The notes under the pieces: generated by a model
Told to the model about the DNA's origin: nothing
Database searches by the model: none
Seen by the model: the letters and a program-made list of their open reading frames with translations, nothing else
Shown: positions 1 through 45,146 of the stretch, one piece after another
How the letters are laid out: each line of letters begins with the position of its first letter
Numbering within the stretch: position 1 is the first letter of the stretch
Made by a program: the position numbers and the translations under genes
NCBI GenBank assembly: GCA_903916195.1
Contig: CAIWVP010000038.1
Span: 1-45,146 of the forward strand
Length of the DNA: 45,146 nucleotides
From: an uncultured Verrucomicrobiota bacterium
GTDB lineage: Bacteria > Verrucomicrobiota > Verrucomicrobiia > Limisphaerales > UBA9464
Reading direction: 5' to 3'

Positions 1-22
1 GGCGGCAATGCCTGCCCACACC

Positions 23-874
23 ATGAAACTTCGACGCTTCCTCCAGTCTTCGCTCGCCACCGCGGCCTTGGCCCTCGCCGGCTGCGCCACCAGCGGCACC
101 CACAACGTGCTCGTCTCCAACCGTTCCTCGGCCAATCCCGGGCCGGCCGGTTCGGGGCACTCCGTGGCGACGGCGGGTTCGGCCGTCTACGAGCTCCGCA
201 TCTACTCCTTCAACTCCGGCAAGAAGGACGACCTGCTCAACCGCTTCCGCAACCACACGCTCCGCCTCTTCAAGAAGCACCATATCGAGAGCGTCGGATA
301 CTGGCTGCCGCTTGATCCCGCCGACCAACGCCTGCATTTCCTCCTGCGCTACCCCAGCCGCGAAGCGCGCGAGGCATCGTGGAAGGCCTTCATGGCCGAC
401 CCGGATTGGCAGGCCGCCTACAAGGCCAGCGAAGCCGCAGGCCCCATCTTGGCCAAGGGACCTGAGGTCTCGTTCCTCCAGACCACCGACTTCTCCCCCA
501 AGGTCAAGACCGGCGACCTCACCCACGGCGGCGTGTTCGAGCTCCGCACCTACACCACCCCGCCCGGTTGGCTGTCGCACATCGATGCCCGCTTCCGCGA
601 CCACACCATCGCGCTCTTCGCCAAGCATGGTATGGTCAACGGCGGCTACTTCCACCGCATGGCCGACCAACCCGGCGCCGATTCGACGCTCCAATACCTC
701 CTCATGCACAAATCCAAGGAGGCCGCCGCGGCGTCCTTCGGCGCGTTCGGTAAGGACCCCGCGTGGACGGCGGCGCGCAAAGCCAGCGAAGAGAAGGCCG
801 GCGGCTCGCTGACGGTGAAAGACGGCGTGAAATCCGTCTTCCTCGTCCCGACCGACTTCTCCCCGACGAAGTGA
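23..874 (+). CDS. NIPSNAP-family lipoprotein with two tandem NIPSNAP domains
   Basis: The protein is 283 residues from the ATG at 23; an ATG at 8 would only add five residues before the signal peptide. MKLRR, a hydrophobic stretch and the lipobox LAGC around residue 20 predict a lipoprotein. Two homologous ferredoxin-like NIPSNAP units follow. The first starts at VYELRIYSF and the second at VFELRTYTT, and both close with a FLxxTDFSP-like segment (FLQTTDFSP, FLVPTDFSP), so the internal duplication is visible. NIPSNAP proteins have no settled enzymatic role in bacteria, so function stays open. The gene stands alone and is closed by a strong hairpin at 907-936. Family assignment is confident. 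Confidence 0.88.
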   Translation: MKLRRFLQSSLATAALALAGCATSGTHNVLVSNRSSANPGPAGSGHSVATAGSAVYELRIYSFNSGKKDDLLNRFRNHTLRLFKKHHIESVGYWLPLDPADQRLHFLLRYPSREAREASWKAFMADPDWQAAYKASEAAGPILAKGPEVSFLQTTDFSPKVKTGDLTHGGVFELRTYTTPPGWLSHIDARFRDHTIALFAKHGMVNGGYFHRMADQPGADSTLQYLLMHKSKEAAAASFGAFGKDPAWTAARKASEEKAGGSLTVKDGVKSVFLVPTDFSPTK

Positions 875-906
875 CCGACGGCACATCGGTCTCTGATCTC
901 CGTACC

Positions 907-936
907 AAGGCCGCGCTCAGCGCGGCCTTTTTCTTT
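907..936 (+). terminator. Rho-independent terminator after the NIPSNAP gene
   Basis: A 10-bp perfect stem (907-916 with 920-929) encloses a three-base TCA loop and runs into TTTTTCTTT. It ends the NIPSNAP transcript before the glycosyltransferase gene. Confidence 0.85.
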
Positions 937-1024
937 GCCGCACCGGCCCGGGCGTCCTTGTCGGTGGTGCTCTGGAAAACCCGCTTGTCTCGACCGCGCC
1001 AGCTGCGCACCTTCTCAGGAAATC

Positions 1025-1768
1025 ATGCCGTCCGAGACCCTGGTCATCGTCCCGACCTTCAACGAGCGGGACAACCTCCCGCAGTTGGTGAAGCGTCTCA
1101 TGGCCCAGACCGTGCCGCTCGACGTCCTGGTGGTCGACGACAACTCGCCCGACGGCACCGGCCGCATCGCGGACGAGATCGCGGCGTCCAATCCCCACGT
1201 CCACGTCCTCCATCGGCAAGAAAAGAACGGGCTTGGTCGAGCGTACATCGCCGGGTTCGGCTGGGCGTTGTCGCGGGGTTACGAGTTCATCTTCGAGATG
1301 GACGCCGATTTCTCGCACAACCCGTCCGACATCCCGAAGTTCTTGGACGCCGCCAAGGACGGCGATGCCGACCTCGTGCTGGGATCGCGCTACAAGGACG
1401 GCATCCGGGTGATCAACTGGCCGCTGGACCGACTCATCCTCAGCATGGGCGCCGGACAGTACGTCCGCACCATCACCGGGATGCAGGTCAGCGACCCGAC
1501 CGGAGGATTCAAGTGCTTCCGCCGGCGCGCGCTGGAGAAGGTCGACCTCGGCTCGGTGCGGAGCAACGGGTACAGTTTCCAGGTCGAGCTCACGCACCGC
1601 ATCTGGCGTCGGGGCGGGAAGATCTCCGAGGTGCCCATCATCTTCACCGACCGTTTCCAGGGCAGTTCCAAGATGTCCAAGGCCATCGTCCGGGAGGCGC
1701 TCTGGATGGTCTGGCGGCTCTGGTGGCTGAACGGCCTGCGTCGATCCCCGCGGACCGAGGTCGTCTGA
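1025..1768 (+). CDS. Polyprenol monophosphomannose synthase-like glycosyltransferase (GT2)
   Basis: This 247-residue protein resembles Dpm1/Ppm1, which transfer mannose from GDP-mannose to a polyprenyl phosphate at the cytoplasmic membrane face. Visible GT2 features are the N-terminal IVPTFNERDNL, the nucleotide-binding VVDDNSPDGTG, the metal-binding EMDADFSHNP and a GSRY motif. No C-terminal membrane helices are present, so it is the short soluble type. The ATG at 1025 is preferred over an upstream ATG at 935 because homology begins there and AGGA lies 5-8 bases upstream. The nearest neighbours are a terminator and two tRNAs, so context does not name the donor. Other polyprenyl-phosphate hexosyl transferases are possible. 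Confidence 0.88.
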   Translation: MPSETLVIVPTFNERDNLPQLVKRLMAQTVPLDVLVVDDNSPDGTGRIADEIAASNPHVHVLHRQEKNGLGRAYIAGFGWALSRGYEFIFEMDADFSHNPSDIPKFLDAAKDGDADLVLGSRYKDGIRVINWPLDRLILSMGAGQYVRTITGMQVSDPTGGFKCFRRRALEKVDLGSVRSNGYSFQVELTHRIWRRGGKISEVPIIFTDRFQGSSKMSKAIVREALWMVWRLWWLNGLRRSPRTEVV

Positions 1769-1850
1769 CCGGGATCCGTCGCTCCGGTCTTCCGCCGCGA
1801 CGTCACGCGGTGATTTTTGCGATCCGCCGGTCGAGGAAGGCAGTTACAGC

Positions 1851-1878
1851 TTGCACCGAGCCGTTCGGCCGGTAATTT
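1851..1878 (+). promoter_or_regulatory. Candidate sigma70-type promoter for the tRNA pair
   Basis: TTGCAC at 1851-1856 and TAATTT at 1873-1878 are 16 bases apart. The -10 box ends 18 bases before the first base of tRNA-Lys. It was found by eye only. Confidence 0.4.
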
Positions 1879-1896
1879 GCGCCCCCTGCGCGGGAC

Positions 1897-1971
1897 GGGT
1901 TGGTAGCTCAGTGGTAGAGCATCGGCCTTTTAAGCCGTTGGTCGTGGGTTCGATCCCCACCCAACCCACCA
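1897..1971 (+). tRNA. tRNA-Lys (anticodon TTT)
   Basis: The acceptor arms GGGTTGG (1897-1903) and CCAACCC (1961-1967) pair perfectly. D arm GCTC/GAGC, a seven-base anticodon loop CTTTTAA with TTT at 1929-1931, T arm GTGGG/CCCAC around TTCGATC, discriminator A1968 and encoded CCA (1969-1971) complete the cloverleaf. The outermost anticodon-stem pair is T-T. Confidence 0.95.
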
Positions 1972-2025
1972 CGATTTATCGTGACGTCGGACAGCGACGC
2001 CGTTAATTCATTCCGCGCGCGCCGC

Positions 2026-2100
2026 GACCCTATCGTCCAGTGGTTAGGACACCGCCTTTTCACGGCAGTGACCGGGGTTCGAATCCCCGTAGGGTCGCCA
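2026..2100 (+). tRNA. tRNA-Glu (anticodon TTC)
   Basis: Acceptor GACCCTA (2026-2032) pairs with TAGGGTC. The D arm is GTCC/GGAC, the anticodon TTC is at 2059-2061, the T arm is CCGGGG-type around TTCGAAT, the discriminator is G and CCA is encoded (2098-2100). One anticodon-stem position is a C-A mismatch. It lies 54 bases after tRNA-Lys, probably in one transcript. Confidence 0.95.
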
Positions 2101-2123
2101 ATCTTCTTCCGGCCGCGCGGCGG

Positions 2124-2143
2124 CCCGCTCTCCGCGGAGCGGG
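2124..2143 (+). other. Hairpin between the tRNAs and yajC
   Basis: CCCGCTC and GAGCGGG form a 7-bp stem around TCCGCG. No T-run follows, so it may be a processing site or weak terminator of the tRNA transcript. Confidence 0.35.
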
Positions 2144-2214
2144 CGAAGCCGAGGCAACGCGCGCTTGCCAAAGCGGCTTCCCTCCCTAGTCTTCCGCCTC
2201 CTTTGTCACAAACC

Positions 2215-2553
2215 ATGTCGTCTTTTTCCATTTCTCTGCTCGCGATGGGCGGTGCCCCCGCCGGTTCGAGCCCCGAAGACCAGAAACGCGCGATGCTGAT
2301 GCAGTTCGGCATGATCGCGTTCATGATCCTCATCTTCTACGTGATGCTCATCCGTCCGCAGCAGAAGCAGGCGAAAAAGCAGGCCGAGTTGCTCAAAGGA
2401 CTCAAGAAAGGCGACAAGGTCGTCACGTCCGCCGGCATCGTCGGGGTGGTCACCAACGTGGCGGACGACGTGGTCACCGTCCGTTCCTCCGAAACCAAGC
2501 TCGATCTTCAGAAGAGCTCCATAACCCAGGTCACCGGCCGAGCCGAAGCCTGA
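2215..2553 (+). CDS. yajC: Preprotein translocase subunit YajC
   Basis: The 112-residue protein has the YajC layout: a short N-terminal segment, one membrane helix at about residues 27-46, the signature MLIRPQQKQAKK immediately after it, and a cytoplasmic domain with GDKVVTSAGIVGVV. YajC associates with SecDF in the Sec holotranslocon. The reading frame stays open upstream to 1981, but that would run through tRNA-Glu, so the ATG at 2215 is chosen. No Shine-Dalgarno is evident. secDF follows after 55 bases on the same strand, the classical yajC-secD-secF order. Confidence 0.95.
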   Translation: MSSFSISLLAMGGAPAGSSPEDQKRAMLMQFGMIAFMILIFYVMLIRPQQKQAKKQAELLKGLKKGDKVVTSAGIVGVVTNVADDVVTVRSSETKLDLQKSSITQVTGRAEA

Positions 2554-2608
2554 ATCCGACCCTCTTGGCCCTGCGCGATCTCCACGCCGTGTCTTCCCGT
2601 CCCAGCCC

Positions 2609-5203
2609 ATGAACCGTAGCCATCTCTGGAAATTCCTCATCGTCCTGTTCGTCGTCGTCTGGTCGTTCAGCGAGATCTGGCCGCCCAAGGCCCGCAATCT
2701 GGTCGACAAGTTCGACGAGATGGCCTCGCCGGTCGCCGGTGACACGAACCTCAACGTCATCGTCGCCCGTGCCCGCGAGCTCGACGGCAAGACGCCGGGG
2801 CAAGGGTACAACACACTGCTCACCGCCATCGGGACGAGCGACATCCGCCGCTATTTCCCGACGAATTTCGTCCGGTTCGCCGGCGAACGGAACCCGACCC
2901 GCGCCATCCTCAACCGCGTCCAGCGCGAGGCTGCCGGCAAGTTCAAGCTCGGCCTCGACCTCCAGGGCGGCACCGCCTTCCTGCTCGAGATGGACACGAG
3001 CAAGGTGCTCGGCGGCACCAACTCCCTTGCCGCCGCCACCGTGGGCAACTCGTACCTGATGGACCAGGCGGTCTCCGTGCTCCGCCGCCGCGTCGATGCC
3101 TTCGGCGTCGCCGAGCCGCTCATCCAGCCCGCCGGTGAGAACCGCGTCCTGGTGCAGCTCCCCGGTCTTTCGGAAGCCGACAAGCTCGCCGCCAAGGAGA
3201 ACATCCAGAAGGCGGCGTTCCTGGAGTTCCGCATGGTGGATCCCGACATGCAGGAGCATCTCCAGAGCGGCCTCATCCCGCCGGGCTACGAGGTCAAGCA
3301 GGAGAAGCTCCACGGCCAAGAGGGCAACGAGATCTACGTGCCGGTCATCGTGCGCAAGACGCCCGAGCGCGGTCTCACCGGCAAATATGTCTCCGGCGCC
3401 CACGTCACGCGCGACCCGTTGACCGGCAAGCCCGAGATCGCCTTCACGCTCGACGCCGAGGGAGCCCAGATCTTCGCCGCCGTCACCCGCCAGAACGTCG
3501 GCCAACGCCTCGCGATCATGCTCGACGGCGAAGTGGTGTCCGCGCCGAATATCAACGGCGTCATCCCCAGCGGCAGCGGCCAGATCACCGGAAGCTTCAG
3601 CGAGAAGGAGGCCTTCGAGCTGGCCACCGCGCTGCAGAACCCGCTCCAGACCCCCCTCCGCATCATCGACGAACGCAGCGTCGATCCGTCTTTGGGCGAC
3701 GACTCCATCAAGAGCGGCATCCGCGCCTCGGTCTACGGCACGGTGGCCGTCGCCTTGTTCATGCTGGTGTACTACCTCCGCGCCGGTCTCGTGGCCAACG
3801 TCGCGCTGCTGACGAACATCCTCGTGCTGCTCGGCATCATGTGCTCGCTGAAGGTGACCTACACCTTGCCCGGCATCGCCGGCATCGTGCTCACCGTCGG
3901 CATGGCGGTCGACGCCAACGTGCTGATCTACGAGCGCATCCGCGAGGAGCTCGCGAAGGGCAAGTCGATGCGCGGCGCGCTCTCGGCCGGTTATGACCGG
4001 GCGTTCGCGACCATCTTCGATTCGCACATCACCACCTTGATCTCGTCGGTGATCCTCATCGCTCTCGGCACAGGCGCGGTGAAGGGCTTCGGCGTCTCGC
4101 TGACCATCGGTGTCGCGGTGAGCTTGTTCACCGCGTTGGTGGTCACCCGGCTGATCTTCGACTTCCTGCTCTCCCGCGGGATGCTGAAGTCGCTGCCGAT
4201 GCTGCACCTGATCAAGTCGTCGGACATCGACTTCATGAAGCTGCGCAAGGTCGCCTTCTCGGTCTCTTGGGCGGTCATCATCGTCGGCCTCGGCTACGGC
4301 ATCTTCGTCCGCGGTTCCAACCTGCTCGGCGTCGAGTTCGCCGGCGGCGAGAGCTACACCTACTCGTTCGCGCAGCGCGTGGATGTCGACAAGGTCCGCG
4401 CGACGGTCACCGAACTGAAGTTCGGCGAGCCGCAGGTCGGCTACCAAAGGGACTTCAGCACCGGCAAGCAGAGCCTCCGCGTCGCGGTCGGCGTCGATAC
4501 CCAGGCCCTGAAGGACGGAAAACCGAGCGTCCGCACCGAACAGGTGGAGGCAGCGCTGAAGAAGTCCTTCCCCGAGGCGAAGTTCTCCCGGATCTCGACC
4601 GAGCAGGTCGGTCCGACCGTCGGCCAGGAGATCCAGAAGTCGGCCATCATCGCCTTCTTGTTGTCGCTCTTCGGCATCCTGGTCTACGTCGCCTTCCGCT
4701 ATGAGTTCAGCTTCGCCGTCGGTGCCGTCATCGCCGTCATCCACGACGTGCTGATGACCATCGGATGCTACTGCCTCACCGGCCTGCTCGGCGACGGGCG
4801 CCAGTTCAACGCGACCTTCGTCGCCGCCGTGCTCACCATCGTCGGTTTCTCGATCAACGACACGATCGTCATCTTCGACCGTATCCGCGAGGACCTGAAG
4901 CTCGGCGTCCCCGGTTCGTTCAAGGACCTTGTGAACCGCGCGCTGAACGAGACCCTCAGCCGTACCATCATCACCTCCGGCACCGTGTTCATCGCGACGA
5001 TGTCGCTGTACCTGTTCGGCGGCGGCCCCATCAACGACTTCGCGTTCACGTTCTTGGTCGGCATCATCACCGGCACCTACTCGTCCATCTACATCGCGAG
5101 CGCCTTCGTGCTCTGGTGGCACAAGGGCCAGCGTCCGACCATCGGCATGAACCTCGCGCCCACCACCGATGCCGCGGCCGGGGCTTTGCCGGTCAACGGC
5201 TGA
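2609..5203 (+). CDS. secDF: Protein translocase subunit SecDF (fused SecD-SecF)
   Basis: This single 864-residue protein joins SecD and SecF, which use the proton gradient to pull exported proteins out of SecYEG. The SecD half has an N-terminal helix, LGLDLQGGTAFLLE near residue 111, the large periplasmic domain with LAIMLDGEVVSAPNI, and the membrane motif GMAVDANVLIYERIREEL near 433, which contains the conserved proton-relay Asp. The SecF half begins near 540, with GVEFAGG near 574 and VGFSINDTIVIFDRIRED near 748. Fused forms are common in several phyla, so the fusion is natural. The gene is co-transcribed with yajC and closed by the terminator at 5221-5256. Confidence 0.96.
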   Translation: MNRSHLWKFLIVLFVVVWSFSEIWPPKARNLVDKFDEMASPVAGDTNLNVIVARARELDGKTPGQGYNTLLTAIGTSDIRRYFPTNFVRFAGERNPTRAILNRVQREAAGKFKLGLDLQGGTAFLLEMDTSKVLGGTNSLAAATVGNSYLMDQAVSVLRRRVDAFGVAEPLIQPAGENRVLVQLPGLSEADKLAAKENIQKAAFLEFRMVDPDMQEHLQSGLIPPGYEVKQEKLHGQEGNEIYVPVIVRKTPERGLTGKYVSGAHVTRDPLTGKPEIAFTLDAEGAQIFAAVTRQNVGQRLAIMLDGEVVSAPNINGVIPSGSGQITGSFSEKEAFELATALQNPLQTPLRIIDERSVDPSLGDDSIKSGIRASVYGTVAVALFMLVYYLRAGLVANVALLTNILVLLGIMCSLKVTYTLPGIAGIVLTVGMAVDANVLIYERIREELAKGKSMRGALSAGYDRAFATIFDSHITTLISSVILIALGTGAVKGFGVSLTIGVAVSLFTALVVTRLIFDFLLSRGMLKSLPMLHLIKSSDIDFMKLRKVAFSVSWAVIIVGLGYGIFVRGSNLLGVEFAGGESYTYSFAQRVDVDKVRATVTELKFGEPQVGYQRDFSTGKQSLRVAVGVDTQALKDGKPSVRTEQVEAALKKSFPEAKFSRISTEQVGPTVGQEIQKSAIIAFLLSLFGILVYVAFRYEFSFAVGAVIAVIHDVLMTIGCYCLTGLLGDGRQFNATFVAAVLTIVGFSINDTIVIFDRIREDLKLGVPGSFKDLVNRALNETLSRTIITSGTVFIATMSLYLFGGGPINDFAFTFLVGIITGTYSSIYIASAFVLWWHKGQRPTIGMNLAPTTDAAAGALPVNG

Positions 5204-5220
5204 TCGCTGACATCTCCTCG

Positions 5221-5256
5221 ACGGCCCGTCTCTCCGGAGGCGGGCCGTTTTCTTTT
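5221..5256 (+). terminator. Rho-independent terminator of yajC-secDF
   Basis: ACGGCCCG (5221-5228) pairs perfectly with CGGGCCGT (5241-5248), followed by TTTCTTTT. It starts 17 bases after the secDF stop codon. Confidence 0.88.
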
Positions 5257-5335
5257 GGGACGGGCGGTCGCATCGGCAGGGTCCGTCCGCCGCTTGCCGC
5301 TCGCCTGGAGAAGGTCCCGGGGGCACCCTTGAAGC

Positions 5336-6181
5336 ATGGAAACCGGACCCGGTCGCAGCCACGATGTCGTCATCGATCCAGGATCGCGCGAGGCCATCGG
5401 ACGCCTGTTCCGCGGAGACCGGTTCCGGTTCGAGTTCGGCATGCGGCGCGGAGACGACCGGTGGTTCGACCCGACGCCGGCGGATCATCCAGCGCTCGAC
5501 GAGCGACGGCGTTGGTTGGCCGCCACGCCGGACGACTGCGTCCTTTGGAGGCCCGAAGCGGCATCGGTCTTCGCCGAGATGCTCGAGCTCTTCGGAGCTT
5601 CCGAGGGGCCCGCGGATCCGGCCGGCTTGGCTCGTGTCGCGGCCCGATGGGAACCGGATTTCCTCCTGCTGCGGCATGATGGCGACGGAGAAACCCGCTT
5701 GGTCGGCGGCGCGGTCTGCTTCCCGTCGTCGTGGACACCGGCGGAGAAACTCGGTCTCACGGTGGACGCCATCCACTCACCGGTGCCGACGGTCAACGCC
5801 GAGCTCGGGGCGCGGATCCGCACGTTCCTCGGGAGACTGCCCGAGGGCGCCGTGTTCGAGCGCGAGAACTGGGGCCTGGCCGCGGTCCCCGACATGAACA
5901 TGCATCCGCGGCTCGGCCTCCCGCGACTCGGAGCCGGCACACCCTTGGAGCAGGTCTGGCTGCGTCTGGAGCGCCAGGCGTTCCGCGCGCTGCCGAAGTC
6001 GGGCGGCGTGCTCTTCATGATCCGGTTGACGGTGCATCCGCTGGAGGAAGCGTTGGCGGATCCCGAGGTGCGGGCCGGCTTCGTCCGGGCATTGGCGACG
6101 ATGCCGGATGAGATCGCCGCCTACAAAGGCGTGGCCTCGGTGCGGGCCGGGCTTTGCCACCGGCTCGGAGCACGGCCTTGA
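5336..6181 (+). CDS. DUF3445 family haem protein (haem-dependent oxidative N-demethylase-like)
   Basis: The 281-residue protein matches the DUF3445 pattern. It has an N-terminal RFEFGMRRGDDRWF region, LVGGAVCFPSSWTPAEKLG around 120-140, AIHSPVPTVN about 15 residues later, then VFERENWGL and a C-terminal helical part ending in DEIAAYKGV. Characterised members bind haem and oxidatively demethylate secondary amines. No partner reductase genes lie nearby, so the substrate is unknown. It has its own intergenic region after a terminator and is probably monocistronic. The start at 5336 is the first reasonable ATG. Family call is firm, enzymatic role is inference. Confidence 0.8.
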   Translation: METGPGRSHDVVIDPGSREAIGRLFRGDRFRFEFGMRRGDDRWFDPTPADHPALDERRRWLAATPDDCVLWRPEAASVFAEMLELFGASEGPADPAGLARVAARWEPDFLLLRHDGDGETRLVGGAVCFPSSWTPAEKLGLTVDAIHSPVPTVNAELGARIRTFLGRLPEGAVFERENWGLAAVPDMNMHPRLGLPRLGAGTPLEQVWLRLERQAFRALPKSGGVLFMIRLTVHPLEEALADPEVRAGFVRALATMPDEIAAYKGVASVRAGLCHRLGARP

Positions 6182-6248
6182 ACGGCCGGACTAGGCGCTT
6201 GCCGTGGCGCCGTCCGATCGTTGTCATCGCGCCGCCCCGTCCCGTCGG

Positions 6249-6347
6249 ATGAACCGCCGCATGCCACGCCGCCATGCCCTTGCCGGGCTGGTGGCGCCCG
6301 CGTCGGCGCCGCTCGCCGGGTGCCTCCCGACCGGTGCCCATCCTTGA
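6249..6347 (+). CDS. Possible 32-residue lipoprotein
   Basis: An ATG at 6249 opens a 32-codon frame ending in TGA at 6345-6347. It has an arginine-rich N-terminus (MNRRMPRRH), a short hydrophobic core and a lipobox LAGC placing Cys at residue 25. Only eight residues would remain after processing (CLPTGAHP). It lies 13 bases before galM on the same strand. It could be a micro-lipoprotein, the start of a truncated gene, or chance in GC-rich DNA. The ordered charge-hydrophobic-lipobox pattern is the only support. Confidence 0.35.
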   Translation: MNRRMPRRHALAGLVAPASAPLAGCLPTGAHP

Positions 6348-6359
6348 TCCAATCATCGC

Positions 6360-7409
6360 ATGACCCTTGAACGTTCTCCGTTCGGAATCCTTCCCGACGG
6401 ATCCCCGATCACTCTCCACACCTTCAGGAACCCGCGGGGAACGACGCTCAAGGTGATGGATCACGGTTTGATCATCACCGAGCTCCATGTGGCGGACCGC
6501 GCCGGCCGCATCGGCAACGTCGTCCTCGGTTTCGACAACTTGCCGCGCTATCTCGCGGGGCATCCGTTCTTCGGCGCCATCGCCGGACGCGTGGCGAACC
6601 GCATCGCCCACGGCGCCTTCACGCTCGATGGCCGGACCTACCAACTCGCGACCAACAACGGCGTGAACCATCTGCACGGAGGCAAGGTCGGATTCGACAA
6701 GAAGCGGTGGTCCTTCCTCGAGGACGAGACCACCTCGGGGTTCTCTCGCGTCCGTTTCAGCTACTTGAGCGTCGACGGCGAGGAGGGTTATCCCGGCAAC
6801 CTCGGGATCCAGGTCGACTATATCCTCACCGAGGACGACCAGGTCCGGATCCGTTACCAGGCGACGACCGACCAGGCGACGCCGATCAACCTGACGAACC
6901 ACAGCTACTTCAACCTCGCCGGGAAGGGGACCATCCACGGCCATGAACTGCAGCTCACCGCGTCACGCTATACACCGGTGGACGGCGGCTTGATCCCGAC
7001 CGGTGAACTGGCCCCCGTGGCCGGCACCGCGCTGGATTTCACGGAACCGAACGCCATCGGCGAGCGCATCGAGCGGACCGGCCTCACGCCGACCGGCTAC
7101 GACCACAATTTCGTCCTCGACGACGGCGGCAAGTCGATCGCCCTCGCGGCGCGGGCCTTCGAGCCGGAGAGCGGGCGCGTCCTGGAGGTGCTCACTGACC
7201 GGCCCGGGATCCAGCTCTACACGGCGAACTTCCTTCCTGCCGACGGGATCGAATGCACGGGAGGCGTGAAGCTCGGCCGCCATGGCGGCTTCTGCCTCGA
7301 GACGCAGAATTTCCCCGACGCGATCAACCAGCCGGGCTTCCCCGAGGCGGTCCTCCGGCCCGGTGAAGTCTACGACACCACCACCGTCTTCCGGTTCGGC
7401 ACGCGCTGA
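6360..7409 (+). CDS. galM: Aldose 1-epimerase (mutarotase)
   Basis: The 349-residue protein is full length for GalM, which interconverts alpha and beta anomers of galactose or glucose. Motifs in order are RVANRIAHGAF near residue 77, NNGVNHLHGG (99-108), NLTNHSYFNLAG with the catalytic His181, and FCLETQNFPDAINQP with the catalytic-base Glu314. No signal peptide is apparent, so it is probably cytoplasmic. The ATG at 6360 matches the family N-terminus. It converges on pyrF with a 12-base gap, and no other Leloir gene is in the window. Confidence 0.93.
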   Translation: MTLERSPFGILPDGSPITLHTFRNPRGTTLKVMDHGLIITELHVADRAGRIGNVVLGFDNLPRYLAGHPFFGAIAGRVANRIAHGAFTLDGRTYQLATNNGVNHLHGGKVGFDKKRWSFLEDETTSGFSRVRFSYLSVDGEEGYPGNLGIQVDYILTEDDQVRIRYQATTDQATPINLTNHSYFNLAGKGTIHGHELQLTASRYTPVDGGLIPTGELAPVAGTALDFTEPNAIGERIERTGLTPTGYDHNFVLDDGGKSIALAARAFEPESGRVLEVLTDRPGIQLYTANFLPADGIECTGGVKLGRHGGFCLETQNFPDAINQPGFPEAVLRPGEVYDTTTVFRFGTR

Positions 7410-7421
7410 CCCGGGGCGGGT

Positions 7422-8126
7422 TCAGCGGAGGGACGCCGCGATGGCTTCCGCGGCTTTCGCGGGATCCGGCGCGGCGGTGATGGGGCGTCCCACCACGAGC
7501 CATGAAGCGCCCGCGGCGATGGCGTCCTGAGGACTCAAGGTCCGTTTCTGGTCGTCGGCCTTCTCGGCGCCCGTCCGGATGCCGGGCGTCACGAGCTGCA
7601 TCTCGGCCGGGAGGATCTTCCGTAGCATCGGGAGCTCGAGCGGCGAGCACACCAGGCCGCGGAGCCCGGCGCCGGCGGCCGATCGCGCGAGCCGCTCGAC
7701 CTGCTTGGCGACGTCCGTCTCGCCGCCGAGCTCGGCCAAGGCAGCGTGGTCCATGCTGGTCAGGACGGTGACGCCGAGCACGAGCGGGGCCGGCCGGCCC
7801 AGTTCTTTCGCGGTGATCTGGGCGGATTGCTCGGCCGCCCGCATCATCTCCGAGCCGCCGCTGCAATGGATGGTGAGCATCTGCACGTCGAGGCGCGTCG
7901 CGGACGCGACCGCCTTGGCGACGGTGTTCGGGATGTCGTGGAACTTGAGGTCGAGGAACACGCTCGCCCCGGTCGCGCGGAGTTGGCGGACGATCTCGGG
8001 CCCGGCGGCGACGAAGAGTTCTTTGCCCACCTTGAAGGCGCCGACGTGGGGCGCGACCGAACGGGCGAGTTCGACGGCCTGGGCGGCGGACGGCACGTCG
8101 AGGGCGACGATGATCGGGTTTCGCAT
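7422..8126 (-). CDS. pyrF: Orotidine 5'-phosphate decarboxylase
   Basis: The 234-residue protein performs the last step of UMP synthesis, decarboxylation of OMP. MRNPIIVALDVPS starts the TIM barrel. DLKFHDIPNTV (residues 59-69) carries the catalytic Asp59-Lys61-Asp64 set, and a phosphate-binding TPGIR and the C-terminal VVGRPITAAPDP are present. Length fits subfamily 1. The frame extends 56 codons upstream, but that extension lacks homology, so the ATG at 8126 is used. It is transcribed away from the neighbouring secreted-protein remnant and faces galM. Confidence 0.95.
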   Translation of the reverse strand: MRNPIIVALDVPSAAQAVELARSVAPHVGAFKVGKELFVAAGPEIVRQLRATGASVFLDLKFHDIPNTVAKAVASATRLDVQMLTIHCSGGSEMMRAAEQSAQITAKELGRPAPLVLGVTVLTSMDHAALAELGGETDVAKQVERLARSAAGAGLRGLVCSPLELPMLRKILPAEMQLVTPGIRTGAEKADDQKRTLSPQDAIAAGASWLVVGRPITAAPDPAKAAEAIAASLR

Positions 8127-8491
8127 CGCCGGATTGTCCGGGGAGCCGGCCGTTGCTGGCAACCGGGAAGCTCCCGGTGCGCCGAGGCCGTCCAGCGCGC
8201 GGTGCCGGGGCCGGCCGGATCCGGGGAGCGACAATTGCTTTGACGCCCGGGCGCGCGAGGAACAGAAAGCGCCGTCCCCTCCTCGCGTATCCACTCCAAG
8301 GATCCCTCATGAATTCCACCTCCATCCTTCGGTCGTTGCGTCGTTGGTCCGTCTTGGCCGCGGTGCTCTTCGCGTCCGCGGTCCAGGCCAAGGTCCTCGA
8401 CAATTTCGATGCGGCCCGGCGCGTGACCGTCACCTCGCTCGCTCCTGCCGACACCCCGGTCGCGACCTCCAAGGTCGAGCGCGTCGGCGAG

Positions 8492-8534
8492 GGTGCGAGC
8501 GGAAGGGGCGGACCGTTTTGCGGAGTCGTGCTCT
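8492..8534 (+). repeat. Dispersed 44-bp repeat, copy 1
   Basis: GGTGCGAGCGGAAG to GTGCTCT matches a second copy at 19697-19740 in the same orientation: 38 of 44 aligned positions with one gap. The core TTTTGCGGA is identical. Here it lies where the secreted-protein frame loses sense. Confidence 0.75.
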
Positions 8535-8672
8535 TGTATCTCTCTTTCCCTCCTCCTTGTCCGGCGACAGCCGGACGGGAGGATGAGGCCTTGGCGCTTG
8601 GTGGGAGGCGGCGCCTGCTGATCCCCGACCTGCGATGCCGCGGAGTGCCATCGATTCTTTGGAACCGATGGA

Positions 8673-8732
8673 TCTGGAAGACAGGAAAACAGGAACGGAA
8701 CCCGTGGAGCTCCGGTTTTCCTGCTTTCCAGA
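8673..8732. repeat. Inverted repeat of GGAA-phased short units
   Basis: The left arm 8673-8694 and the right arm 8711-8732 are inverted copies (19 of 22 positions match). Each arm is itself made of 7-8 base GGAA units (GGAAGACAGGAAAACAGGAA). The design matches the CAGT-based element at 36601-36703. Confidence 0.7.
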
Positions 8733-8832
8733 TTCCAACTCCGCCCCGGCTTCCTTGTCCGCCCGTTTTGATCGCACCTCGTCGGCGACCACCGGGGGAT
8801 GTGCTATCCGTGAGCGGATTCGTTTGAACAGA

Positions 8833-8864
8833 GCCGGACACTTGCCTGAGTGTCCGGCCTTTCT
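8833..8864 (+). terminator. Terminator-like hairpin just before the lyase gene
   Basis: GCCGGACACT (8833-8842) pairs with AGTGTCCGGC (8849-8858), a perfect 10-bp stem with a six-base loop, followed by CTTTCTCTC. It ends only about a dozen bases before the ATG at 8871. It may terminate upstream transcription or act as an attenuator for the lyase-transporter pair. Confidence 0.65.
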
Positions 8865-8870
8865 CTCACC

Positions 8871-9764
8871 ATGTCTGAACCTATCCGCCGCGGAGTCGTC
8901 GCCGCACTCTGGACCCCGACCGATGCCGCCGGTCGCCTGATCGAGACCGCGCTCGCCGACCACCTCTCGTTCCTCCGCTCCGCCAAGGTCCACGGCGTGC
9001 TGGCGCTGGGCAGCACCGGCGAGTTCGTCCATCTGGCCGAGGCGGACCGGATCCATCTGCTCCACAAGGCCGTGGAGCTCGGCGGCGGATTGCCCGTCCT
9101 GGCCAACGTGAGCGACGTGAGCCCGGCGGTGGCCTGCCGCATCGCCAAGGCCGCGGCCGATGCCGGCTGCGCGGGGATCGCGGTGCTGCCGCCGTGGTAT
9201 TTCCCGCTCAGCCAGGACGACCAGCTGGAGTTCTTCCTGCGCGTCGCCGATGCCGCGGACCTGCCGGTCTGCCTCTACAATTTCCCCGAACGCACCGGCA
9301 ACCGCATCGCGCTCGGCACCATCGCCGCGTTCGGTGCCCGCGCCCGGTTGGTCGCGGTGAAGCAGAGCGGCGCCGAATGGGCCTATCACCAGGAGCTCAT
9401 CGCCCTGGGGCGCGAGAAGGATTTCTCCGTGTTCACCGGCGCCGACACACGGTTCGCGGAGGCGTTGGCGCTCGGGTGTTCCGGCTGCATCAGCGGTTTG
9501 GCGAACGTCCTGCCGGAAGCCTTGGTCGAGGTCTTCGAGGCCTCGGCTTCGGGCGCGGACCCCTCGGTGCCGATGTCGCTGCTGGAGCGCGCCGGCACGT
9601 TGTGCGGTTCTGTGAACTTCCCGCTCGATGTGGCGGCCGCGATGCGGGCGCGCGGCTTCGAGGCCGGAGAACCCAAGCAGGCGATCTCGGCCGAGACCGC
9701 CGTGAAGTGCGCCCAGCTGACGCACGACCTGCGGCTGCTCTTCCAAGGGGCGGGACTTCCGTGA
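8871..9764 (+). CDS. DapA/NanA-family aldolase or lyase
   Basis: The 297-residue TIM-barrel protein belongs to the class I (Schiff-base) dihydrodipicolinate synthase/N-acetylneuraminate lyase superfamily. Visible are GVLALGSTGEFVHL (the GTTGE-type carboxylate-binding loop, residues 42-55), CLYNFPERTG with Tyr136, and the Schiff-base Lys164 in LVAVKQSG. The next gene is a sugar-acid-type MFS transporter overlapping by four bases, so a catabolic lyase or dehydratase of an acidic sugar seems likelier than lysine synthesis. Exact substrate is not readable. The ATG at 8871 is chosen over 8850, which lies in the hairpin. Confidence 0.85.
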   Translation: MSEPIRRGVVAALWTPTDAAGRLIETALADHLSFLRSAKVHGVLALGSTGEFVHLAEADRIHLLHKAVELGGGLPVLANVSDVSPAVACRIAKAAADAGCAGIAVLPPWYFPLSQDDQLEFFLRVADAADLPVCLYNFPERTGNRIALGTIAAFGARARLVAVKQSGAEWAYHQELIALGREKDFSVFTGADTRFAEALALGCSGCISGLANVLPEALVEVFEASASGADPSVPMSLLERAGTLCGSVNFPLDVAAAMRARGFEAGEPKQAISAETAVKCAQLTHDLRLLFQGAGLP

Positions 9765-11083
9765 CCGCTCCCACCGCGACCTCCGGGCGACGGCCCGCGA
9801 CGACGGCCTACCGCTGGGGCGTCGTCGGCATGTTGTGGCTGGTGTGCTGCTTCAACTACGCGGATCGCCAAGCGATCTCGGTGGTGTTCCCGCTGCTCAC
9901 CGAGGAGTTCGGCTTCGACAAGCAACAGCTGGGGCTCATCGCGTCGGCGTTCATGTGGGTCTACGCCGGCGCGGCGCCGCTCGCGGGCTGGGCCGGGGAC
10001 CGCTTCCAGCGCCGGCATCTGATCCTCGGCGGATGCCTCTTCTGGAGTTTCGTGACGCTGACGACGGCGTGGTGCGGGAAGCTCTGGCAGTTCGTCACCG
10101 TCCGGGCGCTGGAAGGCTTCGGCGAGACGTTCTATTTCCCGGCCTCGATGTCGTTGGTGAGCGCCTACCATGGCGCCCGCACGAGGTCCCGGGCGATGGC
10201 CGTCCACCAATCGAGCGTGTACGTCGGCACCATCGGCGGCAGCTGGCTCGGGGCGGTGCTCGCCGAACGGTACGGTTGGCGGACGGGGTTCTATCTCTTC
10301 GGCGCCGCCGGGATGGTGCTGGCGGTGGTCTTGTATGCGCTCCTGCGGGAACCGGCCCGCGACGAGGGCGAGGCGGGATCCGGGGGGGCTCCGGCCGCCG
10401 CGGACGGCGCCCCGCCGAAGTTCTCCGAGACGTTGCGGTTCCTGCTGGGCCACCCGTCGGCGCGCCTGCTCCTGCTCGGTTTTGTCGGGGCGAATTTCGT
10501 CGCGACGCTGTTCCTTGTGTGGACGCCCACGTTCCTCATCGAGAAGTTCGGTTTCAAGCTGGGTGCCGCCGGCTTGAGCGCGACGGTGTTCATCCACGCC
10601 GCGAGCGCGTTGAGCGCGCCGTTGTCCGGTTGGCTGGCCGATGTCTGGACCGCCCGGCGGCCCGGCGGCCGTATGCTCGTCCAGGCGGCCGGCATGGCGG
10701 CCGGGGCCGGTTTCGTCGGCCTGGTCGGCTGGACCACGGACAAGATGACGTTGCTGCTGGCGATGACCGCGTTCGGTCTCTGCAAGGGCTGTTACGACGC
10801 GGGGATCTTCGCCTCGCTCTACGACGTGGTGCCGGCGCGTTCGCGGGCGACGGCGGCGGGCGTGATGAACACCGTCGGCTGGACCGGCGGCGCGCTGGGT
10901 CCGCTCTACGCCGGCTGGATGGCGAAGCACGCGGGGCAGGGGAGCGAGGTCGCCAACATGAGCCTCGCCGTCTCGCTCTGCGGCGGCATCTACGTCGTCG
11001 TCGCCGTGCTGCTGGTGTTCGCGGCCCGGAGCGCACGGACCGGTCCACCGGCTGCAGGGTCCTCGTCCGTCCTCCCGGTCTGA
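9761..11083 (+). CDS. MFS transporter, anion:cation symporter (ACS)-like
   Basis: The 440-residue protein starts at GTG 9761, overlapping the lyase stop as GTGA, which implies translational coupling. It has about 12 membrane helices. The first helix runs into NYADRQAISVVFPLL, then LGLIASAFMWVYAGAAPLAGWAGDRF, the MFS loop 2-3 signature typical of the hexuronate/galactonate/glucarate symporter group. A Gly/Ala/Pro-rich central loop near residues 200-220 separates the six-helix halves. With the lyase it probably forms an uptake and cleavage pair for a sugar acid. Confidence 0.87.
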   Translation: MTAPTATSGRRPATTAYRWGVVGMLWLVCCFNYADRQAISVVFPLLTEEFGFDKQQLGLIASAFMWVYAGAAPLAGWAGDRFQRRHLILGGCLFWSFVTLTTAWCGKLWQFVTVRALEGFGETFYFPASMSLVSAYHGARTRSRAMAVHQSSVYVGTIGGSWLGAVLAERYGWRTGFYLFGAAGMVLAVVLYALLREPARDEGEAGSGGAPAAADGAPPKFSETLRFLLGHPSARLLLLGFVGANFVATLFLVWTPTFLIEKFGFKLGAAGLSATVFIHAASALSAPLSGWLADVWTARRPGGRMLVQAAGMAAGAGFVGLVGWTTDKMTLLLAMTAFGLCKGCYDAGIFASLYDVVPARSRATAAGVMNTVGWTGGALGPLYAGWMAKHAGQGSEVANMSLAVSLCGGIYVVVAVLLVFAARSARTGPPAAGSSSVLPV

Positions 11084-11169
11084 GCCGTCGGGCGAGCCGG
11101 CCCGTTTCCCGGCAACTTCCCCCTTCCCACCCGGGCGCACGGCCCTATCTTCCGCGGACTTTCGTACAG

Positions 11170-12960
<1,791 letters not shown>

Positions 12961-12979
12961 CATCCGACCGGCGAAGGAC

Positions 12980-13606
12980 ATGCTCGAGCATCTCTTCACG
13001 CAGAACCGCGAATGGGCCCGGGCGATCAGCACCCGCGACCCGCAGTTCTTCCAGAAGCTCTCCGAGCAGCAGGCGCCGGAATACCTGTGGATCGGCTGCG
13101 CGGACAGCCGCGTGCCGGCCAACGAGATCGTCGACCTCCTGCCCGGCGAGCTCTTCGTCCACCGCAACGTGGCGAACCTGGTCATCCACACCGATTTCAA
13201 CTGCCTCTCCGTCATCGAGTACGCGGTGGCCGTGCTCCGGGTGAAACACATCATCGTCTGCGGCCATTACGGCTGCGGCGGCGTCCGGGCGGCCCTCCAG
13301 GACCGCCGGCTCGGCCTCATCGACAACTGGCTCCGCCATATCCGCGACGTCCGCCTGCGCCATCGCGCCGAGCTCGATGCCCTCCCTTCCGAGGATTCCC
13401 AGGTCGACCGCCTCTGCGAGCTCAACGTCGCGGAACAGGTCTTGAACGTTTGCCAGACCACGATGGTCCAGAGCGCGTGGGAAGAAGGCCGCAAGCTGGA
13501 GGTCCATGGCTGGATCTACTCCTTGCAGGACGGCTTGCTCCGCGATCTGGCGGTCGGCGTCTCGGACGCCGCCGGGGCGCAGGCGCTCCTCCTCCGCAAC
13601 CACTGA
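12980..13606 (+). CDS. can: Beta-class carbonic anhydrase
   Basis: The 208-residue protein interconverts CO2 and bicarbonate. Zinc ligands are Cys40, His96 and Cys99, and the catalytic dyad is Asp42-Arg44 in GCADSRVP. VHRNVANLV and CGHYGCGG are textbook beta-CA motifs. GAAGGA sits just before the ATG. It lies 19 bases after lepA and five bases before lepB, so it occupies the middle of the lep operon. Confidence 0.95.
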   Translation: MLEHLFTQNREWARAISTRDPQFFQKLSEQQAPEYLWIGCADSRVPANEIVDLLPGELFVHRNVANLVIHTDFNCLSVIEYAVAVLRVKHIIVCGHYGCGGVRAALQDRRLGLIDNWLRHIRDVRLRHRAELDALPSEDSQVDRLCELNVAEQVLNVCQTTMVQSAWEEGRKLEVHGWIYSLQDGLLRDLAVGVSDAAGAQALLLRNH

Positions 13607-13611
13607 AGCAC

Positions 13612-14838
13612 ATGCATCTGTTCCGTTGGCTCTTCTCCCGCACCGTCCGCAAGGCCGGCGAACTGGGCGACACCGTCCAGAAGATCCTCGACCACCAGCG
13701 CGACGTGCTGCCCGGGGCCAACATCGCCACCGTCGAGGCCGCGTTGGCCGCGTTGAAGAAGACCGTCCGCAGCGGCGCCGATGCCGCGGCGATCAAGGCG
13801 CAGATGGCCTCGCTCGAGGAGGAGGCCAACCGCTGGCTGCGGCCGTATCCCAACGCTGATTTCCGCGAATACGCGGTGATGTTCCTCGAGATCGCCATCC
13901 TGATCCTCGGGAGCCGCGCGTTCTTGGTCCAGCCGATGGTCATCCCCACCGGCTCGGCCCAGCCGACCTTGTGGGGCATCACCTACGAGGACCTCCGCGA
14001 CAAACCCGAGGTCGTCATCCCGTCCGGCCCGATGCGGCTGTGGGACCGCTGGGTCAACGGAATCAGCTACTACCACGTGGTCGCTGAGCAGGACCTCGAG
14101 ATCACCGGGATCGATGACCATCCGAAGACGCTGGTCCCGTTCGTCTCGAGGCAGAGCCTCAAGACGACCGCCGGCGACGTCACCATCTGGTTCCCGCCCG
14201 ACCGTTTCCCAGAGCAGTTGGGCCTGCTGGACGAATCCGTCCGGCAGTTCAAGAAGACCAGCTTCCGGAAAGGCGAGGACATCGTGCGGGCGCGGGTGAC
14301 GACCGGCGACCATCTGTTCGTCGAGCGGGTCACCTACAATTTCCGGCGCCCCCAGCGCGGTGAGATCATCGTCTTCCGCTCGGAGACCCATCCGGGCATG
14401 ACCGCCAACACACACTACATCAAGCGGCTCGTCGGCTTGGGCGGCGAGCGGATCCGCATCGGCGACGACCGGCACACCTACATCAACGGGGTGCCGCTCA
14501 CGACCAACGACTACGGCTTCGAGAAGGTTTTCGCGTTCGACCCGCAACGCCCCCCGATACGCATCAACCAGCCGGATCAGAACACCTACTCCGGCCATCT
14601 GAACGGCACGGTCTGGTACCGCGCCGAGGGGAACGTCGGTGCCACCCGGAACTTCCCCGACGAAAAGACCGAGTACACCATCCGGCCCGGCCATTACGTC
14701 TGTTTCGGCGACAACACGATGAACAGCGCCGATTCGCGCGCCTGGGGCGAACCCGATTTCGACCAGAAGAAGGTCATCGGGCGGTCGTTGTTCGTCTTCT
14801 GGCCGTTCACCCGCCGGTTCGGTCCCGCCCTGCATTGA
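13612..14838 (+). CDS. lepB: Signal peptidase I, long form with GSA catalytic motif
   Basis: The 408-residue S26 peptidase cleaves Sec signal peptides at the membrane. An N-terminal coiled, Ala-rich part (residues 1-80) precedes one membrane helix near 88-106. The catalytic Ser115 lies in PTGSAQPTL, where the usual Met after Ser is Ala. The general-base Lys271 is in HYIKRLVGLGGERI. The C-terminal box is GDNTMNSADSRAWG. About 155 residues separate Ser and Lys, against roughly 50 in E. coli, so a large domain is inserted. It starts five bases after the carbonic anhydrase stop. Catalytic residues look intact. Confidence 0.92.
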   Translation: MHLFRWLFSRTVRKAGELGDTVQKILDHQRDVLPGANIATVEAALAALKKTVRSGADAAAIKAQMASLEEEANRWLRPYPNADFREYAVMFLEIAILILGSRAFLVQPMVIPTGSAQPTLWGITYEDLRDKPEVVIPSGPMRLWDRWVNGISYYHVVAEQDLEITGIDDHPKTLVPFVSRQSLKTTAGDVTIWFPPDRFPEQLGLLDESVRQFKKTSFRKGEDIVRARVTTGDHLFVERVTYNFRRPQRGEIIVFRSETHPGMTANTHYIKRLVGLGGERIRIGDDRHTYINGVPLTTNDYGFEKVFAFDPQRPPIRINQPDQNTYSGHLNGTVWYRAEGNVGATRNFPDEKTEYTIRPGHYVCFGDNTMNSADSRAWGEPDFDQKKVIGRSLFVFWPFTRRFGPALH

Positions 14839-14860
14839 TCCGGGCGGGCGGAGGTGGCGG

Positions 14861-15020
14861 GCACTCGTAGCGCAGGTTTGTAACCTGCTGTATCGCCGAG
14901 TTGCACTCGGCCCGGTGTCGAGATGGCCGGTCGCCCGTCTTGGCAGCGGGTGCGATAAGAAGTGGCGGACCTATGTAGCGCAGACTGCCAGTCTGCGCTA
15001 CCTCGGCCGATGTGTCGGCC
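14861..15020. repeat. Two REP-like palindromic units
   Basis: Four palindromes are packed here: 14872-14888 (GCAGGTT/AACCTGC), 14895-14911 (GCCGAGT/ACTCGGC), 14975-15001 (perfect 12-bp arms, GTAGCGCAGACT) and 15005-15020 (GGCCGA/TCGGCC). Two direct units share GTGGCGG..GTAGCGCAG, at about 14855 and 14962. On the minus strand they translate as ADWQSALH and DTAGYKPALR. They resemble extragenic REP sequences mobilised by RAYT transposases. Confidence 0.75.
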
Positions 15021-15088
15021 ACTTCCAACCCGCACCCTGATCCGGGCGACGGCTGGTCGATCGTCCGCGACCAGGATACGGTGGCCCC

Positions 15089-16210
15089 ATGGACAGCGTG
15101 CCGAAACCCGCGACCCGGATCACCGGCGAGATCGTCTATCTCTACGCCTACGACATCGCCTACGAGATGTCCCGGACGCCGGTCACCCAGTTGCTCGGGC
15201 ATCCGGTGACGCCCTTCAAGGTCGACACCGGTCGGCGCGGGCCGAGGCATCTGCTCTTCCACCAACCGCAGACCGTCCGCCTGCCACCGAGCGACCGCAC
15301 CGGACCGCTCGGACCGTCGCGGGTCGGCATGACGGTCAAGCTGCTGCCGATCGGCGCCATCAGCATCGCCGTGAGCGTCCCGTTCGACGTCGAGAAGCTC
15401 CAGGACCTCGTCGTCTACCACGACCTCCAGTTCGCCGACGGCGCGCTCTATGACGATGTCCGACGGCTGGCCGAGAAGATCCGCGCCGAACTGGCGCCGC
15501 ACATCCTGCGGCCCAACGGACAATTGCTGGAAGAGGAGGCTTACACGGTCTTCTGCATCCATGCGCCGCTGCGCACACCGGCGGGATCGCCCTTCCGGGC
15601 CGAGGCCTGGCTGGACGTGCACCGCCGCGAGATCGCCGCGCTGCTCACCCAGGACGGTGCGTCGGACCTCTCCCGACAAGAGGTGCTCGAATCGACCAGC
15701 CGCAGCCTGAGCTACCACGAGGACGACCTCATCGTGATCGATTGGGACGCCGCGTTGCTCGTTGACCAGCCGGCCGACACCGCCGAAGCGATCCACATCC
15801 TTGAGCTCGCCAATCTCCAGCTCGCCGAGCTCGAGGCCTACGACCGGCACCTCGACGCCTCGCTGGAGCGCAGCTATCGCGACCTCGGCAACTCCCCGCT
15901 GCGCCGCCGTGCCGATGTCCTCCGCGAGCTCCGCGAACTGCGCATCGACATGGCGCGTTTCCACGACGAGTTGTCGAACCTCAGCAAGTTCTTCGGCGAT
16001 TGGCACCTCGCCCGGGTCTACGAGGCCGCCGCTGCGCGCTTCCATCTGGCCGATTGGCACCGGGCCGTCGACGACAAGCTCAAGACGCTCGACGACCTTC
16101 ACCAGATCCTGAAGTCCGACCAGAGCAACCGCTGGATGATGATCCTCGAGGTCACGGTCGTGCTGCTCTTCATCATCGACGTGGTGATGCTGTTCGTCGG
16201 GATGAAGTGA
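15089..16210 (+). CDS. Conserved membrane-anchored hypothetical protein, RMD1/DUF155-like layout
   Basis: This 373-residue protein is not firmly recognised. An alpha/beta N-terminal region (GEIVYLYAYDIAYEM) is followed by VIDWDAALLV near residue 215 and a long helical, coiled-coil-like segment (LELANLQLAELEAYDRHL onward). A single C-terminal membrane helix is at about 349-371 (MILEVTVVLLFIIDVVMLFV). The order resembles the DUF155/RMD1 family, which ends in a similar LE..I..LI.IEV helix, but I see no decisive shared motif. It would be tail-anchored with the bulk in the cytoplasm. The gene stands alone between repeats. Confidence 0.7.
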   Translation: MDSVPKPATRITGEIVYLYAYDIAYEMSRTPVTQLLGHPVTPFKVDTGRRGPRHLLFHQPQTVRLPPSDRTGPLGPSRVGMTVKLLPIGAISIAVSVPFDVEKLQDLVVYHDLQFADGALYDDVRRLAEKIRAELAPHILRPNGQLLEEEAYTVFCIHAPLRTPAGSPFRAEAWLDVHRREIAALLTQDGASDLSRQEVLESTSRSLSYHEDDLIVIDWDAALLVDQPADTAEAIHILELANLQLAELEAYDRHLDASLERSYRDLGNSPLRRRADVLRELRELRIDMARFHDELSNLSKFFGDWHLARVYEAAAARFHLADWHRAVDDKLKTLDDLHQILKSDQSNRWMMILEVTVVLLFIIDVVMLFVGMK

Positions 16211-16568
16211 CCGGGGCCGGCGGGACCGCGATCTCGCCCAACACCCGGACCGGGGTGCCGCCGTGGAGCCGGAGCCGGAAACCTCTGCCGTCCGCTGGCG
16301 GAGGCCGCGCCCAGAGGATGCCGCCTTTGATCTCAGCGGATGAGCAGGGCGATCGCGCTGCCTCGTCGGGCGCGTCGCGCACGGCGTGGCCGAGGCCAGG
16401 ACCACCACCACCGAGATGGCGATGGCCGGCCGGATCAGCCAGGTCCGGAGCTGCGAGGGGGCACGCCCGGTTTCATCTCCGGACGCGGTGGAGCTGTCGA
16501 TGCATGCTTCGCCGTGCCGTCGCCCGCCGCTTGCGGGACGGCTGCTTCCCGACGATTCTCGGCGGGCG
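16211..16568. other. 358-bp intergenic region with possible minus-strand remnant
   Basis: No intact gene was found. On the minus strand one frame near 16400-16460 reads a helix-like stretch (LIRPAIAISVVVVLASA), and a different frame at 16173-16382 reads GGILWARPPPADG and TPVRVLGEIAVPP with high third-position GC. A small membrane-protein gene broken by a frameshift would explain both, but the evidence is weak. Confidence 0.25.
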
Positions 16569-17051
16569 ATGACCACGACCCTCCAAGAACGCTACGACGA
16601 CGCGATGTTCGATTACTCGACCGGCGACTACGCCGGCGCGATCGCCAAGCTCCAGGGCATCCTCGCGGAAGCGCCGGTGGACTTCGACGCCCAGCTCGCG
16701 GTCGCGATGTGCCATTACCGGTTGGGCGACTATCCGACCGCCATCGCGGAAGGCCACAAGGCGGAGAAGCTCAAGCCGAACGAGCAGCTCGTGCACACCA
16801 ACCTGTCGCTCTTCTACATGCGGTCCGGCGACAAGCAGACCGCCGAGAAGCACGGTCTCCAGGCCCGTATCTCGTCGTGGAAGGAGAACATGGCCGCGCC
16901 CGTCGCCGGTGCCGCGCAACCGGCCGACGCCGAGCTCCAGATGGCCCAACCGAAGCTCGCGCCGGTGAAGCTCCCGGAGAAATTCCCCGACCAGCCGTGG
17001 AAGAAGGAAAAGGCGACCGGCGCGGCGAAGCCCCCGCCCCCGGCCCATTGA
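16569..17051 (+). CDS. Small tetratricopeptide-repeat protein
   Basis: The 160-residue protein carries about three TPR helical pairs over residues 6-105: YDDAMFDYSTGDYAGAIAKL, then AQLAVAMCHYRLGDYPTAI, then VHTNLSLFYMRSGDKQTAE. The C-terminal third is Ala/Pro/Lys-rich and probably disordered. No signal peptide is seen, so it is cytoplasmic. The ATG at 16569 is chosen because the upstream frame lacks sense. TPRs mediate protein contacts; the partner is unknown. Confidence 0.8.
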   Translation: MTTTLQERYDDAMFDYSTGDYAGAIAKLQGILAEAPVDFDAQLAVAMCHYRLGDYPTAIAEGHKAEKLKPNEQLVHTNLSLFYMRSGDKQTAEKHGLQARISSWKENMAAPVAGAAQPADAELQMAQPKLAPVKLPEKFPDQPWKKEKATGAAKPPPPAH

Positions 17052-17102
17052 CCCATCGTCCTGCAAAAGGCGCAGGCCATCGTATCGCATGGCGTGCCGC
17101 GA

Positions 17103-17222
17103 TCATAGCGCCGCGGCGAGGATGGCGGACAGTTCGCCGGGCTCCAGTGGGATCGGATCGCCCTTCATGCGGCTCGCTTGGGTGGCTTTCGCGGCGATCG
17201 CGATGAAGGGCAGGAGCGCGGC
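17103..17222 (-). pseudogene. C-terminal remnant of an unidentified gene
   Basis: Reading the minus strand down to a TGA at 17105-17103 gives ALLPFIAIAAKATQASRM and then KGDPIPLEPGELSAILAAAL, which looks like the end of a soluble enzyme. Upstream, the frame runs into a 12-base tandem repeat and then the MITE-like element, and no start codon or domain is found. I take it as a decayed 3' end; the family is not known. Confidence 0.3.
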
Positions 17223-17230
17223 GCGCAAGA

Positions 17231-17266
17231 GTCGGCACGAGGGTCGGCACGTGGGTCGGCACGTGA
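17231..17266. repeat. Three tandem 12-bp units
   Basis: GTCGGCACGAGG, GTCGGCACGTGG and GTCGGCACGTGA follow each other without spacers. The length keeps any reading frame. Confidence 0.7.
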
Positions 17267-17293
17267 GTTTGATGCTGGGTTCGGCGCGATAGC

Positions 17294-17410
17294 GTCTTGG
17301 AGTGCGCTAGTCCTCTGGCGCTTTGGGCGGGGGCAGCAACCGGGAAGGACGCCGCTCATCGAAGCCAATCCCGTCTCCGAAAGCGGCAGGGGACTGCCGC
17401 AGTCCAAGAC
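17294..17410. mobile_element. 117-bp MITE-like element with 31-bp terminal inverted repeats
   Basis: The left end 17294-17324 (GTCTTGGAGTGCGCTAG...) and right end 17380-17410 (...GCGGCAGTCCAAGAC seen reversed) match in 26 of 31 positions as inverted repeats. The 55-bp interior has no coding sense. No clear target duplication is visible. It lies between the gene remnant at 17103 and the cytochrome gene at 17500. Confidence 0.65.
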
Positions 17411-17499
17411 CTCGCGGAGTTCGCGCCTCCGAGACCGCAGGTAGGCGGGTGCGGCGGCTCCGCTTCATCCGCCCCTTCCGCCCTCGCAGCCTCCCTCGC

Positions 17500-19518
17500 T
17501 TACTCCGGGCGCGGCATCTTGTCGGCGAGGCGGATGTATTCCCAGACGGCGCCGATGGTCTTCGGGCCGTCGCCGCCGAGCACGTCGGGCAGCGGGCTCT
17601 TGCCCTCTTCGTCGAAGTAGCCGGGCATCTTGGTGGACGGATCCACTGAGGTCGGCGCCCGCAGCCATCGGCGGAAGTACGCCGGCTGGATGCGGTCGAA
17701 GCTGGTGGCGAGGTTGATGCCCGGCGCCTCGAACACCTGGGTGGCGCCCATCTCGCCGACCGGATGGCAGGACACGCAGGCGAAGCCGCCGTTCGCGCTC
17801 ACCAGCTTCTGGCCGGCTTTGGCGAGGTCCGAGGTGTCGGCTGGCGCCGGATCGGCGGGCGTCTTGGCCGGCAGGCCGGCGATGGTGGCGAGGCCGGTGG
17901 CGAGGTGCTCGGCGTAGGCGGGGAAATTGGGCATCCGCGATTCCAGCCACGGGCGCGGCTTCACCGGATGCGTGCCGGCGATGAACTTGGCCGTCCACTC
18001 GGGCTTGAGCTTGCCGTAGAGCAGTTGGTAGGCGGGGAAGCCCTCGAACTTGCCGTGGCACTCGCGGCAGTTCAGATGCTCGGATTGGCGCGCGAGGAAA
18101 TCGGCGGAGGTGTGGCGCGTGAGCGAAGCGCGGTCCGTGGCGGCGAAGGCGCGTAGGGCGGCCTTTTGCGCCGCGTTGAAGTTGAAGAACGGCGTCTTGT
18201 TCGCCTCGGCCGGTCTTTGGTCGGCGATGCAACCGGAGGTCCACCGGTCGGCGTTCAGTTCGGCGAGCGGCTTGGCGACAAGTTCGGATCTTGCGCCGTC
18301 CAGCGTATGGCAGTTCAGGCAACCCACAGCGGTCACCAGCCGCCGGCCCTTCTCGATCAGTGCGGCGTCGGTGGGGGCGGCTGTGATTTCGGCCTTTTCT
18401 GCCACGGACATCAAGAACTCCGCCAAGTTCTGCGCCTCCTTGGCGGACAGCCTGAAGTCCGGCATCCGGATCCAGGCGAAGTGCTCCTGCGGTTTCTGCA
18501 GGAACGCCGCGAGCGCGCCGGGAGCGAACTTGGCGTTCAACCGCCGATGGGTGATCTGGTGGGGCATCGTCCGCCCGTGTTCCGGAGAATCATGGCACGC
18601 CACACAGTGCAGTTTTTCGAAGAGCGCCTTGCCTTCCTCGACATCGCCCTTGGTGGCTGCGAATGGAGCCGGGCCTTTGAGCGAGGCCAGAAAAGCGGCG
18701 GCCGCCTCCGCTTTGGCGGTCGCGTCCGCACCCAGGAACAGGAACGGCATGGGCCGGGTCTCCCGGGAATGAATCTCGTCCTCGTGCCAAAGCACGGTCA
18801 CGGGGTTGCCCGGCAGATCGTTGGTGATGAATTCCCGTCGGGCGTGGGGATGCTCGATCCAGCGGGCCAACCAATCGAAATTGCGGCGGCCGCCGATGCC
18901 GTCGAAGGCCGGGGCATCCATCGCCAGCTCGGGCATGCCGCCGGGCGTGGTGTGGCACTTGGCGCAGCGGTTCTCCGCGAACAGGTCGCGTCCGCGGCGG
19001 ACGAGCAGCGCCTTCTTCAGGTCGTCGGTCTCGGGATGCGAGAGCTCGGTGAGCGGGATCGGATTGTAGGGGGTCTCCTTGTTCGACCAGAAAAGGCGGA
19101 CGAAGGCGTCGCCGGCCGCGGGCGACTTGAACTCGGCGACGAGGTTGTTCGCGCCCTTGTTGAGGCGGATGCTCTTGCCGGTGACCGGTTTGTCGCCCTC
19201 GCCCTTGCCTTCGAGCACGACGGTGTCGTTGACCGTGAGCTTGAGGTCGCCGTTGAACTCGGCGTGGAAGGTGAAGTCGGCCCGCAGTTCCGCCGCGACC
19301 TGGCCTTTCCACGTGGCGGTGAACGGTCCCGGCGCGAGGAACGGCGTCGCTGGTTGTCCGGCCGGGACGTGCAGCCAGACGTTCTCGGCGACGGACAGAT
19401 CCGTCCCGCCCCCGGCCGCGAAGGTGACCGCGAGACCGGCCGGGTTGTCCGCGGCACGAAGACCCGCGATGGCGGCGGCGAAGAGGAGCGCGAGCAGGGC
19501 AGGGCGGCGTAGCGTCAT
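17500..19518 (-). CDS. Secreted multihaem cytochrome c with N-terminal PA14-like domain
   Basis: The 672-residue exported protein has a signal peptide (LLALLFAAAIAGLRA). A beta-rich region at about 25-165 resembles PA14 (ADFTFHAEFNGDLKLTVND, FVRLFWSN). Five haem c sites follow: CAKCH (~185), CVACH (~302), CLNCH (~398), CRECH (~482) and CVSCH (~579), forming several cytochrome c-like domains in series. It should act in the periplasm as an electron carrier or acceptor for an oxidase or dehydrogenase. The DUF6797-type protein just upstream on the same strand is the obvious donor. The ATG at 19518 is chosen at the signal peptide; the open frame beyond it crosses a repeat. Confidence 0.85.
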   Translation of the reverse strand: MTLRRPALLALLFAAAIAGLRAADNPAGLAVTFAAGGGTDLSVAENVWLHVPAGQPATPFLAPGPFTATWKGQVAAELRADFTFHAEFNGDLKLTVNDTVVLEGKGEGDKPVTGKSIRLNKGANNLVAEFKSPAAGDAFVRLFWSNKETPYNPIPLTELSHPETDDLKKALLVRRGRDLFAENRCAKCHTTPGGMPELAMDAPAFDGIGGRRNFDWLARWIEHPHARREFITNDLPGNPVTVLWHEDEIHSRETRPMPFLFLGADATAKAEAAAAFLASLKGPAPFAATKGDVEEGKALFEKLHCVACHDSPEHGRTMPHQITHRRLNAKFAPGALAAFLQKPQEHFAWIRMPDFRLSAKEAQNLAEFLMSVAEKAEITAAPTDAALIEKGRRLVTAVGCLNCHTLDGARSELVAKPLAELNADRWTSGCIADQRPAEANKTPFFNFNAAQKAALRAFAATDRASLTRHTSADFLARQSEHLNCRECHGKFEGFPAYQLLYGKLKPEWTAKFIAGTHPVKPRPWLESRMPNFPAYAEHLATGLATIAGLPAKTPADPAPADTSDLAKAGQKLVSANGGFACVSCHPVGEMGATQVFEAPGINLATSFDRIQPAYFRRWLRAPTSVDPSTKMPGYFDEEGKSPLPDVLGGDGPKTIGAVWEYIRLADKMPRPE

Positions 19519-19696
19519 GGCAAATGGACGCCTGGAAGCCTTCGGGGCTTCAGGCGCGGTGGACGGTAAAGAGGAGGTCAAGGGGCCGGCCATCAAAAAG
19601 ACCATAGTGCGCGCCCCGCGGAGATCTCGGGCGGGACGCTGACCCGAGACGGCCACCGTCGGGCCTGCCTCGAAGAACGGACAGAGGGGTTCCTCG

Positions 19697-19740
19697 GGTG
19701 CGATCGGAAGCGGCGGACCCATTTTGCGGAATTGTGCTCT
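19697..19740 (+). repeat. Dispersed 44-bp repeat, copy 2
   Basis: It matches 8492-8534 in the same orientation (38 of 44 aligned positions, core TTTTGCGGA identical). It sits in the 724-bp gap between the cytochrome and dehydrogenase genes, about 90 bases before a transposase remnant. Confidence 0.75.
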
Positions 19741-19831
19741 GTTTCGCTGAGTCGGACTTGGCAGGGCGCGAGGAGATCCGGCGCGCTGGGCGAGGGTGAC
19801 GGCTGCCTCGGCCGGTGCCATGCCCATCGGC

Positions 19832-19985
19832 ATGGACCCGAAGGATGTCTTCGCCTTGGCCTTGGGTTTGGACGGCACGCCATGGACGGTGGTCGGGTTG
19901 CGATCCGACCCGGAGCTCAAGCGCCTGGACATCGAGGTAGATTTCCCTCCGGGAAGCCGCTTGTCGCACCCGGAGAGCGGTCCGT
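19832..19985 (+). pseudogene. N-terminal remnant of an ISL3-like transposase
   Basis: An ATG at 19832 opens a frame reading DPKDVFALALGLDGTPW and RLDIEVDFPPGSRL. This resembles the start of ISL3-family transposases (LGL..PW.V, KRLDI.IDF..GSRF, then a CPxCG zinc motif). Here the zinc motif has become SHPESGP, and similarity stops after about 50 codons. No catalytic domain or terminal repeats remain, so it is dead. Family call is from memory of the motif, moderately sure. Confidence 0.5.
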
Positions 19986-20152
19986 GCGGCTCGGTGATCG
20001 GCGGCCATGGCATCTGGGGCGGGTCCGTCTCCGAGCAGGCCTCGGCGGCCTCGGTGATCTTGCCACCGGCGTGGTCCATCAGGTCTGCCAATTGCGCCAA
20101 ATCGGCGAGGCCGTCAACCGAGGGACCGTCATCGAGCGGACCGATGTGGTAA

Positions 20153-20182
20153 CGCCGCAGCACCCGATAGGATGCTGCGGCG
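20153..20182 (-). other. Hairpin downstream of the dehydrogenase gene
   Basis: CGCCGCAGCA (20153-20162) and TGCTGCGGCG (20173-20182) form a perfect 10-bp stem. A second, weaker CCGACCG/CGGTCGG hairpin lies between it and the gene end at 20243. They could protect or end the minus-strand mRNA, though no T-run follows. Confidence 0.4.
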
Positions 20183-20242
20183 TCGTCGCGGGCGTCCGAC
20201 CGACCTTGATGAGGCCGGTCGGCGCGGGGAGTTTTCCGGGGC

Positions 20243-22624
20243 TCAGTTCAGCGAGGCCGCCGTGGTCGGGATCTCATGCACGGTGTGCTGGATCTCCTGT
20301 GCGATGGGGGTGCCGTCCTTGGCCTTGAGGTCCCACTTGATGGATTGCTGCATGACCGGCTTGAAGTCGGCGATGCCGAGCGTGACCGAGAGGCCGTCCG
20401 CGGAGAGCTTGGCCCCGGTGATCTCGAGCGACTCGCGGCCCTTGGCCTTGGGGTCTTTCACCTGCATCTCAGGGGAACCGTAGTTCTCGCTGCGGTTGTA
20501 GTTCCAACGCTTGCCGCTCCAGTTCTGGAGATCGGCGACGGAGGCGGGGTCGAGCGGCTGGCTGAAGGCGAGCTGCACGCCGCCGGGCACGGCCTTCACG
20601 CCGCGGACGGACTGGACCGTCTTGCCGGTGTAGCGCACGCGGTCGAAGCCGGTGATGCGGGCGGCGTTGGACTGCCATTCGCTGAGGCCGGCGATGTAGA
20701 GCTGGCCGTCCTGCGGGTGGAACTTGGCGCGCATGACCGAGCTGGTGAACTTGAGCGGGAACTTCACGACGCCGCCCTGCATGCGGCCGCCGGAGATCTT
20801 CTCCTTCATGACGAGGAAGAGGCTGGATTTGCCGTAGGACTCGTGGAGCAGCTCGCCCTTGTACGGTCCCCACTTGTCGCTGGTGACCCAGATCTGGCCG
20901 CCGCCGGAGTTGTCATAATCGTTGTGCGAGAGCCAGGCGAGGGGCGGGGTCCAGGAATCGGCGAGCGCCTTCGGGGTGAGCTTGTTCACGACGCCGAGGA
21001 AGCCGCCGGGCTTGACCCAGTTGATGGGCGTGGAGGGGACCCAGGTGCCCTCGTTGTCGGAGGTGGTGACCTGGCCGTCGCCGCGGACGCCGATGCCGTT
21101 CGGGGCGCGGACGCCGCGGGCGATGATCTCGAGCTTCTTGCCGTCGGGGCTGAGCTTGAACACGCAACCGGCGTGCGAGCAGACAGAGCCGTTGCCCTGC
21201 GAGGCCTTCTGGTCGCCGAAGCCGCGGCCGCCGCCGTTCACCGGGTTGGCCTTGGCGAAGTAGAAGTTGCCGGCGTCGTCGCGCTGGAGGTCGAACAAGA
21301 ACTCGTGGAAGCCCTCGGTCGACATGTAGTCGTTGTTGAAGTTCTCGTACACGTCGGCCTCGCCGTCGCCGTTGAGGTCGCGGTAGCGGGTGATCTGGTC
21401 GCGGCCGCTGGTGTAGATGACATCGTCGACGATCACCAGGCCGAGGGTCTCGTATTGGCCGGAGGCGTAGCGCGTCCAGACGAGGTCCTGGAGCTTGTCG
21501 TCGATGCCGGAGACGATCCAGACGTCGCCGTCATGCGTGCAGAACGCGGCGCGCTTGCCGTCGCGGAAGAAGTCGAAGCCGGCGAAGCGCACGCGGCGCT
21601 TCCACGGGTTGCTCTCCGGCGTGCCGAGGGTGTCGGTCACGTAGGCGCCGTCGGGCGTCGCGCTGGTCGCGAGCATCCCGGTGCGCTTGATGGACTCGGT
21701 CCAGCGGCGAGGGCCGCCTTTGCTGAAGTCCTTGAGCGCGGGGGCGCCGGCGGCGAGCGTGTCGAACTTGCCCTTGGCCGACTCCGGCCCGTTCCAGACC
21801 ACGACCTTGAAGGTGGACGCCTTCGTGCCCTTGGGGACGACGAGGCTCACATGGCCGTCCGCGGCCTTGAGCTTGACGCCTTCGGGCAGGCCGATGCCGG
21901 CGATCTTGGTGACGGTGCCGTTGCTGGAGAAGGTGAGCGCGCCGTCCTGGACCGCGGGCGCGGAGCCATCGATGTCGGCGACGAGCACGGAGAACGTCTG
22001 CGGGACCTTGCGGGACTTGAAGAAGAGGAAGCCCTTCTCCGGCGCATCGATGTGGAACGTGCGGGTGAAGGCGACCTGGCCGTCGGCCGCGGTGCTGCCC
22101 GGTTGCTCGCTGACCTTGGTGCCGCCGGCGACGGTGTAGGTGAGCAGCACGTCCATGCCGTCCACGCGCAGGCCGTCCCAGTGGGCGACGTTCTTGTCCA
22201 TCGGACCGAAGGGCTCGGTGCGGGTGTCCACGAACTTGCCGGCGGCATCGGCGACGCCGGGGACCTTCGCGGTGCCGAACTTCTGCTCGCCGACGATGCC
22301 GGGATGGTTTCCGTGCGAGCCGTCGAACGCGACGCCCCTGGTGGTGATGAAACCGCCGGTCCAGCCCGCCGCCATGCGGCAGAGATCGGTGTCGAAGAGC
22401 ACCGCCGAATCGTTGCCGACGCGGATGGCGAGGCCCTTCATGGCGGTGTTGCCGGCCGGGGCCTTGGCGGAGATGCAGGCGCCTTGGAACGGGAAATCGT
22501 CCGGCAGCATCTGGAATTTGGCGTCCTTGCCATCTTGGGCGAGGGCGATGTTCGTCGCCAAGGCGAGCGCGGCCGCACCGGCGGTCGCCCAGGCCCGGGC
22601 GGGGGAGTGGTTCGTTGCTTGCAT
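20243..22624 (-). CDS. Secreted DUF6797-type dehydrogenase with beta-propeller
   Basis: The 793-residue exported protein has a signal peptide (ALALATNIALAQ). An N-terminal domain at about 35-280 (GLAIRVGNDSAVLFDTDLC) resembles DUF6797. A long propeller-like part follows, with repeated blades such as GDVWIVSGIDD, LVIVDDVIYTSGRDQITRY, DLNGDGEADVYENF and NGIGVRGDGQVTTSDNEG. Related proteins are annotated membrane-bound or PQQ-type dehydrogenases in Verrucomicrobia and Planctomycetes, usually near cytochromes c. The substrate, probably a sugar or alcohol, is unknown. It likely passes electrons to the pentahaem protein downstream, 724 bases away. The ATG at 22624 is chosen from the signal peptide. 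Confidence 0.8.
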   Translation of the reverse strand: MQATNHSPARAWATAGAAALALATNIALAQDGKDAKFQMLPDDFPFQGACISAKAPAGNTAMKGLAIRVGNDSAVLFDTDLCRMAAGWTGGFITTRGVAFDGSHGNHPGIVGEQKFGTAKVPGVADAAGKFVDTRTEPFGPMDKNVAHWDGLRVDGMDVLLTYTVAGGTKVSEQPGSTAADGQVAFTRTFHIDAPEKGFLFFKSRKVPQTFSVLVADIDGSAPAVQDGALTFSSNGTVTKIAGIGLPEGVKLKAADGHVSLVVPKGTKASTFKVVVWNGPESAKGKFDTLAAGAPALKDFSKGGPRRWTESIKRTGMLATSATPDGAYVTDTLGTPESNPWKRRVRFAGFDFFRDGKRAAFCTHDGDVWIVSGIDDKLQDLVWTRYASGQYETLGLVIVDDVIYTSGRDQITRYRDLNGDGEADVYENFNNDYMSTEGFHEFLFDLQRDDAGNFYFAKANPVNGGGRGFGDQKASQGNGSVCSHAGCVFKLSPDGKKLEIIARGVRAPNGIGVRGDGQVTTSDNEGTWVPSTPINWVKPGGFLGVVNKLTPKALADSWTPPLAWLSHNDYDNSGGGQIWVTSDKWGPYKGELLHESYGKSSLFLVMKEKISGGRMQGGVVKFPLKFTSSVMRAKFHPQDGQLYIAGLSEWQSNAARITGFDRVRYTGKTVQSVRGVKAVPGGVQLAFSQPLDPASVADLQNWSGKRWNYNRSENYGSPEMQVKDPKAKGRESLEITGAKLSADGLSVTLGIADFKPVMQQSIKWDLKAKDGTPIAQEIQHTVHEIPTTAASLN

Positions 22625-22856
22625 GATCAGAATGGAAATTGTGTGCCGGCGTCGCGCCGCCGCGTCCAGAGTCAAAACTGGTTCTTCCCGTTTTTCTGGC
22701 CCGGCGGGGCCCGGACCGACCCTCGCAGACGCCCGGCCCGCGGGCCGCATTCGATCCACCGTCCCGCCGCCGGCGGCACGGTGCCGTGATCGCGGTCGTC
22801 CGCCAAAACCGTTGCCGCCTTCCGAGCCGGTCACGTAGCTTCCCGCGACTTCGACC

Positions 22857-23729
22857 ATGAAGATCTACATCGACGGGCAATTCTACAGCGAGGCGGACGC
22901 CAAGATCTCCGTCTTCGACCACGGTCTCCTCTACGGTGACGGTGTCTTCGAAGGCATCCGGATGTACCACAACCGCGTCTTCAAGCTCCGCGAGCACATC
23001 GAGCGGCTCTTCTGGTCGGCCAAGGCGCTCCTGCTCGAGATCCCGATGACGCCGCAGGAGCTGATCGACGCCACCGTCGAGACCTGCCGGCAGAACGGTC
23101 TTCGCGACGGCTACATCCGCCTGCTCGTCACCCGCGGCAAGGGCACGCTCGGCCTCGACCCGCGCCGCTGCCCGAAGGCGTCGGTCATCATCATCGCCAG
23201 CACGATCCAGCTCTATCCCGAGAAGTATTATCAGGAAGGCCTGACCATCGTGACCGTGCCGACCACGCGGAACCTGGTGAACTCGGTGAACCCGGCGATC
23301 AAGTCGCTGAACTATCTCAACAACATCCTCGCGCGCATCGAGGCGAACAACGCCGGCGTCGAGGAGGCCATCATGCTGAACAGCGACGGCTTCGTGGCCG
23401 AGTGCACGGGCGACAACGTGTTCATCGTGCAGAAGGGCAAGCTCTTCACCCCGCCGCTCAGCGCCGGAGCGCTCTACGGCATCACGCGCAACACGGTGCT
23501 CGACGCCGCGCGCGAACTGGGGATCCCGGCCGCCGAGCCGCAGCTCACCCGCTACGACGTCTACATCGCCGACGAGATGTTCCTCACCGGCACCGCCGCG
23601 GAGATGGTGCCGGTGGTGAAGGTCGATGGCCGCGTCATCGGCGATGGCAAGCCCGGCCCGGTGACCGCGAAGCTGCTCGCCGCCTTCCGCGAGAAGACCA
23701 AGACCGACGGCGAAGTGATCTTCCCCTGA
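22857..23729 (+). CDS. ilvE: Branched-chain amino acid aminotransferase (class IV)
   Basis: The 290-residue PLP enzyme matches the short IlvE type: DHGLLYGDGVFEGIRMY (residues 21-37), the PLP-binding Lys149 in NPAIKSLNYLNN, EEAIMLNSDGFVAEC, and TGTAAEMVPV near the C-terminus. It transfers amino groups between glutamate and leucine, isoleucine and valine keto acids. D-amino-acid transaminase or aminodeoxychorismate lyase are fold relatives, but GIRMY and the overall match favour IlvE. It is divergent from the dehydrogenase gene across 232 bases without a clear promoter, and converges on the YfhO-like gene. Confidence 0.92.
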   Translation: MKIYIDGQFYSEADAKISVFDHGLLYGDGVFEGIRMYHNRVFKLREHIERLFWSAKALLLEIPMTPQELIDATVETCRQNGLRDGYIRLLVTRGKGTLGLDPRRCPKASVIIIASTIQLYPEKYYQEGLTIVTVPTTRNLVNSVNPAIKSLNYLNNILARIEANNAGVEEAIMLNSDGFVAECTGDNVFIVQKGKLFTPPLSAGALYGITRNTVLDAARELGIPAAEPQLTRYDVYIADEMFLTGTAAEMVPVVKVDGRVIGDGKPGPVTAKLLAAFREKTKTDGEVIFP

Positions 23730-23738
23730 TCCCGCGGG

Positions 23739-23767
23739 CCCGCGAAGGGCGGGGCGCCGTTCGCGGG
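23739..23767. terminator. Possible bidirectional hairpin between convergent genes
   Basis: CCCGCGAA (23739-23746) pairs with TTCGCGGG (23760-23767) in the 57-bp gap between ilvE and the minus-strand YfhO-like gene. There is no T-run, so termination is only suggested. Confidence 0.4.
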
Positions 23768-23786
23768 ACCCTCGCGACGGGTCCGG

Positions 23787-26000
23787 TCACGCGGATCGTC
23801 GGCGTGGCATCGCGGCGCAGAGCGCGGTGCCCCCGATGCCGGCGAGCATCGCGAGGAGCCCGGAGGTCAGGTCGGTCGGTCGGTACCGGAACTCGATGAG
23901 GCGGCTGCCCGGAGGAACCGCGATGGTGGCGAAGCACGGCGGTGCCGGCCGGAGCACGGCCTCCTTGCCGTCGACCTGCACCCGCCATCCGGGATACTGG
24001 GTGTCGGTCCAGACCAGGGTGCCGGCCTGGGGCGTGATGAAGGCCAAGCGGAACGCGCCGAGCCCGAGCTGGGTGAAATCCGGTCGCGCCGGTCGTCCGT
24101 CTTCCCACAGGAAACGCCCGCCACCGGTGGCCGCGATGAATCTCCCGTCCGCATAGACCGCGTCGCCGCACCGGGCGAGCAACGGATCGCGGATCGCATC
24201 GGGCAGTTCCGCCAATGCCTTCGGATGGAGCGCGGAATATCCACGGAGCGTCCGGACGCCGAGCAGATGACCGAGCGCGCCGGGGAAGAGGGTCTGCGTC
24301 ATCCGCGGTTCCGGCTCCCACAAGCGTCCGCCGCCGGCCGCGAGCGCCGAGGCCACCTGTCGCTGTGCCGGTGTCCCGGCCTGGATCTTTTGCCAGAGCG
24401 CCATCTCGTGCCGCGGGATGTAGCGGCCGGCGAAGAGCAGCAGCGGCGCGAGGTTCAAGGCGAGCGTCGCGTGCCAGAGGAGCGGCTTCGCCCGCCACGC
24501 CGGACGAAGCAGCAGCGCGGCCAACATCACCCAACCGGCCGCCGCGAGGAGCGCTTCCGGATCGGCGAACGAGATCTCGGCCGGGAACCGTCCCAGCTGC
24601 GCCGCGCGCAGGGCAGGGGCCTCGCCGAGCGCGGAACCGGCGGACCGCTTCGCGAGCATCGCGCCGACGCGTTCCTGGGCCTTCGGCCAGACCCCGTAGG
24701 CGAGCGCGTGCGTGGCCAGGGTGATCCCCAGCAACCATGCCAGGACGAGCCGGCCCGCCCGCGGCCAGGCGCGCGGGTCGTTCCGCAGGCGGTCGAGCCC
24801 GTGCGCGCCCATCACCACCAGGCCGATGACGGCGAGGCCCGCGGCGCGCGGATAGAGCAGGTTCACCAACGGCGTGGCGAGGACCGCGAAGTAGGCCGCG
24901 CCCATCCACAACCCGGCGCGGACCGGCGTGGACAGGCCGAGCTTCCGGTCGCGTCCGAGCGTGGCGAGCCACGCGCCGCCGAGCACCGCCGTGCCGGCGA
25001 ACAAGCGGAAGCCGAGGGCGAACTGCCCGGCCAGCTTGCTTGCGTCGAGCGTCTGGAAGGTGCCGAGCGCCCACGGATGGCCCATCCCGACCAGCGACAG
25101 CGCCGCGGCGAGCCACGGTTTCGTCGGCACACCGACATCCGTGTGGCGGACGTTCTGCCGGAAGAACTCGATCTCGGCGGCCAACACCGGCGCCGCCAGG
25201 CAGGCGCCGAGCAGGATGCCCGGTGCGAGCGGTCGGAGAGCCTTGGCCCATCCCGCCGGTCGGCCGCCGCCATATCCGGCGACCAGCGCGCCGAGGAAGA
25301 GCGGGAGGTAGGTATGCGATTGCAGGTTGCCGGCGTAGAACACGGCGGCGGTGGCGAGGGCGGTCCCGGCGACGGCGCGCCGGGAGCCGGTCTCCCACGC
25401 ATGATGGAACGCGAGCCAGAGCCACGGATACCAAGCGAACGAGGCGGGCACCCATGGATGGCCGAACTTCACGACCTGGCAGCCGGCGAATTCCCACGCC
25501 AACGCCAGCCAGAACGGCAGCGGCGACCCGATGCCGAGCCGCCGGAGGAGCAGGAACATGCCGGTGCCGGCGACGACGAAGTGCAGGATGCGCGTCCAGT
25601 TGTAGGCCGGTTCGAACGGCAGGACCGCGTAGCACAGCCACCGCACCGGATCGGTCCCGTTGACGTGCGCATCGGCCAAGAGCGGGCGACCGCCGTAGGT
25701 GTACGGGTCCCACCACGGCACCTCGCCGCGCTGGATCGCCGCGTGGAGGGTGCGCTGCAACGGCAGGTCGTAGACGAGCTGGTCGAGGATGTAGTGGTTG
25801 TCCGGGACCGCGCGTGACGGGTCGACCACCTTGAACTCCGACAGGAGGGCGGGAGCGATATCCAGCGGCGCCAAAAGCGAGCCGCCCCAGAGCGCGTCCC
25901 GGAACAGGAGCAGCGCCAGCAGCAACTGCACCGCCAAGAACCCGGCGAGCGCGCGGCCGGTCGGACCACTGCGGGTGTCCGCGGGCGTGTTCATCGGCAT
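23787..26000 (-). CDS. Large polytopic membrane protein, YfhO-like
   Basis: The 737-residue protein has an N-terminal helix (LAGFLAVQLLLALLLFRDALW) and a loop with DPYTYGGRPLLAD. About a dozen further hydrophobic segments follow, then a C-terminal soluble part with TDTQYPGWRVQVDGKEA and VPPGSRLIEFRYRP, the Yp-GW..vDG signature seen in YfhO proteins. YfhO is a GT-C-fold family linked to glycosylation of cell-wall polymers. It is the last gene of a four-gene operon: the ATG at 26000 lies one base after the methyltransferase stop codon. A membrane glycosyltransferase using a polyprenyl-linked sugar is likely but inferred. Confidence 0.75.
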   Translation of the reverse strand: MPMNTPADTRSGPTGRALAGFLAVQLLLALLLFRDALWGGSLLAPLDIAPALLSEFKVVDPSRAVPDNHYILDQLVYDLPLQRTLHAAIQRGEVPWWDPYTYGGRPLLADAHVNGTDPVRWLCYAVLPFEPAYNWTRILHFVVAGTGMFLLLRRLGIGSPLPFWLALAWEFAGCQVVKFGHPWVPASFAWYPWLWLAFHHAWETGSRRAVAGTALATAAVFYAGNLQSHTYLPLFLGALVAGYGGGRPAGWAKALRPLAPGILLGACLAAPVLAAEIEFFRQNVRHTDVGVPTKPWLAAALSLVGMGHPWALGTFQTLDASKLAGQFALGFRLFAGTAVLGGAWLATLGRDRKLGLSTPVRAGLWMGAAYFAVLATPLVNLLYPRAAGLAVIGLVVMGAHGLDRLRNDPRAWPRAGRLVLAWLLGITLATHALAYGVWPKAQERVGAMLAKRSAGSALGEAPALRAAQLGRFPAEISFADPEALLAAAGWVMLAALLLRPAWRAKPLLWHATLALNLAPLLLFAGRYIPRHEMALWQKIQAGTPAQRQVASALAAGGGRLWEPEPRMTQTLFPGALGHLLGVRTLRGYSALHPKALAELPDAIRDPLLARCGDAVYADGRFIAATGGGRFLWEDGRPARPDFTQLGLGAFRLAFITPQAGTLVWTDTQYPGWRVQVDGKEAVLRPAPPCFATIAVPPGSRLIEFRYRPTDLTSGLLAMLAGIGGTALCAAMPRRRSA

Positions 26001-26001
26001 C

Positions 26002-26721
26002 CTATCCGGCGCGACCGACCGCGAGCAGGCTCTGTCCGAACGGCGGTCGGCAGAGGCGCGACTCGAGCGTGTGGACGACGGGGAAGATGGCGCGGTCGAA
26101 GAAGCGGACCTCCCGCGTCTCGAAGGTGCGCTTGCGGCGGAGGCAGAAGTTCAGCCACCAGGCGAAGTAGCCGATGCAGTTGAAATAGCTGAGCCGTTCC
26201 ACGGTGAACCCCGCGGCGGTGAGCTTGCGCCGCAGTTCCGGCTTCGTGTAGCGGCGGAAGTGGCCGAAATCCTTGTCGATCGGCGCGTAGATCTCCGGGC
26301 GGGCCGGGATGAAGAGGCAGACCCGGCCGCGCCGGTCGGCGAGCAAGCCGTGCCAAGCCTTGAGTTCCGCTGCGTCGTGCTCGATGTGCTCGAGCACGTT
26401 GATGGCGACGATCGCGTCCCATCCGGTCCGCTCCGGGAGGTCCGAGACGATGCCTTCGACCAGGCGCGTCGCCGGGTTGTCCCGCCGGAACGCGGCGTGG
26501 AACCGGGCATCGGGCTCGACCGCGACGAGGTCCTCGACGCCGGGAAGGGCGCGGAACACCGAGGTCATCTGGCCGATGCCGGCACCGACCTCGACGACCT
26601 TGCCGCGGAGCGCCGGAGCGAACTCCTCGGCGAGCGCGGCCCGGTAGTTCTTGGCCTCGGCCAACGCGGCGAACTCGAAGTCCGCCGTCGCCGCGGTCGT
26701 GTTGACGCCGGAGGTCGTCAT
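26002..26721 (-). CDS. Class I SAM-dependent methyltransferase
   Basis: The 239-residue protein has motif [13 protein letters not shown] (residues 42-53), an acidic residue after beta-2 ([10 protein letters not shown]) and motif [17 protein letters not shown], a Rossmann methyltransferase. A hydrophobic-aromatic segment near 190 ([13 protein letters not shown]) may contact the membrane. Its ATG overlaps the preceding glycosyltransferase stop as ATGA. Next to a GT2 and a membrane glycosyltransferase, it probably methylates a glycolipid, quinone-like lipid or sugar. Confidence 0.85.
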
Positions 26722-27473
26722 CCGCGGAGCAGCCCGTACCGGGCGATGCAGCGGAGGGCGCTGAAGCCGTCCTTCCAGCCGATCTTCTTGCCTTCGGCGT
26801 AGGTGCGCCCGTTGTAGCTGACCGGCACCTCGAAGACGCGCACGCCGAGCCTGGCGACCTTGGCGGTGATCTCGGGCTCGAAACCGAAGCGGTCCTCCTC
26901 GACCTGGATCTGTTTCAGCACCTCCAAGCGGAAGACCTTGTAGCAGGTCTCCATGTCGGTGAGCGAGAGGTTGGTGGCCATGTTGGAGAGCGTGGTGAGT
27001 ACCTTGTTGCCCACGCTGTGCCAGTAGTAGAGCACCCGGTGCGGACCGCCGGCGAAGCGGCTGCCGAAGACGACATCGGCCTTCTCGGCGAGCAGCGGGA
27101 GGAGGAGCGTCCAGTACTCCGAGGGATCGTACTCGAGGTCGGCGTCCTGGATGATGACGTACGGTGCGGTGGCGTGGGCGAACCCGGTCCGCAGGGCCGC
27201 GCCTTTGCCTTGGTTCACCTCGTGGCGGAACAGCTTCACCCTCGGGTCGCGCTGCGGCCACTCCTGCAAGGCGGCCCAGGTGTCGTCCTTCGAGCAATCC
27301 TCGACGATCACCAACTCCTGGACCGGCGCCTGGGCCAGGACCATGGCGATGATCTGCCCGACGGTGGCCGCCTCGTTGTAGACCGGCATCACCACCGAGA
27401 GGCACGGCTTGATGTCGGCATTGCTGTCGGGCCGAGGGCGCGACAGATACGGGTTGGTGGAGGTCAAGTTCAC
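26718..27473 (-). CDS. Family 2 glycosyltransferase, polyprenyl-phosphate-sugar type
   Basis: The 251-residue protein starts at GTG 27473, overlapping the upstream stop as GTGA. An ATG at 27530 would overlap the neighbour by 61 bases and adds unlike sequence. [39 protein letters not shown] and [10 protein letters not shown] are the GT2 nucleotide- and metal-binding motifs. The C-terminal [17 protein letters not shown] is typical of DPMS/ArnC-like enzymes without membrane helices. It probably builds a polyprenyl-phosphate sugar, which the YfhO-like protein could use as donor. Confidence 0.88.
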
Positions 27474-28018
27474 GAAGGGATGGATCCGGTCCGCTCGAAG
27501 ACGAGCAGTTCCCGGGACCACAGACGGCAATGAACATGCCGGAGAAGGCGGAACCGGGGCAGGAAAAAAACGTGGTCAGGACGCTCCGGACACGCAGGCG
27601 GAGGACCCGGCATCCCGGCCAGACGCCGGATGCCGACGCGGACCTTCTGGATCCCTATCGACACGCGCGAATCGACCGACACGATGAGCAGGCCGTCGGC
27701 GCGGAGGATCCCCGAGAATCCATCCGCGAGACCGGCCGGATCCTCGAACGGACCCACGGCGACGACCGCGTCGAACATCCCGGCATCCGACGGGACGCCG
27801 TGGCCCGGATGCCACGGTCGCCGCCGGTGTCCTTGTGGCGTCGTCACCTCGGCGGTCAGCGACGGGTCGAGCCCGAGGCTGCCGGGCCCGGCGAACCCCG
27901 ACCGCCCCAGCAGCCAGTCCTGGCCGCGGCCCATGGCCAGGATCTTCATCCCGGGGATCAGATAATCCGCGATCCGCCGGATGTCCCGGGCGCGCAGGAA
28001 CCGGTCGACGAGGTTCAT
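27470..28018 (-). CDS. Methyltransferase-like protein, first gene of the glycan operon
   Basis: The 182-residue protein begins [20 protein letters not shown]. It has a motif I-like segment [16 protein letters not shown] where the usual GxGxG is degenerate, LGLDPSLT as the acidic beta-2 position, then [12 protein letters not shown] and [16 protein letters not shown]. This is the order of a class I SAM methyltransferase, but the weak glycine loop leaves activity in doubt. The ATG at 28018 is chosen; the longer frame to 28156 is Pro/Arg-rich without homology. Its TGA overlaps the glycosyltransferase GTG. Confidence 0.65.
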
Positions 28019-28340
28019 GGCGAGGCCCGGCATGGCGACCGGAGGCCCCGTATCCCCGGGGGATGCGGCGGTCGGATGGATCTGCGGAGGGTGGCGGACA
28101 TCACGTGGGGCCCGGGTGGCTGGCGATTGGTAGCGGGTCGGGCGGGAAGGGTTCAAGCCGCGTCACCGATGGAAACCGCCGCCGCACCTTGGGCCGGCGG
28201 ATAAATGCGGATTGAAACGGAGCGGGCCGCCGTTAGTTTCCGCGGGTCCTCCGGCAGTGTCGCGGGCTCGGTGCAACCTTTGCCGACCGTTGGTGTTTGC
28301 CCGCTGCGCCCGTCCGAGGGACACACAATCGTTCTCCGCC
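28019..28340. other. 322-bp divergent intergenic region
   Basis: It lies between the minus-strand glycan operon and the plus-strand prepilin gene, so it must hold both promoters. Candidate boxes such as TTGAAA near 28213 are not convincing. No repeat, RNA or ORF with protein character was seen. Confidence 0.5.
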
Positions 28341-28748
28341 ATGAAACTCCGCTCGAACCTCCGCCGTTCCCCGCTCCGCGCGGGCTTCACGCTCATCGAG
28401 ATCATGATCGTCATCATGATCATCGGCCTGCTCGCGATGGTGGCGATCCCGAACATCAACGGCGCTCTCGCCACCGCCCGCCTCGGGTCGATCGTCCAGA
28501 ACCTCCGGGTCATCGACAACCAGAAGCAGCTTTGGGCCGCGGAGCACAAGAAGGGCGACAACGACACGCCCTCGGAGCAGGATCTGTCGCCGTATTTCCA
28601 GAACGGCAAGTTCCCGGTCGCGGTCGTCGGCGAGACCTACAACATCAATTCCGTCGGTCAGCAGCCCACCGCCACGACGCCTTCTCGGATCAAGACGCCC
28701 AAGCTGACCATCGAGGCCGGCGGCATCGTGACCATCCCGGACAAGTGA
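28341..28748 (+). CDS. Prepilin-like (type II secretion/pseudopilin) protein
   Basis: The 135-residue protein has a basic leader followed by the prepilin peptidase site G15-F16 (RAGFTLIEIMIVIMII), with Glu at position +5 and a 20-residue helix ending at VAIPNI. The C-terminal domain contains LRVIDNQKQLWAAEHKKGDN and a short beta-rich tail. Many such small pseudopilin-like genes occur scattered in Verrucomicrobia; this one has no secretion genes nearby. The ATG at 28341 follows CCGCC. It is convergent with the M48 protease gene, 51 bases away. Confidence 0.88.
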   Translation: MKLRSNLRRSPLRAGFTLIEIMIVIMIIGLLAMVAIPNINGALATARLGSIVQNLRVIDNQKQLWAAEHKKGDNDTPSEQDLSPYFQNGKFPVAVVGETYNINSVGQQPTATTPSRIKTPKLTIEAGGIVTIPDK

Positions 28749-28799
28749 GCGGGTCGCGGCCGGGGTCGTGGTCGTGGCCGGGGTCCTCTCGCGGTGGAC

Positions 28800-30086
28800 C
28801 TATCTGCCTTCTTTCCGGCACGCCGGCTTTCCATCGGCGCGCGCCAGACCGGCTTCGCGCTCCAAGAGGGTCGGGTGCGAGTAGTGCCAAGCGCTGAACA
28901 GCGGATGCGGCGTGAGGTTGGAGAGGTTCTTCTCGGTGAGCTTCCGCAGCGCGCCGGTGAGCGACGCGGACTCCCCCATCGCGTCGGCCGCGTAGGCGTC
29001 GGCCTCGTATTCGTGGCGGCGTGACCAGAAGTTCCCGAGCGGCCCGAACCAGAACGTCACCGCCCCGCTCAGCAGCGCGAACAGCAGCAGCGCGGGCGCC
29101 ACACCGGCGTCCGCCGCGAAGCCGAACGCCCGGTAGAACGAGGCCTGCTCCGCCAGCCAGCCGATCAGCGCGAACGCCGCCAGCGAGCTCGCGGCCGCCC
29201 ATGCCAGCATCTTCGGGATGTGCCCCCGCTTGTGGTGGCCGACCTCGTGGGCCAGGACGGCCTCCAGCTCGGGTTCGCTCAGTTGGGCGATGAGCGTGTC
29301 GAAGAGCACGATCTTCCGGAACGGGCCGAACCCGGTGAAGAAGGCGTTCGAATGGCGCGAGCGCTTGCTGCCGTCCATCACCAGGATCGTCTTCGCCGAG
29401 AAACCGGTCCGCTCGCCGAGCTTCAACAGGCGTTCGCGCAGGGATCCTTCTTCGAGCGGCGTGAGCTTGTTGAACAGTGGAAGGATCAACACCGGCGCGA
29501 CCACCATCATCACGAGCTGGAAGCCCGTCATCACCGCCCACGCCCAGAGCCACCAGAGCGGGCCCATCCATCCGACCAGCTTGAGCATGAGTGCCAGGAG
29601 GGGATAACCGATCGCCACCGCGAGCAGGAGGCCCTTGATCCGGTCGAGCAGCCAGAGCTTCGGCGTCGTGGTGTTGAAGCCGAACCGTTCCTCCAGACGG
29701 AACTGGCCCCACCAATCGAAGGGCAAGGACGGCACCGAGAGCGCCGCGCCGACGGCGAACAACCAGGCGGCATCCGCCCAGGCGGAGTCGCCGACGTGGG
29801 CGCGGGACCAGCCGAAGCTCCCCGCCAGCGGCCCCCCGAACAAGGCGACGAGCAGGACGACCAGGCCCCAGCCGTCCTCCCATCCGCCGAAACGAGATCT
29901 CGCGAGGGTGTAGGCGACCGACTTTGCGTAGGTCGGGGCGTCCACGATGTGGCGGAACGCCTCGGGCACGGCATCGGCGTGCGCCCGGACGTGCCGGCGG
30001 TTGAGCCACGCCAAGCCGGATTCGGCGGCCCATCGCAGCAGAAGGATCGCGGCGGCCGAGATCGGGATGAATTCCATGGACGGCAT
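28800..30086 (-). CDS. M48 family (Ste24/CAAX prenyl protease-like) metalloprotease
   Basis: The 428-residue integral membrane peptidase carries the zinc motif HEVGH at residues 280-284 (AVLAHEVGHHKRGHI). A downstream acidic segment, RRHEYEADAYA near 368, supplies the third zinc ligand. Several N-terminal hydrophobic helices and the intervening TGFGPFRKIVLFDTL strand match the Ste24 layout. In bacteria it probably degrades misfolded membrane proteins. Starts at 30086 and 30077 are both possible; the 30128 ATG is less likely. Confidence 0.9.
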   Translation of the reverse strand: MPSMEFIPISAAAILLLRWAAESGLAWLNRRHVRAHADAVPEAFRHIVDAPTYAKSVAYTLARSRFGGWEDGWGLVVLLVALFGGPLAGSFGWSRAHVGDSAWADAAWLFAVGAALSVPSLPFDWWGQFRLEERFGFNTTTPKLWLLDRIKGLLLAVAIGYPLLALMLKLVGWMGPLWWLWAWAVMTGFQLVMMVVAPVLILPLFNKLTPLEEGSLRERLLKLGERTGFSAKTILVMDGSKRSRHSNAFFTGFGPFRKIVLFDTLIAQLSEPELEAVLAHEVGHHKRGHIPKMLAWAAASSLAAFALIGWLAEQASFYRAFGFAADAGVAPALLLFALLSGAVTFWFGPLGNFWSRRHEYEADAYAADAMGESASLTGALRKLTEKNLSNLTPHPLFSAWHYSHPTLLEREAGLARADGKPACRKEGR

Positions 30087-30147
30087 GTCAGTCCGGGGAG
30101 AGTTGACGATTCCAAGCTTCCGGCACAACGCCGGGCGCGATCGATGA

Positions 30148-30175
30148 TTGCACGTCTACGTACCAAGTTTATCCT
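30148..30175 (+). promoter_or_regulatory. Candidate promoter for the ABC exporter operon
   Basis: TTGCAC (30148-30153) and TATCCT (30170-30175) are 16 bases apart, 15 bases before the adaptor ATG, implying a very short leader. The -35 box is identical to that proposed for the tRNAs. Confidence 0.4.
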
Positions 30176-30190
30176 GTCGCGACAAACCGC

Positions 30191-31381
30191 ATGAAAACAC
30201 TGGGAGCATTGCTCTTGATCGCCGCTTTGGGATTCGGCGGCTGGACCGTCTGGCAGAAGAAGCAGACGGCCGCCTCGACGGTCGCCGCGGCCAGCGGTCG
30301 TCCGACCACCGCGACGCTCGAAACGCGGAGCATCCGCTTCGCGGTGAGCGCGGCCGGTGAGATCACGCCCTCCGAGCAGGTGAGCGTGCGGCCCGAGGTG
30401 AACGGCAAGATCCTTCTGCTGCCCGTGGACGTGGGCGACGTCCTCAAGAAGGACCAACTGTTGTTCCAGCTCGACGACCGCGACCTGCAGATCGAGAAGC
30501 AGTCCCAGGAGACCGCCATCGATCGCAGCAAGCTGCAGATGGACCAGTCGGAACGGGATCACAAGAGGGCGCAGCAGCTGTTCGACGTCAAGCTCCTCCC
30601 GCTGCAGGACTACGAGGACACCCGCACGCGGTTCGCGCTCGCGAAGAACGACATCGAGCGCGCCCAGAAGACCCTCGACCTCGTGAACGACAAGCTGCGC
30701 AAGACCCGCGTCACGGCGCCTTTCGATTGCACCGTGCTCACGCGTCCCGTCTCGAACGGCCAGGCGGTCAGCGGTTCCGGCGGCTTCAATTCCGGCACCG
30801 AGGTGCTGACCATCGCGAATCTCAACGACCTCATCATCAACGCGCACATCAACCAGGCCGACGTCACCCGGCTCCGCGTCGAACAGGAGGTCGAGGTCAG
30901 CATCGAGGCCGTCCCCGGCCTCAAGATCATCGGCAAGGTCGAGCGCATCGCGCCGCAGGCGATGATCAAGAACAACATCAAGGGCTTCGCCGCGCGCATC
31001 CTGCTCAAGAACGTCGACAAGCGGGTGCGGCCGGGCATGACCGCCAACATCTCCATCCCGGTCGCCAGCGCCGACGATGTCGTCGCCGCGCCGCTCGCCG
31101 CGGTGTTCACCGAGTTCAACCCGGAGACGAAACAGCAGGAGCGCTATGTCTGGTTGCAGACCGGTGAGGAGTGGGAACGGCGTCCGATCACCATCGGCGT
31201 GAGCGACTATTTCTTCGCCGAGGTCACGACCGGCCTGAAGTCCGGCGACACGGTGGCGCTCGAGGACAAGTCCAAGGTCGCCAAGGCGGCGCCCGCCAAG
31301 ACGGCGGGGGCTCCCAAGACGTCCGGTGGTTCCGCCAAGACCGCCGCTCCGGCCGCGCGGACGCAGGCGGCCATGCGCTGA
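30191..31381 (+). CDS. HlyD/MacA-like periplasmic adaptor
   Basis: The 396-residue protein has an N-terminal signal anchor (MKTLGALLLIAALGFGGW). A first lipoyl half follows (SVRPEVNGKILLLPVDVGDVL), then a helical hairpin at about 95-170, the second lipoyl half with VTAPFDCTVLTRPVSNGQAV, and a beta-barrel domain. The tail is Ala/Lys/Pro-rich and low complexity. Such proteins link an inner-membrane ABC exporter to an outer-membrane channel. It is the first gene of an operon with a MacB-like ATPase and permeases; no TolC gene is in the window. Confidence 0.9.
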   Translation: MKTLGALLLIAALGFGGWTVWQKKQTAASTVAAASGRPTTATLETRSIRFAVSAAGEITPSEQVSVRPEVNGKILLLPVDVGDVLKKDQLLFQLDDRDLQIEKQSQETAIDRSKLQMDQSERDHKRAQQLFDVKLLPLQDYEDTRTRFALAKNDIERAQKTLDLVNDKLRKTRVTAPFDCTVLTRPVSNGQAVSGSGGFNSGTEVLTIANLNDLIINAHINQADVTRLRVEQEVEVSIEAVPGLKIIGKVERIAPQAMIKNNIKGFAARILLKNVDKRVRPGMTANISIPVASADDVVAAPLAAVFTEFNPETKQQERYVWLQTGEEWERRPITIGVSDYFFAEVTTGLKSGDTVALEDKSKVAKAAPAKTAGAPKTSGGSAKTAAPAARTQAAMR

Positions 31382-31436
31382 TCCTCCCGACGTCCCGCAC
31401 CTCCTGCTTTCCACCCAACCACCTCGCACCCCGCAC

Positions 31437-32165
31437 GTGGCACTCCTCGAACTCCGCAACGTCAGCAAGATCTACCACCTCGGCGGCGAGGAGATCCGGG
31501 CGCTCGACGATGTCTCGCTCGACATCGGCGCCGGCGAGTTCTGCTCGATCATCGGGCCGTCCGGCAGCGGCAAGTCGACGTTGATGCACATCCTCGGCTG
31601 CCTCGATTCGCCGAGCAAAGGCACGATCCAGCTCGATGGCACCGAGATCCAGAAAGCCTCGACCCGCGAACTCGCGCAGATCCGGAACCGCAAGATCGGG
31701 TTCGTGTTCCAGTTCTTCAACCTCCTGCCCAAGCTCAACGTCGTCCAGAACGTCGAGCTGCCGATGATCTACGCGGGCATCGGCGGACGCGAACGCCGCG
31801 AGCGCGCGCTGAAGGCCCTCGAGCAGGTCGAGCTCACCAACCGGCTCAAGAACCGTCCGTCGCAGCTCTCGGGCGGCCAGCAGCAGCGCGTCGCCATCGC
31901 CCGGGCGCTGGTGAACGACCCCAAGATCATCTTCGCCGACGAACCCACCGGCAACCTCGACACCCACACCGGCGAAGTGATCCTCGCTCTCTTCCGCCGG
32001 CTCAGCCACGAAGGTCGCACGGTCATCCTCGTCACCCACAACCCCGAGATCGCGGCGGTCACCCCGCGGCGCATCGAGATCCGCAACGGCAAGATCGCCG
32101 ACAAGGTGGACGACCGCCTCGCCGGCCTGGACCGGACGCCGTTGCTCTCCGGTGCCGGCCACTGA
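31437..32165 (+). CDS. ABC transporter ATPase, MacB/LolD type
   Basis: The 242-residue ATPase has Walker A GPSGSGKST, the Q-loop region VFQFFNLLPKLNVVQNVELP, signature LSGGQQQR, Walker B IIFADEPTGNLD and switch His in VTHN. This matches the LolD/MacB group. A GTG at 31437 is chosen because the domain begins right there (ALLELRNVSKIYHL); the longer frame from an ATG at 31326 overlaps the adaptor gene. It energises one or both of the permeases downstream. Confidence 0.92.
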   Translation: MALLELRNVSKIYHLGGEEIRALDDVSLDIGAGEFCSIIGPSGSGKSTLMHILGCLDSPSKGTIQLDGTEIQKASTRELAQIRNRKIGFVFQFFNLLPKLNVVQNVELPMIYAGIGGRERRERALKALEQVELTNRLKNRPSQLSGGQQQRVAIARALVNDPKIIFADEPTGNLDTHTGEVILALFRRLSHEGRTVILVTHNPEIAAVTPRRIEIRNGKIADKVDDRLAGLDRTPLLSGAGH

Positions 32166-32174
32166 GACGACTGC

Positions 32175-32663
32175 ATGTTGCGCGACGATCACATGCTCAG
32201 GCTCGCGGAGCAGGTCGGCTCCGCCATCGCGGCCGGCTTGGCCGAGGGCGGGCCCAGAACGACGACCGGGATGTCGGATGACCTCGCGACGCTCTGCCGG
32301 CAGCACGTCGGGATCGATCTGACCATCGTGCTCGGCCTCTCGCCCGACGGCCTGCGCGAAGTGCTGGCGCAATCCGGTCCGTCCTCGGTTCCGAAGGGCG
32401 CCGCGCTCGCCGAGATCCTGCTCGCGCAGGGCCGCTTGGCCGAGCTCCGTGGCGACCGCGCCGTCGTCGTGCCCTGCCACGTCCACGCGTTCCATCTGCT
32501 CCGGACCTTCGGGCCGTCGGTCCGCGCGGCGGACCTCGGCGTGCACGAGGCCAAGATCGCCGCCACCGCCGACCGGTTGCGCGAGCTCGGGCTTTCCGCC
32601 TACGTCGCGCAGGAGGCCTCCCGGCGCCCGGATGCCGCCGGTTTTTCCGGCCCCTTGTCCTGA
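32175..32663 (+). CDS. DUF6483-like hypothetical protein in the ABC operon
   Basis: The 162-residue soluble protein begins MLRDDHMLRLAEQVGSAIAAGL, which resembles my recollection of DUF6483. It continues with several amphipathic helices and a C-terminal Pro/Arg-rich end. No catalytic motif is seen. It lies nine bases after the ATPase and its TGA overlaps the permease ATG (TGATG), so it is translated with the exporter genes. Function is unknown. The family link is tentative; that it is a real gene is fairly sure. Confidence 0.65.
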   Translation: MLRDDHMLRLAEQVGSAIAAGLAEGGPRTTTGMSDDLATLCRQHVGIDLTIVLGLSPDGLREVLAQSGPSSVPKGAALAEILLAQGRLAELRGDRAVVVPCHVHAFHLLRTFGPSVRAADLGVHEAKIAATADRLRELGLSAYVAQEASRRPDAAGFSGPLS

Positions 32664-34051
32664 TGAGCCTCTGGAACGCCGTCATCGTCGGTCTGAAGGA
32701 GATCTGGGCGCACAAGTTCCGCAGCCTGCTCACCATGCTGGGGATCATCCTCGGCGTGTCGTCGCTCATCGCCATGAGCGCGCTCGTCACCGGCATGGAG
32801 AAGGGCGCCAAGGAATCCCTCATCGCCGTCGGCGGCCTGCAGAAGATGCGGGTCGAGGTGGCGCCGTTGCCGGTCGACCAGCGGCATCTCCGCGATTTCG
32901 CCACCGGCGTGACCTTGCGCGACGTCTACGCGCTCCAGCGGAGCGCGCCCGAGATCCTCGAGGTCTCTCCGCAGATGCGCCTCGAACCGCAGCCGACCTT
33001 GGCGGCCAACGGCAAGATCTACCGCACCTGGATGATCTCCGGCGTCTGGCCGGTGCAGTTGGAGATGATGGAGCACACCGTCGAGCACGGCCGCATGTTC
33101 ACCGCGTTGGACAACGAGCTCGCGCGCAACGTCTGCGTCATCGGCGACGGTGTCCGCGACGCCCTATGGGGCAGCCCCGAGGAGACCGGCGAACCGGTGA
33201 TCCCCATCGGCCGCGAGATGACCATCAGCGGCTATCCCTTCACGGTGGTCGGCATGTTCCAGCACTACGAGAGCGAGCAGGAACGCAAGACCCGGGAGCT
33301 GGCCGAGGCCGAGGCGGCGCAACTCAAGGCCGCAGGGGTGACGAATTCCGCGACCGGCCCGAAGCGCAGCCGCGGATGGGGCGGTTCGGGACGCGGCGGC
33401 TGGTCGCCGTTCCGGATGAAGAACAGCACCGTCTACCTCCCGCTCAACACCGCGTGGCTGAAACTCAAGGCCGGCCTCACCAACTCCCCGGCCGAGCCCA
33501 AGCTGAGCGACATGGAGATCAAGGTGCGCGATGTCGCGCAGCTCGACCTCGCCATGACGCAGATCCGCAACGTGCTCATGGTGACCCATCGCGGCATCGA
33601 GGACTTCTCCTTCCGCACGCAGGAGGACTGGGCGGAGCAGATCGGCACCTTCATCAGCAACGCGCGCCTCAGCGGCGGCATCATCGCCGGCATCAGCCTG
33701 CTCGTCGGCGGCATCGGCATCATGAACATCATGCTCGCCAGCATCAGCGAGCGCATCCGCGAGATCGGCATCCGCAAGGCCGTCGGTGCCGGCGGCCTGG
33801 ATATCTTCACCCAGATCGTCGTCGAGAGCACGGTGATCGCCGTCGTCGGCGGTCTGGCCGGGCTCGCGACCAGCATCGGTCTCATCCGCGTGATCACCTA
33901 CGTCACGCCGACCGACAACGCGCCGATCGTGACCCTCACGTCGATGCTCCTGGCCTTCGGCGCCAGCGTGCTCATCGGCGTGCTCGCCGGCCTGTTCCCC
34001 GCCATCAAGGCGGCGCGGATGAACGTCATCCAGTCGCTGAGGTATGACTGA
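32663..34051 (+). CDS. MacB-like ABC permease 1
   Basis: The 462-residue permease has one N-terminal membrane helix after GLKEIWAHKFRSLLTMLGII and a large periplasmic domain (about 45-330). The FtsX-like block of three helices begins at GGIIAGISLLVGGIGIMNIM, with IREIGIRKAVGA as the coupling loop. The periplasmic domain contains an unusual basic Gly/Trp stretch (GPKRSRGWGGSGRGGWSPF) around residues 230-250. It is closely related to permease 2 at 34733. Confidence 0.92.
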   Translation: MSLWNAVIVGLKEIWAHKFRSLLTMLGIILGVSSLIAMSALVTGMEKGAKESLIAVGGLQKMRVEVAPLPVDQRHLRDFATGVTLRDVYALQRSAPEILEVSPQMRLEPQPTLAANGKIYRTWMISGVWPVQLEMMEHTVEHGRMFTALDNELARNVCVIGDGVRDALWGSPEETGEPVIPIGREMTISGYPFTVVGMFQHYESEQERKTRELAEAEAAQLKAAGVTNSATGPKRSRGWGGSGRGGWSPFRMKNSTVYLPLNTAWLKLKAGLTNSPAEPKLSDMEIKVRDVAQLDLAMTQIRNVLMVTHRGIEDFSFRTQEDWAEQIGTFISNARLSGGIIAGISLLVGGIGIMNIMLASISERIREIGIRKAVGAGGLDIFTQIVVESTVIAVVGGLAGLATSIGLIRVITYVTPTDNAPIVTLTSMLLAFGASVLIGVLAGLFPAIKAARMNVIQSLRYD

Positions 34052-34067
34052 AAGACCGGGACATCGA

Positions 34068-34403
34068 TCAATCGCCCACGGGGCTTTGCCGGAGCCGGTG
34101 GGGCAGGTCGCGCGCGCCGTGCATCACGCGGACGAGCAGCACGGTCTCGCCCTCGATCCGGTAGAACACGACGTGGGCATTGAAGGGACGGATGGCCATC
34201 ACAGAACACAGGCCTTGCAACGAGGGAGAGCGGAATCTCCTCGGGCGTCCGGAAAATGGGTGGCGGGCCAAGCGCGACAACGTCTCCGTCACGGCGGATG
34301 TGTAACGTTCCGCCAGTTCAAACCCGCCCTGCTCGACATACCAACCGGCTTGTTCCTTGAGGTCGGCGCGGAACTCGACGGAACGGATGACCGTGAAACT
34401 CAT
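34068..34403 (-). CDS. RelE/ParE-family toxin
   Basis: The 111-residue protein reads as a ParE/RelE-fold toxin: SVEFRADLKEQAGWYVEQGG, YTSAVTETLSRLARHPFSG, then the central strands VMAIRPFNAHVVFYRIEGETVLLVRVMHGARD. ParE members poison gyrase and RelE members cut mRNA at ribosomes; this sequence does not decide. The ATG at 34403 overlaps the antitoxin stop as ATGA, the usual coupled order with the antitoxin first. It lies on the minus strand between two plus-strand permease genes and ends 16 bases after the first one. Confidence 0.85.
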   Translation of the reverse strand: MSFTVIRSVEFRADLKEQAGWYVEQGGFELAERYTSAVTETLSRLARHPFSGRPRRFRSPSLQGLCSVMAIRPFNAHVVFYRIEGETVLLVRVMHGARDLPHRLRQSPVGD

Positions 34404-34675
34404 CGCGCGGCATGCTTCGCGCGTAGCTCGGCGAGGATCTCCTGCATTTCTTCCGGCCGCCACGGCGTCTTCGGGCTGTCGATGGCCTCCAGCAACCACG
34501 CCTCCGTCTGGAGTGATTCCTCCTCCGGTCCGATCCGGTTCACGCGATACTCGCGCACGGCTTCGGCGACGGCGGTCGGAGCGTCGGGGAAGACACCGTC
34601 CGCGACCTTGCGCTCGATGTATTCCGCCAAGTCTTTGGGAAGCTCCACAGTCATGGTCGAAGTCTGCGCGGCCAT
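34400..34675 (-). CDS. ParD-like/ribbon-helix-helix antitoxin
   Basis: The 91-residue protein has an N-terminal beta strand and helices typical of RHH DNA binders (MTVELPKDLAEYIERKVADG, then APTAVAEAVREY). An acidic C-terminal part would wrap the toxin. A second ATG at 34654 (MTVELPK) is an equally good start. TTGACA at 34689-34684 on this strand may be the -35 box. It would repress its own promoter in the usual way. The divergent permease 2 start is 57 bases away. Confidence 0.8.
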   Translation of the reverse strand: MAAQTSTMTVELPKDLAEYIERKVADGVFPDAPTAVAEAVREYRVNRIGPEEESLQTEAWLLEAIDSPKTPWRPEEMQEILAELRAKHAAR

Positions 34676-34732
34676 GCGTCCGTGTCAACGCGTGCTGGAC
34701 ACTCCGCTCCACATACCCTGCTCCGCGTTCCC

Positions 34733-36088
34733 GTGAACCTCCTCAACACCATCCTCATCGGCCTGAAGGAGATCTGGGCGCACAAGTTCCGGAGCCTGCT
34801 GACGATGCTCGGCATCATCCTCGGCGTCGCCTCGCTCGTGGGCATGGCCGCCATCATCAAGGGCATGGAGAACGGGATGAAGGAGACCATGGTCGCCATG
34901 GGCGGAGTCGACAAGGTGCTGCTCCGCATGCAGCCCGTCCCGGCGTGGCAGGACCACCTCGCCGACCAGGCCCCGGGCCGCACGATGGCCGATGTCATGG
35001 CCTTGCGGCGGAGCGCTCCCTTGATCCGCGTCGTCTCGCCCGAGATGGCCATCGAGGAAATGACCCTGAGCCGCGCAGGACGCCACGTGACGCCTTCCGA
35101 ATGCGCCGGCGTCTGGCCCGCGGTGCTGGAGATGAACCTCCACACGGTCGCGCACGGACGCTTCTTCAACGACATCGACGAGACCGAGGCCCGCAGCGTG
35201 TGCGTCATCGGCACCGGCATCCGCGACGAGCTTTTCGGCAAGCCCGACGAGGTCGGACGCGAGATCGTGCCGCTGGGCGAGCGGATCCAGCTGAACGGCC
35301 AGCCGTTCACCATCGTGGGCATGTTCGAGCACTACGAGAGTGAGCAGGAATCCAAGGAGCGCGCCCTCCAGAAGGTCCAGGGCAAGCAGGCGCAGACCGG
35401 TCCGAAGCGCCAGAAGGGCTGGGGCAAACGGGGCGGATGGGCCTTCTGGCGGAAGAACATGACCATCTACATGCCGCTCAACACCGCGTGGGTGAAGTTC
35501 CGCGCCATCGGCGACAAGGACGGCATCCTCGATCCCCGCCTGAGCGACATCGACATCAAGGTCGTCGGCCTCGACCTGTTGGAGCCCGCGCTCCAGCAGG
35601 CGCGCAACGTCCTGATGTCGACCCATCACGGGATCGAGGACTTCACCTTCGAGACCCAGGAGAACCAGCTCGAGAACATCAACAAGCAGATCGCCAACGC
35701 GCGGCTGAGCGGCGGCATCATCGCGGTGATCAGCCTGCTGGTGGGCGGCATCGGCATCATGAACATCATGCTCGCCAGCATCAACGAGCGCATCCGCGAG
35801 ATCGGCACCTGCAAAGCGATCGGCGCGACCGGCCTCGACATCTTCACCCAGATCCTGGTCGAAAGCGTCGTCGTGTCGCTGGTCGGCGCGGCGCTTGGCG
35901 TGGTGGCGAGCTACGCCTTCGTCGAGGGGCTCCAAGTGCTCACGCCGTCGGCGAACACCCCGATCATCACGACGTCCGCGATGTTCGTCGGCGTCGCGTT
36001 CAGCGCCCTGGTCGGCGTGCTCGCCGGGTTGATCCCGGCGTTCAAGGCCGCCCGCCTGGACCCCATCCAAGCGCTCCGGTACGAGTGA
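34733..36088 (+). CDS. MacB-like ABC permease 2
   Basis: The 451-residue protein is a clear paralogue of permease 1: the shared block GLKEIWAHKFRSLLTMLGII opens both, and both have GGIGIMNIMLAS in the FtsX block. A basic Gly/Trp periplasmic stretch (GPKRQKGWGKRGGWAFWRK) sits at the same place. A GTG at 34733 aligns with the permease 1 start; the ATG at 34682 would add 17 unrelated residues reaching into the antitoxin promoter. It shares the single ATPase at 31437, or forms a heterodimer with permease 1. Confidence 0.9.
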   Translation: MNLLNTILIGLKEIWAHKFRSLLTMLGIILGVASLVGMAAIIKGMENGMKETMVAMGGVDKVLLRMQPVPAWQDHLADQAPGRTMADVMALRRSAPLIRVVSPEMAIEEMTLSRAGRHVTPSECAGVWPAVLEMNLHTVAHGRFFNDIDETEARSVCVIGTGIRDELFGKPDEVGREIVPLGERIQLNGQPFTIVGMFEHYESEQESKERALQKVQGKQAQTGPKRQKGWGKRGGWAFWRKNMTIYMPLNTAWVKFRAIGDKDGILDPRLSDIDIKVVGLDLLEPALQQARNVLMSTHHGIEDFTFETQENQLENINKQIANARLSGGIIAVISLLVGGIGIMNIMLASINERIREIGTCKAIGATGLDIFTQILVESVVVSLVGAALGVVASYAFVEGLQVLTPSANTPIITTSAMFVGVAFSALVGVLAGLIPAFKAARLDPIQALRYE

Positions 36089-36151
36089 CGGAAATGCCCG
36101 GTCCGCGGCGTCCCTTGTCCGGCTCCGTCCTGGCCGATAGCGTCCCGCCCG

Positions 36152-36610
36152 ATGAGCAAAGCGTTCACGCGCGAAGACGACGACGCTCCGGAACCGCCTC
36201 CATGGCCGCGCCGGGTTTCTTCGCTGCCCTTCGGCACGAAGAACTACATCACCGCGGACGGGGCCGCCCGGATGCGTGACGAACTGGCCCGCCTCGTCGA
36301 GGTCGGGCGTCCTTCGATCGCCGTCGTGACGGGGCATCCCGATGGGATCGAGCGTCGATCCGCCGTCGACGCCCGCATCGTGGCCATCCAGCAGGTGCTC
36401 GGATCCGCCGTGGTCGTCGCGTCACCGTCACCGCCTTGGGAGGAGGTCCGGTCCGGTGCCACCGTCGGGACCCGCGACCGTCGCGGCGAGACGGCCACCT
36501 ACCGGATCGTCGGCGTGGACGAGACCGACCTGGGAAATGACCATGTGAGCTGGATCTCTCCGGTGGCCAAGGCGTTTTTGAACGGGCGGATGGAACGGAA
36601 GGGGCAGTAA
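36152..36610 (+). CDS. GreA/GreB-family factor with shortened tip, truncated C-terminus
   Basis: The 152-residue protein opens MSKAFTREDDD with LPFGTKNYITADGAARMRDEL, the GreB-like N-terminus, and continues with RIVGVDET and SPVAKAFLNGRM of the FKBP-like domain. The coiled coil is shortened: between LVEVGRPSI and the second helix only TGHPDGIERRS remains, without the acidic GDxSEN tip that Gre factors insert into RNA polymerase. The expected last ~20 residues (the GDxxxxxxPxGE strand) are missing: the final KGQ-stop is encoded by the first bases of the repeat at 36601. It may still bind polymerase but should not stimulate transcript cleavage. Confidence 0.75.
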   Translation: MSKAFTREDDDAPEPPPWPRRVSSLPFGTKNYITADGAARMRDELARLVEVGRPSIAVVTGHPDGIERRSAVDARIVAIQQVLGSAVVVASPSPPWEEVRSGATVGTRDRRGETATYRIVGVDETDLGNDHVSWISPVAKAFLNGRMERKGQ

Positions 36611-36703
36611 TCAGTGAACAGTGAACAGTAGGTCAGTACGGCGGCTGCTGGTCGGTCGGGTTGGCTCACTGGATACTGGACACTGGATACTGCTTACTGC
36701 CCC
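36601..36703. repeat. Inverted repeat of CAGT-phased heptamers
   Basis: The arms 36601-36630 and 36674-36703 are inverted copies matching at 24 of 30 positions, both ending in GGGGCAGTAA outward. Inside each arm, CAGTNNN repeats every seven bases (CAGTGAACAGTGAACAGTA; CACTGGATACTGGACACTGG). The left end overlaps the Gre-like gene and supplies its stop codon. Confidence 0.75.
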
Positions 36704-36782
36704 TCCACGCCTTCCGCCTTGCCTTTCCGGCCCGCGGGTGACCTAGCCGGGTGAGAGCCCCGGCGCCGTCGTCGGCGCCCCT

Positions 36783-36899
36783 AAGTTTCAGGTCGGGGAT
36801 GGTCTCGGTCTCAGGTTCCAGGTTCAGGTCCCAAGTTTCAGAGGCAACGGAGCCGGTTCCCCAACCTGCAACTTCAAACCTCCAACCTGCAACTCAACC
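36783..36899. repeat. Second phased inverted repeat, CAGGTT type
   Basis: A left part rich in TTTCAGGT/TCAGGTTCCAGGTTCAGG (36783-36840) faces a right part of CAACCTGCAACTTC/CAACCTGCAACT (36861-36898), roughly its reverse complement. It is less regular than the neighbouring element. With it, it fills most of the 420-bp gap before the deacetylase gene; the rest holds nothing recognisable. Confidence 0.55.
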
Positions 36900-37030
36900 G
36901 CCCCCATCTCCGCCTTCCTGGCGGCGACGAGGACCTGGAGATCACCGGGATCCGGTACCGCTGAGGTGCGCTTCGGGCGACCGGGCAACTTGGCCGTTCC
37001 CCTCGGCCTTGGACGCTGGTAAGCATCGCC

Positions 37031-37981
37031 ATGCTGAAGTCCATCGCCGTCGCCGCGGTCTGCGCATTCGTGTCCTGTCCACCGCCCGCCGCCGCGCAGA
37101 ACCTCGCCGAACGGCTCGGCTACCCGGCCACCGACAAGCTGCTCATCGTGAACGGCGACGATGTCGGCATGTGCCACACGGCCAACCTCGCCACCATCGA
37201 TGCCCTGGAGCGCGGCCTGATGCGGAGCGCCACCATCCTCGTGCCGTGCCCGTGGTTCCTGGAGATCGCCAACTACGCGAAAGCGAATCCGGAGAAGGAT
37301 TTCGGAGTGCACCTGTGCCAGACCAGCGAGTGGCAGACCTATCGTTGGGGGCCGGTGGCGCCCAGGAACGAGGTCCCCGGCTTGATCGATCCCGAGGGCT
37401 ACTTCTGGCACGAGACGCCGCAGGTCTATGCCAAGGCCACGCCCGAGGAGGCGTACCGTGAGGCGCGGGCGCAGGTGCTGAAGGCGCTCGCCGCCGGCGT
37501 GGACGTGACGCATCTCGATTCGCACATGGGCGTGCTCCAATACCGGCCAGATTATCTGGAGCAGTATCTCCGGCTCGCGGTCGAGTTCGACCTGCCGGTG
37601 CGGATGGCGTCGCAGGCGACCTTCGAGAAGAACGGGCAATCTGGCTGGCGCGAGAAGTTCGCGGCGAAGGGCATCTTGTTCACCGACGATTTCATCTTCG
37701 ACATCCAGTACCAGGGCGCGCAGGACGTGAAACCCGTCTGGATGAAGCGCCTGACCCAGCTGAAGCCGGGCGTCACCGAGCTGTTCATCCATGCCGGCAA
37801 TCCGACGGACGAGCTCAAGGCCATCACCGGGAGCTGGGCGGTGCGGTCGGCGGAACACGAGACGTTCACGTCGGACGGCGACCTCAAGGCGCAGCTCGAG
37901 CGCGACCACGTGAAGCTCATCGGCTATCGCCCGATCCGCGAGCTCCAGCGGAAGCTACGCAAGGAAAGCCGCGGAAAGTAG
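37031..37981 (+). CDS. Secreted ChbG/YdjC-family carbohydrate deacetylase
   Basis: The 316-residue protein has a signal peptide (MLKSIAVAAVCAFVSC to AAAQ). It has the YdjC metal site: LLIVNGDDVGMCH (Asp43-Asp44), FGVHLCQ near 92-95 and THLDSHMG near 163. The family removes acetyl groups from chito-oligosaccharides or related sugars; most characterised members are cytoplasmic, so export is notable. A Cys at the signal-peptide end could instead make it a lipoprotein, but VSCPPP is a poor lipobox. The gene is single and follows the repeat-filled region. Confidence 0.83.
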   Translation: MLKSIAVAAVCAFVSCPPPAAAQNLAERLGYPATDKLLIVNGDDVGMCHTANLATIDALERGLMRSATILVPCPWFLEIANYAKANPEKDFGVHLCQTSEWQTYRWGPVAPRNEVPGLIDPEGYFWHETPQVYAKATPEEAYREARAQVLKALAAGVDVTHLDSHMGVLQYRPDYLEQYLRLAVEFDLPVRMASQATFEKNGQSGWREKFAAKGILFTDDFIFDIQYQGAQDVKPVWMKRLTQLKPGVTELFIHAGNPTDELKAITGSWAVRSAEHETFTSDGDLKAQLERDHVKLIGYRPIRELQRKLRKESRGK

Positions 37982-38110
37982 CAGGTTGCCGAAAGACCCG
38001 CTCCGCAGGAGTCCACGCGAGAAGGCTCTCGATCTCCGGCGAAAAACGGGACCCGCTGCCGCGTCTCCTACGGGCTCGGAATTTCTTCGGCGGCCCGCCA
38101 ACCTCGGCGC

Positions 38111-38536
38111 ATGTCGAAGAAATCAGCCAAGATCGCCGAGCTCGTCGCCGGCCTCCAGGGCGGCCGGTTCGACGCCCGTTACCTCGGGTATTTCGCCTGC
38201 TTCAACCAGCAGTTGTTCTTCGAGGCCCATGACGTGCTCGAGGAGCTCTGGCTCGCGCAGGGCAAGAGCGGTCCCGACCACGCCTTCCACAAGGGCCTGA
38301 TCCAGCTCGCCGGCGCGTTCGTGCATCTGCAAAAGCAGCGGCTGCGTCCAGCGGTCGCGTTGTTCGACCTCGCGGACGCCAATCTCAGGCGCTATCCCGC
38401 CGCCCATGCCGGGCTCGACCTCGCTGCCGTGCTCGCGCTGGTCGCGGATTGGCGCGCGCGGGTCGTGGACCACGGGTTCGAGGTCAACCCGTTGCGTCCC
38501 GAGGCTCCTCCGGAGCTCGCGTTGCCGGCCGCGTGA
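38111..38536 (+). CDS. DUF309 family protein
   Basis: The 141-residue helical protein has the DUF309 signature [18 protein letters not shown] (residues 31-48), followed by [17 protein letters not shown]. The family is widespread and its conserved H and E residues suggest a metal site, but no function is settled. The stop codon abuts the purH stop codon on the other strand with no spacing. Confidence 0.87.
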
Positions 38537-40084
38537 TCAGTGGCGGAAGTGGCGGTGGCCGGTGAAGACCATCGCCATGCCGCGATCATCGGCGGCCTTG
38601 ATGACTTCCGCGTCGCGCATCGATCCGCCCGGCTGGATGGCGGCCGTCGCGCCGGCCTCCGCAGCGGCGACCAGGCCGTCGGGGAAGGGGAAGAACGCGT
38701 CGCTGCACACCACGCTGCCGGCGAGGGAAAGTTTCGCCTCGCCCGCCTTCCACACGGCGATGCGGCTGGAATCCACGCGGCTCATCTGACCGGCACCGAC
38801 GCCGAGCGTGCGGTCCGGACCGGTGTAGGCGATGGCGTTCGACTTGAGGTGCTTCACCACGCGCCAGCCGAAGAGCATCGACTGGAGCTCGGTGTCGGTG
38901 GGCGGGCGCTTCGTGACGATCTTGAGGTCGGTCACGCGGGTCATCTTCAGGTCGCGCTCCTGCCAGAGGAACGACTCGGCGCCGACGCTGCGGACATCGC
39001 ACGGCGCGGCGGCCGCGGGGTCCTTGAGCACCTTGAGCAGGCGCAGGTTCTTCTTCTGTTGGAGCAGCGCGAGGGCGTCCGGCGTGAAATCCGGCGCGAT
39101 GATGACTTCGCTGAAGATCTCCACGATGGCCTCGGCGCAGGCGCGGTCGAGCGTCTGGTTCACCGCGATGATGCCGCCGAACGGCGCCTGCCGATCGGTC
39201 GCGTAAGCGCGGTCCCAGGCCTCGCGCAGCGATCCACCTTGGCCGACACCGCACGGATTCGTGTGCTTGAGGATGGCCAGGGTCGGACCGTCGTCGCGGA
39301 ATTCGCCGATGAGCGCGGCGGCGGCGGTGAGGTCGAGGATGTTGTTGTAGGAGAGCTCCTTCCCGTGCAGTTGCGTGAAGTAGTCGCGGAACTTGCCGTA
39401 GAGCCCGGCCTTCTGATGTGGGTTCTCGCCGTAGCGCAGGGGCTGCACGAGCGGCGCGGAGATGGCCAACGAGGGCAGGGGACCGGTCCCGGAAGAGAAC
39501 TCCTTGGCGAGATGCGCCGCGATGGCCGCGTCGTAGGCGGCGGTGCGGGCGAAGACCTTGGCGGCGAGCGTGCGGCGCAGCTCCAGGGTCGTCTCGCCGG
39601 TGGCCTTCACCATCTCGGCGACCGGCGCGTAGTCGGCGGGATCGACGATGACCGTGACCGAGCCGTGGTTCTTCGCCGCGCTGCGGAGCATCGACGGGCC
39701 GCCGATGTCGATGTTCTCGATGGCGTCATGCAGCGTGACGTCCGGCTTGGCCACGGTCTGCTCGAACGGATAGAGGTTCACCACCACCAGGTCGATGGGC
39801 GGGATGCCGTGCCGCTGCACGGTCGCGACATGCTCCGCGTCCTCGCGCAGATGGAGCAGGCCGCCGTGGACCTTCGGGTGGAGGGTCTTCACCCGGCCAT
39901 CCAGCATCTCCGGGAAACCGGTGTAATCGCTCAGCTCGATGACTGCGAGGCCCTCGGCCCGCAGGGCCTTCGCGGTGCCGCCGGTCGAGACGAGCTCGAC
40001 GCCCGCTTCGGCGAGGACACGGGCGAAGGGGACGAGGCCGGACTTGTCGGAGACGGAAAGCAGCGCGCGGGTGATCTTCGGCAT
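38537..40084 (-). CDS. purH: Bifunctional AICAR transformylase / IMP cyclohydrolase
   Basis: The 515-residue enzyme catalyses the last two steps of IMP synthesis. The cyclohydrolase (MGS-like) domain has [15 protein letters not shown] at the start, [13 protein letters not shown], and [15 protein letters not shown] near residue 65. The transformylase domain has [14 protein letters not shown] near 210, [12 protein letters not shown] and the Lys/His-containing [12 protein letters not shown] near 255; [13 protein letters not shown] and TGHRHFRH close it. It follows a nitroreductase gene on the same strand after 69 bases. Confidence 0.96.
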
Positions 40085-40153
40085 AGAAGGCGCGGAGACT
40101 TCGCAGCGGACAACCGGCCGTCAACCGTGGAAACCGACCGCGCGCGGACGCGG

Positions 40154-40804
40154 TCAGATCCGCGTGATGACATCCTCCGGCAGGAAGCGGACCTTCTGGG
40201 TCGTGGCGTATCTGTCGTCGGCGGCGCGATAGCCGGCGGCGCAGGCGACGACCGTGGCGTAGCCGGTGCCGGCGAGGCCGAGGACTTCGTCGTACTGGGC
40301 GGGATCGATGCCCTCCATCGGGCAGGCGTCGATCTCGAGCAACGCCGCGCCGGCCATGAACTGTCCGAGCGCGATGTAGATCTGATGCGTCTGCCAGGTG
40401 TCCAGATAGCCGCCGGCGCGGGCCTTCTCGATGCTCCCGAGCATGACGTTCTTAAAGCCGGCCAAGGAATCCACCGGGATGCCGCGGACCTCGGCGGTGC
40501 GCGCGAGGTAGCGGTCGAGGTCGGCCTCGCCGAGACCGCGCTTCACCGCGAACACCACGAAGTGCGAGCATTCTGCCGGCTGCTTCTGGCCCCATGAGAT
40601 GGGGACGAGCGAGGCCTTCACCGCGGGATCGGTGACGACGATGAACTTCCACGGCTGGATGCCGAACGAGCTCGGGCTGAGCACGAGCGCCTGTTCCAGC
40701 GCGGACCAGAGGTCGGCGGGGATCTTGCGCGCGGGATCGAACTTCTTGGTGGCGTAGCGCCAGTTCAACGCGTCGAGCAGCTGGGAGGACGGGATGGGGG
40801 TCAT
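40154..40804 (-). CDS. NAD(P)H-dependent nitroreductase-family flavoprotein
   Basis: The 216-residue protein matches the FMN-binding nitroreductase fold. RYATKKFDPARKIP near residue 16 carries the FMN-contact arginine, LVLSPSSFGIQPWKFIVV follows, and the C-terminal part has ALLEIDACPMEGIDPAQYD and AAGYRAADDRYA. The family reduces nitroaromatics, quinones or flavins; physiological substrate unknown. The ATG at 40804 is chosen as the start of homology. It probably shares a transcript with purH downstream. Confidence 0.9.
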   Translation of the reverse strand: MTPIPSSQLLDALNWRYATKKFDPARKIPADLWSALEQALVLSPSSFGIQPWKFIVVTDPAVKASLVPISWGQKQPAECSHFVVFAVKRGLGEADLDRYLARTAEVRGIPVDSLAGFKNVMLGSIEKARAGGYLDTWQTHQIYIALGQFMAGAALLEIDACPMEGIDPAQYDEVLGLAGTGYATVVACAAGYRAADDRYATTQKVRFLPEDVITRI

Positions 40805-41006
40805 GGGGTCGGGAAGAGGTCGGTTCGAGTTGGGTTCGCCGGAAGCGCCGGTAAAAGTAACCGCCGCCGCGGACCTCGCAAGGGGGGTGACGATCCTTCG
40901 GCGCGCCGGTCCGGGGCGCGTCCTCGCGCTCGGTGAGGACGCACATCCGCCGAAGGAATCTGTTTCGCCTTCGCCGCCGGGGCCGGTAGGTTCCGTCCGT
41001 ACCTCG

Positions 41007-43991
41007 ATGCACTCCCGGCCCTTCATCGTACTGGTGAATTCCGTCCTCGCGGCGGCTGCGTTGCTGTCCCCGGTGCGGTCGGCCGCCGCCGAGGCCAAGT
41101 TCGATCTCGAGGCGCGCAAACAGAAGCAGGCGTGGCTCTGGGAAGCTCCAAAGCGGCAGGTGCCGCCGGCCGTGAAGGATGAACGCTGGCCGCTCGGCGC
41201 CGAGGACCGCTTCATCCTGCGTCGATTGGAGGATGCCGGGCTGTCACCGGCGCCCGCTGCCGACGACCGGACGTGGCTCCGGCGCGTCCACTTCGCGCTC
41301 ACCGGGCTCCCACCGGGCCTGGACGAGGTCTCGGTCTTCTTGGCGGACACGCAGCCCGGTGCGCGCGGACGGGTCGTCGAACGCCTTCTGGCTTCACCGC
41401 ATTTCGGGGAACGGTGGGCGCGGCATTGGATGGACCTGATGCGCTACGCGGAATCCCGCGGGCACGAAGGCGACTACACCATCGCCAACGCGTGGCACTA
41501 TCGGGACTACCTCGTCCGCGCCTTCAACGCCGATGTCCCGTACGACCGGTTCCTTGCCGAGCATCTCGCCGGCGACCTCCTTCCGGAGCCTCGGCTGCGT
41601 CCCGGCACGGACATCAACGAATCCGTCGTCGCGACCGGCTGGGCCTTCCTCGGCGAGGAGAACCATTCGCCGGTGGATATCCGCCAGGACGAGTGCGAAC
41701 GGGTCGACAACAAGATCGATGTCTTCAGCAAGACCTTCCTCGGCCTGACCGTCTCCTGCGCGCGCTGCCACGACCACAAATTCGACCCCATCCGCGCGCA
41801 GGACTACTACGCGATGAGCGGATTCTTCCTCGGCTCGGGCTTCCGGCAGGTCCGTTTCGAGGCGATGGAGAACAACCGCAAGATGGCCGCGGAACTCATG
41901 GACCTGCGGCGGCGCTCCGTCCCGGGCATCACCCGTGAGATCGCCGAGGCCAACCGGCCGGGTCTGGGCAAAGTGGCGGAGATGCTGGTCGCCGCGCGCG
42001 ATGTCCTGGCCGACGCCTCGCCGGCCGCGGTGGGGACCGTCGCCGGCAAGCATTCCCTCGACCCGGAGAGGCTCGGGCTTTGGGTGGCGCGGCTCCGCGA
42101 TGCGACGACCCACTCCGCGGATCCTTTGCATCTCCTGGCGACCGGGTCTTCGCCCGTCGCGGCCGCGGCGGGGCTGCCGGCCGGGGCGCGGGTGGTCGCC
42201 GATTTCACGGGCCCGGGCAGACAGCCGTGGAAAGTGGACGGCGAAGCGTTCGGACCGGGGCCGGTGGCCGCCGGCGAGATCATCCTGGCCCACGGCACGA
42301 ACGGCCCCGTCGCCCGCGTCATGCGCCACGGTGCGGCACGGCGCGATCTGTTCTGGTCGCGGCTGAAGACCACGCCGGGCAACGAGGATGATTCGGGCCG
42401 TTTGGCCGCGACGTCGCGCTCGGGCCAGACCTTGTCCACGCCCACGGTGACGCTCGGTGCGGGCAAGCTGCATTACCTGATGCGCGGCAAGGCGCGCGTC
42501 TATGCCGCGGTCGATTCGCACATCATGCTCGAAGGCCCGCTCCATGGCCGGCTCGTGCAGAAGTTCGACAGCGGCCCGGGCGCCGGCCCGCGTTGGCTCA
42601 CCCATGACCTGACCGATTACAGCGGGCACCGGACCCATCTGGAGTTCGGTCCCGACGGCGACGCCGAGATGGAGGTGCTGATGGTCGTGGAATCCGCGAC
42701 GACCCCCGGGTGGCTTCCCGCTGGAGCGGCCGGAGCATCCGCTTCCGTCTCCTCCGCTGATCTGCCCGGCGAGATCCAGCGCGCGCTCATCGACGCGAAC
42801 GAAGCGCTCGCCCGCGGCACGGTGAAGTCGCCGGCGCTGACCGATTGGTTGCTGCGGGACCCGGGCTTGTTCCGGAGCGGATCCGATGCCGGGACCCGGC
42901 GCGCCGCGGATGCTTACTTGGCCGCGCAGGATGACATCGCGCATCGGGTGCGCTGGGAATCCCGCACGGCCGTGGCGTTGTCCGACGGCACGGGCGTGGA
43001 CGAGAACATCCTGACGCGCGGCCGTCCGAACCAGCCCGGCGCCGTCTCGCCGCGGAGCCTTCCCGTCGTGTTCGCCTCGGCGCGGCCGGTCGCGACCACC
43101 GCTTCGAGCGGCCGGGACGAATTGGCGGGGCAGCTGGTCGCCCCGTCGAACCCGATGGTCGCGCGCGTCATCGTCAACCGCGTCTGGCACCATCTTTTCG
43201 GCCGCGGCCTGGTGGCGAGCGTCGACAACTTCGGCGCGTTGGGCGACCGGCCGTCGCATCCGGAGCTGCTCGACCATCTGGCGTGGCGGTTCGTCCACGA
43301 GGACGGCTGGTCGCTGAAGCGCCTCATCGGGCGGCTCGTGCTCACGCGGACCTTCGCGATGGAGAGCAGGGCCGGCGATGCGCGCGCCGAGGAACAGGAC
43401 CCGTCGGACGTGTTGCTCCACCGGATGCCGGTGCGGCGGCTCGAAGGCGAGGTGATCCGCGATGCGTTGCTCGCGGTGTCCGGTCGTCTCGATCCGGCGG
43501 TCGGCGGTCCGCCGGTGGCGATCCATCTGACCGAGTTCCTCGTCGGGCGCGGGCGTCCGGACAAGAGCGGTCCACTGGACGGCGGCGGGCGCCGCAGCCT
43601 TTACACGTCGCTGCGGAGGAATTTTCTCCCGACCTTGATGCAGACCTTCGACACGCCGACGCCGTTCTCGACCGTGGGCAAGCGGAACGTCACCAATGTT
43701 CCGGCCCAATCGCTGGCGCTGATGAACGACGAGCTCTTCCACGAGCAGGCGCGCGTGTGGTCGCGCCGCTTGCTCCGGGAGACGCCGGGCGCAGGCGACC
43801 TGGAGCGCGTGCGCCGGATGTTCGGTGCCGCCTATGCGCGCGAAGCGTCGCCGACCGAGACGGCCGATTGCATCGCCGCGCTCGGCGAGCTGCGCGGGTT
43901 GCATCGGGGCGGAGCGGATCCGGTCGGCGAGGCGTGGGCCGAGCTCTGCCACGCGTTGTTGAACACCAACGATTTCATCTACGTGAAGTGA
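41007..43991 (+). CDS. Secreted DUF1549/DUF1553 (PSCyt2/PSD1) protein
   Basis: The 994-residue exported protein has a signal peptide (VLVNSVLAAAALLSPVRSAAA). The DUF1549 domain (about 55-265) has ERWARHWMDLMRYAES and one haem-type CARCHDHKFDPI near 251. A jelly-roll-like middle region follows, then DUF1553 from about 705 (SNPMVARVIVNRVWHHLFGRGL, FGALGDRPSHPELLDHLAW) to the end. The N-terminal PSCyt1 cytochrome domain present in many relatives is absent. Such genes pair with DUF1501 genes, as here, with one base between stop and start. Biochemical role is unproven; polysaccharide degradation has been suggested. Confidence 0.92.
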   Translation: MHSRPFIVLVNSVLAAAALLSPVRSAAAEAKFDLEARKQKQAWLWEAPKRQVPPAVKDERWPLGAEDRFILRRLEDAGLSPAPAADDRTWLRRVHFALTGLPPGLDEVSVFLADTQPGARGRVVERLLASPHFGERWARHWMDLMRYAESRGHEGDYTIANAWHYRDYLVRAFNADVPYDRFLAEHLAGDLLPEPRLRPGTDINESVVATGWAFLGEENHSPVDIRQDECERVDNKIDVFSKTFLGLTVSCARCHDHKFDPIRAQDYYAMSGFFLGSGFRQVRFEAMENNRKMAAELMDLRRRSVPGITREIAEANRPGLGKVAEMLVAARDVLADASPAAVGTVAGKHSLDPERLGLWVARLRDATTHSADPLHLLATGSSPVAAAAGLPAGARVVADFTGPGRQPWKVDGEAFGPGPVAAGEIILAHGTNGPVARVMRHGAARRDLFWSRLKTTPGNEDDSGRLAATSRSGQTLSTPTVTLGAGKLHYLMRGKARVYAAVDSHIMLEGPLHGRLVQKFDSGPGAGPRWLTHDLTDYSGHRTHLEFGPDGDAEMEVLMVVESATTPGWLPAGAAGASASVSSADLPGEIQRALIDANEALARGTVKSPALTDWLLRDPGLFRSGSDAGTRRAADAYLAAQDDIAHRVRWESRTAVALSDGTGVDENILTRGRPNQPGAVSPRSLPVVFASARPVATTASSGRDELAGQLVAPSNPMVARVIVNRVWHHLFGRGLVASVDNFGALGDRPSHPELLDHLAWRFVHEDGWSLKRLIGRLVLTRTFAMESRAGDARAEEQDPSDVLLHRMPVRRLEGEVIRDALLAVSGRLDPAVGGPPVAIHLTEFLVGRGRPDKSGPLDGGGRRSLYTSLRRNFLPTLMQTFDTPTPFSTVGKRNVTNVPAQSLALMNDELFHEQARVWSRRLLRETPGAGDLERVRRMFGAAYAREASPTETADCIAALGELRGLHRGGADPVGEAWAELCHALLNTNDFIYVK

Positions 43992-43992
43992 T

Positions 43993-45146
43993 ATGGGCGA
44001 TTCCCGGCAGAACCCTTTCTTCCTCGACCCGCGCATCGACCGGCGCGAGATGCTCCGCCGCGCCTCGAACGGCTTCGGCGCGCTCGCGCTGACCGCGCTG
44101 CTCGGCGGCAGGTCGGGCCTCCTCGCCGCGCCGGCCGCCGCGCCGCGCCGGCCGATGGCCCCGAAGGCGCCGCATGCCAAGCCGAAGGCGAAGAGCGTCA
44201 TCTTCCTCTTCATGGAGGGCGCGGTCTCGCAGGTCGACAGCTTCGACCACAAGCCGCTGCTCGCGAAGTACCACGGACAGGATCCTCGCAAGGCCATCGG
44301 CAAGCTGGAGAAGACGCAGTTCGAGGCGGTCGGGCAGGTGCTGAAGTCGCCGTGGCAGTTCCGTCAGCACGGACAGTCCGGCCTCTGGGTCAGCGAGTTG
44401 TTCCCCCATGTCGCGAGCCGCGCGGACGACCTGTGCGTGATCCGCTCGATGACCTCGAACTTCCCCGAGCACACCAGCGCGAACTATTTTCTCCACAGCG
44501 GCAGCGGGCTGCAGGGGCGTCCCAGCATGGGGGCCTGGGTGACCTACGGCCTCGGCAGCTCGAACGACGACCTGCCCGGCTACGTGGTGCTGAACGGCGG
44601 GCAGATCCCGTCCGGCGGTCTCGATACGTTCGGCAACGGTTTCTTGCCTGCGACCTACCAAGGTTCGCTCCTGCACGCGCGCGGCACGCCGCTCGCCAAC
44701 GTCGTCCCCAGCGAGCGCTCGGCGCCGCTCCAGGAAGCGAAGCTCCGGTTGGTCGGGCGTCTGAACCAGCACAGCCTCGAAGATTCCGTCCGATCCGACG
44801 CGCTCAGCTCCGCCATCTCCAACTACGAGCTGGCCGCGCGGATGCAGGTGGCGATCCCCGACCTGATGGACCTTGCCGGCGAGAGCGAGGCCACCAAGCG
44901 GTTGTACGGCATGGACGCGGCCTTCGAGCACACGCGCACCTACGGACGCGAATGCCTGCTGGCGCGACGGTTGGTCGAGCGCGGCGTGCGCTTCGTCGAG
45001 CTGACCATCCCGATGGTCGACGGATATTCGCGCTGGGACGCGCACGGCGGGTTGGTGAAGAACCACGGCGACAACGCCCGCGCCGTGGACCAGCCGATCG
45101 CGGGCCTGCTCATGGATCTCCGTCAACGCGGCCTGCTCGACGAGAC
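43993..45146 (+). CDS. DUF1501 protein, 3' end outside the window
   Basis: At least 384 codons are open to the window edge. It starts ATG 43993, one base after the DUF1553 stop. The N-terminus has a twin-arginine-like motif (DRREMLRRAS) before a hydrophobic stretch (ALALTALLGG), consistent with Tat export. Then KSVIFLFMEGAVSQVDSFDH is the DUF1501 sulfatase/phosphatase-like opening, followed by VIRSMTSNFPEHTSANY and, later, GVRFVELTI with WDAHGGLVKNHG. It is expected to work with the upstream DUF1553 protein in the periplasm. Confidence 0.9.
   Translation, partial: MGDSRQNPFFLDPRIDRREMLRRASNGFGALALTALLGGRSGLLAAPAAAPRRPMAPKAPHAKPKAKSVIFLFMEGAVSQVDSFDHKPLLAKYHGQDPRKAIGKLEKTQFEAVGQVLKSPWQFRQHGQSGLWVSELFPHVASRADDLCVIRSMTSNFPEHTSANYFLHSGSGLQGRPSMGAWVTYGLGSSNDDLPGYVVLNGGQIPSGGLDTFGNGFLPATYQGSLLHARGTPLANVVPSERSAPLQEAKLRLVGRLNQHSLEDSVRSDALSSAISNYELAARMQVAIPDLMDLAGESEATKRLYGMDAAFEHTRTYGRECLLARRLVERGVRFVELTIPMVDGYSRWDAHGGLVKNHGDNARAVDQPIAGLLMDLRQRGLLDE

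Follow-up and report, generated by a model that had tools for sequence, protein, structure and literature searches.

Within the window, by which we mean the whole 45,146-nucleotide stretch of DNA that was analyzed, a reading frame for a GreB-like protein of 152 amino acids is followed by two palindromic arrays of seven-base repeats and then by a separate piece of Gre-like coding sequence (Table 1). The Pfam GreA_GreB family (PF01272) matched the frame above its threshold (40.4 bits against a cutoff of 26.9) over positions 4 to 53 of the 77-position profile only, while GreB models covered about 120 residues and the NCBIfam greA and greB matches stayed under their curated cutoffs. As in GreA and GreB, PF01272 forms the C-terminal domain, and a coiled coil is predicted together with a C-terminal beta domain. 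The last codons, aag ggg cag taa (positions 36599 to 36610), read K-G-Q-stop, and the frame ends where an imperfect 103-bp inverted repeat starts, just as an earlier note on this DNA had described. Upstream lie two tandem MacB-like permease frames (positions 32663 to 34051 and 34682 to 36088, the second being the one compared with Pfam), a pair that looks old because the nearest relative matches the second frame twice, at 93.9% and at 53.3%.

Table 1 Features of the interrupted Gre-like gene in the window
Feature	Positions	Strand	Basis and remarks
Truncated GreB-like frame, N-terminal part of the interrupted gene	36152..36610	+	ORF, profile matches, alignment to relatives
Inserted stretch, 300 nt net relative to L017	36594..36893	+	Alignment with L017, codon register; borders may be off by a few bases
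Heptad hairpin 1, CAGTNNN type	36601..36703	.	Source of the TAA stop codon at 36608-36610
GC-rich linker between the hairpins	36704..36782	+	Sequence comparison within the genome
Heptad hairpin 2, RGGTYNM type	36783..36899	.	Right edge overlaps the uncertain insert border; coordinates approximate
Severed 3' end of the Gre-like gene, LRLPGGDEDLEITGIRYR-stop	36908..36964	+	Translation; matches sister LRLPGGDEELEITGIRYR

The nearest relative (locus L017, from a Verrucomicrobia metagenome genome; the same gene is L002 in genome G003, the genome of the window being G000) carries an unbroken, repeat-free gene for 170 residues ending in NGRIGQRVRLRLPGGDEELEITGIRYR, with about 78 to 79% amino acid identity to the protein of the window. 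Both flanks are colinear between the two, and their alignment at about 36594 to 36893 gave no clear loss of target. In codon register, LRLPGG comes after 252 codons in the window but after 152 in the sister, so the insertion amounts to 300 nt net. No target duplication was seen at the site by eye, although the sister has diverged and a short one could be missed. The missing C-terminus was not deleted but kept, LRLPGGDEDLEITGIRYR-stop being found downstream of the insert. The proposal that a repeat was inserted in the 3' part of the gene is thus strongly supported, with two amendments: the 103-bp repeat is real, but the inserted stretch is larger and holds a second, different heptad hairpin; and where one strand of about 20 residues had been expected to be absent, the C-terminus is indeed missing from the frame, but it comprises about 22 residues and two strands and is still encoded downstream.

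Comparison with homologues, which the earlier note had proposed, points the same way. Besides the intact gene of the nearest relative, the C-terminal strands were present in 77 of 80 relatives from genome contigs (alignment read by eye); the other three either run off the contig (L051) or are frame-disrupted (L066 and L086), and none of the 80 is a short homologue ending at this position without a repeat. A natural short Gre variant was therefore rejected, and so was a frameshift or a deletion of the C-terminus, because the end was located downstream. A chimeric contig is unlikely given the colinear flanks, while misassembly within the repeat itself is possible. The genome of the window contains two further Gre C-terminal domains (L247, G000:C118:50653-50874, and L249, C121:20900-21130) in open frames of 735 and 578 amino acids, perhaps fused proteins.

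In the predicted structure of the intact relative (mean pLDDT of 84.7, 22 sequences), the residues lost hold the last two strands, 150 to 155 and 158 to 168. With two predicted beta strands of the FKBP-like domain gone, the gene is probably dead or dying, and the truncated product is probably not functional. Between window and sister, dN/dS was 0.46 for the Gre-like gene and 0.15 for its ydjC neighbor at similar dS (0.28 and 0.21), a comparison of two sequences from which the lineage responsible for the raised value cannot be told; amino acid identity was 78% for the Gre-like protein and 94% and 93.9% for two neighbors. Among 73 conserved columns, 15 deviate in the window and 10 in the sister, the median for the family being about 7; nine departures are common to both, one is found in the sister alone and six in the window alone, two of these six being codons altered by the insertion itself, and the level of the window lies within the family range (highest, 31%). 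From these comparisons, we read the Gre-like copy in the window as a gene that is losing or has lost its function.

The acidic pair at the coiled-coil tip (GDxxEN) has a functional role in GreA and GreB, of which Rnk and Gfh1 are tip-altered relatives. The earlier note had found these residues missing, and alignment to 1grj and the 80 relatives confirmed it, the GDLKENAEY segment of 1grj having no counterpart in the window. The acidic tip is present in 1grj and in all eight loci titled proteobacterial or Oligoflexia; it is missing in every one of the 72 non-proteobacterial loci, intact genes included, of which 71 bear titles of Verrucomicrobia lineages and one, L038, is titled "uncultured bacterium." Unlike GreA and GreB, then, the subfamily loci (the 72 non-proteobacterial ones among L017 to L096, and positions 36152 to 36607 of the window) have a shortened coiled coil without the acidic tip, to which the window copy adds the loss of two C-terminal strands. 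Judging by the alignment, the loss of the tip is an old subfamily trait independent of the insertion, and with such a coil the subfamily is probably unable to stimulate RNA cleavage by the usual route. The further suggestion that this copy, lacking the tip, may act as an anti-cleavage or competitor factor is unsupported as stated: the tip being missing across the subfamily, its role is a subfamily question, and the window copy looks like a broken gene. That the short protein works as a truncated Gre-like competitor seems very improbable to us, even though the frame is open upstream of the insert, the YRIVGVDE and SP.A motifs remain and the subfamily tip loss would fit a non-cleaving factor; two domain strands are lost in the predicted structure, amino acid change is faster than in the neighbors and none of the 80 relatives shares the end.

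In hairpin 1, the left array reads CAGTAAT CAGTGAA CAGTGAA CAGTAGG and the right array ACTGGAT ACTGGAC ACTGGAT ACTGCTT; the palindrome runs from GGGGCAGTAA to TTACTGCCCC, and its outer 31-nt arms are 81% complementary. Folded as RNA, positions 36594 to 36712 reached -57.6 kcal/mol against a shuffle mean of -38.6 kcal/mol (z = -5.4; 0 of 200 shuffles as good), while the whole insert folded as DNA was only moderately better than shuffles (z = -1.9; 1 of 100). As DNA or RNA, hairpin 1 folds into 5-bp stems with small symmetrical internal loops at 7-nt steps, the fixed CAGT letters pairing and the variable letters being often unpaired. Hairpin 2 has its left array at about 36783 to 36842 and its right array, CAACCTGCAACTTCAAACCTCCAACCTGCAACTC, at about 36860 to 36899. 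The first part of the linker (36710 to 36747) shares 89% identity with the tail of another CAGT hairpin (G000:C196:35697-35734). That locus (L098, about 35640 to 35740) was the only other copy found with the linker of the window and, by eye, its left flank TGGAACGGARGGGGCAG; it is a possible donor or sibling of the window hairpin. Elsewhere in its own genome, the insert had only short matches, mostly heptads, with no single conserved element sequence, and no known RNA family was found within it at Rfam gathering thresholds.

The element belongs to a genome-wide class whose hairpin arms use a genome-specific vocabulary of degenerate heptads. Three successive CAGTNNN units gave 82 matches in the 4.39-Mb genome of the window and 17 for the reversed pattern, and RGKTYNM units gave 85 and 3, all counts being of overlapping matches, not elements. 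The reversed control TGACNNN is not neutral, since it is itself a heptad enriched in some genomes, such as G214 (0 CAGT versus 387 reversed matches) and G246 (24 versus 507). The units are degenerate, and inverted pairs occur at 12 sites of the genome; some arrays consist of a single direct run in which one unit predominates (for example, on C207 and C122), and there are perfect runs in which, for example, CAGTCGT or AGGTCGA is repeated many times. All 19 CAGT hairpins were ordered CAGT...ACTG and none the opposite way; 12 of them are from the own genome and the other 7 occupy the corresponding sites in relatives, so that they represent 12 independent sites. No constant core common to the copies was seen, their lengths vary and their loops are locus specific. 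Upstream of one array (L118, G000:C23, about 2600 to 2880), another dispersed-looking repeat, TTGCAACCCGC / GTTTCAAACCTGCGCTACA, was noticed by eye, which is not of the heptad kind.

When the 80 loci (704 kb), which had been retrieved solely for their Gre gene, were tested without any preset vocabulary, 13 of them contained period-7 arrays. There were 17 such arrays in all, one of which (in L032) spans a masked N stretch, and 7 was the commonest period among 4 to 23. Period 6 came next with 8 arrays, the other codon-multiple periods 9, 12 and 18 gave 6, 6 and 7, and periods 4, 5, 8, 10, 11 and 13 gave 0, 1, 2, 0, 0 and 1; none of the period-7 arrays lay in the eight proteobacterial loci, whose genomes held one CAGT match in total. 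The period-7 words in these loci included GTCCAAA, GGTCGGA, GTAATCA, GAGTAGC and TTGGAAC, among others. Across the phylum, 111 of 288 genomes had a CAGT match and 177 had none; at the places listed, the variable letters were NGT in most of G069, NYA in G249 and mostly NNG in G196 and G333. Twenty stretches of other genomes gave 10 period-7 runs in 5 of the 20, a low yield due in part to their shortness, and no heptad arrays were found in the stretches of several high-count genomes (for example, G316, G344 and G262).

To compare the same sites within the genus, the joined flanks of ten elements were searched in eight genomes, each from a different species and most of them metagenome assemblies, and 20 places were inspected visually; not every site was comparable in every genome, and no place in a relative was listed for the L189 site. 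Element-free places were found for the Gre and L185 sites in G003, for lpxB in G004, for leuS in G007 and for the L099 site in G006, the last site being occupied in four species. The lpxB array is common to G000 and G003 and absent in G004. After a sugar-permease-like gene (a label which, like "trxB-rhodanese," is a reading of the sequence, not a search result), CAGT hairpins of differing order and length stand in G000, G003, G004 and G002, and CGATCTN heptads stand in G007. In leuS, GCAGGTT-type arms were seen in G000 and CCAGACC/TGGGGNN-type heptads in G004 and G002, so that, with the empty place in G007, this position (L236 and L237 versus L110 and L246) has three states in the genus. Hairpins at shared sites differ by 7-nt indels, the aminotransferase array is shorter in G003 (L231), and the flanks of L161 lie 1.5 kb apart in G003 with other sequence between them (L234). 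Sites common to several species could be old and immobile.

Because 7 and 3 have no common factor, three identical units show every codon of the unit in every frame, and units bearing TGA or TAA therefore halt translation in any frame: CAGTGAT-like units stop all frames in both directions, while GGGTCTC or AGGTTCC stops none. This property of the CAGT type explains the ending of the Gre-like frame, whose stop is the third codon of the hairpin, and translation likewise meets a stop within a CAGT array in two more frames, that of L186, which Pfam identifies as a histidine kinase, and that of L132. Arrays lay within long coding-like frames in 1 of 18 cases for the CAGT type and in 11 of 22 for RGGTYNM (Fisher p = 0.004); the list is deduplicated and incomplete (the arrays of L184 and L185, for example, were lost, and L190, at a contig edge, and L149, a double count, were left out), and its ORF calls rest on GC content by codon position, so some frames may extend upstream of the true start. 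One Pfam domain encloses the array in DUF7133 (L158) and in Aminotran_3 (L193). The array of lpxB (L101; about 204 to 236) directly follows the best LpxB stretch (22 to 198), that of leuS (L110; about 500 to 509) precedes the LeuRS catalytic stretch (536 to 598), and that of uvrA (L160) is in frame with no domain spanning it; in L102 and L175 the array is outside the domain, L195 has no domain nearby and L166 has no Pfam match. The Gre case thus appears to be the harmful end of a general pattern. About 37 residues of LpxB are encoded by the in-frame heptad array, also in a second species (L227).

Several known systems resemble these arrays in part. Rickettsia palindromic elements have one conserved element sequence per family, unlike the window insert with its short, mostly heptad matches; their in-frame insertion into protein genes is paralleled here (LpxB, LeuRS, DUF7133 and the aminotransferase by frame and Pfam, UvrA by frame). 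They are mentioned alongside the REP and CGTC palindromes that go with RAYT transposases, and Opitutus terrae, a member of the Verrucomicrobia, is reported there to be highly enriched in GTAG repeats (PMC3733652). REP sequences are likewise short dispersed palindromes after or within genes, but their families carry a GTAG or CGTC tag, whereas the present elements have only the 7-nt unit in common, vary in length and core and mostly lack GTAG. Membership in the REP/RAYT group was rejected because GTAG was found at 2 of 38 ends by eye and heptads flanked none of the four Y1 loci.

Closer in unit length are the TAACTGA heptamer direct repeats of Beggiatoaceae, Cyanobacteria and Bacteroidetes (MacGregor 2015, PMC4679880). 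As described there, they share with the present arrays tandem 7-nt units (TCAGTTA on the other strand, one letter from TCAGTGA), a mixture of related heptamers in some species, a mostly intergenic location with few copies in reading frames, 7-nt indels between close strains and no known mechanism. They are direct repeats, with one inverted case, and lie near start codons in the main genome, whereas the Verrucomicrobiota arrays are often inverted pairs, in several cases follow stop codons, use genome-specific vocabularies and occur in frame in conserved genes. In the Nostoc tRNA-Leu(UAA) intron, the P6b hairpin stems consist of degenerate 7-nt motifs, TDNGATT or NNTGAGT, which change in 7-nt steps and in which one motif class replaces another at the same site, as here (PMC4476775); that case is one RNA-gene locus in cyanobacteria, and the present one involves numerous sites scattered through genomes of another phylum. 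No average enrichment in bacteria was reported by a survey of short tandem repeats, and the words heptamer and heptanucleotide are absent from the part of its text available (PMC12699852). Heptamer direct repeats are thus already known elsewhere, whereas no account of palindromic, vocabulary-switching heptad elements in Verrucomicrobiota was found among the ranked results of searches covering open-licence papers.

Overall, the best explanation, to which we give a probability of roughly 0.88, is that the Gre-like gene was split by a compound heptad-hairpin insertion belonging to a genome-wide element class, whose spread we infer. The common ancestor with the L017/G003 lineage would have had an intact gene, which the insertion of two heptad-repeat hairpins with a GC-rich linker would then have split. 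A process working in trans, which either generates hairpins or uses existing ones, may deliver the copies, and slippage that adds or removes 7-nt units may remodel them afterward; selection would leave stop-bearing copies between genes and stop-free copies inside them. The repeat at the Gre-like gene is likely to be mobile. How such copies arise can be explained in several ways. One tentative possibility is that MITE- or REP-like palindromes are moved in trans by a hairpin-recognizing Y1/IS200-type tyrosine transposase, the heptads being secondary slippage. The hairpin form, the purine-rich ends (GGGGAAG/CTTCCCC) of many copies, presence or absence between relatives and the C196 copy with the same linker and, by eye, left flank TGGAACGGARGGGGCAG would fit, and a Y1 gene occurs in 29 of 29 genomes with at least 20 CAGT matches versus 213 of 288 overall (hypergeometric 9e-5, counts by eye), a correlation that ignores genome size and kinship. 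Against it, heptad arrays were found in the flanks of none of the four Y1-transposase loci of the own genome (up to about 1.5 kb on each side), GTAG stands beside the arm base at only 2 of 38 hairpin ends, and the copies have no common core or fixed length and have locus-specific loops. Those loops, which by eye seem better kept than the arms between G000 and G003, are accommodated instead by an origin in place, in which short palindromes present by chance gain heptads on both arms through replication slippage and template switching, without mobility; the 7-nt indels at shared sites and the long perfect runs of CAGTCGT and AGGTCGA also suit it. We consider this origin rather doubtful, since it leaves unaccounted both the use of one vocabulary across many sites of one genome and another in another genome and the 300-nt compound insertion with a linker common to another locus. 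Moreover, arms were not measurably more complementary within elements than between them (Wilcoxon p = 0.19, n = 19; word test p = 0.27, n = 12; low power), which is a weak argument against copying between arms and would permit heptads to be added to each side independently; that arms were copied from each other is unsupported by these low-powered tests.

It is also conceivable, but unlikely, that the hairpins are kept as RNA signals after stop codons (terminators or 3'-end stabilizers), the Gre case being accidental. By eye, several hairpins directly follow a stop codon and separate genes of the same direction, the one hairpin tested folds strongly as RNA and the same site is kept in up to four species, but such a role would not apply to the in-frame copies in lpxB, leuS, uvrA and the aminotransferase gene, and several sites are element-free in relatives. 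By analogy, and with a distinctly low probability, an activity of the phylum might extend both 3' ends left by a DNA break or nick with species-specific heptads, copied from a few templates in a telomerase-like manner, rejoining then giving an inverted pair of arrays with one vocabulary but independent order; this would match the fixed CAGT...ACTG order, the lack of measurable copying between arms, the locus-specific loops and a genome-specific vocabulary replaceable at a kept site.

Returning to the insertion of a heptad-hairpin element as the preferred reading, the Gre case is a clean example, with an insertion in one species and a nearest relative without it. Should the frequency seen in the samples hold for the class as a whole, many Verrucomicrobiota would have a process that writes seven-base palindromes into and between genes, by which conserved proteins would be extended by repeat-coded peptides and others ended early; the different heptad vocabularies at one site across species are hard to explain by ordinary transposition or slippage alone. 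Among six verrucomicrobial genomes, three had no CAGT matches and 13 to 16 reversed ones, one had 18 CAGT matches, the sister genome had 58 and Chthoniobacter flavus Ellin428, a named isolate carrying the heptads, had 173.
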